This document shows positions 1-64,000 of a stretch of DNA of 64,000 nt, one piece after another; positions within the stretch are counted from its first letter, which is position 1, and each line of letters opens with the position of its first letter. A program made the position numbers and the translations under genes. The notes beneath the pieces are model-generated. The model saw nothing but the letters and a program-made list of their open reading frames with translations, was not told the DNA's origin and did no database searches. This stretch comes from Geoalkalibacter subterraneus (GTDB taxonomy: Bacteria; Desulfobacterota; Desulfuromonadia; Desulfuromonadales; Geoalkalibacteraceae): positions 1,116,001 to 1,180,000 of the forward strand of contig NZ_CP010311.1 of assembly GCF_000827125.1 (NCBI RefSeq), written 5' to 3'.

Positions 1-1
1 T

Positions 2-1531
2 CAGCATGGCCTGCCGCATCGCTTTCCTGCATCGGTGCTGGCGGCGGCGCAGGAGATTCCGGACCAGGTCTCGCCGGAGGAGTTTGGCGGGCGCGAGGAT
101 CTGCGCGAGTTGATCACCATGACTATCGACGGTGAAACGGCCAAGGATTTCGATGACGCTGTTTCGGTGCGCGATGAGGGGGGAGGGCGGGTCCGCCTGT
201 GGGTTTCCATCGCCGACGTGGGACATTACGTCAAACCGGGCAGCGAAATCGACCACGAAGCCTATGAACGCGGCACCAGCGTCTATTTCCCCGGCCGCTG
301 CATCCCCATGCTGCCGGAAAAGCTCAGCAACGGCATCTGCTCCCTCAACCCGGATGTTGAACGTCTTGCGATGACGGCGGAGATGCTTTTCGACGGGTCC
401 GGCAACCGCATTGAAAGCCGTTTCTATCCCTCCGTGATCCGCAGCGATGCCCGCCTGACCTACACCGAGGTGCGCGCCGTTCTGGAGGAGAACGGCTCTG
501 AGGTCCTCAAGCGACATCCCGGCATCGAAGGGCCGCTTGCAATCATGAAGGTTCTTGCGCGGCGTCTGATGGACCGGCGCCGCAAACGCGGCAGCATCGA
601 CTTCGACCTGCCCGAAGCGGAGATCATTCTCGATCTGCAGGGGCGCATCGAGGATATCGTGCGCAGCGAGCGACATTTCGCCCATCGCTTGATCGAGGAG
701 TTCATGCTGGCGGCCAACGAAGCCGTGGCGGGCTATCTCAGCGAGCGCGAACTGCCGCTTCTGTATCGCGTCCATGAAACGCCCGATCTTGAAAAATTGA
801 AAAACTTTCAGGAGTTTGTGCGCCATTTCGGATTTGATCTCAGCCTGCGCGACGAGAAGGTTTCGCCGCGCGATCTGCAGAAAGTTCTCGACGCGGTGGA
901 AGGGCGCCCTGAAGAGCGCATGATCAACCAGGTTCTGCTGCGCTGTATGAAGCAGGCCCGCTACGCACCTGAAAACGTCGGTCATTTCGGCCTGGCCGCC
1001 GACGATTACTGCCATTTCACCTCCCCGATCCGTCGCTATCCCGATCTTGTCGTGCATCGCATCCTGCGCGATGCCCTGGCGCCCGGCGGCCTCAGCGAGA
1101 AAAAGCGCGGCAAGCTCGAGCGCAACCTGCCGCGCATCGGCGAGCAGACGTCCGCCCGCGAGCGCAGAGCCATGGAAGCCGAACGCGACATCGTCGATCT
1201 GAAGAAATGCCAGTTCATGGTTCAGCATACCGGCGACAGTTTCGAGGGGATCATTTCAGGCGTGCAGGCGTTCGGGTTCTTCGTTGAGCTCAAGGAGTTC
1301 TTTGTGGAGGGGCTGGTTCATGTGTCTTCCCTGCACGATGATTTCTACCATTTTGAAGAAGAGATCCACCGCCTGTTGGGCGAAAACCACCGGCGCGTCT
1401 ACCAGATCGGTTCCGAGGTGCGGGTGCGCGTCGAGCATGTGGACCTGGAGCGCCGTCAGATCGACTTTGTTCTGGATGCAGACGCGACTAAGGACGCGGA
1501 CGCTGCGGACGATGATAAACCCTCCTCATAA
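2..1531 (+). CDS. rnr: Ribonuclease R (5'-truncated by window edge)
   Basis: This is the C-terminal 509 residues or so of a 3'-to-5' exoribonuclease that degrades structured RNA. The reading frame is open to the first base of the window, so the true start lies upstream. The RNB catalytic core is visible: the acidic motif IDGETAKDFDDAV near the start and the SPIRRYPDLVVHR motif further on. It is followed by a C-terminal S1 RNA-binding domain (roughly the last 95 residues, GVQAFGFFVEL...GLVHVSSL) and a short Asp-rich tail. The family is known for mRNA and rRNA quality control in the cytoplasm. ribF starts 15 bp after the stop, so the two may be co-transcribed. RNase II is the alternative, but the S1 arrangement and tail favour RNase R. 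Confidence 0.93.
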   Translation, partial: QHGLPHRFPASVLAAAQEIPDQVSPEEFGGREDLRELITMTIDGETAKDFDDAVSVRDEGGGRVRLWVSIADVGHYVKPGSEIDHEAYERGTSVYFPGRCIPMLPEKLSNGICSLNPDVERLAMTAEMLFDGSGNRIESRFYPSVIRSDARLTYTEVRAVLEENGSEVLKRHPGIEGPLAIMKVLARRLMDRRRKRGSIDFDLPEAEIILDLQGRIEDIVRSERHFAHRLIEEFMLAANEAVAGYLSERELPLLYRVHETPDLEKLKNFQEFVRHFGFDLSLRDEKVSPRDLQKVLDAVEGRPEERMINQVLLRCMKQARYAPENVGHFGLAADDYCHFTSPIRRYPDLVVHRILRDALAPGGLSEKKRGKLERNLPRIGEQTSARERRAMEAERDIVDLKKCQFMVQHTGDSFEGIISGVQAFGFFVELKEFFVEGLVHVSSLHDDFYHFEEEIHRLLGENHRRVYQIGSEVRVRVEHVDLERRQIDFVLDADATKDADAADDDKPSS

Positions 1532-1546
1532 CAACGGCTGTTCACG

Positions 1547-2512
1547 ATGAAGACCATTACTGATTTGTCCCGCATTAAAGAGCCGTTCCCCAACGCTGTG
1601 GTGACTCTTGGCAATTTCGACGGCGTTCACCTTGGGCACCGGGAAATTTTCCATCATGTGATCGATAAGGCGCGCGAAGCCGACGGGACCGCGATTGTAT
1701 TCAGTTTCCATCCGCATCCTCTCAAGGTTCTTGATCCCCGGCGGGAGTTGAAACTGCTCAACACCTACGACGAGAAAGTACGCCTGGTCGCCGCATCCGG
1801 GGTTGATGTGCTGATCTGCCCGACCTTCACCAGGGAATTCGCGGCCATGCGCCCGGAGCAGTTTGTTCATGACATCCTGGTTGAACGCATCGGTGCGCGC
1901 CGCATCGTGGTCGGCTACGATTACCGTTTCGGCCGTGGGCGACAGGGAGACGCGGATTTTCTTGAACAGCTCGGGTGTCGGCTCGGCTTCGAGGTGGATG
2001 TCCTCTCGCCCATCTCGCGCGACGGTGTCATCTACAGCTCCTCGCGAATCCGCGAAATGATCGCCTGCGGCGAGGTGGATCAGGTCGTTGCTCTTCTTGG
2101 CCGACAGTACAACCTGGAAGGGCAGGTGGTCCATGGCGACCACCGCGGAAGAGAGCTTGGCTTCCCGACCGCCAACCTGGTGACGGAGAAGGAGATGCTT
2201 CCCGCGCCGGGTGTCTACGCGGTGAAAGCGCGCCATGGCCGGCGTCTCTACGATGCGGTGGTCAATATCGGTCGTAAACCCACCTTTGAAGGTTCGGCTC
2301 AGACCATCGAAGTGCATCTGCTCGGTTTCGAAGGCAGCCTTTACGGGGAAAGGCTGCGGATCTATTTTTTCCAGAGATTGCGCCCGGAAAAGAAGTTCTC
2401 CGGTGTTGACTCCCTGATCGAGGCCATTCGCCAGGACGTCGCTCACGCTCGTGAAGTGTTGAAGAATGAACGGGTTATCGGCTACCGCGAATATCTGAGG
2501 CGCGAGCGATGA
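1547..2512 (+). CDS. ribF: Bifunctional riboflavin kinase / FAD synthetase
   Basis: It converts riboflavin to FMN and FMN to FAD in the cytoplasm. The 321-residue length is normal for the bacterial fused enzyme. The N-terminal adenylyltransferase domain shows GNFDGVHLGH (about residues 22-31), FHPHP and the SSSRIR motif (about 164-169). The C-terminal kinase domain shows GDHRGRELGFPTANL (about 198-212). The stop overlaps the aroE start by 4 bp (ATGA), indicating translational coupling. FAD and FMN supply would serve the flavoproteins of this organism, but no specific link to the neighbours is visible. Confidence 0.95.
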   Translation: MKTITDLSRIKEPFPNAVVTLGNFDGVHLGHREIFHHVIDKAREADGTAIVFSFHPHPLKVLDPRRELKLLNTYDEKVRLVAASGVDVLICPTFTREFAAMRPEQFVHDILVERIGARRIVVGYDYRFGRGRQGDADFLEQLGCRLGFEVDVLSPISRDGVIYSSSRIREMIACGEVDQVVALLGRQYNLEGQVVHGDHRGRELGFPTANLVTEKEMLPAPGVYAVKARHGRRLYDAVVNIGRKPTFEGSAQTIEVHLLGFEGSLYGERLRIYFFQRLRPEKKFSGVDSLIEAIRQDVAHAREVLKNERVIGYREYLRRER

Positions 2513-3414
2513 ACGGGACAACCGAGGAGATCTGCATTCGCGGAACCACCCGCGTTTTCGGGATATTCGGGGACCCTGTCGCTCATTCGCTGTCTCCGGT
2601 CATGCAGAACGCCGCTTTTGAAAAGGCCCGGATCGACGCGGTCTATGTGCCTTTCCACGTGCGGCCACACCAGCTTGCAGCTGCGGTGGCCGGTTTGCGG
2701 TCCCTCGGCATCGCCGGTCTCAACGTGACCGTTCCGCATAAGGAGAAGGTCCTTGACCTGCTGGATGACGTGGATGCCAACGCGCGGCTGATCGGAGCGG
2801 TCAATACCATCCTCCATCGCGACGGTCGGCTTTTTGGCTATAACACGGATGGAGTCGGATTATTGGAGGCTCTGCGCACGGAACTCGATTTTGATCCTGC
2901 GGGCAGCCGCGTGTTGCTACTGGGGGCCGGTGGAGCCTGCCGTGCTGCAGCAGTGGCCCTTTGTTACGCCGGAGCAAAACGCATTGACTGGGTTAATCGC
3001 ACCGCACAACGGGCACAGAAGCTGGCGGATGAATTCTCGGCGCATTTTCCAGGCACAGCATTTGCAACATATCCCTGGGATTTTCAGGAACCGTCGACAT
3101 TCCCGGCGGCGGCCCTGGCCGAGGTCGATCTGGTGATCAACACCACGACTCTCGGCTTGAAGGGCGAGCGCATCGCGCTGCCCTGGCATCTGCTGTCCCC
3201 CCAGGTCCGCATTTACGATATGGTGTACGCTTCCGAAAAGACGCCCCTGTGCGAGCAGGCCGGTCTCCATGGCTGCCGGGCCGCTGACGGATTGAGCATG
3301 CTGGTGGGGCAGGGCGAGCACGCATTTCGGATCTGGACCGGCGTCCCCGCGCCTGCCGGCGTCATGAAAAACCGGCTTTTGGCGGTGCTGCATGACAAAA
3401 AGCATCCGTCTTGA
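2509..3414 (+). CDS. aroE: Shikimate dehydrogenase
   Basis: It performs the NADPH-dependent reduction of 3-dehydroshikimate to shikimate in aromatic amino acid synthesis. The substrate motif SLSPVMQNAAF (about residues 24-34), the catalytic-lysine motif NVTVPHKE (about 72-79), the NTDGVGL segment and the Rossmann loop GAGGACRAA are all present in a 301-residue protein. The start ATG overlaps the ribF stop. aroK, aroB and aroQ of the same pathway lie 20 kb downstream, so the pathway genes are split within the window. The stop sits inside an AT-rich segment that also carries promoter-like hexamers for pilB. Confidence 0.95.
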   Translation: MNGTTEEICIRGTTRVFGIFGDPVAHSLSPVMQNAAFEKARIDAVYVPFHVRPHQLAAAVAGLRSLGIAGLNVTVPHKEKVLDLLDDVDANARLIGAVNTILHRDGRLFGYNTDGVGLLEALRTELDFDPAGSRVLLLGAGGACRAAAVALCYAGAKRIDWVNRTAQRAQKLADEFSAHFPGTAFATYPWDFQEPSTFPAAALAEVDLVINTTTLGLKGERIALPWHLLSPQVRIYDMVYASEKTPLCEQAGLHGCRAADGLSMLVGQGEHAFRIWTGVPAPAGVMKNRLLAVLHDKKHPS

Positions 3415-3442
3415 CAGTTGACAATTAAAAATTTATTATAAT
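3411..3442 (+). promoter_or_regulatory. Candidate sigma-70 promoter for pilB
   Basis: Two TTGACA hexamers (3411-3416 and 3418-3423) are followed by TATAAT at 3437-3442. Spacers are 20 and 13 bases, neither ideal, although the overlapping TAATAT at 3439-3444 gives 15. The segment is far more AT-rich than its surroundings and precedes pilB by about 35 bases. The call is an inference from the hexamers and position. Confidence 0.4.
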
Positions 3443-3477
3443 ATGTCGAAAATTCAAAGAGGGGCAATTTTAGATTT

Positions 3478-5178
3478 ATGACCCGCAATCGACTTGGAGA
3501 GCTTCTGGTTCGCAGCCAATTGATCACCGACGATCAACTGGCTCAGGCCATCGAGGATCAGAAAAAACAGGGAGGGCGCCTCGGCTCCTGCCTGATCAAG
3601 CTCGGTTTTATCCAGGATGATGAACTGGCCTCCTTCCTTTCGAAGCAGTACGGGGTTCCTTCAATCAACCTCGAAGAGTTTGATATCGACCCCGTCATTC
3701 TGCGCCTGATCCCGCCAGATGTTGCGCAGAAATACCAGGTCATTCCGGTCAACCGTGCCGGAGCCACCCTGATCGTCGCCATGAGCGACCCTTCCAACAT
3801 CTTCGCCATTGACGATATCAAGTTCATGACCGGCTATAACATCGAAGTCGTGGTGGCGCCTGATGCCGCCATCAAGGCGGCGATCGATCAGTATTACGAT
3901 CAGAGCGCCACCCTGGCCGATGTTATGGAGGGTCTCGACGATATTGATCTTGAGGTGGTTGATGAAGATGACAAGTTCGATGTGCGCGAGCTTGAAAAAG
4001 CGACCGAAGATGCGCCCGTCGTCAAGCTGGTCAATCTGATCCTCACCGACGCCATCAAAAAGAAGGCCTCGGATATCCATATCGAACCCTACGAAACAGT
4101 CTTCCGGGTGCGCTATCGCATTGACGGTGTGCTGTATGAAGTGATGAAGCCGCCCATGAAGCTCAAAAACGCGATTACCTCCCGCCTCAAAATCATGGCT
4201 GAGATGGATATCGCCGAGCGGCGTCTGCCCCAGGACGGCCGCATCAAGATCAAGCTGCCCGGCGGCAAGGACATGGATTTCCGGGTCAACTGCATGCCGA
4301 CCCTCTTTGGGGAAAAGGTTGTCCTGCGTCTGCTTGACAAGGGCAACCTTCAGCTCGACATGACTAAATTGGGCTATGAGGAGAAGGCGCTTAAATGGTT
4401 CAAGAAAGAGATCCACAAACCGTTCGGCATGGTTTTGGTCACCGGGCCGACGGGTTCCGGCAAGACGGTTTCTCTTTATTCTGCGCTGAGTGAACTCAAC
4501 AAGGTCAGCGATAATATCTCGACCGCCGAGGATCCGGTGGAATTCAACTTCGCCGGTATCAACCAGGTGCAGATGCATGAGGAGATCGGCCTCAATTTCG
4601 CCGCGGCGCTGCGCGCCTTCCTGCGTCAGGACCCGGACATCATCATGATCGGTGAGATTCGCGATTTCGAGACCGCCGAGATCGGGGTCAAGGCCGCGCT
4701 GACCGGTCATATGGTGCTCTCAACCCTGCACACCAACGACGCGCCGAGCACCATCAACCGTCTGCTGAATATGGGGATTGAACCATTCCTGGTCGCGTCG
4801 GCGGTTAATCTGATTACCGCACAGCGCCTGGCGCGACGGGTCTGCCCCGAGTGCAAAGAGCCTGAGGATATCCCCAAGCAGTCCCTTATCGAGGCGGGTG
4901 TCCCCGGTGATGAAGTCGACGGCATCGTCTGCTACCGGGGCATGGGATGCTCCCACTGCAACAAGACCGGCTATCGCGGCCGGGTTGGCTTGTACCAGGT
5001 CATGCCCATGTTCGAGGAGATTCGCGAAATGGTTCTGGCTGGGGCCAATACCGCTGAAATCAAGCGCGAATCCATGCGGTTGGGGGTCAAGACCATGCGG
5101 CAGTCGGCATTGACCAAGCTGCAGGAAGGGGTGGTTTCTTTTGAAGAGGTCCTGCGCTGCACCATTGCCGATGACTGA
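3478..5178 (+). CDS. pilB: Type IV pilus assembly ATPase PilB
   Basis: This is the cytoplasmic hexameric motor ATPase that powers pilus extension with PilC and PilM. The 566-residue protein starts with an MshEN/GSPII_E N-terminal domain (about residues 1-150), a domain family some members of which bind cyclic di-GMP. The secretion-ATPase core follows, with Walker A GPTGSGKT at about 323-330, the Asp box DPDIIMIGEIRD and the His-box region. The zinc-binding cysteines CPEC and CSHC lie near the C-terminus. It opens a pilB-pilT-pilC-pilS-pilR run on the same strand, the usual Desulfuromonadales order. The ATG has only a distant GAGGGG purine run upstream. Confidence 0.95.
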   Translation: MTRNRLGELLVRSQLITDDQLAQAIEDQKKQGGRLGSCLIKLGFIQDDELASFLSKQYGVPSINLEEFDIDPVILRLIPPDVAQKYQVIPVNRAGATLIVAMSDPSNIFAIDDIKFMTGYNIEVVVAPDAAIKAAIDQYYDQSATLADVMEGLDDIDLEVVDEDDKFDVRELEKATEDAPVVKLVNLILTDAIKKKASDIHIEPYETVFRVRYRIDGVLYEVMKPPMKLKNAITSRLKIMAEMDIAERRLPQDGRIKIKLPGGKDMDFRVNCMPTLFGEKVVLRLLDKGNLQLDMTKLGYEEKALKWFKKEIHKPFGMVLVTGPTGSGKTVSLYSALSELNKVSDNISTAEDPVEFNFAGINQVQMHEEIGLNFAAALRAFLRQDPDIIMIGEIRDFETAEIGVKAALTGHMVLSTLHTNDAPSTINRLLNMGIEPFLVASAVNLITAQRLARRVCPECKEPEDIPKQSLIEAGVPGDEVDGIVCYRGMGCSHCNKTGYRGRVGLYQVMPMFEEIREMVLAGANTAEIKRESMRLGVKTMRQSALTKLQEGVVSFEEVLRCTIADD

Positions 5179-5185
5179 TGGCGTC

Positions 5186-5293
5186 GCAAAAATTCCGCCC
5201 TACGGCGTTACGGCGTTTTTTCAGGACCTCGACATACTGATGTATGCCTTCGCCCCTGAAAAAACACCAGGCCTTGCAGGACGAAATTTTTGC
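5186..5293. repeat. About 108-bp imperfect palindrome between pilB and pilT
   Basis: The outer arms GCAAAAATT and AATTTTTGC, the inner arms TTTTTTCAGG and CCTGAAAAAA, and a central CATAC-TGAT-GTATG hairpin form nested inverted repeats that would fold into a long stem. It directly follows the pilB stop. It resembles dispersed palindromic intergenic elements and could act as an mRNA-stabilising or terminating structure. No coding capacity is seen. Confidence 0.6.
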
Positions 5294-5361
5294 TTAGCCA
5301 TTTTCTGAATTTTCGTGAGTACATCATGATTGATCGGGGCCGTATTGATCAACGCCAATCT

Positions 5362-5399
5362 CCCTCACCCCGGCCATCTCCCGCTGGGAGAGGGGGAAG
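5362..5399. repeat. Short GC-rich hairpin repeat upstream of pilT
   Basis: A CCCTCACCCCGGCC block is followed by a CTCCC-GCT-GGGAG hairpin and a GGGGGAA tail. This composition is typical of short dispersed intergenic repeats in many bacterial genomes. It lies 55 bases before the pilT start and has no recognisable regulatory role. Confidence 0.45.
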
Positions 5400-5453
5400 T
5401 GCGGCAGGGGCGAACGGGAGAGATCACATTCATTCAATGACACAGGGAGTGCC

Positions 5454-6572
5454 ATGTCCGCCAATATTCATCAATTGCTGAAAACCATGGTCGAGCAGGG
5501 CGCGTCGGACCTCCATATCTCGACCGCGACCCCGCCGCAGCTGCGCATCGACGGCAAAGTGATGCCCATGAAATTGCCGCCTATGACGCCGGCGGAAACC
5601 AAGCAGTTGTGCTACAACATTCTGACGGATGCCCAGAAACGCAAATTCGAGGAGGAAAGCGAACTCGATTTTTCCTTCGGCGTCAAGGGATTGTCCCGTT
5701 TCCGCGGTAATCTGTTCATGCAGCGTGGCGCAGTGGCGGGCGCGTTCCGCATGATTCCCTACAAGATCCTCACTTATGATGAACTCGGCCTGCCGCCGGT
5801 GGTCAAGGAGATCTCGCGCAAGCCGCGCGGACTGATCCTGGTCACAGGCCCGACCGGCAGCGGCAAGTCGACCACCCTGGCTTCAATGATCGATCAGATC
5901 AACGAGGAACGCCAGGATCACATCATCACGATTGAAGATCCCATCGAGTACCTGCACTCCCATAAGCGCTGCCTGGTGAATCAGCGTGAGGTCGGTGCCG
6001 ATACCGACTCCTTTAAAAAGGCCCTCAAGCACATTCTGCGTCAGGATCCGGACGTCGTGCTGCTGGGGGAGCTGCGGGACCTTGAAACGATCGAGGCCGC
6101 TTTGACCATTGCCGAAACCGGCCACCTCTGCTTCGCCACCCTGCACACCAACGGCTGCGTGCAGACCATCAACCGTGTGATCGACGTCTTCCCTACCAGC
6201 CAGCAGACCCAGGTGCGCGCACAACTGTCGTTCGTACTCGAAGGCGTCATTTCACAGACCCTGCTGCCGAAAGCCTCTGGCCGCGGCCGTGCTCTCGCAT
6301 TGGAAATCATGGTGCCCAACGCGGCGATCCGCAACCTGATCCGCGAGGACAAGGTGCATCAGATCTATTCGCAGATGCAGATGGGGCAGGAAAAATACGG
6401 CATGCAGACACTTAATCAATCCCTTTTCATGCTTTATCACAAAAAAATCATCACTCTCGATGATGCTCTGAACAGGTCGTCCGATCATGAGGAGCTGCGC
6501 CAGATGGTGGCCAACCCCGCCTCCGTGCTCAAACGCATGGGGCCCGGCTCCGCACCGCGGGCGAACGGATGA
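5454..6572 (+). CDS. pilT: Type IV pilus retraction ATPase PilT
   Basis: This cytoplasmic hexameric ATPase depolymerises the pilus for retraction and twitching. Its 372 residues carry an N-terminal PAS-like domain, Walker A GPTGSGKST at about residues 132-140, an Asp box (DPDVVLLGELRD), the His-box region (ETGHLCFATLHTN) and the AIRNLIRE motif near residue 285. That last motif is characteristic of PilT and needed for retraction in the family. The protein lies between pilB and pilC and is separated from pilB by about 275 bp of palindromic repeats, so it may have its own transcript. The start is supported by its match to the usual PilT N-terminus. Confidence 0.95.
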   Translation: MSANIHQLLKTMVEQGASDLHISTATPPQLRIDGKVMPMKLPPMTPAETKQLCYNILTDAQKRKFEEESELDFSFGVKGLSRFRGNLFMQRGAVAGAFRMIPYKILTYDELGLPPVVKEISRKPRGLILVTGPTGSGKSTTLASMIDQINEERQDHIITIEDPIEYLHSHKRCLVNQREVGADTDSFKKALKHILRQDPDVVLLGELRDLETIEAALTIAETGHLCFATLHTNGCVQTINRVIDVFPTSQQTQVRAQLSFVLEGVISQTLLPKASGRGRALALEIMVPNAAIRNLIREDKVHQIYSQMQMGQEKYGMQTLNQSLFMLYHKKIITLDDALNRSSDHEELRQMVANPASVLKRMGPGSAPRANG

Positions 6573-6602
6573 CGACAACATCGATCATCATGAGGTCGGA
6601 CA

Positions 6603-7820
6603 ATGGCTAAATTTGCCTGGGAAGGAAAAACACGGGCCGGACAGGTCCAGAAAGGCGAAATGGAAGGGCCGAATCAGGCCGCCGTTTCTGCAACCCTGCG
6701 TCGCCAGGGGATCATGCCCTCCAACATCAAGGAGCGCGGCAAGGGACTGGACCGCGACCTCAAGATCCCTGGTATGGAGCCCAAGGTCACCACCAAGGAC
6801 CTGGTGGTATTCACCCGCCAGTTCGCCACCATGATCGATGCAGGTCTTCCGCTGGTGCAGTGTCTCGATATCCTGGGACGCCAGCAGGACAACAAGACCT
6901 TCAAGAAGATGCTGGTCCAGGTCAAGGAGGATGTCGAAGCCGGCTCGACTTTTGCCGATGCCTTGAAGAAACATCCCAAGGCATTCGACGAATTGTACGT
7001 CAACCTGGTGGCGGCCGGTGAGGTCGGCGGTATCCTCGATACGATTCTCAACCGTCTGGCGGCTTATATCGAAAAAGCCCTCAAGCTCAAGAAACAGATC
7101 AAGGGAGCGATGACCTACCCCGCGACCGTTGTAGGAATCGCATTTGTCGTGATTGCGGTCATCCTGGTATTCGTTATCCCGACATTCGAGCAGATGTTCG
7201 CCGATTTCGGCGGCGCGCTGCCTGCCCCGACCCAGTTCGTCATTAACCTGAGCAATTTTGTGCAGGATTATATCCTCGCGATCATCGGAGGCATCATTAT
7301 TTCGATTTTCGCCTTCAAGAGGATCTACCGCACCCAGAAGGGGCGTGCGAAGATCGATGATTGGGCCCTGAAGCTGCCGATCTTCGGCCCCTTGATCCGC
7401 AAGGCGGCGGTGGCTAAATTCACCCGCACCCTGGGCACCATGATCAGCTCAGGCGTGCCGATTCTCGACGGCCTCGACATTGTGGCCAAGACCGCAGGCA
7501 ACAAAACCGTTGAAAAGGCGATCTACAAAGTGCGCCAGAGCATCAGCGAGGGCAAGACCATTGCCGAGCCTCTTGAGCAATCCGGCGTCTTTCCTCCCAT
7601 GGTGTGCCAGATGATCGCGGTCGGCGAGCAGTCGGGCGCCATCGATACCATGCTCAACAAGATCGCCGATTTCTACGACGATGAAGTCGATGATGCCGTT
7701 TCGGCGCTGACCTCCATGCTCGAACCGCTGCTCATGCTGTTTCTCGGCACGACGGTCGGTGGCCTTGTCATTGCCATGTATCTGCCGATCTTCAAACTGG
7801 CCGGCACCGTCGGTGGTTGA
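6603..7820 (+). CDS. pilC: Type IV pilus inner-membrane platform protein PilC
   Basis: PilC is the polytopic platform protein that couples PilB and PilT to pilin polymerisation. The 405-residue sequence has the two T2SSF repeats of the GspF/PilC family, with hydrophobic segments at about residues 170-195, 215-240 and 370-395. The N-terminal FAWEGKTRAGQVQKGEMEG is the family opening. It starts 30 bp after pilT with a GGTCGGAC purine stretch upstream. The stop overlaps the possible TTG start of pilS. Confidence 0.95.
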   Translation: MAKFAWEGKTRAGQVQKGEMEGPNQAAVSATLRRQGIMPSNIKERGKGLDRDLKIPGMEPKVTTKDLVVFTRQFATMIDAGLPLVQCLDILGRQQDNKTFKKMLVQVKEDVEAGSTFADALKKHPKAFDELYVNLVAAGEVGGILDTILNRLAAYIEKALKLKKQIKGAMTYPATVVGIAFVVIAVILVFVIPTFEQMFADFGGALPAPTQFVINLSNFVQDYILAIIGGIIISIFAFKRIYRTQKGRAKIDDWALKLPIFGPLIRKAAVAKFTRTLGTMISSGVPILDGLDIVAKTAGNKTVEKAIYKVRQSISEGKTIAEPLEQSGVFPPMVCQMIAVGEQSGAIDTMLNKIADFYDDEVDDAVSALTSMLEPLLMLFLGTTVGGLVIAMYLPIFKLAGTVGG

Positions 7821-7834
7821 CAGCGGAACCTGTC

Positions 7835-9487
7835 ATGGATGATGCGGTCCTCGCGACGGGTCGGCCCGGGCCGACCCGTTCGCAGTTGAGCTGGTTTCTA
7901 TTTCTGCGCGTTGTCGTCATCTCGCTATTTCTCGGCGGGATGATCGTTTATCAGCTCAGCGCCCGTCTTGCCGTCGACCATCCCACTCTTGACATCCTGT
8001 TCGCGCTGGTGGGGCTTTCCTACCTGCAAGCCATCGTTTCGGCACTGCTGCTGACCCGTGTGCGCCGTCTGACGACTTTCACCCAGGTGCAGATCGTCTG
8101 GGACCTGCTGTTTGTGACTGCCCTGATTTATCTCAGCGGCGGGCAGGACAGCATTTTTTCATTTCTGTATATCCTGATTATCATCGGCAGTGCGTTCCTG
8201 ATGGCACGGCGCGACGCCTTTGTGGTCGCTTCCGCCGCCTCTATTCTTTACGGCAGCCTGCTCGATCTGCAGTATTTCGGCTACCTGCCGGAGCTCGGCG
8301 GGCTGCATTTCCCCGCTCAAGGGGACGGCCGCCAGATTTTTTTCGCCCTGTTCGTCAACGTCGTCGCGTTTTTTCTGACCGCTTTTCTGGCAGGTACTCT
8401 TTCGGAGCGGTTGCGCCTCAGCCAACAGGCGCTGGTGCGGCGCGAGATCGATTATGAGGAACTGGAAAACCTCAACCGCGCCATTCTCGCCAACATCGGC
8501 AGCGGATTGCTGATGGTCAACCGCCAGGGGCGGATCCGCTCCTTCAATGCGGCGGGCACGCGCATTACCGGCTATCGGCTGGAAGAGGTCTATGACCGGG
8601 ATGTTCGCCAGGTCTTTCCAGCCCTCGACGTTTTTACCGGCGAGATCAAGCCGGTCACGCGCGGAGAATGCCTTTTAACCGCTAAAAACGGCAATCGGCA
8701 TACCATCGGCTACGATGCCGCCTACCTGCGTGATCGCAGCGGGGCGATCCTTGGTCTGCTGGTGACCTTTCAGGACCTGAGTCACGTCAAGGAAATGGAA
8801 GCCCGCCTGCAGCGCGCCGATCGGCTGGCGGCGGTGGGGCGGCTGGCGTCGGGCATGGCCCATGAGATTCGCAATCCCCTGGCTTCCATCAGCGGCTCCG
8901 TGCAACTGTTGATGGAAACCGAGGGCCTCTCCGAGCCGGACCGGCGGTTGATGAGTATCGTGGTGCGCGAAGCCGACCGCCTCAGCGGGCTTCTGACCGA
9001 TTTTCTTCATTATGCCCGCCCCGGCAACCCGCTCAAAGAAAAGGTCGATGTGGCGCAACTCTTTGATGAGTTGGCCGATCTTCTCATGGCGGATGAGCGC
9101 TTTTGTGATATAGAGATTGACGGGCAGTATCCCCGGCCTTGTTTTTTTGAACTCGATGTCAAACAGATGCGCCAGGTGTTGTGGAACCTGAGCGTAAATG
9201 CCAGTGAAGCCATGGAGCGACACGGCCGGCTCACTTTTCTGGCTGATTCGGAAAAAAGCCTGATCGCTATCGAAGACACAGGCCCAGGCATCCCGCAGGA
9301 TATTCGGCAGAAGATCTTCGACCCCTTTTTTACCACCAAGGATTCCGGCACCGGCCTCGGCCTGGCGACCGTGCATGCCGTGGTGGAGAGTCACGGTGGA
9401 GAAGTGTTGGCACTTGAAGGGAAAGCGGGCGGCGCCCGCTTTGAAATTCACCTGCCGCAGAGAACCGGGCACGAAGCGAAACTGTGA
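7835..9487 (+). CDS. pilS: Sensor histidine kinase PilS
   Basis: This is the membrane sensor kinase that partners PilR to control pilA. It has several N-terminal transmembrane segments (about residues 18-180), then a PAS domain, a HisKA box ([11 protein letters not shown], His at about 343) and an HATPase domain with the N box, DTGPGIP and [13 protein letters not shown] at 7817 that overlaps the pilC stop would add six residues. The ATG at 7835 is preferred because GGA lies 7 bases upstream of it. pilR follows 46 bp later. The family phosphorylates the cognate sigma-54 activator; in some species PilS senses inner-membrane pilin levels. Confidence 0.92.
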
Positions 9488-9533
9488 ATTCAATTCCACT
9501 CTCAGGGTGGTGTCATAAACGGAGACATAACTT

Positions 9534-10931
9534 TTGGAAAAGCAGCAGTACCGCATACTGGTCGTAGATGATGAAGAAAGTATTCGTGAAGTTCTTTCCA
9601 TCATGCTCCATCGTGAAGGGTATGGTGTCGACGCCGTTGCCGATGGTGCCCAGGCGCTGGCGCGACTGGCCGAGCAGAGCTACGACCTGATTATCAGCGA
9701 TGTCAAAATGCCCAAAGTGACGGGTTTTGAACTGCTCGCCCACGTCCGCGAGACCATGCCCGATACGGTTGTGATCATGATCACCGCTTTTTCCTCCACG
9801 GAAGAGGCGGTCGAGGCCATGAAAAAAGGGGCCTACGACTATATCACCAAGCCTTTCAAAAATGAGGAAATCCGCCTCATCGTCAAGAATGCCCTGGAGC
9901 GCAAGGCTCTGCGCCAGAGCCGCAAAGCGGGGGCCGCACAAGATCGTCGAGACGGGTTCGGCAACCTGGTCGGGCGCAGCCGCAAGATGCAGGCGCTCTA
10001 CGACCTGATCGAAAAAGTGGCCGGCACCCGCGCCAACATTCTGATTACCGGGGAAAGCGGCACCGGCAAGGAAGTGGTCGCCAAGGCCATTCACTACAAC
10101 AGCGACCGGCGCGACATGCCGTTTATTCCCATCAATTGCGGCGCCATCCCCGAAAACCTGCTGGAAAGTGAGCTGTTCGGCCACGAAAAAGGCTCGTTCA
10201 CCGGTGCCGTCAGCCAGAAGCCCGGCCTGTTCGAGATCGCCAATCAGGGCACGCTATTTCTGGATGAAATCGGCGAATTGCCGGCCATGATGCAGGTCAA
10301 GCTGCTGCGGGTCATTCAGGAGAGAGAATTCCGAAGGGTCGGCGGCACCAAGGATATCCGCTGCAATGTGCGAGTGATTGCCGCGACCAACAAGGATCTG
10401 GACGTTGAAGTTGCAGACGGCCGTTTCCGCGAAGACCTTTTTTACCGCCTCAATGTCATCCGCATCGAACTGCCCCCCCTCAGGGAGCGCCGTGATGATA
10501 TCCCGCTGCTGATCACCCACTTCTATCACAAGCTGACCGGGCGGGAAAATCCCGAGATAGAGGAAAAGGCCATACGCCGGCTGGTGGAATACCACTGGCC
10601 GGGCAATATCCGTGAACTTGAAAACGTCATCGAGCGCTGCGTGGTGCTAGGAGGCTCCGAACGCTTAACCGCCGATATGCTGCCGTCCCAGTTTCAGGGT
10701 GGAGTCGTCCCGGGCAGTGGCACCGGCGGGGGAGGGCGCCTGTCGGAAATCCCCGATTCCGGGTTCGATATCGACGCCTACCTGGGCGAAATCGAAAAGG
10801 ACATCCTCCTCAAGGCCCTCGACAAAACAAACGGCGTACGCAAAAAAGCCGCCGAACTTCTCGGCATCTCCTTCCGCTCCATCCGCTACCGCCTGGCCAA
10901 ATTCGGTATATCGCCGGATGATGAGGGTTAG
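9534..10931 (+). CDS. pilR: Sigma-54-dependent response regulator PilR
   Basis: This NtrC-family activator has a receiver domain (phosphoacceptor Asp at about residue 56 in ISDVKMP), an AAA+ domain with Walker A GESGTGKE and the sigma-54 contact loop in its GSFTGA form, and a C-terminal Fis-type HTH (RKKAAELLGISFRSIRYRL). The TTG start is supported by GGAG at 9521-9524, nine bases upstream. With PilS it most likely activates the -24/-12 promoter found upstream of pilA at 13261. That target is now 2.3 kb away, because toxin-antitoxin modules and repeats lie between. Confidence 0.94.
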   Translation: MEKQQYRILVVDDEESIREVLSIMLHREGYGVDAVADGAQALARLAEQSYDLIISDVKMPKVTGFELLAHVRETMPDTVVIMITAFSSTEEAVEAMKKGAYDYITKPFKNEEIRLIVKNALERKALRQSRKAGAAQDRRDGFGNLVGRSRKMQALYDLIEKVAGTRANILITGESGTGKEVVAKAIHYNSDRRDMPFIPINCGAIPENLLESELFGHEKGSFTGAVSQKPGLFEIANQGTLFLDEIGELPAMMQVKLLRVIQEREFRRVGGTKDIRCNVRVIAATNKDLDVEVADGRFREDLFYRLNVIRIELPPLRERRDDIPLLITHFYHKLTGRENPEIEEKAIRRLVEYHWPGNIRELENVIERCVVLGGSERLTADMLPSQFQGGVVPGSGTGGGGRLSEIPDSGFDIDAYLGEIEKDILLKALDKTNGVRKKAAELLGISFRSIRYRLAKFGISPDDEG

Positions 10932-11040
10932 GGGGGAATCCCAAAAACCTGAAAAACCTTGAACCGTCCGTTCACATCGTTCACTCGAGAGCGCAGAGCA
11001 CGCGGAGGAAAGCAGAGGAGGGTGGGGCAACATTTGGTAA

Positions 11041-11060
11041 GGGCGCAGCATGCTGCGCCC
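11041..11060. repeat. 20-bp perfect palindrome, intergenic repeat copy 1
   Basis: GGGCGCAGCATGCTGCGCCC is self-complementary. Identical or near-identical copies occur at 11874, 12665, 13079 and 54653, always between genes. The DNA or RNA would form a GC-rich hairpin. Confidence 0.85.
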
Positions 11061-11097
11061 TTACATCCAAATACGCACCGGCGGGTCGCCCTTTTCG

Positions 11098-11204
11098 GTT
11101 ATGCACCCCGTTTCCGTCAACCGTGCCATGCGGTGCCCTGCCGACATGGCCTGTTGATTCACCGGGATACCGTGTTGAACAAGGGCGACCCAGCGGGTCG
11201 CCCT
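11098..11204. repeat. Long intergenic repeat unit, copy A
   Basis: A unit of about 107 bp starts with GTTATGCACCCC, runs through the block CAACCGTGCCATGCGGTG and ends in the hairpin GGGCGACCC-AGC-GGGTCGCCC (11183-11203). Copies B (12774) and C (12940) share the body almost base for base but end in hairpins of similar shape and different stem. It is non-coding. Confidence 0.8.
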
Positions 11205-11243
11205 GTTCCCGTTATGCACCCCGTTCCCTTTTCTGTGATTATA

Positions 11244-11262
11244 TGGTACTGTTTCTGGTACC
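11244..11262. promoter_or_regulatory. Operator-like repeated TGGTAC before the antitoxin gene
   Basis: TGGTAC occurs at 11244-11249 and 11256-11261, the second inside the palindrome GGTACC, in the AT-rich segment 40-60 bases before the Phd/YefM antitoxin start. Antitoxins of this type commonly repress their own promoter at paired short palindromes. The role is inferred from position and symmetry. Confidence 0.35.
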
Positions 11263-11301
11263 TTATTTTAAAATCCGCAAGGTCCACAAAGGAGTCTCGG
11301 T

Positions 11302-11571
11302 ATGAATACCGTCCCTGCTCAGGAAGTCAAACGGCGAGGGTTTGCCGCTGTCGATGAACTGCTGGAAAAGGGTGACGTGCATGTCATCCGGAATAACAAG
11401 CCGCAGTATGTTGTCCTGACGGAAGAACGCTATCAGGAGTTGGTCGCGGAGGCGCAGGAAGCCTATCTGTCACGCGTGCGTGCCTCGCTGGAAGATGTGA
11501 AAGACGGGCGCGTCCGCAAGTTCGCCAACACGGATGATCTGCTGCAAGCGCTGGATACCGAGGAGGATTAG
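11302..11571 (+). CDS. Type II antitoxin, Phd/YefM family
   Basis: This 89-residue protein has the Phd/YefM N-terminal fold (MNTVPAQEVKRRGFAAVDELL, then VIRNNKPQYVVLTEERYQEL at about residues 29-48). The acidic, flexible C-terminal part would wrap the toxin. A GGAGTCTCGG purine stretch precedes the ATG. The toxin gene begins one base after its stop, a normal coupled layout. The pair lies between pilR and pilA, where no toxin-antitoxin gene is needed for pilus function, so it is probably an acquired module. It would act as a cytoplasmic inhibitor of the toxin and as an autorepressor. Confidence 0.85.
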   Translation: MNTVPAQEVKRRGFAAVDELLEKGDVHVIRNNKPQYVVLTEERYQELVAEAQEAYLSRVRASLEDVKDGRVRKFANTDDLLQALDTEED

Positions 11572-11572
11572 G

Positions 11573-11848
11573 GTGTACACCATTGTGACCCCGAAGCAGT
11601 TTCTGCGGCAGGCGCGAAAATTTTTCAAAAAGCATCCCGATCTCAAGCCAAAATTTGCCCAGGTTGTTCAAGACCTTCAAACTGACCCTTTCAATCCCCG
11701 CCTTGATCTGCATCCCCTAACAGGCAAGCTTTCCGGTCTACATGCCGTGCGGCTCAACTATAGCTACCGGATAACACTGACATTGCTCGTTTTGGAAGAG
11801 GAAATTGTCCTGCTTGATATCGGCAGTCATGATGAGGTTTATCGTTAG
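11573..11848 (+). CDS. Type II toxin, RelE/YafQ-like mRNA interferase
   Basis: This 91-residue protein carries the RelE/ParE-superfamily toxin fold. Basic N-terminal helices (FLRQARKFFKKHPDL) and the C-terminal signature VLLDIGSHDEVYR are typical of RelE/YafQ ribosome-dependent endoribonucleases. The GTG start is chosen because AGGAGG lies at 11561-11566, six bases upstream, and because the frame upstream would overlap the antitoxin. It is coupled to the Phd/YefM antitoxin. Activity is not shown by the sequence; a ParE-type gyrase poison is less likely given the YafQ-like ending. Confidence 0.83.
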   Translation: MYTIVTPKQFLRQARKFFKKHPDLKPKFAQVVQDLQTDPFNPRLDLHPLTGKLSGLHAVRLNYSYRITLTLLVLEEEIVLLDIGSHDEVYR

Positions 11849-11873
11849 GTTGCGCTGGGGCCGGGCTGAAGGA

Positions 11874-11893
11874 GGGCGCAGCATGCTGCGCCC
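11874..11893. repeat. 20-bp palindrome, intergenic repeat copy 2
   Basis: An identical copy of the 20-bp palindrome lies between the convergent toxin gene and the PIN-domain toxin gene. It may serve as a hairpin between the two transcription units. Confidence 0.85.
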
Positions 11894-12319
11894 TTACGAT
11901 GCAGAAAAGGTCTTTTCCAGAAACTCCCGGGGAGTCAGGATTTTTGTCCCCGGCGGAGGGTTTTCAAGAAGCAGTCGATCCCCGGTCACCAGCGTGGCAT
12001 TTGGATGGCAGGCGAGGAGTGCCCACAAGTGGTTGTCGCCGGGGTCGGGCGCTTTGGCCTCCTTGTCGGGTTCGCGCCAGACGGCGCCGGCAGCCAGGTC
12101 TTCCAGAAGATCGTCAACCTCCTCAATCGAAAGACCATGTCGTGAGATTATGGCAGGGCGCAGAAGAACCAGGCGGTATTCAGCGAGGAGATCGGGCGAC
12201 AGAAGATAAATGAAACGCCCGCTGAGCATACTATCCAGGATTCGAGCCGGGGGTGATTGATTGCCGGCGGTAAGCAGTCCGGCCACAACGACATTGGTGT
12301 CAATCACGACCGAGATCAT
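11894..12319 (-). CDS. PIN-domain toxin (VapC-like ribonuclease)
   Basis: This 141-residue PIN-domain protein opens with MISVVIDTNVVVAGLL, carrying the first catalytic Asp. Further acidic residues lie in EVDDLLEDL, in DPGDNHLWALL and in LVTGDRLLL. It fits the group of PIN proteins annotated as putative toxins of VapBC-like modules, which cleave RNA with Mg2+. Its start overlaps the stop of the ribbon-helix-helix antitoxin gene by 4 bp. It is transcribed opposite to the RelE-type module, so two independent modules sit side by side. tRNA cleavage is known for some VapC proteins; the target here is unknown. Confidence 0.82.
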   Translation of the reverse strand: MISVVIDTNVVVAGLLTAGNQSPPARILDSMLSGRFIYLLSPDLLAEYRLVLLRPAIISRHGLSIEEVDDLLEDLAAGAVWREPDKEAKAPDPGDNHLWALLACHPNATLVTGDRLLLENPPPGTKILTPREFLEKTFSAS

Positions 12320-12555
12320 TGGGGTCGCCGGACTTTGCGGGTCTCCGCGATCGCCAGATCCATCGCGTCCTGCTCTCTCATCTGCGCCTTCTGCCGTGCT
12401 TTCTCAACCAGTTTGGCCGCCGAAGCGCGATCACGGATTCCCCGGAAAATCAGGCTCTCTTCGATAATGGAATTGATTGAGCGCCCCTGGCGCGCAGCCG
12501 TCTCCTTGAGGGCGCGGTGCAGGTCGTCATCGAGGGTGATCGTTAGTCGGGACAT
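12316..12555 (-). CDS. Ribbon-helix-helix antitoxin of the PIN toxin
   Basis: The 79-residue protein starts with MSRLTITLDDDLHRALKE, a classic CopG/Arc ribbon-helix-helix DNA-binding strand and helix, followed by RQGRSINSIIEESL. A charged C-terminal part would bind the toxin. The start at 12555 is chosen because AGGAGTTCTGCC precedes the ATG; the upstream in-frame extension has no such site and reads through promoter-like sequence. It is translationally coupled to the PIN toxin and should repress the operon. Confidence 0.83.
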   Translation of the reverse strand: MSRLTITLDDDLHRALKETAARQGRSINSIIEESLIFRGIRDRASAAKLVEKARQKAQMREQDAMDLAIAETRKVRRPQ

Positions 12556-12664
12556 GGCAGAACTCCTTTTTGTATGCACATAAACACCATAGCACATTTG
12601 TGCATAAACGGAAAATATCAGAATGGACAATCTCTCTTGCCATTGACAAATGCATCAATTGTAG

Positions 12665-12684
12665 GGGCGCAGCGTGCTGCGCCC
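12665..12684. repeat. 20-bp palindrome variant, copy 3
   Basis: GGGCGCAGCGTGCTGCGCCC is the palindrome with one central change (A to G), which still allows pairing of both arms. Confidence 0.8.
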
Positions 12685-12745
12685 TGTTCCCGTTACCCGA
12701 TGGCTGTCGTGCCGCATTGATTTACCTGGGTGGCATGTTGGATCA

Positions 12746-12766
12746 GGGCACGGCGGTGCCGTGCCC
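12746..12766. repeat. Hairpin with alternative stem (GGGCACGGC type)
   Basis: GGGCACGGC-GGT-GCCGTGCCC is a perfect hairpin of the same shape as the others nearby but with a different stem sequence. It sits at the end of a degenerate long repeat unit. Confidence 0.7.
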
Positions 12767-12773
12767 TGGTTCC

Positions 12774-12880
12774 GTCATGTACCCCATTTCCGTCAACCGT
12801 GCCATGCGGTGCCCTGCCGACATGGCCTGTTGATCCACCGGTGTACCGTGTTGAACCAGGGCGACCCACCGGGTCGCCCC
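12774..12880. repeat. Long intergenic repeat unit, copy B
   Basis: It shares the body of copy A (GTCATGTACCCC start, CAACCGTGCCATGCGGTG block) and ends in the hairpin GGGCGACCC-ACC-GGGTCGCCC (12859-12879). Confidence 0.8.
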
Positions 12881-12913
12881 TACAATCCGGTATTAGCCAA
12901 GACGGTGACGTAG

Positions 12914-12932
12914 GGGCGCACCGCGTGCGCCC
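12914..12932. repeat. Hairpin with alternative stem (GGGCGCAC type)
   Basis: GGGCGCACCGCGTGCGCCC forms an 8-bp stem with a 3-base loop. It lies between long repeat copies B and C. Confidence 0.7.
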
Positions 12933-12939
12933 TTTTCCC

Positions 12940-13046
12940 GTTATGCACCCCATTCCCGTCAACCGTGCCATGCGGTGCCCTGCCGACATGGCACGTTGAT
13001 CCACCGGGATACCGTGTTGAACCAGGGCGCACGTCGGTGCGCCCCT
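12940..13046. repeat. Long intergenic repeat unit, copy C
   Basis: It shares the body of copies A and B, but its terminal hairpin is GGGCGCAC-GTCG-GTGCGCCC (13025-13044). The body is conserved while the hairpin stem is swapped. Confidence 0.8.
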
Positions 13047-13078
13047 ACGATCCGATATTCGAACCGGCAGTACCGTAA

Positions 13079-13098
13079 GGGCGCAGCATGCTGCGCCC
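13079..13098. repeat. 20-bp palindrome, copy 4
   Basis: An identical copy of GGGCGCAGCATGCTGCGCCC lies about 160 bases upstream of the pilA sigma-54 promoter, within the range where activator sites are usually found. Confidence 0.85.
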
Positions 13099-13260
13099 CT
13101 GCATCACGGTCGGTGACAAATTGCGTCACCTCAGGTTGTCGCAAAATGTTTCCCGTCACCGTCTGCCGACACCACCGTTTCCCCGCCTTATCCTCTCTAA
13201 AACCCCTATCTCCCCGAAACACCACAAAAAAATATTATTTATGAACCTCTCCTTACGCCT

Positions 13261-13276
13261 TGGCACACCCATTGCT
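13261..13276 (+). promoter_or_regulatory. Sigma-54 (-24/-12) promoter of pilA
   Basis: TGGCACACCCATTGCT matches the consensus TGGCAC-N5-TTGCT, with the invariant GG (13262-13263) and GC (13274-13275) ten bases apart. Transcription would start near 13287, giving a leader of about 105 bases before the pilA ATG. PilR, encoded 2.3 kb upstream, is the expected activator. In Geobacter pilA is known to be sigma-54/PilR controlled. Confidence 0.88.
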
Positions 13277-13391
13277 GATAGGTAAACCAGTATCGCAAGC
13301 AAGGATCGAGGTGCTCCGGACGCCTCGGGCTTTATTGGACGCAGCATTTAACAGCAGGACGGATTTTCAACCCAGAAAGGAGTTCAACCAC

Positions 13392-13631
13392 ATGTTGAAG
13401 AAATTCAGACTCAACAGAAACCAGAAAGGTTTCACTCTCATCGAGCTGCTGATCGTCGTCGCGATCATCGGCATCCTGGCCGCCATCGCCATCCCCCAGT
13501 TTGCCAGTTATCGTGAAAGGGCGTTTCACTCCGCTTCGCAAAGCGATTTGCGCAATTTCAAGACATCGATGGAAGCGTATTATGCTGAAAATCAAGAATA
13601 CCCTGCCGCTTTTGTTGATGGGGCCAACTAA
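13392..13631 (+). CDS. pilA: Type IV major pilin PilA (short, Geobacter-type)
   Basis: The 79-residue prepilin has a basic 13-residue leader ending in QKG, cleaved by PilD before the mature [16 protein letters not shown] helix with Glu5. The mature pilin is only about 66 residues, so the globular domain is nearly absent, as in the 61-residue Geobacter sulfurreducens pilin. Aromatic residues are dense: mature positions 1, 24, 27, 32, 43, 50, 51, 57 and 61, nine of 66. The start is set by AAAGGAG at 13376-13382. Transcription comes from the sigma-54 promoter at 13261. A gene for a secreted partner follows 36 bp downstream. Conductivity is not shown by sequence. Confidence 0.95.
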
Positions 13632-13667
13632 AAGAATTCAAACTACAAAGTGCTGGAGGTTATTAGT

Positions 13668-14033
13668 ATGAAAAAAACATTGTTTTCCATAATTACGCTA
13701 GGGCTGCTTCTCCCGGGTAGTGTTTTTGCAGTAACACATACTATTGGGGGGGATGGTGATAAACAGTCCGCATATCTTGGCGATAAGACAGGTGAGCTGT
13801 TCCGGGTTTCCACCAATGTGGTCCTGGAGATAAACTCTACTACAGCAGATTACGCCGCTACTTCTGGACATTTGCAGGGCACAAAACAATATGGCACTAC
13901 CAGTAGATTTAATGCCATCTTTGAAGGTGCGAAAGACAAAGGGTCCGGGCCAACAGAACCTAAAAGCGAGGTTGCCCTAGATACCTCTGTATTTACGGAA
14001 TTCCCACCTGAAACTGATACCAACGGGGAATAA
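13668..14033 (+). CDS. Secreted partner of short PilA (PilA-C/Spc-like)
   Basis: This 121-residue protein has a signal peptide (MKKTLFSIITLGLLLPGSVFA) and a small polar domain with repeated Thr/Ser and a GTKQYGTTS segment (about residues 70-78). In Geobacter the gene directly after the short pilA encodes the C-terminal half of a split pilin (PilA-C, also called Spc), which pairs with PilA. Position, size, export signal and composition fit that role here. Identification rests on synteny and general resemblance rather than a strong motif. TGGAGG precedes the ATG. A strong terminator follows the gene, so pilA and this gene form their own transcript. Confidence 0.65.
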   Translation: MKKTLFSIITLGLLLPGSVFAVTHTIGGDGDKQSAYLGDKTGELFRVSTNVVLEINSTTADYAATSGHLQGTKQYGTTSRFNAIFEGAKDKGSGPTEPKSEVALDTSVFTEFPPETDTNGE

Positions 14034-14086
14034 CTAATTGAATGCTGGCAAGGTAAAGTTTATTTTCACGAATCCTAGATAGATTA

Positions 14087-14130
14087 TTTCAAAAAACCCC
14101 CTGTCTTCACAGACAGGGGGTTTTTTGAAA
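14087..14130 (+). terminator. Strong intrinsic terminator after the pilA operon
   Basis: A perfect 20-bp stem (14087-14106 with 14111-14130) has a 4-base TCAC loop. Its upper part is CCCCCTGTCT/AGACAGGGGG and it is followed by TTTTTT within the right arm. It would work in both directions because of the matching A-run on the left. Confidence 0.9.
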
Positions 14131-14203
14131 TTCTTTGTGGTATCGAATTTAGTTGGCTTTACTTAAACTTGGTGTAGCATTTTTTGATCCTAGGAAAGAA
14201 CCT

Positions 14204-14953
14204 ATGCCGCACATTGATTTTTTGCGCGTACATAAAACCTATAAATCCGGCTTGTTTAAAAAACCTGTTCAAGCGGTCACAGGCTTAACTGTTTCCATCG
14301 CACGGGGTGAAGTTTTTGGGCTTGTTGGGCCCAACGGTGCCGGGAAAAGCACAACAATTCGTATGTTGCTCAATTTAATTCGGCCGGACCATGGTGAGAT
14401 CAGGGTCAACGGCGCGGCGACTGGACCCCGATCTTTTTTGCGTGATGTAGGCTACCTTCCTGAAAATCCATATTTGTACGATCACCTCACCTTACGCGAA
14501 TTGCTTCTGTTCGCCGGGACGACAAGTGGGCTGAGACGATACCAGTCAGTCGAAAGGATCAGAACTCTGCCGCAGAAAATCGGTATTGGGTATGCGCTAG
14601 ACAAACCATTACGAACTTTCTCAAAGGGAATGAGGCAGCGCGCGGGCTTATGTTTTGCACTTTTACATGATCCCTCCCTGATCATCCTTGACGAGCCGAT
14701 GAGTGGGTTGGATCCGCTGGGCCGGCGGATGGTATGCGAACTTATCCTCGGGTTGAAAGAACAAGGCAAGACCATTTTTTTCTGTTCGCACATCCTGAGC
14801 GATGTAGAACGATTGTGTGATCGTATTGCCATTCTGGATAAGGGGCGGTTAGTGCGCAGTTTTACCGATTTAGAAATGGCGGTCTTTCGCAAGGGGGAGT
14901 CTGATTTGGAACAGGCCTTTGTAGAAATTGTGTCCGGGGGAGGGGGGCAATGA
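14204..14953 (+). CDS. ABC transporter ATP-binding protein
   Basis: This cytoplasmic ATPase of an ABC-2 type exporter has Walker [10 protein letters not shown] (about residues 46-54), a signature variant [11 protein letters not shown] and Walker [13 protein letters not shown]. The 249-residue length is typical. The start at 14204 is chosen because AGGAAAG precedes the ATG; a TTG at 14153 would extend it into the spacer just after the terminator. It is coupled to the permease gene by a 4-bp overlap. This gene pair downstream of pilA is conserved in Geobacter-type pilin loci. Its substrate is unknown, and a role with the pilin is only suggested by position. Confidence 0.88.
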
Positions 14954-15765
14954 TGCGGCGCGTATTTGCTTTGGCTGTGGTGACCTGTCGTGAGGGCCTG
15001 CGTGACCGGTCGCTGTATGGTATATTGCTCTTTTTACTGTTTACTCTTGGTTTGAATATCGCTGTCGCCGGGTTCTTTATGCGAGATTTAGGCAAGGTGA
15101 CAGTGGACATGAACCTTGCGGCACTCTCGTTCGCCGGACTTCTGATTGTATTTTTTATCGGCATCAATCTGATGGCGAAGGATATTGACAAAAAAACCAT
15201 TCATCTTGTGCTTTCCCGGCCTTTTTCGCGCGGGGAGTACATCTGGGGCAAGTTCGTCGGCCTTGTACTTCTGGTGCTGGCAGCCCTGGGGATTCTGCTT
15301 GTCTTTTCCATTTGCACCGTGGCGGTCGTGCGTGGATTGTATCCGGATTATTTCGGGGGTTTTACTTGGGCCATTTTCTTCTGGGCTGTTTTCTTCATTG
15401 CGATGCAGTTGGTTCTGCTTTGCGCCATCGTTGTTTTTTTCAGCGCAATTACAAGTTCTTCTTTTGTCACGCTAATTTTTTCCATGGCCAGTTACCTGGT
15501 AGGTATCTCGCTAGAAGAGGTTTTGTTTTATCTGAAGTCTCAGTCCGCCCAGGAACTCGAGATCTCAGAAAACCTTTTGCGGCTGCTGGAGGTGGTGAGT
15601 TGGCTAGTGCCAAATTTTGCCGCTTTTGATTTTAAATTAGAAGCAGCGCATGGATTGGGGCTGGAGTGGGCACGACTGGGAGTCAGCTGCGCCTATGGCT
15701 TGACCTATGTTGTGGTACTTTTGACTTTGGCTGCCATGCTTTTCAATCGGCGGGAGTTTAATTGA
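14950..15765 (+). CDS. ABC-2 type transporter permease
   Basis: The 271-residue integral membrane protein has about six hydrophobic segments, with an Asp-Lys-rich cytoplasmic stretch ([23 protein letters not shown], about residues 76-98) typical of ABC-2 permeases that contact the ATPase. It overlaps the ATPase gene by 4 bp and the next gene begins at its stop, so the three form an operon. The substrate is not evident. Given its position between pilA and pilD, export of, or membrane handling for, a pilus-related product is possible but unproven. Confidence 0.85.
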
Positions 15766-16625
15766 TGCGTTGGCGCGGAACTGTTTTTGCTTTGTTGTTT
15801 CTAACGTTCATCCTGCCTATATATTTTGCTGCACAAAAAGGTTCCTGGAAACAGCAGGCCGAAGAGCGGCGCAGCATACAGGCAGGCTATGTAGTGCCGT
15901 CGGCTTTCAGCAGAATTCTGGCTTTTGGCTACCAGGGGCTGTTGAGTGATTATCAATTTTTGCGCACGATGTCTTTTTTTGGCACACGTGCAGTTGATCA
16001 GCAGCAAATGAGTGATGAAGACTGGGATTATCTTGCGGCTAGCCTTGATACGGTGACCGATCTCGACCCCTATTTTCTCGACCCCTACGTTCTGGGACAG
16101 GGGCTTCTGACCTGGGATGCGGGGCGGGTCGAGGCGGCCAATCGGCTGCTGGAAAAAGGGATGGAGCACCGCACCAGCGATTGGCGGATGCCGTTTTATG
16201 TCGGCTTCAACCATTTCTATTTCCTCGAAGATTACGCTAAAGGCGGCGAATACATCATGCGCGCCGCTCGCATGGAGGGCAGCCCCGGTTATCTGCCGAC
16301 CCTGGCCGGGCGCCTGAGCTACTACGGCGGCCAGTCCAAAACCGGCCTGCTGTTCCTGCGTGAATTGCTGGCCGAATCCAACGACCCGCGCATGCGGGCG
16401 CGGCTCGAGATGCGGCTGACCGCGCTGGAGCGGGCGGTGATGCTGGAAGAGAAGCTGGCGACCTTTCGTGAAGAGCAGGGGCGTGCCGCCCGATCCCTCG
16501 ACGAGTTGGTGCAGATCGGCTATCTCGACCAGCTCCCCCCCGACCCCTATGGAGGCCAGTGGATCATCCTCGAGTCCGGACGCGTCTTCAGCACCAGCCG
16601 CTTCGTGCCGATCGAGAAGGAATAA
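15765..16625 (+). CDS. Membrane-anchored TPR-like protein of the pilA locus
   Basis: This 286-residue protein has one N-terminal transmembrane anchor (TVFALLFLTFILPIYFAA) and a helical repeat region (about residues 85-235) with TPR-like periodicity, for example DPYVLGQGLLTWDAGRVEAANRLLEKGM. No enzymatic motif is seen. The C-terminal segment has an LDELVQIGYLDQLPPDPYGG pattern often found at the end of secretion-related TPR and pseudopilin-like proteins. The ATG at 15765 overlaps the permease stop; a TTG at 15762 is also possible. It is probably periplasmic and works with the ABC pair; its function is not known. Confidence 0.75.
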   Translation: MRWRGTVFALLFLTFILPIYFAAQKGSWKQQAEERRSIQAGYVVPSAFSRILAFGYQGLLSDYQFLRTMSFFGTRAVDQQQMSDEDWDYLAASLDTVTDLDPYFLDPYVLGQGLLTWDAGRVEAANRLLEKGMEHRTSDWRMPFYVGFNHFYFLEDYAKGGEYIMRAARMEGSPGYLPTLAGRLSYYGGQSKTGLLFLRELLAESNDPRMRARLEMRLTALERAVMLEEKLATFREEQGRAARSLDELVQIGYLDQLPPDPYGGQWIILESGRVFSTSRFVPIEKE

Positions 16626-16649
16626 CTGTTCCGATCCGCCTCCCCGCGC

Positions 16650-16678
16650 TTGACATCCCTCCCCAGCCCCTCTAAATT
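16650..16678 (+). promoter_or_regulatory. Candidate sigma-70 promoter for pilD
   Basis: TTGACA (16650-16655), a 17-base spacer and TAAATT (16673-16678) lie about 105 bases before pilD. A GCTCAG/CTGAGC hairpin (16741-16760) sits in the leader. Confidence 0.4.
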
Positions 16679-16782
16679 CAGTCCAACAGGCTGATTCCAT
16701 TGCATCTTAATTCTAAATCTTAGCTCTTTCTATGCAATCTGCTCAGCTCAATATCTGAGCATGATGTGAAGGATACCCCCCA

Positions 16783-17580
16783 ATGCCCCACATGACCCCG
16801 TTTATACTGTCCTCCACCGCGTTCGTCTTTATCCTGGGCGCTGTGGTGGGTTCGTTTCTCAACGTCTGCATCTATCGCATTCCCGCCGGGCAGTCCATCG
16901 TTTCGCCCCGTTCGCGCTGCCCGCGCTGTGAAACGCCGATACGGTGGTATCAGAATATCCCTGTTTTGAGCTGGCTGCTATTGGGGGGCAAGTGTGCCAA
17001 CTGCAAAGAGCCCATCTCCTGGCGCTATCCTTTCGTTGAATTGCTGACGGCTCTCCTTTTTGCCGGCATTTTTCTGACGTTCGGTTTTCAACCGGCTACG
17101 CCGATTTACTGGATTATGGCGGCGATTCTTGTCACTGTCACCTTCATCGACCTCGATCACCAGATCATTCCCGACGTCATCAGCCTGCCGGGGATCGTGG
17201 TCGGCTTTCTCAGCACCTTTTTTATTCCCTGGATTACCTGGTTCGACTCGCTGATGGGCATTGTCGCCGGCGGCGGGAGTTTGTTGCTGATTGCCCTGAC
17301 CTACGAATTCCTGACCAAGAAAGAGGGGATGGGCGGCGGAGATATCAAGCTGCTGGCGATGCTGGGGGCGTTTCTCGGCTGGCAGGCGATTTTTCCGGTC
17401 ATCTTCATCAGTTCCATGGTGGGAACGGCGGTGGGCGTTCCGCTGATGCTGTGGCGCAGGGCCGACTCCAGGCTGGCGCTGCCCTTCGGGCCGTTTCTGG
17501 CGTTCGGGGCGATGTTCTATCTGATCTGGGGGCGGGCGCTGGTACGCTGGTATGTGGACCTGGCTTTTCCGGTTGGGTGA
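16783..17580 (+). CDS. pilD: Prepilin peptidase / N-methyltransferase PilD
   Basis: This inner-membrane aspartic protease cleaves the prepilin leader before Phe and methylates the new N-terminus. The 265-residue protein has the N-terminal GSFLNVCIYRIP motif, the tetracysteine site CPRC...CANC (about residues 46-75) used in methylation, eight hydrophobic segments and the catalytic Asp motifs FIDLDHQIIPD and GGGDIKLL. Its substrate PilA is encoded 3.2 kb upstream. It stands alone between the ABC/TPR genes and pilM, with a possible promoter of its own at 16650. Confidence 0.95.
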   Translation: MPHMTPFILSSTAFVFILGAVVGSFLNVCIYRIPAGQSIVSPRSRCPRCETPIRWYQNIPVLSWLLLGGKCANCKEPISWRYPFVELLTALLFAGIFLTFGFQPATPIYWIMAAILVTVTFIDLDHQIIPDVISLPGIVVGFLSTFFIPWITWFDSLMGIVAGGGSLLLIALTYEFLTKKEGMGGGDIKLLAMLGAFLGWQAIFPVIFISSMVGTAVGVPLMLWRRADSRLALPFGPFLAFGAMFYLIWGRALVRWYVDLAFPVG

Positions 17581-17889
17581 CCTTTTAACGGAAAGACGGA
17601 GAGGGGAGGGAAGGGCACGGAGAGGAAGACCTCGTTTTTGTGTAAACCCTTATAAATCCTTGACATTTGCAGTATTTAACCTATACTTCTTCTAATTTTT
17701 CGTTTTTTTGAGTAAATTCATTGAAAAAATCGCCACAGGCGGGCATAGTCTGATTCTGAATTCCAAGAAAGGGTGATTTTTTTGTTATTAAAATGGCCTG
17801 TTGGTATGCGGGTTGCTAGAAAGACAAGGCGGGCGCGTCTTGATGATGCGATGACATTCAACCTTTCAGGGTGATCAGGAATCGGACCC
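17581..17889. other. Intergenic region between pilD and pilM
   Basis: These 309 bases hold a purine-rich stretch, a good sigma-70 promoter (17660-17687) and about 190 bases of leader before pilM. No gene is supported. I looked for a GEMM-type cyclic-dinucleotide riboswitch in the leader and did not find its conserved core. Confidence 0.5.
17660..17687 (+). promoter_or_regulatory. Sigma-70 promoter for pilMNOPQ
   Basis: TTGACA (17660-17665), a 16-base spacer and TATACT (17682-17687) make a near-consensus promoter. It would give a leader of roughly 195 bases before the pilM ATG. Confidence 0.65.
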
Positions 17890-18948
17890 ATGCTCTTCAA
17901 AAGCAAAAAAGATATTGTCGGCATCGATATAGGTTCCAGCGCCGTTAAGCTGGTGCAGCTGCGCGAGGTCAAGGGCGGGTATCAGCTGCAGAATATGGGT
18001 ATCGTGCCGCTGCCGCCCGAAGCGATCGTTGACAATGCGATCATGGATTCCACCGCGGTTATGCTTGCGCTGCGCAATCTGGTGGAAAGCCTTAAACTCA
18101 AGACGAAAAATGTCGCCACATCCATCTCCGGCCATTCGGTCATCATTCGCAAGATCACTCTCCCCATCATGACAGACGAAGAGCTCGAGGCTTCCATTCA
18201 ATGGGAGGCTGAGCAATACATTCCTTTCGATATCAACGACGTCAATATCGATTTCCAGATTCTCGGCAACGACGATCAGGACCCTTCCCAGATGAACGTG
18301 ATGCTGGTGGCGGCGAAGAAAGACTTTGTCGATGATCATGTCGCGGTCTTCACGGAAAGCGGCATGAAGCCCGTCGTCATGGATGTCGACTGCTTCGCCG
18401 TGGAGAATATGTTCGAGATCAACTACGGCGGTGCGCCGGAGGATATCGTCGGACTGATCAACATCGGTGCCGGGGGGATGAATGTCAATATCCTCAAAAA
18501 GGGCGAGTCGGTGTTTACCCGCGATATCCAGGTGGGCGGCAACATGATCAACGAGGAGCTGCAGAAGCGGTTGGGGCTCAGCGGTGATGACGCCGAAAGT
18601 CTCAAGCTCGGCGGAAAGGTCGAGGATGTCGACCCTGACGAGGTGGAGGCCGTTCTTTCCGACGCCTCTGAAAACCTTGCCCAGGAAGTACAGCGTTCTC
18701 TTGATTTCTTTTCCGCGACATCGGCAGATGAGAAGGTTCAGAAAGTTTATCTCACGGGCGGCGTCTCCAAGTCGGAGCGCATTCTGGCTGCCCTGGAAGA
18801 CCGGCTGGGCATTCCCATCGAGGTGATTGACCCTTTTGCCGCTGTTGCGGTCGATGAGAAGGATTTCGATTCCGACTACGTCAAGGCGGTTGGCCCCCTG
18901 ATGTCTGTTGCTGCCGGTCTTGCTATGAGAAGAGTGGGGGATAAATGA
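17890..18948 (+). CDS. pilM: Type IV pilus assembly protein PilM
   Basis: PilM is an actin-like (FtsA-fold) cytoplasmic ATPase that binds the N-terminus of PilN and links the alignment complex to PilB and PilC. The 352-residue sequence opens with the phosphate-1 motif GIDIGSSAVKLVQL (about residues 11-24), and has the second nucleotide motif GLINIGAGGMNVNIL and the adenosine-motif-like VYLTGGVSKSERI. The stop overlaps the pilN start by 4 bp. It heads the pilMNOPQ operon. Confidence 0.95.
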   Translation: MLFKSKKDIVGIDIGSSAVKLVQLREVKGGYQLQNMGIVPLPPEAIVDNAIMDSTAVMLALRNLVESLKLKTKNVATSISGHSVIIRKITLPIMTDEELEASIQWEAEQYIPFDINDVNIDFQILGNDDQDPSQMNVMLVAAKKDFVDDHVAVFTESGMKPVVMDVDCFAVENMFEINYGGAPEDIVGLINIGAGGMNVNILKKGESVFTRDIQVGGNMINEELQKRLGLSGDDAESLKLGGKVEDVDPDEVEAVLSDASENLAQEVQRSLDFFSATSADEKVQKVYLTGGVSKSERILAALEDRLGIPIEVIDPFAAVAVDEKDFDSDYVKAVGPLMSVAAGLAMRRVGDK

Positions 18949-19505
18949 TACGCATCAACCTTTTGCCGGTCAGGGCGGCTCAGAAAAAAGAGGCGCTGCG
19001 GACCCAGGTTTCGGTGGTCATTCTCTCGATCGTGGCGATGCTGGTGGCCTGTGGCGCCGTTTATTTCACTCAGTCGATGAAGATCGCTGAACAGAAGGAT
19101 GAACTGGCGCGCATCGATCAGGAAATTCAGCAGTTGCGCAAGCAGATCGGCGAAGTCAGAAACTACGAAAAACTCAAAAAAGAGCTGACCGCCAAGCTGG
19201 ACGTGCTCGACCAGTTGAAAGCAGGGCAGAGCGGCCCGGTCCGTTTGCTCGATGAACTGAGTGTCGTTCTGCCGCAGAGGCTGTGGCTCACATCGTTCAA
19301 GGAGTCCGGCGGATCTGTGGCGATCAACGGAGTCGGCATCAACGAAAATGCCGTTGCGCGATTTATGCAGAACCTGGAAAGCTCGCCCTTTTATCGTGGC
19401 GTTGAGCTGCAGGTGACGGAGCAGGTGAACCAGGACGGGATGAAGCTGCAGAAATTCAGCGTGTCCGCGGCTACGGATGTTACGGCCGGAACATCTTCCC
19501 CGTAG
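18945..19505 (+). CDS. pilN: Type IV pilus inner-membrane alignment protein PilN
   Basis: PilN is bitopic. The N-terminal MIRINLLPVRAAQKK is the conserved PilM-binding peptide; one transmembrane segment follows (about residues 20-42), then a coiled-coil (about 48-85) and a ferredoxin-like periplasmic domain. The length of 186 is normal. It overlaps pilM by 4 bp and is followed by a 66-bp gap before pilO. Confidence 0.93.
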   Translation: MIRINLLPVRAAQKKEALRTQVSVVILSIVAMLVACGAVYFTQSMKIAEQKDELARIDQEIQQLRKQIGEVRNYEKLKKELTAKLDVLDQLKAGQSGPVRLLDELSVVLPQRLWLTSFKESGGSVAINGVGINENAVARFMQNLESSPFYRGVELQVTEQVNQDGMKLQKFSVSAATDVTAGTSSP

Positions 19506-19571
19506 CGAGGCGCCCGGTAGGGCGCACCCACAGTCGAAATCCCCTTCAACCCATGGCGAAGGCGTGAATTC

Positions 19572-20159
19572 ATGAATGCCCGCATTGAAAAAATTTTCAG
19601 GCTCCCACTCTACCAGCGCTTGTTGCTGCTGGTGGTATTGCTGGCGTTGATCGGCGCAGGGTTCTACTTCCTTTTCTATGCGCCGCAGCTCGAGGAGTCG
19701 GCTCGGTTGCAGCAGGATATCGAACAACGCGAAGTCCAGCTTCTCAAGGATCGTCGCATCGCGCGGGATCTTCCCAAGTACCGTGCGGAGTACGAGGCAT
19801 TGCAGGCCCAGTTGGAAGAAGCGCTGGTCGAGCTGCCCAATGAAAAAGAGATTCCCTCACTGCTGACCAATATATCAAACCTCGCCAAAGAGCAGGGGCT
19901 TGAGATTCTTCTGTTCAAGCCGATCCCTGAAATCAATAAAGGGTTTTATGCCGAGGTGCCCGTCGATATGCGCCTGCTCGGAACCTATCACGATGTCGCG
20001 ATGTTCTTCTATCAGGTCGGCCGGTTGCCTCGTATTGTCAACATCAGCAACGTGCAGATGGAAAATGCGCGCAAAGAGGGGAAATCATTGCTCAATGTCA
20101 ACTGTCGGGCGACCACGTTCAGATTTGTGGAAAACCCTCCGGAAAATAAAGGACGTTGA
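19572..20159 (+). CDS. pilO: Type IV pilus inner-membrane alignment protein PilO
   Basis: PilO partners PilN in the periplasm. It has a transmembrane segment at about residues 15-38, a coiled-coil (about 45-95) and a ferredoxin-like domain with the conserved IPSLLTNISNLAKEQGLEI and GTYHDVAMFFYQVGRLPRIV segments. The length is 195 residues. The stop lies just before the pilP ATG, so the genes are coupled. Confidence 0.93.
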   Translation: MNARIEKIFRLPLYQRLLLLVVLLALIGAGFYFLFYAPQLEESARLQQDIEQREVQLLKDRRIARDLPKYRAEYEALQAQLEEALVELPNEKEIPSLLTNISNLAKEQGLEILLFKPIPEINKGFYAEVPVDMRLLGTYHDVAMFFYQVGRLPRIVNISNVQMENARKEGKSLLNVNCRATTFRFVENPPENKGR

Positions 20160-20161
20160 TT

Positions 20162-20641
20162 ATGGCCGCGAGGTATTTTCGATTGTTGTCTCTTGCGGCG
20201 ATTCTGATGCTGGGACTGTGCGTTGCCGCACTTGACGCTTCTGCTGAGGATTCGCCGTCAGCGAGTGTCAGCGGCTCCGCATCATCGGCAACGGATTATG
20301 TTTATGATCCGGCCGGCAAGCGCGACCCGTTCCAGAGCCTTCTTGAAATCCGCAAACCTGTGGTTCCCGACGAGCCGCAGACTCCATTGCAGAAATTTGA
20401 CCTCGATCAGCTGAGGCTGGTCGGCACGATCGTCGGGATGAAGGAACCCCGGGCTATGGTGTCGGCCCCGGACGGCAAATCCTATATCGTCAAGATTGGA
20501 ACCAAAATAGGCAAGAACAACGGTGTGGTGGTTAAAATTTTGAATGACCGGATCGAGATCAAGGAATCTTTTTATGATTTTACCGGAGAGGTTCGCACCG
20601 GCATCCAAACCATTCAACTTCCGGAGCGGGAGGGAGTCTAA
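20162..20641 (+). CDS. pilP: Type IV pilus lipoprotein PilP
   Basis: PilP connects the PilN/PilO complex to the PilQ secretin. The 159-residue protein has an N-terminal export signal with a Cys (LMLGLCVAA) that is a weak lipobox, then the PilP core: DPAGKRDPFQSLL, FDLDQLRLVGTIVG and PDGKSYIVKIGTKIGKNNGVV. The ATG at 20162 is preferred over a TTG at 20156 because AAAGGA lies seven bases upstream. It overlaps neither neighbour; pilQ starts four bases after the stop. Confidence 0.92.
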   Translation: MAARYFRLLSLAAILMLGLCVAALDASAEDSPSASVSGSASSATDYVYDPAGKRDPFQSLLEIRKPVVPDEPQTPLQKFDLDQLRLVGTIVGMKEPRAMVSAPDGKSYIVKIGTKIGKNNGVVVKILNDRIEIKESFYDFTGEVRTGIQTIQLPEREGV

Positions 20642-20645
20642 TACA

Positions 20646-23513
20646 ATGCGTTGCGCTGCGAGCAGATTGGCACGTTTCGGTTATCTGATTGTTGTCTGTG
20701 CGGTTTTCTGCGGCTTTTCGTTCCCGCTGAATGTGGCGCGAGCCGAGGAGCAACCGGCTGAAAACAGTGACGTCAACCGGATCGTTTCAGTGACGGTGGA
20801 TGCTGACGAAAAGAATCCCAAGGTCAATATTCGCACCGAGAACCCGGTCGGCTACCGCTATACGGTTTATGATACGACTGACCCCGCCCGGGTCGTCATC
20901 GATTTTCCGCGTATGGATGTCTCCGATATCGAATCGCCCCTCCCTGTAGATGTCGGTCCGATCCAGGAGATCCGGGCGGTCTCGTTTGATCTGACTCTTG
21001 GGAAGCTGGGGCGAATCGAAGTTCTGGTGGACCGCAAGACCGATTATCGCGTCAAAATCGACGGCAACGATTTTGTGATGACTTTTGCCGAGCCTTCGGC
21101 ACCGGTTGAAGCCCCGGCGGCACCGCAACAGGTTGAAAAAACCGAAAAGACCGACAAAACTGAGCCGGTCGCCAGGCAGGATTCCGTTTCCCTACGTGCT
21201 CCTGCCCCCGCTCCTGCCTTGGCAGATGCTGTTCAGGTGACTGCCGTTGAAATCCGCGATGGGCGCGCCGCTATTTTGACCAACGGTCCCATCGACAAGT
21301 ATCGTTATTTCAACCTCAGCACCCCGCCTCGCCTGGTGCTCGACATTTTTGGCGTCAAGCCTTCTTTCCGTGAACGCGAGCTGCCGGGGGCCAGAGGTTT
21401 CGACCGTGTCCGTGTCGGCACCTATGACGACAAGACCCGCTTTGTATTTGACGCAGGAGGCAGTGACCTGCCTTCCTACGAAGTTTCCCCTGCAGATGAG
21501 GGGCTCATGGTGACCTGGACTCCCGATGAAAGGGTGCCCATGGCGGAGCAGCCTTCTCCGGAGCCGGAAATCGAAATGGTGGAATCCACCCGGGAGCCGC
21601 AGGCGGCGCAAAGCAGGCCTGAGCCTGTTGCTGCTCCGACAGAGGAGCCTGAGCCCAAGTCTGAACCTGTGGTGTCATCCGAACCGGAGGTGGGCGAAAA
21701 TGACGCTCCGAAAGCAGAGCCAAAACCGGTTTCCGCGCGTCAGGTCGCGGAGGTTGAGGTTAACGCCAAACCCGCTCCGGTGACCGAACGTATGACACAA
21801 GCGCCGGTACAGGTAGAAGATATCTCTTTTGCCATCGAAGGAGATCTTTCCGTCCTGACCGTAGATCTCTCCGCCCCCGCCCAGGTCAGCAATCCCATCA
21901 AGCGCGGCAATGTCGTCCTGTTCGGCCTTGATCACGCTACCATCAAGCGGTCTCTGCGCCGCGTGATCGACACATCTGCGTTCCCCAGCGCACTTGAAAT
22001 GATCACGCCCTATACCGTCAATCGCGGAACGGTACAGGATGTGCGATTTGCCGCCCGTCTCAAAGGGGATGTGCCCTATCGCCTCAAACAGCGTGGGGAT
22101 CAACTTATTTTCGAAGTTGAGAACGGTGAATTTGCGAAGACGGGCGAGGCGGCAGCTCAAATTGAATTGAAGGGGGCGCAATCGTCCACCAGAGTTGTGG
22201 CCGCCCATGCGCCTGTCCCTGCAATTGACAGCGGGGAGAAGACGGCCCCTAAAAGCCTCGCAACCCAGGCTCTTTTCGGGGAAGAATCACAGGTTTCTGC
22301 GCCGTCTTACAGCGGCGACCGGATCTCCCTGGTGTTTGACAACGCTGATGTACGCAATCTGCTGCAGCTTATCGCCGAGGTTAGCGATCTCAACATCATC
22401 GCCTCTGAAGAGGTCAGCGGCAACGTCAGTATCCGGCTCATCGACGTTCCGTGGGACCAGGCCCTCGATGTGATTCTCGATATCAAGCAGCTCGGGATGA
22501 TTCGTGAAGGCAATGTAGTGAGGATCCTGCCGAAGAGCAAGATCCGCGAGATGGAAGAGGCGGTGCTCACCGCCGCACGCAACAAGAGCGAACTTGAACC
22601 GCTGGTGACCCGGGTTTTCAGTGTCAGCTACACTGACCTTGCGAATGTAGCTGCCCCCTTGCGCGATGTCATGAGTGAGCGGGGCCGATTGACCCAGGAT
22701 CCACGCAACAAGCAGATTATCGTAAAAGATACCCCTTCGGTTATGGAAGAGATTGAAGGTCTCGTTGAGATCCTTGATACTCCCGAACGCCAAGTGATGA
22801 TTGAGGCGCGGATTGTTGAGGCCAGTTCCGATTTTACCCGTGATCTTGGAGTCAACTGGGGAATCAGCAGTGCAAGTAACCTCGACCCTGGAATCAACCG
22901 TGAATCTTTTAATGCCGGGATCGGCGGTAATTTCCTTGTGAATCTCCCGACGGCGGGTGATCCTTCAACAACCGCAGGTCTTGGCGTACGATTCGGTGAA
23001 ATTCTGATCGATAATACGGTTATCGATTTACGCCTCAGCGCCCTTGAATCCTCGGGGCACGGCAAGATTATCTCCCGCCCGCGAGTATCAACCCTCAATG
23101 GTCAGGAAGCGGTGATTACCCAGGGGACGACGATCCCTTACCAGACTTCAGGTGCTGATGGGCCCAAGACAGAGTTTGTTGATGCCACCCTCGAACTTAA
23201 AGTAATCCCCGTCATTAATCCTGATAACAGCATCATTATGGAGATCGAGGCCAGCAACAGTACTCCAGGGCAGACCTTTACAAATGCCGATTTGCCTGGG
23301 ATCAACAAAAAAGAGGCCAAGACCAAGGTGCTGGTTTACGACGGGGACACCACGGTATTGGGCGGGATCTTTGTTGAAGACGACAGCGAAACCGAATCCG
23401 GTGTCCCTTGGTTGATGAATGTGCCGTTTTTAGGACGTTTTTTCAAATCGACCAATGTCGAAAAGCGTCGCTCGGAATTGCTGATCTTCATCACCCCGCG
23501 TATTCTTGAATAG
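20646..23513 (+). CDS. pilQ: Type IV pilus outer-membrane secretin PilQ
   Basis: PilQ forms the outer-membrane pore through which the pilus passes. The 955 residues include a signal peptide ending near VARAEE, two clear AMIN peptidoglycan-binding domains (about residues 45-110 and 195-285) and a Pro/Glu-rich linker (about 295-375). A third AMIN-like domain (about 390-510), an STN domain (about 557-605), a secretin N domain and the C-terminal secretin domain (VMIEARIVEASSDFTRDLGVNWG to LLIFITPRILE) complete it. It is longer than many PilQ proteins because of the third AMIN-like domain and linker. It closes the pilMNOPQ operon. Confidence 0.94.
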   Translation: MRCAASRLARFGYLIVVCAVFCGFSFPLNVARAEEQPAENSDVNRIVSVTVDADEKNPKVNIRTENPVGYRYTVYDTTDPARVVIDFPRMDVSDIESPLPVDVGPIQEIRAVSFDLTLGKLGRIEVLVDRKTDYRVKIDGNDFVMTFAEPSAPVEAPAAPQQVEKTEKTDKTEPVARQDSVSLRAPAPAPALADAVQVTAVEIRDGRAAILTNGPIDKYRYFNLSTPPRLVLDIFGVKPSFRERELPGARGFDRVRVGTYDDKTRFVFDAGGSDLPSYEVSPADEGLMVTWTPDERVPMAEQPSPEPEIEMVESTREPQAAQSRPEPVAAPTEEPEPKSEPVVSSEPEVGENDAPKAEPKPVSARQVAEVEVNAKPAPVTERMTQAPVQVEDISFAIEGDLSVLTVDLSAPAQVSNPIKRGNVVLFGLDHATIKRSLRRVIDTSAFPSALEMITPYTVNRGTVQDVRFAARLKGDVPYRLKQRGDQLIFEVENGEFAKTGEAAAQIELKGAQSSTRVVAAHAPVPAIDSGEKTAPKSLATQALFGEESQVSAPSYSGDRISLVFDNADVRNLLQLIAEVSDLNIIASEEVSGNVSIRLIDVPWDQALDVILDIKQLGMIREGNVVRILPKSKIREMEEAVLTAARNKSELEPLVTRVFSVSYTDLANVAAPLRDVMSERGRLTQDPRNKQIIVKDTPSVMEEIEGLVEILDTPERQVMIEARIVEASSDFTRDLGVNWGISSASNLDPGINRESFNAGIGGNFLVNLPTAGDPSTTAGLGVRFGEILIDNTVIDLRLSALESSGHGKIISRPRVSTLNGQEAVITQGTTIPYQTSGADGPKTEFVDATLELKVIPVINPDNSIIMEIEASNSTPGQTFTNADLPGINKKEAKTKVLVYDGDTTVLGGIFVEDDSETESGVPWLMNVPFLGRFFKSTNVEKRRSELLIFITPRILE

Positions 23514-23551
23514 GGCCGACCGGCATCTTTTCGCATACGCGATAAAATGAC

Positions 23552-23595
23552 AATACAGAAACAGGACAGGTCCTCCCCTGTCCTGTTTCTGTATT
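23552..23595. terminator. Perfect hairpin between pilQ and aroK
   Basis: A 19-bp perfect stem (23552-23570 with 23577-23595), core AACAGGACAGG/CCTGTCCTGTT with loop TCCTCC, follows pilQ by 38 bases. No U-tract follows, so it may be a transcript-end stabiliser or an attenuating structure rather than a classic terminator. aroK starts 17 bases later. Confidence 0.6.
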
Positions 23596-23612
23596 CAGAG
23601 ATCAGGATACAA

Positions 23613-24149
23613 ATGTCTTCAACCAGAAGGGAAAATCTTTTTTTGATCGGATTTATGGGGGCCGGCAAGACCACCGTCGGGAAGGTTCTTGCCGAGAAGC
23701 TGGGTTGGTGTTTTATGGATCTTGATCAGGTCATCGAGCAGCGCTCGGAGAAAAGGATTTCGGAGATTTTCGCCGAGCAGGGCGAAAGGTTTTTTAGAGA
23801 CATGGAGTCGCAAGTGTTGTCCGAGGTGTCGACAAATGCCCATACCGTGGTTGCGACAGGCGGTGGCGTGATCGGTCGTGAAAAAAACAGGCACCTGATG
23901 CGCAATACTGGTATTGTGGTTTTTCTCGATGTGCCCTGGAAGCAGTTGCTTGAGCGCATCGAAGAAGGGCAGGGGCGGCCGCTTGCCGAGGGAGAGGATG
24001 CCATGCAGCGATTAACCTCCCTGTTTGAGCAGCGCCTCCCCCTTTATCGGATGGCCGACCTGGTGATCGACTGCAGCGGGCAATCGCCGCAGGATCTGGC
24101 GGAGGGGATTGTTTCCCGGCTGAACGAAACGAAGTTATTCCTGAATTGA
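23613..24149 (+). CDS. aroK: Shikimate kinase
   Basis: It phosphorylates shikimate with ATP in the aromatic pathway. The 178-residue protein has Walker A GFMGAGKTTVGK (about residues 13-24), the shikimate-binding DLD (MDLDQVIE), the GERFFRDMES motif with its Arg, GGGV and the lid region RPLAE. The start at 23613 is chosen for the family N-terminus; the in-frame extension would run through the hairpin. aroB follows 17 bp later. Confidence 0.93.
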   Translation: MSSTRRENLFLIGFMGAGKTTVGKVLAEKLGWCFMDLDQVIEQRSEKRISEIFAEQGERFFRDMESQVLSEVSTNAHTVVATGGGVIGREKNRHLMRNTGIVVFLDVPWKQLLERIEEGQGRPLAEGEDAMQRLTSLFEQRLPLYRMADLVIDCSGQSPQDLAEGIVSRLNETKLFLN

Positions 24150-24166
24150 TGTGATGGGTTGATTCG

Positions 24167-25285
24167 ATGTCGAATGATAACGGAGTAAAATTGATCGAAG
24201 TTGGATTGGGGGAGCGGTCCTATCCGATCTGGATCGGAAGCGGTGTCCTTCCGAGGCTGGGCGAAGCTTTGAAGCGGGTTTCTTTTCCCCGGCGGATTGC
24301 GGTGGTGACCAACGAAACCGTCGCCCCGCTTTATGGTGAGCAGGTCCTGTCGGCATTGCGCCAAAGCAGCTTCGCCGCGGAGTTGATTGTCCTGCCGGAT
24401 GGGGAAGAGCATAAAAATCTCGAATCGCTCAATTTTATTTTCGACGAACTGATTACGCGCGGCTTTGATCGAGGAACCGGCCTGATCGCCCTGGGGGGCG
24501 GCGTGATCGGCGATCTGGCCGGCTTTGCCGCCGCCACCTACCTGCGTGGTATCCCTTTTGTGCAGGTGCCGACCACGCTTCTGGCTCAGGTCGACAGTTC
24601 CGTGGGCGGGAAAACCGCCATCAACCACCGTCTCGGTAAAAACCTGGTCGGCGCCTTTTACCAGCCGCGTCATGTTCACATCGACGTCGACACGCTGGCA
24701 ACTCTGCCGGAGCGCGAGTTCAGGGCCGGTTGTGCGGAGATCGTCAAGTATGGCGTGATTCGCGACGGAGACTTTTTCGAATGGCTCGAAGACAACGCGC
24801 AGCGTATTGGTGAACGCGATCCTGCCTGCCTGATCCATGCCGTTCGCATTTCTTGCCAAATAAAAGCGGATATTGTAGAAATTGACGAGAAAGAAGGCGG
24901 TCTCAGGGCGATTCTCAACTACGGACATACCCTGGGGCACGCCGTCGAACTGCTCAGCGGCTATGGAAAGGTGCGGCACGGCGAAGCCGTGGCCATCGGC
25001 ATGGTCGCGGCGGCGACGGTCTCATCCCGGTTGGGGCATTGCAGCTCCGCGGATGTGGAGCGAATCAGGCGGCTCCTGAGCGCTCTGGGTCTGCCTGTGC
25101 GCCTGCCTGATTTTGCCGCGTCCGATTATCTGGCTGCGCTTTCCCGCGACAAGAAGGTTCAGGACGGCAGGCTCCGCATGATTTTCAATCGTGGTATCGG
25201 TGACTGTCTGATTGAGGATGTCGCCGACCCTGAACGGACAATCGCTCCGGTTCTCGACTCCCTCAGGAACGAGGTGGATCAATGA
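24167..25285 (+). CDS. aroB: 3-dehydroquinate synthase
   Basis: It converts DAHP to 3-dehydroquinate with NAD and Zn2+. The 372-residue protein has the NAD loop GGGVIGDLAGFAAATYLRG (about residues 109-127), the VPTTLLAQVDSSVGGKTAIN motif, and the metal ligands Glu in CAEIVKYG and His in the NYGHTLGHAVE and HGEAV segments. It is coupled to the following TPR gene by a 4-bp overlap. Confidence 0.95.
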   Translation: MSNDNGVKLIEVGLGERSYPIWIGSGVLPRLGEALKRVSFPRRIAVVTNETVAPLYGEQVLSALRQSSFAAELIVLPDGEEHKNLESLNFIFDELITRGFDRGTGLIALGGGVIGDLAGFAAATYLRGIPFVQVPTTLLAQVDSSVGGKTAINHRLGKNLVGAFYQPRHVHIDVDTLATLPEREFRAGCAEIVKYGVIRDGDFFEWLEDNAQRIGERDPACLIHAVRISCQIKADIVEIDEKEGGLRAILNYGHTLGHAVELLSGYGKVRHGEAVAIGMVAAATVSSRLGHCSSADVERIRRLLSALGLPVRLPDFAASDYLAALSRDKKVQDGRLRMIFNRGIGDCLIEDVADPERTIAPVLDSLRNEVDQ

Positions 25286-26040
25286 GCACACGCAGCATGG
25301 AGGAAAGCTGGTTCCAGGAACTGGCTCGCAAGCTGGTGTCCCTGGCAGATAACCCGGATGATGCATCTACTTTTGAGAGCCTGGCAGAAAAGCTGGTCGA
25401 GGTGGAGTGTCGGAAGGAAGCGTTGGAACTGACCCGCGCCGGATTGACCCGCGTCCCGCAAAGCCCTGGACTGGCATTTCTTGAAGCCCGGCTGCTTTCT
25501 GAAGAAGGGGATGTACAGGGAGCCTGGAACGCCGTGGGGCGCTTGCTCGAGATCGATCCGAAGAATACCCGGGGGCTTTGGCTGAAAGCCCGGCTGGGCC
25601 TTCGCCTGGAGAAGAAGGATGAGGCGATTCGGGCAGCACGAATGTTGCTGAGCCTCGAGCCTGACCACCCGGAAGCCCGCGCCCTGCTTTCGAAGATGGC
25701 TCCCGAGGAGCATGAAAAAAATGTGGCTGGGGGCAAGGGGGGCGCTGAAACGGGGCGCCGCACCATTACCACCGCAACCCTGGCCGAAATCTATGTCAAG
25801 CAGGGATATCTGAATAAGGCGGTTCATGTCTATCGTGAACTGTTGGAGGCCGAGCCTGGCAACGAGCGGTTGGCGCAGCGGCTCAAGGAGTTGGAACTGC
25901 AGATCGCCGGACCGGCTCCGACCAGCCCGACGGAACCTTCTGAGCCGGCGCCTCCGGAACTTTCCCGGGAGGAGAAACTCCTGAACGTATTTGAGAGCTG
26001 GCTTACCGCTATTGGCCAAAGGAGATCGCATGTTCACTGA
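25282..26040 (+). CDS. Tetratricopeptide-repeat protein
   Basis: This 252-residue soluble protein has about four TPR-like helical hairpins (about residues 15-160, for example DDASTFESLAEKLVEVECRKEALEL and NTRGLWLKARLGLRLEKKDEAIRAARMLL). A further repeat follows (TLAEIYVKQGYLNKAVHVYRELLEAEPGNERL), then a Pro-rich linker and a short C-terminal helix. No export signal is seen. It overlaps aroB by 4 bp and the following Roadblock gene by 11 bp, so the last two are likely co-produced. The helix after the Pro-rich linker could be the partner-binding part. It is probably an adaptor; its partner is unknown. Confidence 0.8.
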   Translation: MSTRSMEESWFQELARKLVSLADNPDDASTFESLAEKLVEVECRKEALELTRAGLTRVPQSPGLAFLEARLLSEEGDVQGAWNAVGRLLEIDPKNTRGLWLKARLGLRLEKKDEAIRAARMLLSLEPDHPEARALLSKMAPEEHEKNVAGGKGGAETGRRTITTATLAEIYVKQGYLNKAVHVYRELLEAEPGNERLAQRLKELELQIAGPAPTSPTEPSEPAPPELSREEKLLNVFESWLTAIGQRRSHVH

Positions 26041-26389
26041 TATGCTGCGCCGGTTCGTCGAGCAGTGTCCCGGAGCGGTCGGGGCCGTTCTGATGGGTTA
26101 TGACGGTATCGCCGTCGATCAGTATTATCTGCCGGTGGAGAGGGTTGATCTGGGAATGGTGGCTGTGGAATACGCCAACGTTCTCAAGGAGATCAGAAAT
26201 GCCGCGGAAATTCTGAAGACCGGAGAGCTGCGGGAAGTTTCCATCGTCTCTAAATCCTACCAGGTTCTGATTCGCACCCTGGGGGATGAATATTTTATCG
26301 GGTTGACCCTCAAACGTGAAGGCAATGCCGGCAAGGGGCGCTACCTGCTGCTGCGCGACGCACCTGAAATCCAGGCCGCCCTGGCTTGA
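26030..26389 (+). CDS. Roadblock/LC7-domain protein
   Basis: This 119-residue protein has the Roadblock/LC7 fold: [21 protein letters not shown] (about residues 15-35) and the [18 protein letters not shown] strand pair. Proteins of this family, such as MglB, regulate small Ras-like GTPases and cell polarity. AAAGGAG precedes the ATG at 26030. No MglA-type GTPase is encoded in the window, so its partner is elsewhere or is the TPR protein with which it overlaps. Placement in an aro operon is probably by co-transcription only. Confidence 0.82.
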
Positions 26390-26405
26390 AAAGAGATGGA
26401 ATCCA

Positions 26406-26840
26406 ATGAAAATTCTTGTCGTCAATGGGCCTAATCTCAATCTCCTCGGCACTCGGGAGCCTGAAATCTACGGGACGAAAACTCTCGATGATGTGATGGA
26501 GAGTCTCCAGAAAACCGGCCTTGACCTGGGGGCTGAAGTGCGCTGGTTTCAATCCAATCACGAAGGGGCCTTGATTGATCGCATTCAGGCTGCACGGGAT
26601 GATGGAACAGAGGGGCTGATTCTCAACCCCGGCGGCCTGACGCACACAAGCGTCTCTTTGCGTGACTGCATCTCTGGCGTCAGCCTGCCGACGATCGAGG
26701 TCCACCTTTCGAATATCCATGCCCGCGAAACCTTTCGCCATCATTCTTTCATTGCTCCGGTCGCTGCGGGTCAGATCGTGGGACTCGGAGCACTGGGTTA
26801 TGAACTGGCACTGCGTGCATTGATCCAGGGCGTACGTTAA
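26406..26840 (+). CDS. aroQ: 3-dehydroquinate dehydratase, type II
   Basis: This class II dehydroquinase dehydrates 3-dehydroquinate to 3-dehydroshikimate. The 144-residue protein has the N-terminal [19 protein letters not shown] with the catalytic Tyr, the flexible-lid Arg, the [14 protein letters not shown] motif and [17 protein letters not shown]. The ATG at 26406 matches the family start. With aroK and aroB it completes a local set of three shikimate-pathway genes. Confidence 0.95.
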
Positions 26841-26864
26841 TTCTTTGCCGGACAAGGCCGTTTC

Positions 26865-27944
26865 ATGATAGAAAACAGAATCCTTTCTCTTCGGCAGATA
26901 CTGCGTGATGAGGGGGTTGACGCTCTTTTGTTGTGGAGTCTGCCCAACATCCGCTATGTCACCGGTTTTACCGGTAGCGACGCGGTGGTTGTGGTGACTG
27001 CGAAGAGTGTTTTTTTTCTGACGGATTCGCGCTATGTTTCCCAGGCTCAACAGCAGGTCAGGGTCGATGAAATCCGCGAGTACAAGGTTAAAACCGACGG
27101 CGTCGGTTCTCTGATAGCAGAGATTGGCTGTCCCCGGGTAGGCTTCGAGGGCGAAGCTGTTTCCGTCGCAATTTTTAACAAGTTACGCAGCCAGAGCGCT
27201 GACAACCTGGCATGGGTTCCTCTGGATGAGCGCTTTTCCCGTCTGCGCGGGATCAAGTCTTTATCTGAGCTTGAGTTTCTTGAAAACGCGGCAGGGCTTC
27301 ACCAGGAGGCGCTGGAGGAGATTCTGCCCCGAATCCGTCCGGGTGTCACCGAGCGTGATGTTGCCTTTGCGCTGGAAATCGCCCTGCGCCGCCGTGGAGG
27401 CGAGGATCGGGCGTTCGATTTCATTGTCGCGTCCGGCCCTCGAGGGGCGTTGCCCCATGGCGTTGCGAGCGACAAACAGCTGGCGTCCGGGGAGCTGGTG
27501 ACGATCGATTTCGGTACACGTATCGGTGGTTACTACTCGGATGAAACAGTGACCCTTGCTCTTGGCGAGGTCGACCCGAAGCTGCGTCGGATATACGATT
27601 GCGTACTCGAGGCTCATGATCGCGCCATTGAAGCCATTCGGCCCGGTGCTGAACTCAAGGTTATTGACGCCGTTGCACGCGAGTATATCGCCGAGTGCGG
27701 TTACGGCGACTATTTCGGGCATGGTCTTGGCCACGGGGTCGGTTTGCAGGTGCACGAATTTCCCACTCTGTCGCCGCGATCGCGCGACCGTGTCGAAGAG
27801 GGAATGGTTTTTACCGTAGAACCCGGTATTTATGTGCCGGATCTGGGTGGGGTCCGAATCGAGGACATGGTGACGGCGACGGCAGGCGGTTCACGGCGGC
27901 TGACGCGCATCTCCAAAGAATTTCGGACTCTGCCTTTCGACTGA
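26865..27944 (+). CDS. Xaa-Pro aminopeptidase/dipeptidase (M24B)
   Basis: This cytoplasmic metallopeptidase of the creatinase/prolidase fold removes residues N-terminal to proline. It has an N-terminal creatinase domain (about residues 1-130) and a C-terminal pita-bread domain with the metal ligands in TIDFGTRIGGYYSDETVT, GHGLGHGVGLQVHE, FTVEPGIYVPDLGGVRIED. The length of 359 fits the PepQ/YqhT type. It lies 24 bp after aroQ and 41 bp before accB, the conserved order in this group, although the efp gene that often lies between is absent. Confidence 0.92.
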   Translation: MIENRILSLRQILRDEGVDALLLWSLPNIRYVTGFTGSDAVVVVTAKSVFFLTDSRYVSQAQQQVRVDEIREYKVKTDGVGSLIAEIGCPRVGFEGEAVSVAIFNKLRSQSADNLAWVPLDERFSRLRGIKSLSELEFLENAAGLHQEALEEILPRIRPGVTERDVAFALEIALRRRGGEDRAFDFIVASGPRGALPHGVASDKQLASGELVTIDFGTRIGGYYSDETVTLALGEVDPKLRRIYDCVLEAHDRAIEAIRPGAELKVIDAVAREYIAECGYGDYFGHGLGHGVGLQVHEFPTLSPRSRDRVEEGMVFTVEPGIYVPDLGGVRIEDMVTATAGGSRRLTRISKEFRTLPFD

Positions 27945-27985
27945 CCGCTTTTGCGGAATCTATTTTTTTCAAGGAGGACGTGTGG

Positions 27986-28465
27986 ATGGAAATTAAAGAT
28001 CTTAAAGCTTTGATCAAGATGATCACCGATACCGACATTACCGAGTTCGAAATGGAGAACGAGGAAGAGAAAATACTGATCAAACGCGGCAAGGAGCAGG
28101 AAGTGATTCATGTTTCAAGTCCCGCCGCGCCTCAATATATGCAACCCGCTCCACAGGCACCTGCGGCACCCGCTTCGGCTGCCGCTCCTGTTCCTGAAGA
28201 GGCCGCCTCTGCGGCTAAGGACGCATACGAAGCGATCACCTCTCCGATTGTCGGGACCTTTTATCGCGCACCTGCGCCGGATGCCGATCCTTATGTCGAA
28301 GTCGGATCCATTGTTGAGAAAGGGCAGGTGCTCTGCATTGTTGAAGCGATGAAGCTGATGAATGAGATCGAGGCCGAGTTCAAGTGCAAGGTGATCGAAA
28401 TCGCCAAGCAGAACGCCGAGCCGGTTGAATTCGGAGATGTCCTGTTCCGGGTGGAGCGACTGTAG
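27986..28465 (+). CDS. accB: Acetyl-CoA carboxylase biotin carboxyl carrier protein
   Basis: This is the carrier subunit of acetyl-CoA carboxylase in fatty-acid synthesis. The 159-residue protein has an N-terminal helix region, an Ala/Pro-rich linker (about residues 45-75) and the biotinyl domain with EAMKLMNEI, where the Lys receives biotin. AAGGAGG at 27971-27977 sets the start. accC follows about 60 bp later, the usual pair. Confidence 0.95.
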   Translation: MEIKDLKALIKMITDTDITEFEMENEEEKILIKRGKEQEVIHVSSPAAPQYMQPAPQAPAAPASAAAPVPEEAASAAKDAYEAITSPIVGTFYRAPAPDADPYVEVGSIVEKGQVLCIVEAMKLMNEIEAEFKCKVIEIAKQNAEPVEFGDVLFRVERL

Positions 28466-28526
28466 GCCGTGAGCAGTCAGGTCTAACCTCCGTGTGTCAT
28501 TGATCACTGGTCAACGGGAGACTCCA

Positions 28527-29864
28527 ATGTTCAACAAAATACTGATCGCTAATCGCGGCGAAATCGCCATCCGTGTGATCCGGGCCTGCAAGGAACTCGG
28601 CATCAAAACAGTGGCCGTTCACAGCGATGTCGATAGCGAATCACTGCATGTTAAGTTGGCCGATGAGAGCATCTGCATCGGCTCTGCACCCAGTGCGCAT
28701 AGTTACCTCAATATCAAGGCCATTATCAGCGCGGCCGAAGTCACAGACTCCAGTGCCATTCATCCCGGCTACGGGTTTCTGTCTGAAAACGCCGAATTCG
28801 CAGAAATCTGCGGGAATTGCGGAATTACCTTTATCGGTCCGTCGCCTCAAAGCATGCGGCTGATGGGGGATAAGATCAGCGCCCGGCAGACGGTGACCAA
28901 AGCGGGCGTGCCGATTCTGCCCGGCACGACCGAAGGGGTGAAGTCGGCAGATGAAGCGAAGAAGATCGCCGCCGAGATCGGTTACCCGGTCATTATCAAG
29001 GCCACTGCCGGCGGTGGCGGACGCGGCATGAAGGTGGTTCATTCGCCGGCATCCCTGCCCAATGCTTTTGCCACGGCTCGCGCTGAAGCGCAATCCGGCT
29101 TCGGTAATCCGGACGTCTATATCGAGAAATTCTGCGAACGTCCGCGCCATGTTGAAATCCAGATCATGGCCGACAAGCACGGCAACGTGATTCATCTGGG
29201 CGAACGCGACTGCTCCATTCAGCGCCGCCACCAGAAACTGATCGAGGAAGCGCCCTGCCCGGTGCTGACCGCCGACTTGCGCAAGCGTATGGGCGATTGC
29301 GCTGTGGCGGCGGCCAAGGCGGTGGATTATTCCAGCGTCGGCACCATCGAGTTCCTGCTCGATCAGGACAAAAACTTCTACTTCATGGAAATGAACACCC
29401 GGGTACAGGTTGAACATCCCGTGACCGAGATGGTGACCGGGGTCGATATCATTCAGGAACAGATTCGCATTGCCGCCGGTCAGCCTCTGCGCTACAAGCA
29501 GTCGGACATCAAGATCAAGGGGCATGCGATCGAATGCCGCATCAACGCGGAAGATCCTGAAAAATTCACCCCCTGTCCCGGCAAGATCGACGGCTATCAT
29601 CCCCCCGGGGGGCTTGGAGTGCGGGTGGACAGCGGCGTGTACGACCAGTATAAAGTGCTGCCCCATTATGATTCGATGATCGGCAAGCTCATCGTTCATG
29701 CCGATACGCGCGAAGAGGCCATTCGCCGCATGTCCCGCGCACTCGATGAGTACATCATCGACGGGATCAAGACCACGATCCCCTTCCATCAGAAGATCAT
29801 GAAGAGTCGTGAGTTTATCGAGGGTGATGTCGATACGGGATTCCTCGAACGCGTGATCCTGTAA
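28527..29864 (+). CDS. accC: Acetyl-CoA carboxylase biotin carboxylase subunit
   Basis: It carboxylates the biotin on AccB with ATP and bicarbonate. The 445-residue protein has the biotin-carboxylase N domain ([20 protein letters not shown]), the ATP-grasp glycine loop [12 protein letters not shown], the [18 protein letters not shown] segment and the catalytic [15 protein letters not shown]. Its length is standard. An intrinsic terminator 20 bp after the stop ends the aroK-accC run. Confidence 0.96.
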
Positions 29865-29883
29865 CATTCGCAGAACAATTAAG

Positions 29884-29907
29884 GGCCGGCACTGCCGGCC
29901 TTTTTTT
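29884..29907 (+). terminator. Intrinsic terminator after accC
   Basis: The GGCCGGC-ACT-GCCGGCC hairpin is followed by seven T residues. Confidence 0.9.
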
Positions 29908-29924
29908 ATCGACGAGGTTCGCTT

Positions 29925-30740
29925 TTGCAATCATGGCGGCTGATTCGCAATGAACCCATGAGCGGCGCATTGAATATGGCCGTTGATGAGGTGCTGCTTG
30001 ATGAGGTGGCACAGGCGCGCAGTGCACCGGTTGTGAGGCTCTACCGCTGGCAGCCTGCGGCGGTCAGCCTGGGCTATGCTCAAAGGGGTGAAGGGCAGGT
30101 GAGTTTCGAGGCCTGTCGTCGGCACGGCATCGATGTGGTCAGGCGCCTGACCGGCGGACGTGCCGTCCTGCATCAACGGGAAATCACTTATGCGGTGATC
30201 GCGCGAGAGGATACGCCTCCATTCTCTTCCTCGATTCTCGATAATTATCGTTTGATTGCTGATGCTCTTCTTGCTGCTTATAGGAGCCTTGAGGTCCAAT
30301 GTACCCTTGAACCCAGGCGTCGACGGACCGAATATGTGCGTGAGGCGTCCAATGTCTGTTTCGCGGCCCCATCAAGCTACGAAATTGTTCGCAGCGGGCG
30401 CAAATTGACCGGAAGTGCCCAGAAGAGGCAAGGTGGCGCTTTTCTGCAGCATGGTTCGCTGCCCCTGGAGATGGACCTGGATTTGCTGTGGGAGGTTCTT
30501 TCCCCTGCGGAGCAGGACCCAGACTCGGGAGAAAAGGGGCGCAGGGTTCTGGAAGAAAGTGTGGACTGGATCAATCGTCTGCGCAGCGAGCCTGTCAGCG
30601 ACACACAGGTTGAAAAGGCACTCATCCATTCATTTGTCGATTGCCTTCCCATTCGGCTGAAGGAAGATTGCCTGCGGGAGCATGAATGGGCGCGTGCCGG
30701 CAATCTCGCTTCAACAAAATACGCAAAGAGCTGGGAATGA
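29925..30740 (+). CDS. Lipoate-protein ligase A / octanoyltransferase family protein
   Basis: This 271-residue member of the BPL/LplA/LipB fold would attach lipoate or octanoate to carrier proteins such as GcvH or E2. Visible motifs are NMAVDEVLL, VRRLTGGRAVLHQREITY (the RRxxGGGAVxH-like loop), a Cys in EASNVCFAAPSSYEI and GRKLTGSAQKRQGGAFLQHGS with the catalytic Lys. The Cys is in the position used by LipM-type octanoyltransferases, so LipM is as likely as LplA. The start is a TTG at 29925 preceded by ACGAGG. It lies just after the accC terminator and before a decayed efflux-channel gene. Confidence 0.82.
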   Translation: MQSWRLIRNEPMSGALNMAVDEVLLDEVAQARSAPVVRLYRWQPAAVSLGYAQRGEGQVSFEACRRHGIDVVRRLTGGRAVLHQREITYAVIAREDTPPFSSSILDNYRLIADALLAAYRSLEVQCTLEPRRRRTEYVREASNVCFAAPSSYEIVRSGRKLTGSAQKRQGGAFLQHGSLPLEMDLDLLWEVLSPAEQDPDSGEKGRRVLEESVDWINRLRSEPVSDTQVEKALIHSFVDCLPIRLKEDCLREHEWARAGNLASTKYAKSWE

Positions 30741-30779
30741 AAAATACTTTGAAAAAGCCCTGTCGCCCGCGCTATCATT

Positions 30780-31424
30780 TTGCGGTTGAACTCTCAACCT
30801 TTCTCTGGTGAACGCGATCTGTTTGATGCCCGCAGAGCTTATGATGACGCCCTCGATCAGATTGCGCTTCTGGTCCGTTATGACCAGCCAGTTGCCCCGG
30901 AGGATCCCGAATTGGAACGAAAACCTGTTTATTTCAGTGAAGAGCCGGGCTTTGCCGCTGCTGTGCGGCAAAGCCCGGAAATTATGCAGCAGCTGCGGCG
31001 CATCGAACGGCTCGATATCGAGGGGGAGGTGGCGCGCAACCAGGTTCTGCCCCGTGTGGACCTGGCCGCCGAATATTCTCATCGAGGGTTTGATGAACGC
31101 TACGCCGATACGGTCGGTGATCTGGCCGATGACGATCTGGCCAACTGGCAGGTCGGGGTTGAGTTGTCCTGCCCGGTTGCCAATCGCGCGGCCCGTAATG
31201 AATTGACGCGGGTCCGTCTGCTTAGAAGGCAGCAAAGCGTGCGGCTCAACCAACTCAAGGAAGAGGTTCGCACCGAAATCCGCGCCGCGCTGGCCGACTA
31301 CAACAATGCTGTGACCGATTATCTGCGGGTCAGCGGTCTTTTGCTTGAGCAGGCGGGGGTGCGTTTTATTGCCCAGGTTCGCAAGGATGAGGATGGCCCG
31401 CTGCTGGGAATGGAGACACCATGA
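30780..31424 (+). pseudogene. TolC-family outer-membrane efflux channel fragment
   Basis: About 214 residues resemble the C-terminal half of an outer-membrane efflux protein: ARRAYDDALDQIALLVRYD, SPEIMQQLRRIERLDIEGEVARNQVLPRVDLAAEY, then VGVELSCPVANRAARNE and the helical LKEEVRTEIRAALADYNNAVTDY. The signal peptide and first repeat are missing, and the tail seems cut too (full members have 420-480 residues). No inner-membrane pump or adaptor gene is nearby. The stop overlaps the mqnA start by 4 bp. It is best read as a remnant left by a deletion; a newly shortened functional protein is less likely. Confidence 0.65.
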
Positions 31425-32242
31425 CCCTCAACGTCGGGCACATCGCCTATCTCAACTGCGTTCCTTTCTTTCATTACCTGCGTGAGGTCGGTTTCGACGG
31501 AAACATCGTGCAGGGCGTCCCGTCCCAGCTCAATGCCATGCTGGCTGAAGGAAAGCTCGATCTCAGCCCTTCGTCCTCCTTTGAATACGGACTGCACTGG
31601 CAGAAGTATGTGCTGCTTCCCGATCTGTCCATCAGCTCCAAAGGCCCCGTCCAGAGCGTTCTGCTGTTCTCCCCATGCTCCCTGGAAGAATTCGAGGGCT
31701 GTCAGGTCGCTCTAACCGGAGAGTCGGCCACCTCCGTCAACCTGCTCAAAATTCTTCTCAAGGAGTTCGTCGGTCTGCGCGAAGTCGATTTCCAGGTGCC
31801 GCAAAAGCCGGTCGAAGAATGCATCCAACAGAGACAACCGGCCCTTCTCATTGGCGACCGCGCCCTGAAGATGAGCAAACGCTGCCCACCGGGGTGTCGG
31901 ATTTATGACCTGGGTGAACTCTGGTATCAGTACACAGGCAAGCCTTTTGTCTTCGCGCTGTGGATCGTGCGGCGCGAAGCGGTGGAAAACAAGCGCCGGG
32001 AGTTGAATCTTTTAAAAGAAAAATTGAAGAGATCCCTTGAAAAATCCCTGAAAGACAAAAAGCCTCTGGCGATGGCTGTCTCCGACAACTTAAGTTTGAC
32101 CGTCTCTGAAATAACCGAATACTGGACAATCATGGATTACAGGCTCGAAAAAGACCATATCGAAGGGCTCGAGCTTTATTTTGATTTGTGCCATTTGCAT
32201 GGGCTTTTGCCGGATAAGCCTCAGATTGATTTTTTCTGCTGA
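31421..32242 (+). CDS. mqnA: Chorismate dehydratase (menaquinone synthesis, futalosine route)
   Basis: MqnA removes water from chorismate to give 3-enolpyruvylbenzoate, the first step of the futalosine menaquinone pathway. The 273-residue protein has the family opening GHIAYLNCVPFFHYL, the DLSPSSSFEYG segment and LALTGESATSVNLLK-like region (GCQVALTGESATSVNLLKILL), with GKPFVFALWIVRR later. The pathway is usual in Desulfuromonadales, which rely on menaquinone for anaerobic respiration. Chorismate comes from the aro genes of this window. It overlaps the stop of the efflux fragment. Confidence 0.88.
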   Translation: MTLNVGHIAYLNCVPFFHYLREVGFDGNIVQGVPSQLNAMLAEGKLDLSPSSSFEYGLHWQKYVLLPDLSISSKGPVQSVLLFSPCSLEEFEGCQVALTGESATSVNLLKILLKEFVGLREVDFQVPQKPVEECIQQRQPALLIGDRALKMSKRCPPGCRIYDLGELWYQYTGKPFVFALWIVRREAVENKRRELNLLKEKLKRSLEKSLKDKKPLAMAVSDNLSLTVSEITEYWTIMDYRLEKDHIEGLELYFDLCHLHGLLPDKPQIDFFC

Positions 32243-32273
32243 CTACAACAGGAGCAAAAAATCTCAAACTCCT

Positions 32274-32717
32274 TCATTTTGAAAATCTTTTTCTGTAATC
32301 CTCCAGAATCTGCGCATGGTCAAAACACAACGGTGCGGGCAGGTCATCAAGGGAAAACAGCCTGGCCCTCGCCGCATCGTCTCCTCCATAGGGCGTGCCC
32401 TGCGCATCGGCAATAAAGACGAAAGAGATGTTGTGCTGGCGCGGGTCGCGCTGCGGGTCGGAATAGGCGCGAAACTGTCGGAGATTCTCGACCTTCAATC
32501 CAGTTTCCTCCAGCGCCTCGCGTTCAGCAGCGGTCTCGAGACTCTCACCGTAATCGACGAAACCGCCCGGCAGCGCCCACCCTCGCGGTTCATTGGCACG
32601 TTCTATGAGAACAATCTGGTCGTCGATGCGGATAATGATGTCCACGGTCGGAAAGGGGTTGCGAAAAGTCTTAACCGCTGCACCACAATTCGGGCATGTC
32701 AAAATTTCACCGGCCAT
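32274..32717 (-). CDS. Nudix hydrolase with N-terminal zinc ribbon
   Basis: This 147-residue protein has the complete Nudix box [24 protein letters not shown] written here as GX5EX7REUXEEXGU (about residues 51-73) and an N-terminal CPNCG half zinc ribbon. It should hydrolyse a nucleoside diphosphate linked to another group; ADP-ribose or NADH-type substrates are common in similar proteins. It is convergent to mqnA. The promoter region is shared with the divergent tRNA gene. Confidence 0.88.
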
Positions 32718-32747
32718 GCTCTATTCTCCTCATTGTCAGGTTTTTTG

Positions 32748-32777
32748 TTGACAGTATAAAACCAATCTGGTTCAAAT
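32748..32777 (+). promoter_or_regulatory. Candidate promoter of the tRNA-Leu gene
   Basis: TTGACA (32748-32753) and TCAAAT (32772-32777) with an 18-base spacer lie 14 bases before the mature tRNA. The -35 is perfect and the -10 weak. Confidence 0.4.
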
Positions 32778-32790
32778 AACACCCTGTTGG

Positions 32791-32877
32791 GCCCGGGTGG
32801 TGGAATTGGTAGACACAAGGGACTTAAAATCCCTTTCTATTATTAGAGTGCGGGTTCGAGTCCCGCCCCGGGCACCA
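32791..32877 (+). tRNA. tRNA-Leu, anticodon TAA
   Basis: The 87-base gene has acceptor arms GCCCGGG (32791-32797) and CCCGGGC (32867-32873) and encoded CCA (32875-32877). It also has the D-arm TGGTGGAATTGGTAGAC, the anticodon stem-loop AGGGA-CTTAAAA-TCCCT with anticodon TAA, a long variable arm typical of Leu, and GGTTCGAGTCC in the T-arm. A terminator follows at 32884. Confidence 0.95.
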
Positions 32878-32883
32878 CCGAAT

Positions 32884-32926
32884 AAAGCAGAATCGGACAC
32901 TTAGCTGGTTCTGCTTTTTCTTTTTT
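32884..32926 (+). terminator. Intrinsic terminator after tRNA-Leu
   Basis: The AAAGCAGAA and TTCTGCTTT arms (9 bp) are followed by a T-rich tract (TTCTTTTTT). Confidence 0.75.
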
Positions 32927-32940
32927 AGTTTGAAGTAGAA

Positions 32941-33618
32941 ACCCACACCCTGTGGGTGTGGTGATGTGGACTGGCTACGCCGGTCCCGAATGGGTATGGC
33001 TGAAAGCCGCTCACTGTTATTCTTTCTTTCGAGTTGTGCCGCAACATCGAAAAGAAAGGAGAAAACAGTGAGCAGCCGATTTCGTAAGTTATCACACTCG
33101 ATATGGCACTGCCAGTATCACATCGTTTGGGTCCCAAAGTACCGGTTTCGGATTTTGCAGGGAAAAGTGAAAGAGGCCGTTGAATCAGGTATTCATGCGA
33201 TATGTGGCTATTCCGGTTGTGAAGTCGTGGAGTTGAATGTTCAGCCCGATCATGTCCATCTGGTTGTGATGATCCCGCCCAAGGTGTCGATCTCGAACTT
33301 TCTGGGGCGGTTAAAAGGGCAGACGTCGATGAAACTGTTTCAGCAGTTTCGGCATTTGCGGAAGAAACCCTATTGGGGCAACCACTTTTGGGCCAAGGGC
33401 TATTGCGTTGATACCGTCGGCATGGATGCGGACATGATACGCAAGTATGTCCGCTATCAGGACAAGCAAGAGCGGCAAATGGAGCAACTTCAGTTGGGAG
33501 ATTGAGGACAGGACCGCGGCACAACTCCAGCCCGCCCCCTTGGGGGCAGGGCCAGCCCCCCTATGGGGGGCGAACTACAAAGCCACGTCCTGTGGGCGTG
33601 GATTCTTTACTTATTCAA
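32941..33618 (+). mobile_element. IS200/IS605-family insertion sequence
   Basis: The element has a single HUH transposase gene flanked by subterminal hairpins, as IS200-type elements do. The left hairpin CCACACCC-TGT-GGGTGTGG starts near 32943. The right hairpin CCACGTCC...GGGCGTGG (33583-33601) is followed by ATTCTTTACTTATTCAA, a typical IS200/IS605 right end. The outer limits are approximate because this family makes no terminal repeats or target duplications. It lies 15 bases after the tRNA-Leu terminator. Confidence 0.85.
33068..33505 (+). CDS. tnpA: IS200/IS605 TnpA transposase (HUH, Y1)
   Basis: This 145-residue single-stranded DNA transposase has the family opening SIWHCQYHIVWVPKYR, the HUH motif in PDHVHLVVMI and a Tyr-containing helix near the end (MIRKYVRYQDKQE). 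It forms a dimer that cuts and joins at the element hairpins. The GTG at 33068 is preceded by AAAGGAG. No TnpB gene accompanies it, so this is the IS200 arrangement. The length is full, so the element may be active. Confidence 0.92.
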   Translation: MSSRFRKLSHSIWHCQYHIVWVPKYRFRILQGKVKEAVESGIHAICGYSGCEVVELNVQPDHVHLVVMIPPKVSISNFLGRLKGQTSMKLFQQFRHLRKKPYWGNHFWAKGYCVDTVGMDADMIRKYVRYQDKQERQMEQLQLGD

Positions 33619-33692
33619 TTTTAACCACAAACCCCGAAAAGCGCCGCGATTGTACCCCGTAGTGTCCCAAAATTCCCCCCCATTATTTCTTG

Positions 33693-33996
33693 TTACTTTC
33701 TATTAGCACCCCACTGCGGCCCAAAATTCAGATACTTACAGACATGACACATGGTCAACGAAATCTGACTGAAGAACAGGTTGGCGGCCAACCCGACTGT
33801 GGTGATATGCATCAGGATAATCATGCCGGGGATGTAGGTCCCGATCGAGACCCAGAGCAGATATGAAAGGCGAACCTGTACGGGAAAGGCGTCAAACCGG
33901 AAGCGGAACAACCCGAGGAATAAGAGAGCGTGGAAAGTTGAGAGAAAAACCACCCAAGGATAGAAAGAGCGGTCGAAGAGACCACCGAGGAGGAGG
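33693..33996 (-). pseudogene. Fragment of a hydrophobic membrane protein
   Basis: An open frame of about 100 codons, preceded directly by a stop, encodes hydrophobic sequence with FDRSFYPWVVFLSTFHALLF and YIPGMIILMHITTVGLAANLF. It has no ribosome binding site at its upstream edge and the family is not recognised. It abuts a truncated P-type ATPase in the opposite direction, so I read it as a remnant. Confidence 0.35.
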
Positions 33997-34028
33997 AGTC
34001 AGGTGAGCAGCCAGGGCGGAGCATAAAA

Positions 34029-34829
34029 TTGCTTGAGCCGGAAAAGTTCACCGTTCTTCCCGGCAAAGGCGTCGATGCCGTAGTCGGGGGCAAAGAAGTC
34101 ACCATAGGGAATCGCTCCATTCTGAACGACCATGGCATCTCTCTGGATTCCTCTTTTATCAACCTTGTCGATCAACAGAACGAGGCCGGCCGCAGCGTGG
34201 TGCTGATGGCGATGAACAAAAAGGTGGTCGGGGCCCTGGCTCTGGCCGACAGGTTGCGGCCCGACTCCCGGGAAATTGTGGCACGTCTGGCAGGGTTCGG
34301 GAAAAAGATCTCCCTGTTGACCGGCGACTCGCAGGCGATCGCAGGGAAGATATCTCGGCAGGTCGGCATCGATGACTACTGCGCCAACCTTCTGCCCGAA
34401 GGCAAGATGAAGGCGGTTGAAGAGTATGAGAGACCAGGCCAGAGGGTCTGCATGGTGGGGGACGGCATCAACGATGCGCCTGCTCTGAAGGCGGCAAGCA
34501 TCGGTATCGCCATGGCAGGAATCGGCAGCGACATCGCAGCCGATTCCGCCGACATTATCCTGGTCAAGGATGACCTCTCCAAGCTGCCTTACATCACGGC
34601 GCTGGCCACGGCGGTTTCGCAAAAAATAAAACAGAATATCGTCCTGTCGCTCAGCATGAATTTCGGTGCCATTGCCCTTGCCGCCGTCGGCATTCTCGGG
34701 CCGGTCAGCGGTGCGCTGATGCACAATGTCAGTTCCGTGCTGGTCGTGCTGAATGCCGCCTTGCTGTTGAAAGGCGTTAAAGAAGTCAAGAACACGAAAG
34801 AAACCCGCCTCGCGCCGTGTGCGACCTAA
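34029..34829 (+). pseudogene. C-terminal remnant of a heavy-metal P1B-type ATPase
   Basis: The 266 codons match the second half of a metal-transporting P-type ATPase: the P-domain part with SLLTGDSQAIAGKISRQVGI and [23 protein letters not shown], then the last two transmembrane segments. Everything before is missing: metal-binding domain, actuator TGE, ion-binding CPC-type motif and the phosphorylation site DKTGT. It therefore cannot pump. The remaining ending with ALLLKGVKEVK is normal. A complete copper-type P-ATPase lies 2 kb downstream. Confidence 0.8.
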
Positions 34830-34853
34830 GAAAACATAATCCAGGAGTCGAAA

Positions 34854-34895
34854 ATGAAGGATATCCCGCAATGGGTGCAGAATATCCTTCAATGA
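34854..34895 (+). other. Possible 13-codon peptide ORF with a good ribosome binding site
   Basis: AGGAG (34843-34847) precedes ATG AAG GAT ATC..., encoding MKDIPQWVQNILQ and a stop. It may be the first codons of a truncated gene rather than a functional peptide. Confidence 0.25.
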
Positions 34896-34898
34896 AAA

Positions 34899-34939
34899 CT
34901 GTAAGGAACCAAGATATGTTTCTTGGCCATACCTTACAG
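34899..34939. other. Hairpin upstream of the cytochrome gene
   Basis: The arms CTGTAAGG and CCTTACAG enclose a second pair, CCAAG and CTTGG. It may end transcription from the ATPase remnant or form the leader of the cytochrome gene. There is no U-tract. Confidence 0.4.
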
Positions 34940-35049
34940 AATCGCTTTGATTTCTGGTTGTGAGCGATTAAACTCTTTTTCAGGCCAATTGGCATATATT
35001 GTGTTTGTTGATCTGGTAGATCGGCTTTGCAGGAGAAGAGTTTTCTTTT

Positions 35050-35892
35050 ATGGATAACGGGACAACCAACCCTCCAAAATGGATTGAACCACTGCTGTTC
35101 GTGGCGGCCTCCGTTCTTCTTGGCGCAGTTGCATTTGTTCTCATAAAAGGCGGGTCCGAAATCGACCACCAGGGCGGACCGATCGCGGATATCACCGTCA
35201 ACCTCAACGGAGAGCCTGTGCGCGAACACTGTGTGACCTGTCACACCGAGGGCGGAAGACCTCTGCAGGAAAGTGGGGTGCGGGCCAGTGCCCCGCACCC
35301 GGATATCGCCCCTCACAGAATCGATCTTCTTGGTTGCACAAGCTGTCATCTTGGCGAGGGGATGGCCCTTGACGAGCGCATCTCACACGGGCTGCCCGGT
35401 TTTGGCGCAAGAAAGATTCTTTCTGGTCAGCAACTGCAGGCGCGCTGTTTTGCCTGTCATCCTCTTAAGCCGTTGCCTGGCGCTGATGAGGCCTGGAGCG
35501 GATACGTTCTTTTTCAGGAAAAGGGGTGCGGCCTGTGCCACCGTATCGCTGGTGCACAAGCCGGCGGGCGGTTCGGGCCGGACCTGAGCGACATTGGATC
35601 GCGTTTTGGGCTGGAAAAACTGGCTGAATCCATCAAAGATCCCGACCTCTCGCCGCCCAATTCCATCATGCCGCGCTTTCCCCTCTCGAGTTCTCAGGTG
35701 CGAAGCCTGAGCTATTTTCTCAAGAGCCGGATCGCAGACCCGTATTTGGGCAGGTGCGGCCATGAATCGCAGGCAATGGCTGCAACGGTTTGCACTCTGG
35801 ACCATGGCCGGCAGCGCCTTTGCCATCCTGGGGGGCATCCTGCTCGATGTCTGGCGGGCTGCGGGTCTCTTTTCGACCAGCCACTGGCGTGA
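35050..35892 (+). CDS. Membrane-anchored tetrahaem c-type cytochrome (tail frame doubtful)
   Basis: The 280-codon frame has an N-terminal transmembrane anchor (about residues 14-33) and four CxxCH haem sites: CVTCH (61), CTSCH (96), CFACH (133) and CGLCH (160). A class I cytochrome-like end follows (GPDLSDIGSRFGL, SIMPRFPLSSSQVRSLSYFLKSR). The last 44 codons overlap the Rieske gene in another frame and look like out-of-frame sequence, so the original stop was probably near 35763 and a small indel occurred before it. It would work in periplasmic electron transfer next to a Rieske/cytochrome b complex, but that complex is damaged here. Confidence 0.7.
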   Translation: MDNGTTNPPKWIEPLLFVAASVLLGAVAFVLIKGGSEIDHQGGPIADITVNLNGEPVREHCVTCHTEGGRPLQESGVRASAPHPDIAPHRIDLLGCTSCHLGEGMALDERISHGLPGFGARKILSGQQLQARCFACHPLKPLPGADEAWSGYVLFQEKGCGLCHRIAGAQAGGRFGPDLSDIGSRFGLEKLAESIKDPDLSPPNSIMPRFPLSSSQVRSLSYFLKSRIADPYLGRCGHESQAMAATVCTLDHGRQRLCHPGGHPARCLAGCGSLFDQPLA

Positions 35893-36202
35893 AGTGGGGC
35901 GTCTTGCCGATTTTCCCCGCGACGGCACCTATCCCCTGCCTGCCGAGCGCATCGCTGTGGTGCGCAAGGGCGGACGTCTTGCCGCCATCAGCCTCGAGTG
36001 CACTCATCTCGGCTGTCTGGTCAATGCCCTGGAGAGCGGATTTTTCTGCCCCTGCCATGGCAGCGAACCGGGACGCTGGTTCGCGGGGGACCGTCTCTGG
36101 CTGATTCTTATTCTTGCCGCCATCCTGGTCAGCCAGGCGGCCTTTATTGTTATAGGCCAGTATCTGCGCGGCGAAAACTGGAAGTTCGTTATCCCCTTCT
36201 GA
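35762..36202 (+). pseudogene. Rieske iron-sulfur protein fused to a foreign membrane tail
   Basis: Residues 1-104 are a normal ubiquinol-oxidase/bc-type Rieske protein: a twin-Arg-like start MNRRQWLQRF, a membrane anchor and the cluster motifs CTHLGC (80-85) and CPCHG (96-100). After SEPG the Rieske fold stops and a hydrophobic tail follows (residues 111-146, LWLILILAAILVSQAAFIV, ending WKFVIPF). That tail resembles the end of a separate membrane protein, perhaps a cytochrome b-type subunit. An in-frame deletion between two adjacent genes explains this. A few residues of the Rieske fold after the second motif are lost, so function is unlikely. Confidence 0.68.
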
Positions 36203-36222
36203 AACCAAAAGGAGTCAACACC

Positions 36223-36729
36223 ATGAAAAAAATTATGCTTATCCCGTTCTCCCTGTTTGTCGTTGTCTTGTTTTTCGCCCTCGTTCAGACCAGCTTTGCC
36301 GCCCAGAACGATGAGGCTTTCACCCGGGTGCTCAACACCTCCATGGCAGATCTGACCGAAGAGGCCCGACAGATATTGGAAAATCGCTATCCGGACGAAA
36401 CCTGGGAGCAGTACGACTTTCCCTCTTACGTCTATACCAGCGATGCGGTGGAGACAGGATACGGGATTGCCGTCAAGGAGCCCGAACTGCTGTCCCACTT
36501 CAAATGCTACTGCTTCTGCGACGCCATGGGGCATCAGAGCCTGTTGTGGTGCTTTCTCAAAGAGGGGAAGCTGGAGAAAGGTTTCGACGCTCACGGCGCC
36601 GACTGTAATGTCTGCTACGGCCAGGCGATGATGGCCCTGCTCTGGGATGAGGCTGGAATCCCTGTGGAGCGGATGCAGCAGGGATACGAGAAAAAATTCG
36701 AGCGGTTGATCGAGCAGTTCGGCAAGTGA
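36223..36729 (+). CDS. Exported PCYCGC-like cysteine-motif protein
   Basis: This 168-residue protein has a signal peptide (IMLIPFSLFVVVLFFALVQTSFA) and a core with FKCYCFCDAMGHQSLLWCF, a variant of the PCYCGC motif. HGADCNVCYGQAMMALLWDEAGIPVERM completes the pattern known from PCYCGC-family proteins. The family is of uncertain function; the Cys cluster suggests metal or haem binding. AAAGGAG precedes the ATG. Its position after the Rieske remnant and before a copper ATPase gene fits a metal role but does not prove it. Confidence 0.72.
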   Translation: MKKIMLIPFSLFVVVLFFALVQTSFAAQNDEAFTRVLNTSMADLTEEARQILENRYPDETWEQYDFPSYVYTSDAVETGYGIAVKEPELLSHFKCYCFCDAMGHQSLLWCFLKEGKLEKGFDAHGADCNVCYGQAMMALLWDEAGIPVERMQQGYEKKFERLIEQFGK

Positions 36730-36844
36730 GCCGAGCCGCGACCAGGTGCTGCAATTGGGCTGCTGCGAGTTGCTGTTCAGCCTGTCTGTGCTACTTGTTG
36801 TGTAGGTAGGCGCTGAATTTCCCGAATGTTCTGAGGAGGAGCTG

Positions 36845-39148
36845 ATGAAAGATCCTGTCTGCAACATGGACGTTTCGCCTGACGATGCCGCCGCTTCCTT
36901 CGAATATGAAGGGGAAACCTATTATTTCTGCTCCGAGAAATGCCGGGACAAATTTCAGAGTGATCCCAAGGCGGTTCTCGAAAAAAAAGAAAAGAAGAAG
37001 GAAGAGGAGAAAAAAACGGCCGGAGATGACGAGCGTGAGTATACCTGCCCCATGCACCCCGAGGTGGTACAGAAGGGACCCGGATCGTGCCCTGAGTGCG
37101 GGATGGATCTCGAGCCTAAGGAGGTCACCGCTGACGAGGAGCAAAGCCCCGAGCTCAAGGCCATGACCCGGCGTTTCTGGGTCTGCCTTGCTCTGACACT
37201 GCCGGTGTTCGTCCTCGCCATGTCCCACGCTATTCCCGGTGTCACCCTGCACCAGATCCTCTCGAAGACCGCGCAGAACTGGGTTCAGCTAGTGCTGGCC
37301 ACGCCGGTGGTGCTCTGGGGCGGATGGCCCTTTTTCGTGCGCGGCTACAAGTCCATCGTCACCTGGCGGCTGAACATGTTCACCCTGATCGCCATTGGTA
37401 CCGGTGTGGCCTGGGTCTACAGCATCGTGGCGACCCTGGCGCCGCAGATCTTTCCCGATGCCTTTCGGGGCCCGCAGGGCAATGTCGCCGTCTACTTCGA
37501 GGCTGCCGCAGTCATCGTCACCCTGGTGCTGCTCGGCCAGATGCTCGAGCTGCGCGCCCGTCATCGCACCAGCGGCGCCATTAAGGCTCTGCTTGGCCTG
37601 GCGCCGAAGACCGCCCGCATCGTGCGCGAGGACGGCAGCGAGGACGATATCTCCCTTGAGGAGGTACAGAAAGGCGATCGCCTGCGGGTGCGCCCGGGAG
37701 AAAAAGTCCCGGTGGACGGCATTCTCCAGGAAGGTTCGAGCTCTGTCGACGAGTCAATGATTACTGGCGAGCCCATGCCGGCGAAGAAAGGCGAAGGCGA
37801 CCAGGTCACCGGCGGTACGTTGAACAAGAGCGGCACTTTCATCATGGAGGCCGAACGTGTCGGACGCGAGACCATGCTCGCGCAGATCGTGAAGATGGTC
37901 TCCGAGGCGCAGCGCAGCCGAGCGCCTATTCAGGGGCTGGCGGACAAGGTCGCCGGCTGGTTCGTCCCCGCCGTGGTAGGGGTCAGCATCCTGACGTTTA
38001 TTGTCTGGACTCTGGTCGGTCCGGAGCCGCGGCTGGCCCATGCGCTGGTCAACGCCGTGGCGGTGCTGATCATCGCCTGCCCTTGCGCCCTCGGCCTGGC
38101 CACGCCCATGTCGATCATGGTCGGCACCGGACACGGTGCGACCCATGGAGTGCTGATCAAAAATGCCGAGGCCCTCGAAACCATGGAGAAGATCGACACC
38201 ATCGTTGTCGATAAGACCGGAACCCTGACCGAGGGAAAACCCCGGTTGACGGAGGTTGCGGCCAGCGCCGATTTTTCCGAAGACGACGTGCTGCGTCTGG
38301 CGGCAAGCCTCGAGCAGGGCAGCGAGCACCCTCTGGCCGAAGCCATCGTGGCCGAAGCCAAAGAGCGGGAACTGGAACTTTCATCGGTGGACGATTTCGA
38401 CGCAAAAACCGGCAAAGGGGTTATCGGCAGGGCAGGCGAGACAAAGGTCGCCGTCGGCAACCTGAAGCTGTTCGAGGAATTGTCCATTGACGCAGGCGAT
38501 CTTGTCGAAAGAGCCGAAAATCTGCGCAAGAAAGGGGCCACAGTCATGTTTGTGGCCATCGACGGCAAACCGGCAGGCCTTCTCGGGGTCTCAGACCCCA
38601 TCAAGGAAACTACCCCTGAGGCTATCAAAACATTGCAGGAGCAGGGCATAAGGGTGGTCATGCTTACCGGCGACAGCCGCACCACAGCCATGGCGGTAGG
38701 GCAGAAGCTCGGCATTGATGAGATCGAGGCTGAAGTTTCCCCTGACCGTAAAAATGAGATCGTCGCCCAGTTTCAGGACGAGGGGCGCATGGTCGCTATG
38801 GCCGGCGACGGCATCAATGACGCCCCGGCACTGGCGCAGGCCCATGTGGGTATTGCCATGGGCTCGGGAACCGAGGTGGCCATGGAGAGTGCCGGCATCA
38901 CCCTGGTCAAAGGCGACCTGACCGGAATCCTCAAGGCGGTGAGTCTGAGCCGCGCGACGATGCGCAACATCCGCCAGAACCTCTTTTTCGCTTTTATTTA
39001 CAACAGCCTCGGTATTCCCATTGCCGCCGGCCTCCTCTATCCCTTCTTCGGTATTCTGCTCAGCCCGATGATCGCTGCGGCGGCCATGAGCATGAGCTCG
39101 GTATCGGTGGTGGGCAATGCCCTGCGGCTTCGGAGGCTGGAGTTGTAA
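36845..39148 (+). CDS. copA: Copper-type P1B ATPase with YHS and metal-binding N-terminus
   Basis: The 767-residue metal exporter starts with a YHS domain (about residues 1-45, DPVCNMDV...[11 protein letters not shown]) and a Lys/Glu-rich linker. A heavy-metal-binding domain follows (about 66-92, [10 protein letters not shown]...[10 protein letters not shown]) in place of the usual HMA domain. The pump core has TGEPM (about 307), the ion-site CPC (412-414), the phosphorylation motif DKTGTLTEG (about 456) and [13 protein letters not shown] and the N-terminal domains point to Cu+ or Ag+. GAGGAGG lies before the ATG. It is complete, unlike the remnant at 34029. Confidence 0.93.
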
Positions 39149-39247
39149 AGTCGAGCCGCCACCTGGAGCAATCCCAAGAAAAGCACCCGTGAGCAAATGA
39201 TTAGATAAAGGGGCATTGCGGCGCTCCTTGGTTGTTTTTGGAAAAAA

Positions 39248-39285
39248 CAAAGGGCGAAAAGATTTTGATGTCTTTTCGCCCTTTG
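39248..39285 (-). terminator. Intrinsic terminator of the small membrane-protein gene (copy 1)
   Basis: A perfect 15-bp stem (39248-39262 with 39271-39285) has an 8-base loop. On the minus strand it is followed by a TTTTTT run. It sits 24 bases after the stop of the small gene and may also end copA transcription from the other side. Confidence 0.85.
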
Positions 39286-39308
39286 AAGTGATTGATGTCA
39301 GAATGCGT

Positions 39309-39524
39309 TTAGTTGATCTGGTGCTGCTGCTGCTCGCGGCCGAAGCTTTTAGCGACGCCGAAGAGTACCAGGAATGCCGGGACCAGTTGGGCGACCACGA
39401 TCAGGCCGAAGAATCCGATGAAGGCCCAGACCAGCAGTCCGCTGTGTTCCGTTGCGCCGGCGGCGGCGAGGGCGGGAGAAGCAATACCGAGCAGGGTCAA
39501 TGTGGTCAACAGAGTCGCTTTCAT
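39309..39524 (-). CDS. Small membrane protein of unknown function (copy 1)
   Basis: This 71-residue protein has a signal-like hydrophobic start (MKATLLTTLTLLGIASPALA) and a second membrane segment (LVWAFIGFFGLIVVAQLVPA, running on to FLVLFGVAKSF) with a short polar tail rich in Gln. It is almost identical to a 70-residue protein at 61113 and shares the leader as well. AAGGAGG precedes the ATG, and a -24/-12 promoter lies 75-91 bases upstream. I do not recognise the family. Sigma-54 control and duplication suggest a regulated membrane or envelope role. Confidence 0.82.
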   Translation of the reverse strand: MKATLLTTLTLLGIASPALAAAGATEHSGLLVWAFIGFFGLIVVAQLVPAFLVLFGVAKSFGREQQQHQIN

Positions 39525-39962
39525 GATGTTACCTCCTTTTCAGGGTTATCCGTGAGTGGCAAAGTCCACTGTGTTTTTTCGTTGTTGTCTTTCTATATAG
39601 CATCAGCGATGCCAAGTATTGTTTTTCGTGGAGATATCCTATTAAGTTGCCGTAAATTCTGCATAAATTTTTTAACCACGAGCTGGTTTGCCCTATGTGC
39701 TCCCGATTAGGATAATATTTTTTTTATACACCCACGAAGAGATTTGAGGGCCGGGTAAATGCTTATTTTTCTGTTAAGCGTCTGAAATGACAACAAAAAT
39801 ATTGGAGTTGTTTCGTGTATGAAAACGATATGCGGTCAATAATAAAAACATTGGGCTGAAGATTTCGGAGCGGATGATATTCTTTTTGCGGGTCGCGATG
39901 AGTGCGAAGCCTTCCAGGTGTAGATCCGAATATCTTTGATAGAATCTCTGCCATGCTGACAG
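39525..39962. other. Upstream region of the small membrane-protein gene (copy 1)
   Basis: These 438 bases hold the leader, the sigma-54 promoter and an AT-rich upstream stretch partly conserved with the second copy. No independent gene is supported. The short hydrophilic frame at 39763-39954 has no ribosome binding site. Confidence 0.5.
39599..39615 (-). promoter_or_regulatory. Sigma-54 promoter of the small membrane-protein gene (copy 1)
   Basis: On the minus strand TTGGCATCGCTGATGCT gives the GG and GC pair ten bases apart. The matching site at the second copy is TTGGCACCGCTGATGCT. Transcription would start about 62 bases before the ATG. Confidence 0.75.
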
Positions 39963-40346
39963 ATGTTTCAGGCGATTGACCTGCACGGGATCAGAACCAA
40001 ATCTTTTTGTGAAAATGGGAGGGAAAAATGGCGAAAGGTCGAAGTGGTCGAAGATTCCTTCCAGGGCAACGAAGTGGAAGGACGTCCGGAGGATGTCATC
40101 AGGGCGATCCGTGACAATTTCAAGGGGGCCTATATCGCCAACGGCAATTATTCGGCCGATGAAGCCCGGCAGCGGATCGGGGATGGTCTCTGCGATCTGG
40201 TCACCTTTGGGAGATTGTTTATCTCCAATCCTGACCTGCCGGAGAGATTCAGACGCAATGCAGCTCTGAATGAATATGACAAAGACACATTTTACGGTGG
40301 GGATGAACACGGATATACGGATTATCCCGCACTTGGAGATCGATAA
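39963..40346 (+). pseudogene. C-terminal remnant of an Old Yellow Enzyme-type oxidoreductase
   Basis: From about codon 40 the frame matches the end of NADH:flavin oxidoreductases of the OYE/NemA group: VIRAIRDNFKGAYIANGNYSADEA, DLVTFGRLFISNPDLPERFR and NEYDKDTFYGGDEHGYTDYPAL. The N-terminal two thirds of the TIM barrel and FMN site are missing. The first 40 codons look unrelated. It is not functional as an enzyme. Confidence 0.75.
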
Positions 40347-40393
40347 GCACGATACGACCGAATCGCTGCCTGTTTTCGATTCTCGTCGAAAAT

Positions 40394-41485
40394 TTACTGG
40401 GGGCCTCGTTCCCCGCCGGGTTTGTTCATATTGGCGATGTCATCGACTTCGGCGCGGACCCGGGGGAGGCATTCGGGGTAGTTGGATTGAAGCCAGGACA
40501 GCAGCTTCTCCCTCACGGCACAGCGCAGGTCCCAGGCTGTCCCGGCATCATGGGCGCTCATCAGGGCGCGCAATTCCATCGTTTGATTGTCGGTCCCTGT
40601 GACCTGCAGCCCCCAGACTTTGCCATCCCAGCCTTCGCAATCCTTCAGAATCACGTGCAGTTGCTCGCGAAGCGCCTCGACCGGCAGGCGGTAGTCGGCA
40701 TAAATAAATACAGTCCCCAGGATGTCCGCACTGACCCGGGTCCAGTTCTGGAATGTGTTGTCGATGAAATAGGTGATCGGGACGACAAGCCGGCGCAGAT
40801 CCCAAATGCGTACGACAACGTAAGTCAGGGTAATCTCCTCGATGCGGCCCCATTCCCCTTCGACAATCACCACATCGTCAATGCGGATCGGCTGCGTCAG
40901 CGCAATCTGGATGCCGGCAAAAAGCGTCGCCAGACTTTTCTGCGCGGCGAAGCCCACGATTATCCCGGCAATCCCCGCTGAAGCCAGGAGGCTGACGCCG
41001 ATCTGGCGAATTTTTTCAAAAGTCATCAGCATGGAAGATGCGCCGATGATGCAGATGATCACCACCATGATTTTAACCAGAACATTGACCTGGGTGTAGA
41101 TCGTTCGCGCCCGCAGATTGTCGCTTTTGTCCAAGCTATGGTTGTGCAGGATCAGGTCGCGCGTGACAAAAACAGCCGAAACCATAAGCCAGCTCAGCCC
41201 GCCGATGAAAAGAAGGCTGAAAATGTGCCGCAGAATTGCGATGACCTCATCGGAAAGTCGCAGAGAGGGGGTAATCAGCAGGAGAATGGCCAGGGGCAGC
41301 AGCAGCCGCGCGGGACCTTCGAGATTGCGGACGATGCTGTGAAGCCAACGGTTCTGGGTTTTCGCCGCCAGTTTGTCCAGAATCTTGAACAGGATCTTAT
41401 GCAACGCACCGCCGACGATTGCTCCTAGAATCAGGATCCCGACAGGGATCAGTACGTTGAACCATTCCCGGATCTCAATATCCAT
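40394..41485 (-). CDS. MscS-family mechanosensitive channel
   Basis: This 363-residue inner-membrane channel releases solutes on osmotic downshift. It has four to five predicted membrane segments. The pore-lining helix and the beta domain motif follow: LLASAGIAGIIVGFAAQKSLATLFAGIQIALTQPI here spans about residues 162-196, then DDVVIVEGEWGRIEEITL. A C-terminal alpha/beta domain ends near residue 340. GGAGATC precedes the ATG. It stands alone between remnants and has no visible operon partner. Confidence 0.9.
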   Translation of the reverse strand: MDIEIREWFNVLIPVGILILGAIVGGALHKILFKILDKLAAKTQNRWLHSIVRNLEGPARLLLPLAILLLITPSLRLSDEVIAILRHIFSLLFIGGLSWLMVSAVFVTRDLILHNHSLDKSDNLRARTIYTQVNVLVKIMVVIICIIGASSMLMTFEKIRQIGVSLLASAGIAGIIVGFAAQKSLATLFAGIQIALTQPIRIDDVVIVEGEWGRIEEITLTYVVVRIWDLRRLVVPITYFIDNTFQNWTRVSADILGTVFIYADYRLPVEALREQLHVILKDCEGWDGKVWGLQVTGTDNQTMELRALMSAHDAGTAWDLRCAVREKLLSWLQSNYPECLPRVRAEVDDIANMNKPGGERGPQ

Positions 41486-41677
41486 GGGATCTCCTCCAGA
41501 TGGGAATTCAAAACTTCCGACCAGTTTGTATCATCACCATGATAGCGGTTGCGTATGATTCATCAAGCGGGATGGCCCTTCGTTGGGTTTTATGGGCCAC
41601 AATTATGCGTGATCCAGCATTGAATCCATCCTGATTTCACGCCAGGGTGGACAGATTCATCCAGCGATAAAAATCGC

Positions 41678-41797
41678 GAATGCATGGGGCAGGGCGCGGC
41701 CAATATCGCCTCAGGGTTTCTCGGCGGCATGGCCGGCTGCGTGATGATCGGCCAGTCGGTCATCAATATCAAATCGGGTGGGCGTGGGCGCCTATGG
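41678..41797 (+). pseudogene. Internal fragment of a SulP-type anion transporter
   Basis: About 40 codons read [20 protein letters not shown] and [16 protein letters not shown], the highly conserved core of SulP/SLC26 transporters. No start, and nothing before or after in the frame, belongs to the family. It runs directly into a UspA remnant. Confidence 0.8.
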
Positions 41798-41873
41798 CCA
41801 CTCCCGCATACGTCATCTGCTCATCGGCAGTACCACCACTGAAATGCTGAAGAAAATCGAACGTGTCTTTGCT
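41778..41873 (+). pseudogene. C-terminal fragment of a universal stress protein
   Basis: [20 protein letters not shown] followed by EMLKKI is the C-terminal nucleotide-binding signature of UspA-like proteins. The rest is absent, and the frame then continues into unrelated sequence. It overlaps the SulP fragment in another frame, so a deletion has joined the two genes. Confidence 0.75.
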
Positions 41874-41981
41874 GCTGCTACGGTAAAAGTCTGCCGCCTG
41901 GATTTTCTAAATCTCCAACGCGGTCTTTTTTCGGGTGTTCAGAGTCTGAAAATCGGATTGCTGGACAAGATAGAGATTGTT

Positions 41982-42025
41982 TGCTCTGCGGTGTTCCTCC
42001 AACCCTGGAAGGAACATCGCAGAGC
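41982..42025 (-). terminator. Hairpin terminator of the hydroxyacid dehydrogenase gene
   Basis: The arms TGCTCTGCGGTGTTCCT and AGGAACATCGCAGAGCA pair over 17 positions with one G-T wobble. It lies 26 bases after the stop of the minus-strand gene. Confidence 0.65.
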
Positions 42026-42050
42026 AGTGATGATCGGTTTTCTCTTTGGT

Positions 42051-42917
42051 TTATTTTCGCAGGACCTTGATCACCGCCGAGAAATCTTCCTCGCCCAGAC
42101 CCTGCTCAAGTGCCTGTGAATAGATCTGGCTGACCGCGTCTGCCGCGGGGAGCTTGAGACCTGCTTTTTCTCCCGCCTCCCGGGCAAGCTGCAGCCCTTC
42201 GTAGACATATTTAAGTGCCAGGTTGCGGGAGAAGTTACCGCGTGCGATGGAGCGTGCCTTGGCGTTGAAGAGGGGGGAGGCCGCGCCGCCCGAATCAAGG
42301 ACTTCGATGATCTTTTCGGGGCTGAAGCCAAGCTTTTCACCCAGGGTCAGCCCTTCGGCCAGAGCCTGCATCAGTTCGGCCTGCACCACGTTGGCGACAA
42401 ACTTCATGCGAGTGGCATCGCCCACATCGCCGACGTGAATGATGTGAAGACCCAGCAGAGAGAACGGTTCGTGGCAGCGGCTCAGCAGCGTTTCATCCCC
42501 GCCGGCAAGAATGGTCAGAAGCCCGTTGGCGGCATGTTCCTTGGTCCCCCATACGGGCGCCTCAAGAAAGAGAGCCTTGCGCTCTTTGGCGGCCTTGTCG
42601 AGTTCCAGGGTCACCTCGAGGCTGTGAGTGCCCATGTCGACCAGAATCGTTCCGGGCTCGAGGGCATCGAGAAAAGCCCGGTCGCCCGAGAGCATTTCCT
42701 CTGTCTCCTGGCGCTCGGGGAGGATGATGATGACCATATCCTTGTTGCTTGCGACATCATGGAGCGTTTTGGCCTCCTTGGCGCCCAGACGGACAAGGTC
42801 TGCGACGGCATCGGGCTGCCGGTCATAGACGGTCAGGTTGTAATTGCCCTTCAACAGGTTCATCGCCATGTGGCGACCCACAGTTCCCAGGCCTATAAAG
42901 CCGATTTCTTTTACCAT
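42051..42917 (-). CDS. NAD(P)-dependent beta-hydroxyacid dehydrogenase
   Basis: This 288-residue protein belongs to the 3-hydroxyisobutyrate / 6-phosphogluconate dehydrogenase-related family. It has the Rossmann motif IGFIGLGTVGRHMAMNL (about residues 4-20), the DMGTHS substrate segment and the catalytic Lys in RMKFVANVV. Members in Geobacter reduce succinic semialdehyde or glyoxylate; the substrate here is not fixed by sequence. The start at 42917 is set by GGAGG five bases upstream of the ATG and the family N-terminus. It stands alone with its own terminator. Confidence 0.85.
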   Translation of the reverse strand: MVKEIGFIGLGTVGRHMAMNLLKGNYNLTVYDRQPDAVADLVRLGAKEAKTLHDVASNKDMVIIILPERQETEEMLSGDRAFLDALEPGTILVDMGTHSLEVTLELDKAAKERKALFLEAPVWGTKEHAANGLLTILAGGDETLLSRCHEPFSLLGLHIIHVGDVGDATRMKFVANVVQAELMQALAEGLTLGEKLGFSPEKIIEVLDSGGAASPLFNAKARSIARGNFSRNLALKYVYEGLQLAREAGEKAGLKLPAADAVSQIYSQALEQGLGEEDFSAVIKVLRK

Positions 42918-43125
42918 TTTCACCTCCGGGGTTGCTGTCAATATACGACGGTTGCCGAAAAGCTCCGATTAAATACATGAACCCTAACTATAGCAAAAGG
43001 TAAATTGTGCGCTACTTATAAATTGCGGAAAGTTCCTTTTGATCTCCGGTGGCGATGGGCACCAATCTTTAAGTGGTGGTGGGAGGCGTGGGGATATTTT
43101 TGCCCCAACCGACCCGCAAATGTCA

Positions 43126-43131
43126 TATAAT
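43126..43131 (+). promoter_or_regulatory. Candidate -10 box of the methyltransferase gene
   Basis: TATAAT lies 43 bases before the ATG. The best upstream hexamer, TTGCCC at 43100, has a long 20-base spacer, so only the -10 is called. Confidence 0.3.
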
Positions 43132-43173
43132 CGAGCCTTTCCGGCATTTATGCAGGCCTGTAAGGAATAGTCG

Positions 43174-44013
43174 ATGTCGTACAATTATGATTTCAAACGA
43201 TGTAAATTCTGCGGAGAAACTGCAGCTGAGCCGCTGTACCGTCTCGACGGCGGCAAAATCATATACCGCTGTACGGCTTGTGATTTCCATGCCATCGACT
43301 TTCTCGACCTTCCGGCCGATACTTCTTCTCCCGATGCGGGCACGCCTCTGGATGAGACTTCACGAGCTTATATGGAGGAGCGGCTGCGAGGGTACGATCC
43401 GCTGCCGACCCAGCGTCTCGATCTGATAAAAAGGTACTTTGGTCTGCAGGGAGCCTCCTGCCTCGATATTGGAGCGGGGGTGGGGCAGTTCATGGTGCTC
43501 CTGGCCGGGGAGGGGGCGGAGGTCCATGGTCTGGAGCCGAGCCGCATGCGCCGCGAGTTCGCCCGTCTGAAGTTCGGTCTGGATCTATTCCCGCATACGA
43601 TCGAGCAGTTCGGCCAACAGGAGGAAAATGCCGGCCGTTTTGATCTGGTGACCCTGTGGGATGTTATCGAGCATGTCAACTTCCCGGTGGAGACCATGGA
43701 AGCGGTGCAGCGTGTGCTGAGACCCGGTGGGATGCTGTTTGTCGATACGCCTTCGCGGGAGGCGGGGTCGTACCGCTTCAGCGAATGGCTTTATCGCCTC
43801 ACCGGCGGGAAGATTTCTCTGTATCTTGATTCTTTCTATTCCGCGGCGCCTTTCGGCCACAAGCAGATTTTTCGTCCCCGCCAACTTGCACAGCTTGCCC
43901 AGAAAGCGGGTTTTGATGTCGTCAGCTTGAAATACGGCTATGAAGACAGAGCCGGGTTGTCCGCCTTTGTGCGCCCCCGCAATCGGCTTGTGCTTGTCTG
44001 CCGTCGGCCGTAG
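43174..44013 (+). CDS. Class I SAM-dependent methyltransferase with zinc-ribbon N-terminus
   Basis: This 279-residue protein starts with a CKFCG...CTACDFH zinc-ribbon-like region (about residues 10-38). A Methyltransf_11/23 domain follows with the SAM motif CLDIGAGVGQFMVLLA (about 93-108) and VTLWDVIEHVNFPVETM and LRPGGMLFVDTPS further on. Related proteins act on O-antigen sugars or quinone-like small molecules; no neighbour reveals the substrate. GGAATAG precedes the ATG. Confidence 0.83.
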   Translation: MSYNYDFKRCKFCGETAAEPLYRLDGGKIIYRCTACDFHAIDFLDLPADTSSPDAGTPLDETSRAYMEERLRGYDPLPTQRLDLIKRYFGLQGASCLDIGAGVGQFMVLLAGEGAEVHGLEPSRMRREFARLKFGLDLFPHTIEQFGQQEENAGRFDLVTLWDVIEHVNFPVETMEAVQRVLRPGGMLFVDTPSREAGSYRFSEWLYRLTGGKISLYLDSFYSAAPFGHKQIFRPRQLAQLAQKAGFDVVSLKYGYEDRAGLSAFVRPRNRLVLVCRRP

Positions 44014-44014
44014 A

Positions 44015-44290
44015 ATGTCGACCATGGATCGTGCCTCCCGCAACCGCCTGACACCCCAGTTATCGGATCGCTTCAGCGGTTCTACGCTTTTTGATCGCGT
44101 CGCGCGTGCCGGCTGCCTGCCGCGCAAGGAGCTGTATGAAGCCTGGGAGGTGGCACGCCGGGTGCGCCGTGCCGGGTATTGTGTCCATACCCAGACGATC
44201 CCCGGGGATATTACGCCCCAAAATCGGTTATTGCTCGCTGAGTCTGGCGGGAAAATGCCTCATACGGCTTTCGGGACGGAAGTAAAATGA
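44015..44290 (+). pseudogene. Truncated methyltransferase-like gene
   Basis: The first 50 residues or so (STLFDRVARAGCLPRKELYE then AWEVARRVRR) look like the opening of a second SAM-dependent methyltransferase. The sequence then becomes unrelated just where the SAM-binding motif should start. The ATG lies two bases after the stop of the preceding methyltransferase. It is read as a deletion remnant. Confidence 0.5.
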
Positions 44291-44307
44291 ACGGGTGATC
44301 AAAGGAT

Positions 44308-44805
44308 ATGAGTCAGCAACGAAAAAATTATATGACCCCCGGCTGCGCCGCGCGCATGCGGGCGGAACTCAAGGAACTGCTCTACAAGGAGCGCCCCGCG
44401 ATGGTCGACACGGTAGCCTGGGCGGCTTCCAACGGCGACCGTTCCGAGAACGCGGATTATCAGTACGGCAAAAGGCGCCTGCGGGAGATCGACCGCAGAA
44501 TCCGCTTTCTCACCAAACAGCTGGATGCGGCGGACATCGTCGACCCTCTCGATCAGAAGGCGCGCGCCGGCGACCGCGTCCTGTTCGGCGCTACGGTGAC
44601 GGTGGAAAACGCCGACGGCGTGGAGCGGGTGCTGAGCCTGGTGGGCGGCGATGAAATGGACGCCTCGCGTGGACGTATCAGCTGGTTCTCGCCGGTCGGT
44701 CGCGCGCTTCTCAATGCGCGGGAAGGGGATGAAGTCACCGTTGTGACCCCCGGCGGCCGCGAGGAGCTGGAAATCGTCAAGGTCGACTATCTTCCGCTGG
44801 ACTGA
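44308..44805 (+). CDS. greB: Transcription elongation factor GreB
   Basis: GreB inserts a coiled-coil into the RNA polymerase secondary channel to rescue backtracked complexes. The 165-residue protein has the N-terminal coiled-coil with the acidic tip (ASNGDRSENADYQYGKRRLREID, about residues 41-63) and a C-terminal FKBP-like domain (GDEMDASRGRISWFSPVGRALL). The DYQYGKRRLREIDRR pattern is GreB-like rather than GreA-like. An AAAGGAT stretch precedes the ATG. Confidence 0.92.
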   Translation: MSQQRKNYMTPGCAARMRAELKELLYKERPAMVDTVAWAASNGDRSENADYQYGKRRLREIDRRIRFLTKQLDAADIVDPLDQKARAGDRVLFGATVTVENADGVERVLSLVGGDEMDASRGRISWFSPVGRALLNAREGDEVTVVTPGGREELEIVKVDYLPLD

Positions 44806-44875
44806 AGTTGCGCGTCCCACCCGTCGCTTCCTTCCCCATGCTGAACTGTGACATTAAACTTTGTTTGGAGAGATC

Positions 44876-45712
44876 ATGATCCAGATCGGTTGTACCAATA
44901 AACTTAAAATTACGACCATCGACGATGAAGGCGCCTGGTTTGAGGATGAGCAGCTGCGCATTCTGCTGCCTGCCCGCGAAGTGCCCGGCAGTGCCGCGCC
45001 GGGGGATGAGCTGGCTGTTTTTGTTTTCATCAATACGGTGGGGCTGCCGGTGGCGACCCTTAAACGCCCCAGGGCACAGGTCGGGGAATTCGCCCAGCTT
45101 CAGGTCAGCGATGTCACCAAACACGGCGCCTTTCTCGATTGGGGGCTGGACAAGGAGCTGCTCGTGCCCTACAGCGAACAGCCTGAGCGCATGCGCAAAG
45201 GCCATCGCTACCTGGTCAAGGTCTGCCTTGACGACCGCAACCGGGTCGTGGCCACCGCTCGCGTGGAAAAATGCCTGGAAGAGCCGCCTGGGGAATTAAA
45301 GGTCAACGACCAGGTGGATGTGCTGCTGTGGGATTTTACCGATCTCGGCGTGAAGGTCATCATCAACGATCTTTATCCGGCGCTGCTTTACGGGGATGAG
45401 GTGCGCCCCGGCATGAAGCGGGGGCAGCGCTTCAAGGCCTACGTGCAGAATATCCGTGACGACGGCAAGATCGATGTGACCCTGCGCCGCAGTGGGGCTG
45501 CGGGTGTGGTGGATGCGCGGGACAGGATTCTCGAAGCGCTGCAGCCGGAAGGCTTTCTGCCGCTGCACGACCAGAGTTCCCCGCAGGAAATCTTTCAGCG
45601 CCTGGGGATGAGCAAAAAGGTCTTCAAAAAAGCGGTAGGCGGATTGTACAAGGAGGGTCGCGTTGAACTGGCGCGCGACGGCATCCGTTTGAAGGATCAA
45701 TCGAAGAGTTGA
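44876..45712 (+). CDS. cvfB: S1 RNA-binding protein, CvfB family
   Basis: This 278-residue protein has three S1-like domains followed by a winged-helix domain, as in CvfB/YitL. The clear S1 segment is QVSDVTKHGAFLDWGLDKEL (about residues 78-97). The end has PQEIFQRLGMSKKVFKKAVGGLYKEGRVEL, the winged helix. The family affects translation or virulence gene expression in Gram-positive bacteria; its role here is unknown. The start at 44876 follows GGAGAG; a TTG at 44861 is the only earlier choice. Confidence 0.88.
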   Translation: MIQIGCTNKLKITTIDDEGAWFEDEQLRILLPAREVPGSAAPGDELAVFVFINTVGLPVATLKRPRAQVGEFAQLQVSDVTKHGAFLDWGLDKELLVPYSEQPERMRKGHRYLVKVCLDDRNRVVATARVEKCLEEPPGELKVNDQVDVLLWDFTDLGVKVIINDLYPALLYGDEVRPGMKRGQRFKAYVQNIRDDGKIDVTLRRSGAAGVVDARDRILEALQPEGFLPLHDQSSPQEIFQRLGMSKKVFKKAVGGLYKEGRVELARDGIRLKDQSKS

Positions 45713-45858
45713 TGAGGAGAGGATGATCCGGCTTGAGACAGTCTGTCACATTATGGAGCGCTCCTGAGACATCATGAACTGCAGTTCGATTCTGGATGAG
45801 ATTGTAAGTCCTTTATTTTGCATGACCTTTTAAAACGTTTACGGAAATTCAGGAAGGG

Positions 45859-45874
45859 TGGCAAACCCTTTGCA
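45859..45874 (+). promoter_or_regulatory. Sigma-54 promoter of the small RHH-like gene
   Basis: TGGCAAACCCTTTGCA has GG (45860-45861) and GC (45872-45873) ten bases apart and differs from the strong consensus at one -24 position. It lies 53 bases before the ATG. Confidence 0.7.
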
Positions 45875-45926
45875 CTATCTGCAGAGAAAAAAATGCAGTG
45901 ACCAACGAGTGCAGAGGAGGATACCC

Positions 45927-46106
45927 ATGGCCAGAGTCAACGAAAACCCCAAAAAATTCATCATTTCCTGTCGAGTCAACCATCGGGAAATGCGCGAGCT
46001 GCAGGAGCGCGCGCAGGAATCGGGGCTCAGCATCACTGCGTTGTTGCGTGAGAGCCTCGATCTGTCCGACGAAGCTCGCCGCGATGCCAATCGGTCCTGC
46101 GCCTGA
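45927..46106 (+). CDS. Small ribbon-helix-helix-like protein
   Basis: This 59-residue protein has a strand-helix-helix pattern (KFIISCRVNHREMRELQERA then SGLSITALLRESLDLS) like CopG/Arc or MobC-type ribbon-helix-helix proteins. GAGGAGG (45914-45920) precedes the ATG. It has its own sigma-54-type promoter and is convergent with the aor operon. DNA binding is likely by fold; targets are not known. No toxin gene is adjacent, so it is probably a regulator rather than an antitoxin. Confidence 0.72.
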   Translation: MARVNENPKKFIISCRVNHREMRELQERAQESGLSITALLRESLDLSDEARRDANRSCA

Positions 46107-46160
46107 AGGTCAACCGGGCGAAGCCGGAGCGCGGAGGGAAAGGTTTGCGCCAGGGTGCGT

Positions 46161-46994
46161 TCAGGCCGTTGGAGGGGTGTCCCTGCTTTGCGTTTCCACG
46201 AATTCCATTTCCAGCAGATCGACAATCAGAGTGCGCCCCCGCAACGGCGTGCCGCGTCCCAGCAGAACCTTGCAGACCTCGGCAGCCTGCAGGCTTGCAA
46301 TCACCGCGGGAGTGAAAGAAGGGTTGCCAAGCTCCTTCTCAATTCCACGGCCGTTCTGCGGATAGTTCTCCTGCACGGTTCGTTCGCCGGGGAACTGGGT
46401 CGTGACTTGCCCGTACCAGCCGGCGATGGCGCCGTGAACCATGGTAATCCCCAGGGCTGAACTGATTTCCGCCAGCTCAAGACGCCCCTCGATATTGTCC
46501 AGCGCATCCACCGCGACCGTGCTTTCGGACAGCAACTCCATGCCATTATTCCGGCCGAAAGCCTTTTGGTGGGTGATGACCTCCACTGCCGGGTTGATCT
46601 CCCTCAGACGTTTTTTCGCGACATCCACTTTGGGCGTGCCGAGCAGGGCAGGGGTGGCCAGCAATTGCCGGTTGAGATTGTGTTCTTCAAACACATCGGG
46701 GTCGATGGCGACAATTCGTCCAACGCCAAGCCGGCCCAGTTCTTCGAGAATATAGCCGCCCAGCCCACCACAGCCGATGACAGCCACCCGGCTTTCAGCC
46801 AGCCGCAGTTGATCGGCGAGGGTCAGCATGTTGCGGTTGCGTTGATAGCGTGCAGGCAGCAGATTTCTTTCAAGGGCCAGTCGTTCAATCCGGGCCCAGC
46901 TCAGGCCGGACTGTTCGACCGCTTGCCCCAGAGCTTCTTGAGAGAGCAGGCCGTCGCGGGATTGGGCCGCCAGAAAAGAGCAGACATCTTCCAT
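46161..46994 (-). CDS. MoeB/ThiF/HesA-family adenylyltransferase of the aor operon
   Basis: It should activate the C-terminal Gly-Gly of the adjacent MoaD with ATP so that sulfur can be added for molybdopterin synthesis. The 277-residue protein has a helical N-terminal extension (about 60 residues) and then the ATP motif VAVIGCGGLGGYILEELGRL (about 88-107) and DPDVFEEHNLNRQLL. DALDNIEGRLELAE and SLQAAEVCKVLLG follow later. The two CxxC zinc pairs and the catalytic Cys region of typical MoeB/ThiF are absent. GGAGGAGG lies before the ATG, which starts one base after the moaD stop. It is the last gene of aor-moaD-moeB-like. Confidence 0.87.
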   Translation of the reverse strand: MEDVCSFLAAQSRDGLLSQEALGQAVEQSGLSWARIERLALERNLLPARYQRNRNMLTLADQLRLAESRVAVIGCGGLGGYILEELGRLGVGRIVAIDPDVFEEHNLNRQLLATPALLGTPKVDVAKKRLREINPAVEVITHQKAFGRNNGMELLSESTVAVDALDNIEGRLELAEISSALGITMVHGAIAGWYGQVTTQFPGERTVQENYPQNGRGIEKELGNPSFTPAVIASLQAAEVCKVLLGRGTPLRGRTLIVDLLEMEFVETQSRDTPPTA

Positions 46995-46995
46995 T

Positions 46996-47220
46996 TCAGC
47001 CTCCTCCGACCAGCGGAAAGAGCGCAAGCGCATCTCCTTCCTTGAGTTCATAATCCAGTGCCGCGTGACGGTAGTTGACCATCACCACCCCCAGTTGATC
47101 TTCCGATAAGCCCAATTCTTCCACAATGCGGCGGACAGGCGTTCCAGGTGGGTAGTCACGATCCTCGACTTTGAAGCGCCCGACCCGGAACGAGGCGAAG
47201 AGTTTAACGGTGATCTTCAT
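46996..47220 (-). CDS. moaD: MoaD-like molybdopterin synthase small subunit (AOR-associated)
   Basis: This 74-residue beta-grasp sulfur carrier ends in PLVGGG, with the C-terminal Gly-Gly needed for thiocarboxylation. The body MKITVKLFASFRVGRF and EGDALALFPLVGG fit MoaD. It lies 89 bp after aor and directly before the adenylyltransferase gene, so it probably makes the pterin dithiolene for the tungsten cofactor of AOR. The start at 47220 is chosen for the family N-terminus; the in-frame extension would read into the intergenic space. Confidence 0.88.
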   Translation of the reverse strand: MKITVKLFASFRVGRFKVEDRDYPPGTPVRRIVEELGLSEDQLGVVMVNYRHAALDYELKEGDALALFPLVGGG

Positions 47221-47309
47221 GCTGCAGACTCCCCGTGGCTGGATGAAAAAAATCCCGGTGTGGTTGAAACGGACCACACCGGGCATGGAGAGAAATGGAC
47301 AGAAAGATG

Positions 47310-49040
47310 TTAGAAGTTCCAGAACTCGTCGATTTCCTCGTCACTGAAATCCCAGACCACATTGTGCGGCGGCACGGGTTCGGTGTTGAAGAATTCCGGC
47401 AGGCGGTCGTGACTGCTGTTGAAACCGGCTTCGGTGTTGAACTTGCGCTCGAGTTTCAGGATGCTCTTGCCGAGATCGGTGACATCGTCACCGGTGAGGC
47501 TGATGCCGAAGCGCGCGTTGATCATGTCGATGAGCGCCGGCAGGCATTCGGGGATATCAAGTGCCGGGAATGCGACGAAGATGCACATGCCGGTGGAATC
47601 GACGGCGGCGGTGGCGATCTGCAGGTTGCGTGAGAGTTCCACCTGGCCGTCCTTCTTCAACGGGTCGACCTGGCCGCCGACTCCGAGGATGTTGGTGGCG
47701 ATGCAGTAGCCGGCCGTGTGGTCGGCTCCCATGGTCGAGGTCGCATAGGTGATGCCGATCCCCTTGATGGAGCGTGGATCGTAAGCGGGGATCGCCTGGT
47801 TTTTGACGACCGGAATGCGAGTGAGGCCGTAAGCCTTGCCGACGCTGGCGGTGCCATTGCCGATGATGCGCCCCAATGGTGTCCCCTTGGCGACTTCCTC
47901 GCGCAGAAGGCGTTTGATTCCGGCGGCGTCTCCGAAGGGCAGCACGCCGGCTTCCATGGCGACGCCCATGGCGACCGCCGTTTCAATGGAATCCACGCCG
48001 ATATCGTCCATGATGTTGTCGATCTCGGCCATGGCGTCGAGGTCGCTGATGCAACAGTCGGCGCCCAGCCCCCAGATCGTTTCGTATTCGAAACCTGAAG
48101 AGAGATATTTGCCGTCTTTGTCCACGTAGACCTGGGAGCACTGGATAATGCATCCGGCATGGCAGCCGTGCTTGAATTTGCCGCCGCGCTTGGCGATGGT
48201 TTCCTGCATGGTCTCGCCGGAGATCTTGTCGTGTTCCTTGTACTGGCCCTCTTTGAAGTTGCGGGTCGGCAGGCCGCCTGCTTCGTTGATGATGTTGACC
48301 AGCACGTTGGTGCCATAGGTGGGTAGTCCTTCGCCGCTGACCGGATGATCGAGCAGCGCCTTGGCGAAGGTGCGTGCAGCGGTTTTGAATTTTTCCGGAT
48401 CGGCGACAGTGACGCCGGGGGCATCCTTGTCGTCGATACTGATGAATTTAATCCGCTTGGAGCCCATTACCGCCCCCATGCCGCCGCGGCCGTGGCTGCG
48501 CATCTTGCTGTCCGGGTCCTTGACCGAGATGTTGGCCATCTCCATCTTCATTTCGCCGGCCGGGCCGATGGTGATCAGTCCTGTTTTCTTGTTGAAGCGT
48601 GCTTCGACCGCGTCGACCACCTCGAAATTGCCTTTGCCTAACAGTTCTTTTTCTTCCTGGAGCGTGGCTCCGTCTTTGGTGAGGTGTAGATTGTACCACT
48701 TATCCTCCTGGGGCTGCCCTTCGATGATCAGGGCCTTGATTCCCATGCGGGCGAACTGCTGCGCGGAGGTGCCGCCGGCGTTGCTCTCTTTGATGGTACC
48801 GGTCAGCGGGCTCTTGGCGCCGCAGGACATGCGCCCGGAATTGGCTGCAGCGGTACCGGAGAGCAATCCCGGTGCGAAAACCAGCTTGTTGTTGGGACCC
48901 AGAGGGTGACAGGTCGGGGGCACTTCGGCCGCGACGATGGTGGAGGTCAGCCCGCGGCCGCCGAGCCCGGCCCAGGCTTCGGGGACCTCTTCAACCTGGC
49001 AGGTCAGGTTCGACATATTGACGCGAAAAATCTTATCCAT
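47310..49040 (-). CDS. aor: Tungsten-type aldehyde:ferredoxin oxidoreductase
   Basis: AOR oxidises aldehydes to acids and reduces ferredoxin, using a tungsten bis-pterin and one 4Fe-4S cluster. The 576-residue protein has the family N-terminal domain (GRGLTSTIVA, the SGRMSCGAKSPLTGTIKESN pterin region and KMRSHGRGGMGAVMGSKRIK). Cluster cysteines appear as CHAGCIIQC (293, 297, 301) and Cys486 in DSTGMCIFVAF. The first pair is three residues apart, where the archaeal prototype has two. Transcription passes through a Moco/Tuco-type leader. It reduces ferredoxin or, in reverse, acids; ADH genes nearby supply aldehyde. Confidence 0.93.
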   Translation of the reverse strand: MDKIFRVNMSNLTCQVEEVPEAWAGLGGRGLTSTIVAAEVPPTCHPLGPNNKLVFAPGLLSGTAAANSGRMSCGAKSPLTGTIKESNAGGTSAQQFARMGIKALIIEGQPQEDKWYNLHLTKDGATLQEEKELLGKGNFEVVDAVEARFNKKTGLITIGPAGEMKMEMANISVKDPDSKMRSHGRGGMGAVMGSKRIKFISIDDKDAPGVTVADPEKFKTAARTFAKALLDHPVSGEGLPTYGTNVLVNIINEAGGLPTRNFKEGQYKEHDKISGETMQETIAKRGGKFKHGCHAGCIIQCSQVYVDKDGKYLSSGFEYETIWGLGADCCISDLDAMAEIDNIMDDIGVDSIETAVAMGVAMEAGVLPFGDAAGIKRLLREEVAKGTPLGRIIGNGTASVGKAYGLTRIPVVKNQAIPAYDPRSIKGIGITYATSTMGADHTAGYCIATNILGVGGQVDPLKKDGQVELSRNLQIATAAVDSTGMCIFVAFPALDIPECLPALIDMINARFGISLTGDDVTDLGKSILKLERKFNTEAGFNSSHDRLPEFFNTEPVPPHNVVWDFSDEEIDEFWNF

Positions 49041-49076
49041 ATTTTCCTCTCCCTTTTCGTGAGGGGGTAGACAAAA

Positions 49077-49177
49077 AACGCATCTCCTTTCCGAAAGGGA
49101 GGCTGCGCCGTTTCCAACGCAACCCGTCGGCCGGTCGCCATGAGAGATTTCCGGTAGGCGGCAAGGCTCGGAGAGCA
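49077..49177 (-). ncRNA. Moco/Tuco riboswitch candidate upstream of aor
   Basis: Read on the minus strand, the leader has CTCTCCGAGCC (49175-49165), GTTGGAAACGGC, GCCTCCC and GGAAAGGAGA, the same ordered blocks as the leader of tupA. These are the conserved core elements of the Moco RNA class. A run of six T residues follows at about 49078-49073 and the aor ribosome binding site GGGAGAGG lies 20 bases further. Either a terminator or occlusion of this site could give control. In this class some variants are thought to sense the tungsten cofactor. Confidence 0.75.
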
Positions 49178-49192
49178 GGGTAAGAATTTACC

Positions 49193-49201
49193 AGTATAGC
49201 A
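49193..49201 (-). promoter_or_regulatory. Extended -10 promoter of the aor operon
   Basis: On the minus strand TGCTATACT is an extended -10 (TGnTATACT) 18 bases before the riboswitch core. No good -35 is seen, which extended -10 promoters tolerate. Confidence 0.55.
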
Positions 49202-49213
49202 CTTCATGGCGGT

Positions 49214-49255
49214 GAAGCAGGGGAAGGGGTGATTTTACCTCCTCCCCTGCTTCAC
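49214..49255 (-). terminator. Hairpin between adh1 and the aor leader
   Basis: GTGAAGCAGGGGA (49214-49226) and TCCCCTGCTTCAC (49243-49255) form a 13-bp perfect stem. It lies downstream of the minus-strand adh1 stop and just upstream of the aor promoter, so it should separate the two transcripts. Confidence 0.75.
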
Positions 49256-49287
49256 ATTCGATAATCCCATGAAGGCAGGAAGCCGGA

Positions 49288-50451
49288 TTACATGGCCGCT
49301 TTGTAGATGCCGATGACGCAATCGAGGGTCGCGACCCGGGGATTGGTCAGCATGCATGCGTCTTTCATGGCGTTCTCGGCCATGATGCGCAGGTCGGTTT
49401 CTTTTACATCGAGATCTTTCAGTCCGGCGGGGATGCCTATGTCCCTGGAAAGCTTGCGAATGGCGGCGATGCCTTTGGCGGCTGCATCCATATCGGAGAG
49501 CCCTTCGATGTTTTCGCCCATGGCCACGGCAATATCGGCGAACCGTTTGGGATTGGAGATCATGTTGAACTCGCACACCGCCGGAAGCAGGATGGCGTTG
49601 CACACTCCGTGGGGAAGGTTGTAGAAGCCGCCGAGCTGGTGAGCCATGGCATGGACGTAGCCAAGGCTGGCATTGTTGAATGCCATGCCGGCGAGGTATT
49701 CGGCATAAGCCATTTTGTCGCGGGCTTCAAGGTTCTGGCCGTTGGCGACGACCGGGCGGAGGTAGTCGGAGACAAGTTCGATGGCCTTGATGGCGCAGGC
49801 GTCGGTGATGGGGGTTGCAATCGTTGAGACATACGCTTCGACGGCGTGGGTCAGGGCGTCCATGCCGGTGGCAGCGGTCAGGGCGGCGGGCTTGCCGACC
49901 ATCAGCACGGGATCGTTGATCGCGATATTGGGGGTGCAGCGCCAGTCGACGATGGCCATCTTGACCTTTGTGTCCGTGTTGGTGATGATGCAGAAGCGGG
50001 TCATCTCCGAAGCAGTGCCGGCGGTGGTGTTGATGGCGACAAAGGGGGGCATGGGTTTGGTGCTTTTGTCGACGCCCTCGAAGTCGCGGATGTTGCCGCC
50101 ATTTCCGATGACCAGGCCGATCCCCTTGGCGCAGTCGTGGGAGCTGCCACCGCCGAGGGAGATGATGGCGTCGCAGTTGTTCTTTTGGTAAGCTTTGACG
50201 CCGTCATGGACGTTGGTGTCGGTCGGATTCGGCTCGGCGCCGTCGAAGATCACCACCGGAACGCCGGCTTTTTCCACCTGCTTTTTGATCTGGTCGGCCA
50301 TGCCGATCCCCGAGATTCCCTTGTCGGTAACCAGCAGAGCCTTGGTCGCGCCCAGTGCTTTGGCCTGGTCGCCGGCTTCTTTGGAAGAACCGACGCCCAT
50401 GAGAGAAACAGTGGGGATGAAGAATCCGAAAGTTTGATCTGCCAATGCCAT
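49288..50451 (-). CDS. Iron-containing alcohol dehydrogenase 1
   Basis: This NAD-dependent group III alcohol dehydrogenase has 387 residues. It has the Rossmann-like SLGGGSSHDCAKGIGL motif, TTAGTASEMTRFCII, and the iron ligands in GMDALTHAVEAY, HAMAHQLGGFYNLPHG. ADQTFGFFIPTVSLMG at the N-terminus matches the ethanol and 1,3-propanediol dehydrogenase group. The start at 50451 follows AGGAGAG. A sigma-54 promoter lies at 50580-50595 and a palindrome further upstream. The downstream aor gene has its own promoter, so the two are probably regulated separately but act in sequence: alcohol to aldehyde, then aldehyde to acid. Confidence 0.93.
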   Translation of the reverse strand: MALADQTFGFFIPTVSLMGVGSSKEAGDQAKALGATKALLVTDKGISGIGMADQIKKQVEKAGVPVVIFDGAEPNPTDTNVHDGVKAYQKNNCDAIISLGGGSSHDCAKGIGLVIGNGGNIRDFEGVDKSTKPMPPFVAINTTAGTASEMTRFCIITNTDTKVKMAIVDWRCTPNIAINDPVLMVGKPAALTAATGMDALTHAVEAYVSTIATPITDACAIKAIELVSDYLRPVVANGQNLEARDKMAYAEYLAGMAFNNASLGYVHAMAHQLGGFYNLPHGVCNAILLPAVCEFNMISNPKRFADIAVAMGENIEGLSDMDAAAKGIAAIRKLSRDIGIPAGLKDLDVKETDLRIMAENAMKDACMLTNPRVATLDCVIGIYKAAM

Positions 50452-50579
50452 AATCTTCTCTCTCCTTTTTGTTGCAGCCCGGGCAACGGTCCGGGCCGGA
50501 ATGTTGTGCCGGGGGAGGAATCTTCTCGGAAAACCCATAGCCCCAAGCGGTAAAACGTTGGTTTGATTTGCAGGTATAC

Positions 50580-50595
50580 AGCAACAAGAGTGCCA
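50580..50595 (-). promoter_or_regulatory. Sigma-54 promoter of adh1
   Basis: On the minus strand TGGCACTCTTGTTGCT matches the -24/-12 consensus with GG and GC ten bases apart. Transcription would start near 50569, about 118 bases before the adh1 ATG. The NtrC-type regulator encoded at 57674 is the nearest candidate activator. Confidence 0.85.
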
Positions 50596-50688
50596 TTTTG
50601 TGAGAAAAGTCATATATTGCTGAAATGATTAAAATTATTCTTTTTTACGATGCGTCAACAAAGATTGGGATTATGGCAGGCGTTCCAC

Positions 50689-50728
50689 TCTGGCACGCAT
50701 TGCTCTCTTGTGAGACAATGTGTGCCAG
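50689..50728. promoter_or_regulatory. Large palindrome, candidate activator (UAS) site for adh1
   Basis: CTGGCACGCATTG and CAATGTGTGCCAG are inverted copies with one mismatch, separated by 13 bases that hold a TCTC/GAGA pair. It lies about 95-150 bases upstream of the adh1 sigma-54 promoter, the usual place for enhancer sites. It could also fold as an RNA hairpin. Confidence 0.5.
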
Positions 50729-50951
50729 GAAAAGGAGGAGGGGGCTTTGTCTCTTCGTGAAGAAAGTCGCGAACCGAAATCTCCTTGTTCTCAGGTGGGG
50801 CGATATGATCCATTCTGGAACAGCCGGTGGGGCATTTTGTACCGACCATTGGCGCTCCAATCAGCTTCATCTCTGCTCATTCTCTTTTGAAAACAGTGGG
50901 ATAGGTGTTTGCGCACGGGAATTGCTTGTATACCATCAAATAAAATAGAAT

Positions 50952-51060
50952 CTCCGAGCCGTTGCGCCTGAGGGGATGCCTCCCCATGGCATGCGGCCAA
51001 TGGGTACAGTTGGAAACGGCTGTGCCTCCCGGTATGGAAAGGAGACCTCAAGGCTCGGTC
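50952..51060 (+). ncRNA. Moco/Tuco riboswitch upstream of tupA
   Basis: CTCCGAGCC (50952-50960) pairs with GGCTCGG (51052-51058) as the closing P1 helix. Between them are a GC-rich hairpin arm (GAGGGGATGCCTCCCC region), GTTGGAAACGGC (51009-51020), GCCTCCC (51024-51030) and GGAAAGGAGACC (51036-51047). These are the ordered conserved blocks of the Moco RNA class. An intrinsic terminator follows at 51095. Downstream genes import tungstate and insert metal (moeA), which fits feedback by the pterin cofactor. Confidence 0.82.
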
Positions 51061-51094
51061 TGTGGGCGATGCTGCACGCAGATGAAGCAGATAG

Positions 51095-51125
51095 AGGCTT
51101 TCCCTTTTCGGGCAAGCCTTTTTTT
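51095..51125 (+). terminator. Riboswitch-associated terminator before tupA
   Basis: AGGCTT-T-CCC pairs with GGG-C-AAGCCT and is followed by TTTTTT. It is placed 35 bases after the riboswitch core and 70 bases before tupA, as expected for transcription attenuation. Confidence 0.8.
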
Positions 51126-51196
51126 GTTGCTCAAAGCAGGGGGGGCAGCCTGCAAGGTGAACAGAGCGTTTTCATTTTTCCCGAAAGGATTTGTAC

Positions 51197-52012
51197 ATGA
51201 ACATTGTGCGCTTTTTGAAAGTTTCCCTGCTTCTGGTTTTATTGACGGCTCATACCGCCCCGGCGGCAGAGCGGCTACGCATGTCGACCACGACTTCCAC
51301 CGAAAATTCCGGCCTGCTCGACCAGCTTCTGCCCCCTTTTGAAGAACTTCATGACTGTCAGGTTGCCGTGATCGCCGTTGGAACGGGCAAGGCTTTGAAG
51401 ATTGCTGAATCCGGCGATGTCGACATCGTTCTGGTTCATGCGCGCGCCCTGGAAGATGCTTTTGTGGAAGCCGGCTACGGTGTGAACAGGCGTGATGTCA
51501 TGTATAACGATTTTGTCATCCTCGGACCGTCAGACGACCCGGCCAACGCCGCCCAAGCCTCCTCCGCGGCGGAGGCGCTGGCAATCATTGCAGAGGCCCA
51601 GTCTGCCTTCGTCTCGCGCGGCGATGAGTCCGGAACCCACCAGAAGGAAAAGCAGCTGTGGAAACAGGCCGGCATTTCCCCGGAGGGGCAGTGGTATATC
51701 GAATCGGGACACGGGATGGGAGAAGTGATCGTCATGGCGACCCAGAAGGGCGGATATACGCTTGCCGATCGCGGAACCTATATCGCTTTCCAAAAGGAAA
51801 AGACCGATCTTGAGATCGTTTTTGAGGGAGAGGAAGGGCTTTTTAATCCCTACGGCGTGATTGCTGTCAATCCCCAAAAGCATCCTCATGTCAAATATGA
51901 CCTGGCCATGAAATTCGTTGAATTCATCACCGGCCCCGTCGGACAGAAGATTATTGATGATTTCAAAATCGACGGGGAGCAGGTCTTTTTTCCCGTGAAC
52001 CTCTCACGCTAA
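51197..52012 (+). CDS. tupA: Tungstate ABC transporter substrate-binding protein
   Basis: TupA binds tungstate in the periplasm. The 271-residue protein has a signal peptide (VRFLKVSLLLVLLTAHTAPAA) followed by the TupA signature RLRMSTTTSTENSGLLDQLL and GTGKALKIAESGDVDIVLVHA and SRGDESGTHQKEKQLW. These features are typical of TupA rather than ModA, so tungstate is the likely ligand. AAAGGA lies before the ATG at 51197. It heads tupA-tupB-tupC-moeA behind a riboswitch. Confidence 0.92.
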   Translation: MNIVRFLKVSLLLVLLTAHTAPAAERLRMSTTTSTENSGLLDQLLPPFEELHDCQVAVIAVGTGKALKIAESGDVDIVLVHARALEDAFVEAGYGVNRRDVMYNDFVILGPSDDPANAAQASSAAEALAIIAEAQSAFVSRGDESGTHQKEKQLWKQAGISPEGQWYIESGHGMGEVIVMATQKGGYTLADRGTYIAFQKEKTDLEIVFEGEEGLFNPYGVIAVNPQKHPHVKYDLAMKFVEFITGPVGQKIIDDFKIDGEQVFFPVNLSR

Positions 52013-52028
52013 GCCTCGCGAGATCGTC

Positions 52029-52715
52029 TTGGATTTTCTGATCGAGTCGTTGCGCTCGGCTCTGGGGCTGGTTTTTACCGCCGACCCGGATGTGGTGCAC
52101 GCGGTGTGGACTTCTCTCTATACGTCGGTGACTGCCATCATTTTTTCGGCCGTGGTTGCGATTCCGGCGGGGGTCGGCATCGGGTTGGGGCGTTTCCCCG
52201 GTCGCAGGGCAATATTGACCGGGCTCAACACGATGATGGCTCTTCCCACTGTCGTCATTGGCCTGGTTCTGTTCGGTTTTTTCAGTCGCCAGGGGCCGCT
52301 GGGAAGCCTCGGGCTGTTATTTACGCCGATGGCTCTAATCGTTGGACAGATGGTGCTTGCCTGGCCCATTGTCGCCAATTATACCGTAGCTGCGGTGGCC
52401 GGGGCCGACCCGCGCATCATGCCGACGGCTCTCACTCTCGGGGCGGGGCGCATGCGGGCGGTCTGGCAGCTTCTGCTCGAGATCCGCTTCGGCATCATCG
52501 CGGCGATTGTCGCCGGATTCGGCCGGGTGATCGCAGAGGTCGGCGTCGCCATGATGCTCGGCGGCAACATTCGCGGCTATACCCGGACCATGACGACCGC
52601 TATCGCCCTTGAAACCAGTAAAGGGGAATTCGCCTTCGGTCTGGCGTTGGGAATCGTCCTGATCACAGTGGCGCTGATGGTCAATCTCTTTCTCAACCTG
52701 CTTCAACAGCATTAG
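52029..52715 (+). CDS. tupB: Tungstate ABC transporter permease
   Basis: The 228-residue permease has about five membrane segments and the ABC coupling motif region (AALTLGAGRMRAVWQLLLEI-like: PTALTLGAGRMRAVWQLLLE then EVGVAMMLGGNIRGYTRTMT). The VWTSLYTSVTAIIFSAVVAIPAG start fits the TupB type. The start codon is a TTG at 52029. It lies between tupA and tupC in one operon. Confidence 0.9.
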   Translation: MDFLIESLRSALGLVFTADPDVVHAVWTSLYTSVTAIIFSAVVAIPAGVGIGLGRFPGRRAILTGLNTMMALPTVVIGLVLFGFFSRQGPLGSLGLLFTPMALIVGQMVLAWPIVANYTVAAVAGADPRIMPTALTLGAGRMRAVWQLLLEIRFGIIAAIVAGFGRVIAEVGVAMMLGGNIRGYTRTMTTAIALETSKGEFAFGLALGIVLITVALMVNLFLNLLQQH

Positions 52716-52719
52716 GCCT

Positions 52720-53418
52720 ATGGACCCTATATTCTCAATTCGTCATCTGGAATTCCGGCGCGGGGAGAGCTTCAGCCTGGCAATCGAGCAGATCGATTTC
52801 CAGGCTGGCCAGATTTACCTCCTGGCAGGCGCCAACGGCGCCGGCAAGAGTACCCTGCTGCAACTGCTGGCCCTGCTGATCGCTCCCGACCGGGGTGAAA
52901 TCCGCTTCGACGGGAATACAGTCAAAGGGGCGGCGGGACGTCACAGGTTTCGCCGAAAGATCACCCTGGTCGATCAGTCCCCCTTTCTTTTCGATACCAC
53001 GGTATATAATAACCTGGCGTTTGGTCTGCGCATGCGCGATGTAAATGGCGACCTGCAGCGCCGCCGTATTCTCAAGGCGCTGAACTCCGTCGGCCTGGAA
53101 GGATTTGAAAACCGTCGTGCCCGTGCGCTTTCCGGTGGTGAGAGCCGGCGTGTGGCCCTGGCCCGTGCCCTGGTCATCCGCCCCAAAGTCCTTTTATTGG
53201 ATGAACCGACCGCAGGCCTTGACGATGACTCCCTTTCGCTTTTTGAAACCAATCTGGCCGCGCTGTCGGAAGCGGGTGTGACGGTAATCATGTCCACTCA
53301 CGATGGCGGTCAGGCCCGCCGATTGAACGGCAAAGTTTTCCGGCTTGAAAACGGCAGGTTGACGGGGGCTGTCGAGACCTTATCTTCTGAATATTGCCCT
53401 ATGGAGAATGTTTTATGA
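52720..53418 (+). CDS. tupC: Tungstate ABC transporter ATP-binding protein
   Basis: The 232-residue ATPase has Walker A GANGAGKST (about residues 38-46), signature LSGGESRRVALARAL, and Walker B VLLLDEPTAGLD. It lacks a C-terminal TOBE domain of the ModC kind, as expected for TupC. The stop overlaps the moeA start by 4 bp, so tungstate uptake and cofactor metal insertion are coupled. Confidence 0.9.
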   Translation: MDPIFSIRHLEFRRGESFSLAIEQIDFQAGQIYLLAGANGAGKSTLLQLLALLIAPDRGEIRFDGNTVKGAAGRHRFRRKITLVDQSPFLFDTTVYNNLAFGLRMRDVNGDLQRRRILKALNSVGLEGFENRRARALSGGESRRVALARALVIRPKVLLLDEPTAGLDDDSLSLFETNLAALSEAGVTVIMSTHDGGQARRLNGKVFRLENGRLTGAVETLSSEYCPMENVL

Positions 53419-54629
53419 GCATCTGCTTTGAAGATGCACGCGCGATGATTCTGGAAAATGTCCCCACTCTCGGTGTAGAGCGAGTGCCGCTGCTTGATGC
53501 CTGCGGGCGGGTTCTGGCCGAAGACGTGATTGCGCCCTGGCCCATGCCGCTGTGCGACAATTCCGCCATGGACGGCTTTGCCGTGCGGGCTGCCGACTGC
53601 AGGGAAGGTGTCACCCTCAGAATCTCCGGCTATATCCCGGCCGGCGGACGTCCTGAACCGTCCGTGGAGCCGGGGTGTGCGGTGAAGATCATGACCGGTG
53701 CGCCCATCCCCCCGCAGTGCGATGCCGTGGTCCCCTTCGAAGAGACCGAGGAAAGCGGTGACAGCGTTAAACTCACCGCTCCTGTGGCTCTGCGTCAGCA
53801 TATCCGCTTTCACGGTGAAGACGTCTCTCCCGGGGATGTCATCATTCCGGCGGCAACCGTGCTGCGTCCGCCCGAGATCAGCATGCTGGCCTCCATGGGG
53901 ATGGTCATGGTTCCGGTTCATCGCCGCCCGCGGGTTGCCATTCTTTCCACCGGTGACGAGCTGATCGAGTTGGGCCAGCCGCCGGCGGAGGGGAAGATCA
54001 TCAATTCCAACTCCTTTTCACTGGCGGCGGCGGTCAGGGAATGCGGCGGCGAACCGGTGATGCTGGGCATCGCGCTGGATACGCCTGAGGACCATCGCCG
54101 CAAATTGACCGAGGGGCTTAGCTGCGACGCCCTGATCACTTCGGCCGGGGTGTCGGCCGGCGATCGCGATTTTGTGCGCGATGTGCTGGCGGATCTCGGT
54201 GCCCGGCAGCTGTTCTGGAAGGTGGCCATCAAACCGGGCGGTCCAACGGCGTTCAGTCTTAAGGGTCAGACCCCTATTTTTTCCCTGCCGGGTAACCCGG
54301 TGTCCACCATGATCACCTTTGAGCAGTTCGTGCGGCCGGCCCTGCTGCGCATGATGGGGCATCAGCGGGTGGTGCGCCCCTTCGTCAAGGGCGTTCTGAA
54401 GGAGGATACAAAGAAAAAGCCCGGCAAGGTCAACTTCATCCGGGTGCGGGTAACGATTGAGGACGGCCGCTACACCGCCTCCACCGCCGGTGATCAGCAC
54501 ACCGGCATCCTGCGTACCATGGTGTGCGCCAACGGCCTGGCGGTTCTGCCGCGCGAGGCAACTTTTCTGCCCGCCGGCACCGAAGTGGATCTGCAGATCC
54601 TGCGCGACGAAGTGACGATGCTGCCGTAA
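53415..54629 (+). CDS. moeA: Molybdopterin molybdenumtransferase MoeA
   Basis: MoeA inserts molybdate or tungstate into adenylated molybdopterin. The 404-residue protein has all four domains, with DNSAMDGFAVR (about residues 47-57), VKIMTGAPIPPQCDAVVPFEE, STGDELIELG, KPGGPT and FSLPGNPVSTMITFEQFV motifs. Because it follows tupC by a 4-bp overlap, this copy may be dedicated to tungsten. Another MoeA elsewhere would be expected for molybdenum enzymes. It lies under the riboswitch of tupA. Confidence 0.95.
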   Translation: MSICFEDARAMILENVPTLGVERVPLLDACGRVLAEDVIAPWPMPLCDNSAMDGFAVRAADCREGVTLRISGYIPAGGRPEPSVEPGCAVKIMTGAPIPPQCDAVVPFEETEESGDSVKLTAPVALRQHIRFHGEDVSPGDVIIPAATVLRPPEISMLASMGMVMVPVHRRPRVAILSTGDELIELGQPPAEGKIINSNSFSLAAAVRECGGEPVMLGIALDTPEDHRRKLTEGLSCDALITSAGVSAGDRDFVRDVLADLGARQLFWKVAIKPGGPTAFSLKGQTPIFSLPGNPVSTMITFEQFVRPALLRMMGHQRVVRPFVKGVLKEDTKKKPGKVNFIRVRVTIEDGRYTASTAGDQHTGILRTMVCANGLAVLPREATFLPAGTEVDLQILRDEVTMLP

Positions 54630-54652
54630 AACAGGGTCGCCCTCGATTGCAG

Positions 54653-54672
54653 GGGCGCAGCATGCTGCGCCC
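54653..54672. repeat. 20-bp palindrome, copy 5, after moeA
   Basis: An identical copy of the palindrome found in the pilR-pilA gap lies 24 bases after the moeA stop. It could act as a transcript-end hairpin. Confidence 0.85.
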
Positions 54673-54739
54673 TTACACCGGACGGTGTGATGACAGGATA
54701 ACCAGGGGATCCAAACAGGAGACCCAAACAGGAGAAAAC

Positions 54740-55888
54740 GTGAATATCAGTAAGTTCGTCGCCCCTGAAATCATTTTCGGACAGGGGTCTCTCAGTCAGA
54801 TCGGCGAAAGTGCCGTGCGTCTTGGCGCCTCCAAGGTTTTCCTCGTCAGCGACGAGGGGGTGATCAACGCCGGCTGGGCCGACCTGGCTCTGCATTATCT
54901 GCGCGCCGCCGGCCTGGAGGCGGAGGTTTTTAGCGCTTTGACCACAAATCCCAAGGATTTTGAGGTCACCCAGGGGGTGGAGCATTACCTGGCCTCCGGT
55001 TGTGACGCCCTGGTTGCGGTGGGGGGCGGCAGCCCGACGGACGTCGCCAAGGCGATCGCCATTCTTGCGACCAACGGCGGCAAGCTTCAGGACTTTGAAG
55101 GGATCAATAAAATCACCCACCCGCTGCCGCCGATGGTCATTGCCCCCAGTACCGCCGGAGCGGGTTCCGAAGTCAGCCAGTTCGCCATCATCGTCGACAC
55201 CATCCGTAACCTCAAGATGTCCATTATCTCCAAATCCCTGGTGCCGGACATCGCAATTGTCGACCCGGAGCTGCTCAAAACCAAAGATGCCCTGCTGGCG
55301 GCCGCGACCGGTCTCGACGCCCTGACTCACGGCATCGAATCCTATGTTTCGCTGGCGGCGACGCCGTTGACCGATATTCACGCTCTCAAGTCCATCGAAC
55401 TGATTTCGAGAAACCTGCGCCGCCTGGTGGCCGATCGCACCGATATGGAAGCCGGCACCGATATGGCCATGGCCAGCCTGACGGCGGGGCTTGCCTTCTC
55501 CAACGCGATTCTTGGCGCCACTCACGCCATGACCCACCAGGTGGATGGCCAGATCGACCAGCACCATGGCGAAACCAATGCATCGATCCTGCCTCATGTC
55601 ATGGCGTTCAATCTGCCTGTCTGCCTGGAACGATTTCGGGATATTGCGGTGGCTATGGGGGAGGATACTGCCGGCTTGGACCTGGAATCCGCAGCACGTC
55701 TTTCCATCACTGCGGTTGAGGCCCTGATTGCCGACATCGGACTGCAAAAGGGGTTGGCTCAAATAGGGCTTGAATCAAAGGATATCCCGATGCTCAGTGG
55801 GAACGCCATGAAGGATGCCTGCCTGGTGACCAACCCGCGCAATGCGACACAGGAAGATATCGAGGCGATCTTTCATAAGGCCATGTGA
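54740..55888 (+). CDS. Iron-containing alcohol dehydrogenase 2
   Basis: This second group III alcohol dehydrogenase has 382 residues. It has VAVGGGSPTDVAKAIA, PSTAGAGSEVSQFAII and iron ligands in GLDALTHGIESY and ATHAMTHQVDGQIDQHHGE. It differs clearly from the first copy in the N-terminus and in the metal-site loop, so it may have another substrate range. The GTG start at 54740 follows AGGAG (54730-54734). The start extends upstream only through the 20-bp palindrome, which supports the shorter frame. The kinase gene starts 36 bp after it. Confidence 0.9.
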   Translation: MNISKFVAPEIIFGQGSLSQIGESAVRLGASKVFLVSDEGVINAGWADLALHYLRAAGLEAEVFSALTTNPKDFEVTQGVEHYLASGCDALVAVGGGSPTDVAKAIAILATNGGKLQDFEGINKITHPLPPMVIAPSTAGAGSEVSQFAIIVDTIRNLKMSIISKSLVPDIAIVDPELLKTKDALLAAATGLDALTHGIESYVSLAATPLTDIHALKSIELISRNLRRLVADRTDMEAGTDMAMASLTAGLAFSNAILGATHAMTHQVDGQIDQHHGETNASILPHVMAFNLPVCLERFRDIAVAMGEDTAGLDLESAARLSITAVEALIADIGLQKGLAQIGLESKDIPMLSGNAMKDACLVTNPRNATQEDIEAIFHKAM

Positions 55889-55924
55889 GGTGAAAATGCG
55901 GATTCACCGCAGCTTTCAGGGGGG

Positions 55925-57589
55925 ATGATGGATAACAGGGAAAAACTGCTTGAGCAGCTGACCGGTGTCAACTCCTCAAAGCTCAACTACTACGTCGAGT
56001 TGAAAAAGCGCAACGAGGAGGTACTGAAACAGAATCGGCGCCTTGAAGTTCTGCACCAGCTGGCCCGGGACATCAACATCGATATGTCCATCGCCGACAT
56101 CGTTGAACGGGCGTTTTCCAAGCTGCCCCAGACTCTGCCCTGTGATTTTTTCGGGCTGGTCACGGTCCGCAACGATAAGCTGGGGCTCAAAGCGCTGATG
56201 CCGCGTGATTTCTGCCGGATTGACGATTTCCCTGCTCACTCCCCATCCCTTAAAGTGATCCGCGAAAAAAAGGCCGGTATCTTCAATCTTCCCCCGAATC
56301 AATTACGCCATGTTGAAATCAGCAACGGACATCATGGGCCCCTGCGCAGTCTGGCGGTGGCTCCCCTCTTCAAACGCGACGAGGTCATCGGTGCCCTGAT
56401 CGTTGCCAGCGTCAATTCAAGTGCCTATCATCCCGACGATCTCAGCTTCGTGCAGCACCTTGCCGATCAGCTGGCTATCAGCATTCAGAATGCACGTCTC
56501 TACAAACAAGTCTCACGGGCGAAGAAAGAGTGGGAGGAAACCTTCAAAGCGGTGACCGACCCGATTTTTCTCATCGACACCGACTACAACGTGCTGCTGC
56601 ACAACGATCGTCTGCCGCAGGAAATGGTCGAGTCCTGGAACGAGGCTCTGAACAACAAGTGTTTTTCGCGCCTCCATGGTCGTGATGAACCCTGCACTGA
56701 CTGCCCTATCGAGGATATAAAGCGCCGGGGCGAGCCGGTTTTCCAGCGCTGGCAGACCGAGAACGGACTCGCCCTCGATCTGTCCTACTATCCGGTTTTC
56801 AACGAAGAGCGACAGTTGGTTGCGGTCACCATTTTCCTCAAGGATGTGACCCAGAAAACCAAGCTGGAGGCGCAACTGGTTCAATCAGCGAAGCTGGCTG
56901 CGCTCGGTGAAATGTCGGCCGGAGTCGCCCATGAACTGAACAGCCCGATGACGGTGATTATCGGCACCGCTCAGATGCTGAGCCGTGAACTCAGACACGA
57001 TGGGTTGGGAGAAAAGGCCGATGTGCTGGCGGACATCATTACCTGTGGGCTGCGTTGCAAGCGTATCATTCAGAATTTGCTGACATTCTCGCGTCAGGAC
57101 CAGCTGCCGGTCACCGATACCGACCTCAACCTCGAGGTGGAGCGGGTTTTGAGCCTGATCCAGTATCAGATCAATCGCAGCCAGATCCGGATTGTTGAAA
57201 AACTCGACCCCAACCTACCCAAACTGACGGCTAATGGACCACAGATACAGCAGGTGCTGACCAACTTCCTGGTGAATGCCAGGGACGCGCTGGCCGGAGT
57301 CTCGCGCACCGAAAAGCGCATCGAGGTCAGTACGGCGTTGAGAGTCACGGGTGGGAAGACATGGGCAATTCTGGCCGTCAAGGATAATGGCACCGGCATT
57401 GAGCCGAACAACCTGGGAAAGATTTTTGCTCCCTTTTACACCAGCAAAGAAGCCGCCAAAGGAACCGGACTCGGCCTTTCGGTCAGCCTGGGGATCGCCG
57501 AATCTCATGGCGGCACTATCGAAGTCGACAGCTCTCCCGGAAAAGGCAGCACCTTCTCCTTGCTGCTGCCGGTGGACGGGCACGGGTGA
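55925..57589 (+). CDS. Soluble sensor histidine kinase (GAF-PAS)
   Basis: The 554-residue kinase has no transmembrane segment. It has an N-terminal coiled-coil (about residues 20-45), a GAF domain (about 55-200), a PAS domain (about 205-310) with an EPCTDCPIED Cys pair, and a HisKA box with His at about 336 (GVAHELNSPMT). The HATPase domain has NFLVNARDA, DNGTGIE and GTGLGLSVS motifs. It is cytoplasmic, so the signal is probably internal: redox state, an aldehyde or a cofactor. It pairs with the NtrC-type regulator that starts 84 bp downstream. Its place between the second alcohol dehydrogenase and the regulator ties it to alcohol metabolism. Confidence 0.9.
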   Translation: MMDNREKLLEQLTGVNSSKLNYYVELKKRNEEVLKQNRRLEVLHQLARDINIDMSIADIVERAFSKLPQTLPCDFFGLVTVRNDKLGLKALMPRDFCRIDDFPAHSPSLKVIREKKAGIFNLPPNQLRHVEISNGHHGPLRSLAVAPLFKRDEVIGALIVASVNSSAYHPDDLSFVQHLADQLAISIQNARLYKQVSRAKKEWEETFKAVTDPIFLIDTDYNVLLHNDRLPQEMVESWNEALNNKCFSRLHGRDEPCTDCPIEDIKRRGEPVFQRWQTENGLALDLSYYPVFNEERQLVAVTIFLKDVTQKTKLEAQLVQSAKLAALGEMSAGVAHELNSPMTVIIGTAQMLSRELRHDGLGEKADVLADIITCGLRCKRIIQNLLTFSRQDQLPVTDTDLNLEVERVLSLIQYQINRSQIRIVEKLDPNLPKLTANGPQIQQVLTNFLVNARDALAGVSRTEKRIEVSTALRVTGGKTWAILAVKDNGTGIEPNNLGKIFAPFYTSKEAAKGTGLGLSVSLGIAESHGGTIEVDSSPGKGSTFSLLLPVDGHG

Positions 57590-57673
57590 AATGAAGCTCA
57601 AGTCTGAGGCAAACAAGATGTCTCTATTCGAGACTCTGGATGGAACGGATACGATTTCAAAGGGGTTAACAGC

Positions 57674-59197
57674 GTGACGCAGGCCAGAATTCTGATTATC
57701 GACGACGAGACCGAAGTCTGTACATTTTTCAGGCGACTGCTGACCAGCTCCGGCTATCAGGTGGTGACCGCGACCGATCAACCCGAAGCTGAGCAGGCCC
57801 TGGAAATGAACACCTTCGATGTTGCGCTGGTCGATCTCAAGCTGCCGGATACCGACGGTCTCACTCTGCTCCAGCTCATCAAGGCGTGCCAGCCCGCTTG
57901 CGAGGTGATCCTGATGACCGGTTACAGTACGGTGCGCACCGCGGTGCAGGCGGTTCAGCTGGGAGCTTATGAATATCTGGAGAAACCCTTCGATGATATC
58001 GATGAAATTGAGGCCCTTATTGCCAAGGCCGTCAGCTACGGCAAGCAGCGGGGCCAGGTGTCCGCGGCGGCGGAAGAGTGGGATGAAGTGGCCAGGGCCG
58101 TGGGATTTCAGGTCGGCAACAATGCGGCCATGCGGCGCCTGGTTTCTCTGGCTTACAAGATCGCGCAAAAGAATATTGCCGTTCTGATCCAGGGCAAGAC
58201 CGGTTCCGGCAAAGAAGTGCTGGCCCGCTTCATACATGCGGCATCCGGTCGCGCAGATCAACCCTTTCTCCCGGTCAACTGTGGTGCTCTGCCGGAAAAT
58301 CTGCTGGAGAGCGAACTGTTCGGGCACGAGAAAGGTGCTTTCACCGGCGCCAGCCAGACCCGGCGTGGCATCTTCGAGCTGGCCCATCGGGGAACTCTGC
58401 TCCTCGATGAAATCGGCGATGCCAGTCCCCTGATCCAGGTCAAACTGCTGCGGGTTCTGGAAACCGGCGAGTTTACCCGGGTCGGCGGCGAGAAGCCGAT
58501 CCGTACCGACGTGCGTCTGATTGCCGCTACAAACGTCGATCTCGAAGAGGCCATCAGGGAGAGAACCTTCCGCGAAGATCTTTTTTACCGGATCAATGTG
58601 GTGCGTCTCGAGATTCCACCGCTGCAGGCACGGTCCGAGGATATTGCGTCGCTGGCCGAACATTTCGTACATCAGTTCAACCCTGGACTCAAGCTTTCAA
58701 CCGCCACCCAACGCCTGCTGGAGAATTATTCATGGCCGGGAAATATCCGCGAGCTGGCCAATATCATGCGGCGTGCGGCGGTCCTCTGCCCGGGGGAAAC
58801 CATCGAGCCTGAACACCTGGGCGGGACGCTGCGTTCCGCGAAAGATACAGAGGATGCAGCTGTTTCCCCATCGCAGCCGAAGAGCGATCAGATTGTCTCG
58901 CCGGAAGTTTTCCGGGATTATTACAGCCAGCCGGAGGTCCTGGAGCGGATGGCGCCAACCGAGCTCAACCGCATGCTTCATGCACTGCAGGGCCTGGAAT
59001 CCGCGGTGCTCTCCGTTCTGCGCGGCAAGGGCAGCTGCACACCGGGTACGACGGACCTCAGGGCGACAGAAGAAGAGATGATCCGGCGTTCTCTGGAGCA
59101 ACATCGTTGGAACATCACTGAAACGGCCCGTGCATTGGGCATTGCCCGCAACACTCTGCATCGCAAAATTAAAAAGCTCAATCTGCGCAACTCCTGA
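57674..59197 (+). CDS. NtrC-family sigma-54 activator
   Basis: The 507-residue regulator has a receiver domain (phosphoacceptor Asp54 in ALVDLKLP), an AAA+ domain with Walker A GKTGSGKE and the GAFTGA loop, and a C-terminal Fis-type HTH (TARALGIARNTLHRKIKKL). The extra 60-70 residues between AAA+ and HTH are a low-complexity linker. It starts at GTG. With the preceding kinase it should activate -24/-12 promoters; the adh1 promoter at 50580 and the two small-gene promoters (39599, 61400) are candidates. The radical SAM gene begins 11 bases after its stop, so they are probably co-transcribed. Confidence 0.93.
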   Translation: MTQARILIIDDETEVCTFFRRLLTSSGYQVVTATDQPEAEQALEMNTFDVALVDLKLPDTDGLTLLQLIKACQPACEVILMTGYSTVRTAVQAVQLGAYEYLEKPFDDIDEIEALIAKAVSYGKQRGQVSAAAEEWDEVARAVGFQVGNNAAMRRLVSLAYKIAQKNIAVLIQGKTGSGKEVLARFIHAASGRADQPFLPVNCGALPENLLESELFGHEKGAFTGASQTRRGIFELAHRGTLLLDEIGDASPLIQVKLLRVLETGEFTRVGGEKPIRTDVRLIAATNVDLEEAIRERTFREDLFYRINVVRLEIPPLQARSEDIASLAEHFVHQFNPGLKLSTATQRLLENYSWPGNIRELANIMRRAAVLCPGETIEPEHLGGTLRSAKDTEDAAVSPSQPKSDQIVSPEVFRDYYSQPEVLERMAPTELNRMLHALQGLESAVLSVLRGKGSCTPGTTDLRATEEEMIRRSLEQHRWNITETARALGIARNTLHRKIKKLNLRNS

Positions 59198-59208
59198 CAG
59201 GAGGCTTA

Positions 59209-60537
59209 ATGGACAATCGCGATTCCACTGCACTTGAAACCGCAGCCGGACCGGCACTGGGGGGCTATCCCGCCAAGCTGTTTATCGAAACGACGACCTT
59301 CTGCAACATGACCTGCGACATGTGTGTCAAGCAGGCTCCGGAGAGTGGTATCGCCAATGGGCACCTTTCGACAGCACTGTTTCAAACTCTAGAGCCGGCC
59401 TTCTCTTCGCTTGACGCCCTGATTCTCAACGGGGTCGGAGAGCCTCTGCTTCATCCTCACCTGGAGCGGTTCATCAGAGACGCCCGTAACGAAATGCCCG
59501 ATCCCTCCTGGATCGGTTTTCAGAGCAATGGCCTGCTCCTGGATTCCGCGCGGGCCCGGACGCTGAACGAAGCCGGCCTGGACCGTATCTGCCTTTCTCT
59601 CGACTCCCTGTCTCCGGAAACTTTCCGGCAGGTTCGACGCGGCGGGGAGGTCGATGCTATTCGTCGTGCTTTCCTGGCGTTGCGTGAGGCGCGCAGGGAT
59701 TATCCCCAGGGGCGTTTGCGTTGGGGAATTCAGTTTGTCGTGCGGCGTGACAACCTGCATGACCTGCCCGAGGTTCTGCGATGGGCGCGCCGCGAGGGAG
59801 CCGATTTTGCACTGGTCACCCAGTTGATGCCCTATGAAAGGACGCAGTTGTCGCAGACCGGTTACGACACCGGCACCGATGCAGCGGTGGAGATTTTCGA
59901 GCGCTGGCGGCGGGAAGGGATACGTCAGGGAATAGATGTCACTGCTTATCCGCGCCTCGCCTGGCGGGCGGCCGATTCCGAAAGCCGTAAGGTCATGAAG
60001 TTGGTCGAGCGTATGAAAACTGAAGCCCGCTGTCGCGATGTCTTTTTCGATATCAAGCAGCTTCTTGGTCGCGATGTGGAGTTCCACAAGCAGGCGGCGG
60101 AAGTTTTTAGCACTGCTGCCGAGGTCGCACGTCGCGACGGTCTCGAACTCCGGCTGCCGGCATTGCAGCCGCGTCAACAGCGGCACTGCGCCTTTGTCGA
60201 GGAGGGAGGGGCGTTTATTTCATGGAACGGCGAAGTTCACCCCTGTTACAATCTCTGGCATGGCTACCGCTGTTATATCAATGGTTGGGAAAAGCCGGTG
60301 CGGCCAAAGGTATTCGGCAATCTGGCCGACCAGAGTCTGGTGGATATCTGGAACAGTGAAGAATTCGTGGATTTTCGGCGCAACGTCCTCGATCACGAAT
60401 ACCCTTTCTGTGCAAGCTGTGCCGTCGCTCCCTGCGATTATGTGCAGGAGGAGAATTTCGCTCAGGACTGTTTTCTGAAATCCGAGCCCTGCGGTGCCTG
60501 CCTCTGGGCAACCGGATTGCTGCAATGCCTGCAGTGA
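59209..60537 (+). CDS. Radical SAM protein with SPASM-like C-terminus (tungsten-enzyme maturase type)
   Basis: This 442-residue protein has the radical SAM motif CNMTCDMC (Cys32, 36, 39), a (beta/alpha)-barrel and a C-terminal Cys-rich region. The latter has SWNGEVHPCYNLWHGYRC, FGNLADQSLVDIWNSEEF, CASC and CLKSEPCGAC-type clusters (SPASM-like, auxiliary FeS). Radical SAM proteins of this kind are known beside AOR-type tungsten enzymes and are annotated as tungsten cofactor oxidoreductase maturases. Here it is between the sigma-54 regulator and a MoaD-like gene, 10 kb from aor. A peptide modification role cannot be excluded. AGGAGG lies before the ATG. Confidence 0.85.
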   Translation: MDNRDSTALETAAGPALGGYPAKLFIETTTFCNMTCDMCVKQAPESGIANGHLSTALFQTLEPAFSSLDALILNGVGEPLLHPHLERFIRDARNEMPDPSWIGFQSNGLLLDSARARTLNEAGLDRICLSLDSLSPETFRQVRRGGEVDAIRRAFLALREARRDYPQGRLRWGIQFVVRRDNLHDLPEVLRWARREGADFALVTQLMPYERTQLSQTGYDTGTDAAVEIFERWRREGIRQGIDVTAYPRLAWRAADSESRKVMKLVERMKTEARCRDVFFDIKQLLGRDVEFHKQAAEVFSTAAEVARRDGLELRLPALQPRQQRHCAFVEEGGAFISWNGEVHPCYNLWHGYRCYINGWEKPVRPKVFGNLADQSLVDIWNSEEFVDFRRNVLDHEYPFCASCAVAPCDYVQEENFAQDCFLKSEPCGACLWATGLLQCLQ

Positions 60538-60572
60538 GCGTTAAAGCTTAAAAATCGCAGTCAGGAGGAGCG

Positions 60573-60881
60573 ATGAGTACATCACCTAATACCCGGGTCC
60601 GCCTGTTCGGCAATCTGCACACTTTGAGACGGGAGCGTGGATTGCCGACGACTGCCGAAATCCATCTTCCCCGGGAAGGGCGCTCTGCCCTGGAAGTTGC
60701 AGAGGGCCTTGATCTTCCCCTTGACCGAATCGAAGGTGTCTTCTGCAATCACCGCGCTTACGGGCTCGATCACGTCCTGCACCCCGGCGATGAAGTCGCC
60801 TTTATTCCGACCGGCGTTCCCGGACCCCATCGTTTTCTGCTCAGCATTCATGCCGCCGGCAAAAAATCGCGCCCCGACTGA
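60573..60881 (+). CDS. MoaD/ThiS-like beta-grasp protein
   Basis: This 102-residue protein has the ubiquitin-like beta-grasp pattern (TRVRLFGNLHTLRRERG, DRIEGVFCNHRAYGLDHVL then PGDEVAFIPTGVPGPHRFLL) known from MoaD/ThiS-related and Mut7-C-associated domains. It has no C-terminal Gly-Gly: the last residues are GKKSRPD, so sulfur carriage by the usual chemistry is doubtful. AGGAGG precedes the ATG. It directly follows the radical SAM gene, so the two may work together in maturing the tungsten enzyme. Confidence 0.75.
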   Translation: MSTSPNTRVRLFGNLHTLRRERGLPTTAEIHLPREGRSALEVAEGLDLPLDRIEGVFCNHRAYGLDHVLHPGDEVAFIPTGVPGPHRFLLSIHAAGKKSRPD

Positions 60882-60972
60882 CACTTCTTTTCTCTGATAA
60901 AAAACAAAGGGCGAAGATCCTTTACAGGTTTCCTCGCCCGGGATGGCATGTTTAGTTGCAACTGTTCAGCAT

Positions 60973-61075
60973 GGGCTCGCAACTCCCATGACAAGGACCA
61001 CTTTTCGCCATCCCTGGCCGTTTGATTGGCGCCATCCCTGGCGCCAAACATCCTTGTCATGGGAGTTGCGAGCCC
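60973..61075. repeat. 25-bp inverted repeat with structured loop
   Basis: The arms at 60973-60997 and 61051-61075 are perfect inverted copies (GGGCTCGCAACTCCCATGAC... and its complement). The 53-base loop holds GGCGCC-ATCCCT-GGCGCC and two CGCCATCCCTGGC-like units. It lies downstream of the small membrane-protein gene copy 2 and of the MoaD-like gene. No gene is present. Confidence 0.8.
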
Positions 61076-61112
61076 CGCGAGTTGAATAGTTACGTTCAGT
61101 TTTCAGTTCGGG

Positions 61113-61325
61113 TCAGTTGATCTGATGCTGCTGCTCGCGGCCGAAGCTTTTGGCGACGCCGAAGAGTACCAGGAATGCCGGGACCAGTTGGGCGACCACG
61201 ATCAGTCCGAAGAATCCGATGAAGGCCCAGACCAGCAGTCCGCTGTGTTCCGTTGCGCCGGCGGCGGCGAGGGCGGGAGAAGCAATACCGAGCAGGGTCA
61301 ACGTGGTCAACAGAGTCGCTTTCAT
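61113..61325 (-). CDS. Small membrane protein of unknown function (copy 2)
   Basis: The 70-residue protein is one Gln shorter than copy 1 and otherwise the same apart from silent or near-silent changes. It has a cleavable-type hydrophobic start and one membrane segment with FIGFFGLIVVAQLVPAFLVL. AAGGAGG precedes the ATG and a sigma-54 promoter is at 61400-61416. Here the neighbours are the MoaD-like gene and an MFS transporter. Sequence gives no enzymatic motif. Confidence 0.82.
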   Translation of the reverse strand: MKATLLTTLTLLGIASPALAAAGATEHSGLLVWAFIGFFGLIVVAQLVPAFLVLFGVAKSFGREQQHQIN

Positions 61326-61713
61326 GATGTTACCTCCTTTTCAGGGTTATCCGTGAGTGGCAAAGTCCACTGTGTTTTTTCGTTGTTGTCTTTCCATATA
61401 GCATCAGCGGTGCCAAGTATTGTTTTTCATGGAGATATAGTTTTAAGTTGCCGAAAATACAGGTTTATTTTTTGTAATTTTAGTGAACCCTTTTGGAGGG
61501 CTGGCGGGGAAGGATATTTTTTTTATACATTGAGGAAGAGATTTTTGGATCGGATAAACACTTATTTTTCCGCCAAAATCATGAAATTATTGCATGATTT
61601 TCTATTTCGGTTAATGTATGAAAATAATATGCGGTGGATAATAAAATCATTGGCGGAAGAAAATCGTCTGAATCCGGTCTCCTGAAAACAACCTCTTTGT
61701 AGGAGGACAGTCT
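61326..61713. other. Upstream region of small gene copy 2 and MFS leader
   Basis: These 388 bases hold the leader and sigma-54 promoter, an AT-rich stretch with a 9-bp inverted repeat AAAATCATG/CATGATTTT (61575-61601) and a segment conserved with copy 1 (61610-61665). The MFS gene starts at the right edge. No other gene is seen. Confidence 0.55.
61400..61416 (-). promoter_or_regulatory. Sigma-54 promoter of the small membrane-protein gene (copy 2)
   Basis: On the minus strand TTGGCACCGCTGATGCT has the TGGCAC element and the GC pair ten bases after GG. It is a closer match to consensus than copy 1 (TTGGCAT). Confidence 0.8.
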
Positions 61714-62940
61714 TTGAAGACCCTGGTCGAGCGCCTCTCCCCATCACGCCTGGTGCTGCTGGTCTGTACGGCGGAAATCCTGAGCATGACCGGCTTTGCT
61801 ACCTACCCGGCATTGCTGCCGCGGCTGCGGGCCGAGTGGGATATGAGCAACTCGGAGGCCGGACTGATCAGCGGAACTTTTTTCGTGGGTTACATGCTCG
61901 CCACCCCTTTCCTGGTCGGATTGACCGACCGCATCGACACCCGCCGTATTTATCTTCTTGCCACCATGCTGGCCTGCGCGGGCAGTCTCGGCTTTGCCCT
62001 GTTCGCCCAGGGTCTGCTGTCGGCCGTCTTTTTCCAGGTCCTGGTCGGTGCGGGACTTGCCGGAACCTATATGCCGGGCCTGCGTCTGCTGACCGATCAT
62101 TTTCGCGGTGCGGTCCCCAGTCGCGGGGTCGCCTTCTATACCGCCACTTTTGGCCTTGGTACAACCGGCTCTTTGCTGCTGGCCGGCGCTCTGGAACCGG
62201 TCGGCTGGCAGTGGGCGTTTTTCGCCGCAGCGGTGGGGCCTTTTATCGCCGGACCGCTCATTTTCTTCTCTTTCCCTGCGCGACCGCCGCAGGGCAGTGA
62301 CGCCCCGCCCGTTCCTGTTTTCGATTTCCGGCCGGTGCTGCGCAATCGCGAAGCCATGGGGTATATCCTCGGCTACGCGGCGCACTGCTGGGAGCTGTTC
62401 GGCCTGCGTTCCTGGCTACCGGCATTTTTTGCGTTCAGCCTGGGATTGACCGCCACTGAGGGCGGTTTCTGGTTCGGTGCAGCATCTCTGGCTGCCTGGG
62501 TCAACATGCTCGGGCCCCTGGCCAGCATCTTCGGCAACGAGGCGGCCGTCAAACGGGGGCGCCGCCGCCTGATCCTGTCCGCCATGACAGGCTCGGGGCT
62601 TCTTGCCTGCCTGGTGGGGTTCAGCGCACCGCTTCCCATCATCCTCGTCTTTATCCTGACGACTCTTTACTTCCTATGTGTCATGGGAGATTCCGCCGCC
62701 CTGACCGCCGGAATGGTAGCCGCCTCCGAACCGGGCCGCAAGGGAGCGGCCATGGCGCTGCATTCTCTGATGGGGTTCGGCGCAGGCTTTCTTGCGCCGC
62801 TGGCATTCGGGAGCGTGCTTGATGCCGCCGGCGGCAACGAATCCGTCACCGCCTGGGGGCTGGCTTTTGCGGCGCTGGGGGTCTGGTCGTTGGTCGCTGT
62901 GGGGTTGATGGTGCTGCGGAAAATTTTCTCTTCCAGCTAA
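61714..62940 (+). CDS. Major facilitator superfamily transporter
   Basis: The 408-residue protein has twelve predicted membrane segments and the MFS loop motif GLTDRIDTRRIYL between segments 2 and 3 (about residues 68-80), with an equivalent RRRLI in the second half. The start is a TTG at 61714 preceded by GGAGGACAG. It belongs to the CynX/NimT-like or nitrate/sugar-like groups by general look; the substrate is unknown. Its place at the end of the tungsten/alcohol locus suggests transport of an acid, alcohol or anion. Confidence 0.88.
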   Translation: MKTLVERLSPSRLVLLVCTAEILSMTGFATYPALLPRLRAEWDMSNSEAGLISGTFFVGYMLATPFLVGLTDRIDTRRIYLLATMLACAGSLGFALFAQGLLSAVFFQVLVGAGLAGTYMPGLRLLTDHFRGAVPSRGVAFYTATFGLGTTGSLLLAGALEPVGWQWAFFAAAVGPFIAGPLIFFSFPARPPQGSDAPPVPVFDFRPVLRNREAMGYILGYAAHCWELFGLRSWLPAFFAFSLGLTATEGGFWFGAASLAAWVNMLGPLASIFGNEAAVKRGRRRLILSAMTGSGLLACLVGFSAPLPIILVFILTTLYFLCVMGDSAALTAGMVAASEPGRKGAAMALHSLMGFGAGFLAPLAFGSVLDAAGGNESVTAWGLAFAALGVWSLVAVGLMVLRKIFSSS

Positions 62941-62968
62941 ACTGAAACCCCAGCCCATAAATCTGCGG

Positions 62969-63679
62969 TTAACCTGCTGCTGTGGCCCGAGTTGCCGTAT
63001 AAACCGACCGGTCCGAATCGACCTGCCCGTCCCTGAGCGATATCGTGCGCTGGAAATATTCCGTGTTTTCCTGGTTGTGAGTCACCATGACGATGGTCTG
63101 CCCTTCCTGGTTGAGATGGGCCAGCAGGTCCATGATCTCTTTGCTGGTCGTGGAATCCAGGCTACCGGTAGGTTCATCGGCCAGAATCAGCGGCGGCTTG
63201 TTGACCAGCGCCCGTGCAATGGCGACGCGCTCCTGTTCGCCGCCGGAGAGCTGGCTGGGCAAGTGGGTGGCGCGGTGTTCGAGACCAACTTTGGCCAGTA
63301 CTTCCCGGGCGCGGTCGCGCTTTTGGGGGGTGGGCATGCGCTTAATGGCCAATGGAAGCATGACGTTTTCCAGGGCGCTGAGGTAGGGCACCAGGTTGAA
63401 GGACTGGAAAACGAAGCCGAGATATTCGCGCCTGAAGTCGGCGAGCTTTTCACCGCCGAGAGCATGAATATCGATGCCGTCGATGACGACACGCCCATCA
63501 CTGGGACCGCACAGCCCACCGAGAATCGACAGAAATGTGCTTTTTCCTGACCCCGAGGGGCCCATCACGCCGAGAAAAGTTCCTTCCGATACGCTGAGGT
63601 TCAACCCACGCAACGCTTGTACGCAGTCGTTGCCGTTCTGGAAATTCCGGATCAGATTTTCAATTTCGATAAATGACAT
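62969..63679 (-). CDS. ABC transporter ATPase, LolD/MacB type
   Basis: The 236-residue ATPase has Walker [10 protein letters not shown] (about residues 40-48), signature [15 protein letters not shown] and Walker [13 protein letters not shown], all typical of the LolD/MacB/FtsE group that pairs with FtsX-like permeases. It follows, on the minus strand, a permease gene cut by the window edge. The pair could be a lipoprotein or peptide export system. Confidence 0.9.
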
Positions 63680-63723
63680 GGGGCTCGATTCCTGTTCTCG
63701 CAGGGTTGAAAAACGTTGTAAAT

Positions 63724-64000
63724 CTACAGTGCGCGCAGGGCTTCGGTGGGCTCCATGCGGCTGGCATGCAGGGCCGGATAGATCGAGGCCAGAGAGCCGA
63801 CCGCGACTGCCAGCAGCAAAGCGCCGCCGAGCAGCAGCGGGTTGAACGCCAGGTGCGGGTGCTCTTCGGCCAGGAAAGGCAGGGCTGCCCAGGTGGCGGC
63901 CATGCCGGCCAGGTAGCCGAGGGCTCCGGCGATGAAGCTGACCGTCACCGCTTCTGTCATGATCAGGTGCACGACGTGGGTGCGGCGGAAACCCAGCGCG
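63724..64000 (-). CDS. FtsX-like ABC permease (5' part beyond window edge)
   Basis: The visible 91 codons are the C-terminal membrane domain of an FtsX/MacB-type permease: ALGFRRTHVVHLIMTEA and then LGGALLLAVAVGSLASIYPALHASRMEPTEALRAL, the family's usual ending. The reading frame is open to the last base of the window. It lies 44 bp before the ATPase gene in the same operon. Confidence 0.88.
   Translation of the reverse strand, partial: ALGFRRTHVVHLIMTEAVTVSFIAGALGYLAGMAATWAALPFLAEEHPHLAFNPLLLGGALLLAVAVGSLASIYPALHASRMEPTEALRAL

Follow-up and report, generated by a model that had tools for sequence, protein, structure and literature searches.

A P3-less Moco-family leader RNA before tupABC-moeA of Geoalkalibacter subterraneus and a sister copy of predicted opposite logic

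Genes and leader RNAs of the locus

In the window, i.e. the whole 64,000-nucleotide stretch of Geoalkalibacter subterraneus DNA analysed in the current study, two divergent operons carry tungsten-related genes, and each has one Moco-family RNA in its leader (table 1). The first, tupABC-moeA, was identified by NCBIfam and Pfam matches to tupA, tupB, an ABC ATPase and moeA, and both the coordinates and the target genes given in the initial annotation were correct. The scores of TupA and TupB lie below the NCBI equivalog cut-offs (400 and 320 bits, respectively); the TupA model was the sole NCBIfam match of its protein, and the TupB model was the best equivalog-level match of the permease. At the equivalog level, no other name fits either protein better than tungstate transport.

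The second operon begins with a gene for aldehyde:ferredoxin oxidoreductase (AOR), the product of which is 81% identical to the AOR of Geobacter argillaceus and of a Geobacteraceae bin. The Moco RNA in its leader was absent from the initial annotation and lies 2 kb from the tup copy. Between this RNA and an iron alcohol dehydrogenase gene there is a near-perfect inverted repeat without a U-run, GTGAAGCAGGGG...CCCCTGCTTCAC (49212-49254, minus strand). Two iron-containing alcohol dehydrogenases are located around the tungsten cluster (49291-50613, minus strand; 54740-55885, plus strand, with ErcA as its nearest family), which together with AOR suggests a module for tungsten-dependent alcohol or aldehyde oxidation.

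Table 1. Coordinates of genes and RNA features at the tup and AOR operons (positions in the window).
Feature	Position	Strand	Basis or remark
MoeB/HesA-like adenylyltransferase, AOR operon	46161-47051	-	PF00899
MoaD/ThiS-like protein, AOR operon	46996-47286	-	PF02597
AOR, tungsten enzyme family	47310-49040	-	PF01314, PF02730
AOR ribosome-binding site CGAAAAGGGAGAGG	49046-49059	-	sequence; pairing test
P3-less Moco-family aptamer, AOR operon leader	49068-49185	-	cmscan 59.5 bits, cut-off 36
Aptamer segment CUCCCUUUCG; in the ligand-free state predicted to mask the AOR ribosome-binding site	49092-49101	-	SD duplex -13.9 kcal/mol; leader MFE
P3-less Moco-family (RF01055) aptamer, tupABC-moeA leader	50940-51060	+	cmscan 65.0 bits, cut-off 36
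tup P1 5' strand UCUCC	50951-50955	+	CM alignment; MFE; constrained fold, all pairs canonical
tup P2 hairpin	50958-50997	+	CM alignment
tup J2/4, 4 nt, at the site P3 would occupy	50998-51001	+	P3 deleted in CM alignment
tup P4, 11 bp, GAAA tetraloop	51002-51027	+	CM alignment, constrained fold, MFE
tup P5/J5-1/P1 3' segment CCCGGUAUGGAAAGGAGACCUC, predicted antiterminator left half (pairs with 51094-51112)	51028-51049	+	
tup P1 3' strand GGAGA	51041-51045	+	pairs with UCUCC 50951-50955
GGCUCGG, formerly supposed P1 3' strand, complements CCGAGCC 50954-50960	51052-51058	+	not family-conserved
Intrinsic-terminator-like hairpin (51093-51121) with U-run to 51125; 5' arm GAGGCUUUCC, predicted antiterminator target	51093-51125	+	
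tupA, tungstate-binding protein (possible ORF start at 51191)	51197-52012	+	NF041772, 245 bits, E 8.5e-73
tupB, permease	52029-52715	+	NF041773, 209 bits, E 7.9e-62
tupC, ABC ATPase	52720-53418	+	PF00005; name from position
moeA	53415-54629	+	PF03453, PF00994, PF03454

The initial annotation had assigned the tup leader to the Moco RNA class, and the covariance search that it proposed as a check, run with RF01055, supported this by a match 29 bits above the gathering score (E 2e-13 for the 64-kb window). The unconstrained MFE structure of 50952-51044 corresponds to P1 (CUCC/GGAG), P2, P4 and P5 of the family (z = -2.0), and the CM alignment recovered these helices together with the GAAA tetraloop and the conserved junction blocks. 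Both window RNAs share with the published motif (PMC2408646) the conserved CUCCGAGC, P1, P2, the GAAA-capped P4, CCUCCC and GGAAAGGAG, and no difference was seen in their aptamer core. Genes of Mo/W cofactor, transport or enzyme function follow both RNAs (tupABC-moeA; AOR-moaD-hesA). The columns of P3 are deleted in both; the 4-nt J2/4 found in the tup copy is the most frequent length among related RNAs. Judged from its sequence, the tup leader RNA scores well within a known riboswitch family, of which it is an unexceptional representative, and falls in the proposed tungsten subclass.

A different P1 (CCGAGCC/GGCTCGG) had been supposed earlier. The two strands are complementary, yet the P1 of the family is the UCUCC/GGAGA helix, and CCGAGCC is composed of CC from P1, GA from the junction and GCC from P2. 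A complement of 6-7 nt to the CCGAGCC block 3' of the aptamer was found in only one of 212 related RNAs (6.2 expected from shuffles), and is therefore peculiar to the tup copy, which rules it out as a conserved switch element. As an antiterminator it was rejected by sequence reasoning, since it would enclose the terminator-pairing strand rather than free it.

Terminator and predicted antiterminator of the tup leader

The intrinsic terminator that the initial annotation had placed 3' of the aptamer was confirmed by folding: the hairpin at 51088-51126, with its U-run, had a dG of -17.3 (z = -4.3), and none of 200 shuffles was as good. The consensus terminator scan missed this hairpin, probably because of one-base bulges, and it was folding with shuffles that detected it.

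The strands CCCGG, GGAAAG and CCUC (within 51028-51049) are predicted to form an antiterminator with GAGGCUUUCC (51094-51103) and UCGGG (51108-51112), in which CCCGG-UCGGG extends the pairing of GGAAAG and CCUC with the terminator 5' arm. For transcripts ending at 51114-51118, the MFE structure was identical to the antiterminator-enforced fold (-72.5 kcal/mol, compared to -68.4 and -71.9 for folds in which the aptamer was enforced). Once the transcript extended past 51122, the form with aptamer and terminator was favoured (-75.7 vs. -72.5).

Because the tup antiterminator by itself was modest compared to shuffles (z -1.4), the principle was examined in relatives. Of 92 related terminators, 57 contained 5 nt or more of CCUUUCC (complementary to the invariant GGAAAGG) or a stretch of 6 nt or more that complements the P5 of the same RNA, compared to 8.6 expected. 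On average, RNAs paired better with their own terminators than with exchanged ones, and none of 5000 re-pairings of the 92 terminators was as good. In the computed folds the terminator and a structure involving the aptamer are mutually exclusive, and this arrangement recurs in relatives.

According to the folding model, the tup leader is organised like an OFF switch, with one set of bases contested by aptamer and antiterminator. When ligand is absent, the 3' segment of the aptamer would pair with the terminator 5' arm and loop, and transcription would proceed; when ligand is present, P1 and P5 would close, allowing the terminator to form, and tungstate uptake would stop.

Leader of the AOR operon

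No terminator was found in the AOR leader of the window. Terminators followed only one of 28 AOR RNAs, compared to 34 of 50 RNAs before tup, moeA or modA (p 1e-8; this and the p-values below are too optimistic, because the sequences and leaders compared are related by descent). In AOR leaders the start codon is mostly located 48-70 nt downstream of CCUCCC, and the ribosome-binding site complements CCUCCC together with the variable bases 3' of it, CUCCCUUUC opposite GAAAGGGAG giving nine pairs in several families of the order. In the window, the aptamer CUCCCUUUC is likewise predicted to pair with the ribosome-binding site. Pairing between SD and aptamer was stronger in AOR leaders (median -13.8) than for 241 other SD regions (-7.3, p 6e-9) or for 19 AOR genes without a Moco RNA (-9.0, p 5e-4), and an Rfam scan of these control genes found no degenerate Moco RNAs.

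When the aptamer was enforced, the mean unpaired probability of the SD rose from 0.24 to 0.45 (16 up and 1 down among 26), with moderate values in the window leader (0.40 to 0.73). From the complementarity of the SD and its release when the aptamer is forced, AOR is predicted to be ON with the cofactor. CUCCCUUUCG could mask the ribosome-binding site when ligand is absent, and ligand binding would pull this strand into P4/P5, switching AOR translation on. Not all AOR leaders share this logic, since in one sister family (genomes G008, G028, G039 and G054) the SD remains paired even with the aptamer enforced.

The latter family would also agree with a design in which both RNAs of the window are OFF switches, and the complementarity in the AOR leader arises incidentally, from a strong Shine-Dalgarno sequence that meets the invariant aptamer CCUCCC, a motif that pairs with any GGGAGG-type site. 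The somewhat higher anti-SD affinity at AOR sites with the RNA (-8.4 vs. -7.1, p 0.002) and the repressing nature of the E. coli moaA RNA (PMC2408646) point in the same direction. However, the complement does not end with the SD core but continues into the variable UUUC (in several families amounting to 9 bp), AOR genes without the RNA mostly lack it, and when partners were swapped among AOR leaders, the original pairs were equalled in just 2 of 2000 trials. We regard the repression of both operons as unlikely, though it carries appreciable weight, and favour a translational ON switch for the AOR copy.

Ligand and relation to other Moco-family RNAs

Regulski et al. 2008 divided Moco RNAs by the presence of P3, and proposed that the P3-less 'Tuco' subclass (which made up 58 of the 176 RNAs surveyed) senses the tungsten cofactor (PMC2408646). 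No published test of the ligand specificity of this subclass was found in the literature searched. The window RNAs resemble the subclass in lacking P3 and in their targets (tup, AOR and moeA), and the genome possesses, besides the tup operon, two AOR-family genes. The comparison sample consisted of 223 distinct related Moco RNAs, of which 22 had TupA and 28 had AOR as their first gene downstream; tup targets are thus not unusual, other than had been implied earlier. P3 status was judged from total length and inspection; automatic detection by P2 pairing was noisy. By length, P3 was lacking in 49 of 50 RNAs with AOR or TupA as first gene, compared to 14 of 29 before moaA or modA. On inspection, seven of 28 long RNAs proved to combine a long P2 with the absence of P3, and the sole length-based exception before AOR or tupA (L104) likewise looked P3-less.

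No convincing P3 was found in the RNAs sampled from the window's phylum, irrespective of the gene that follows; seven of these RNAs precede moaA and two modA. The absence of P3 is therefore less informative for the window RNAs and is weak evidence for the ligand, and the loss of P3 may reflect lineage rather than ligand. Stronger evidence for tungsten is the distribution in the genome: RF01055 had exactly two matches, before tup and AOR, and no Moco RNA was found at the one modA, the one moaA or the at least four strong molybdopterin-oxidoreductase (Mo-type) matches. The tungsten-sensing variant suggested in the initial annotation thus stays plausible by its gene distribution and missing P3, while the argument from P3 is weakened by the phylum-wide absence. 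One molybdopterin-oxidoreductase frame (G000:C1:2757882-2759288) contains an in-frame TGA, and is possibly a selenocysteine formate dehydrogenase.

The situation in the phylum also fits ordinary Moco riboswitches that bind Moco and Tuco (or any metal-bearing pterin cofactor) alike, with P3 as a lineage-specific accessory helix; in E. coli, deletion of P3 abolished regulation, instead of shifting specificity (PMC2408646). This would leave unexplained why the genome keeps the RNA at tungsten genes only, despite its modA, moaA and Mo-type enzymes, and why virtually no RNA with P3 was found ahead of AOR or tupA; such a lack of discrimination is rather unlikely. That the tup RNA is instead read by a protein (e.g. 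a CsrA-like or ModE-like factor), with no direct cofactor binding, is improbable: the instability of the cofactor has stood in the way of a direct demonstration of ligand binding in the Moco family (PMC2408646), but the large conserved multi-helix aptamer and the typical riboswitch platforms speak against such a reader, and the mutually exclusive pairings found here require no protein. It is barely conceivable that the tup copy is degenerate and its hairpin a mere terminator of the upstream gene, since nothing strong favours this beyond a possible misfolding of the aptamer by the CCGAGCC/GGCUCGG complement, whereas the score clearly exceeds the threshold, the MFE structure reproduces the family core, the neighbouring upstream gene is divergently oriented and the terminator arm is tied to the antiterminator.

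The tup leader is thus probably a P3-less Moco-family riboswitch, most likely sensing Tuco directly and acting as a transcriptional OFF switch, with the AOR copy as a translational ON switch. More tentatively, the same tungsten-cofactor aptamer may be used twice with opposite logic, the cofactor terminating transcription of the uptake genes and moeA and freeing the AOR ribosome-binding site; the ON design would be common to AOR leaders of about six or seven families of the order, with about 9 bp of SD/aptamer complementarity.

The moaA riboswitch of E. coli belongs to the same aptamer family, but has P3 and masks the ribosome-binding site inside P1 before moaABCDE (translational OFF), whereas the tup copy uses a terminator and the AOR copy is predicted to free the ribosome-binding site upon ligand binding. 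In Syntrophomonas wolfei, P3-less RNAs with terminators also precede molybdopterin and metal-transport genes, but three are arranged in series in one operon, in contrast to one RNA per operon, with different platforms, in the window. Tandem Moco RNAs were reported earlier for Syntrophomonas and Geobacter; same-strand pairs a few hundred bases apart were also seen here (L183, G018:C1:1190919-1191242; L184, L185, L248, L250 and L279).

P3-less Moco RNAs were further detected before genes of Porin_O_P (PF07396) outer-membrane proteins (11 cases, including L183, L184, L185, L201, L125, L127, L235 and L249), and near a TonB-dependent receptor (L145); these are candidate genes for tungstate uptake across the outer membrane. 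In Syntrophomonas- and Gelria-type genomes, others precede Big_5 (bacterial Ig-like) or Pfam-less proteins (L047, L080, L097; L055, L089).

The Moco/Tuco RNA family is already known, and Regulski et al. 2008 mention terminator platforms and tungstate transport genes; they describe repression and terminators and no activating copy (PMC2408646), in contrast to the activation predicted for the AOR copy. What the present computations add is the detailed prediction of an antiterminator with counterparts across the family, and evidence that points to an opposite, activating logic in a sister copy at a tungsten enzyme gene. No activating Moco or Tuco RNA was described in the literature searched (subscription literature lay outside its scope), within which the AOR copy would be the first in the family, and the paired opposite logic would be new. 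If this logic is true, the AOR enzyme would be made only when its cofactor exists. Tungsten-cofactor sensing by P3-less Moco RNAs is a proposal that has been standing since 2008, and this genome offers a clean test case: both of its P3-less RNAs lie at tungsten genes, and their platforms predict responses in opposite directions. If tungstate moved the two leaders in opposite directions, this would reveal the class of ligand and distinguish direct sensing from general effects.
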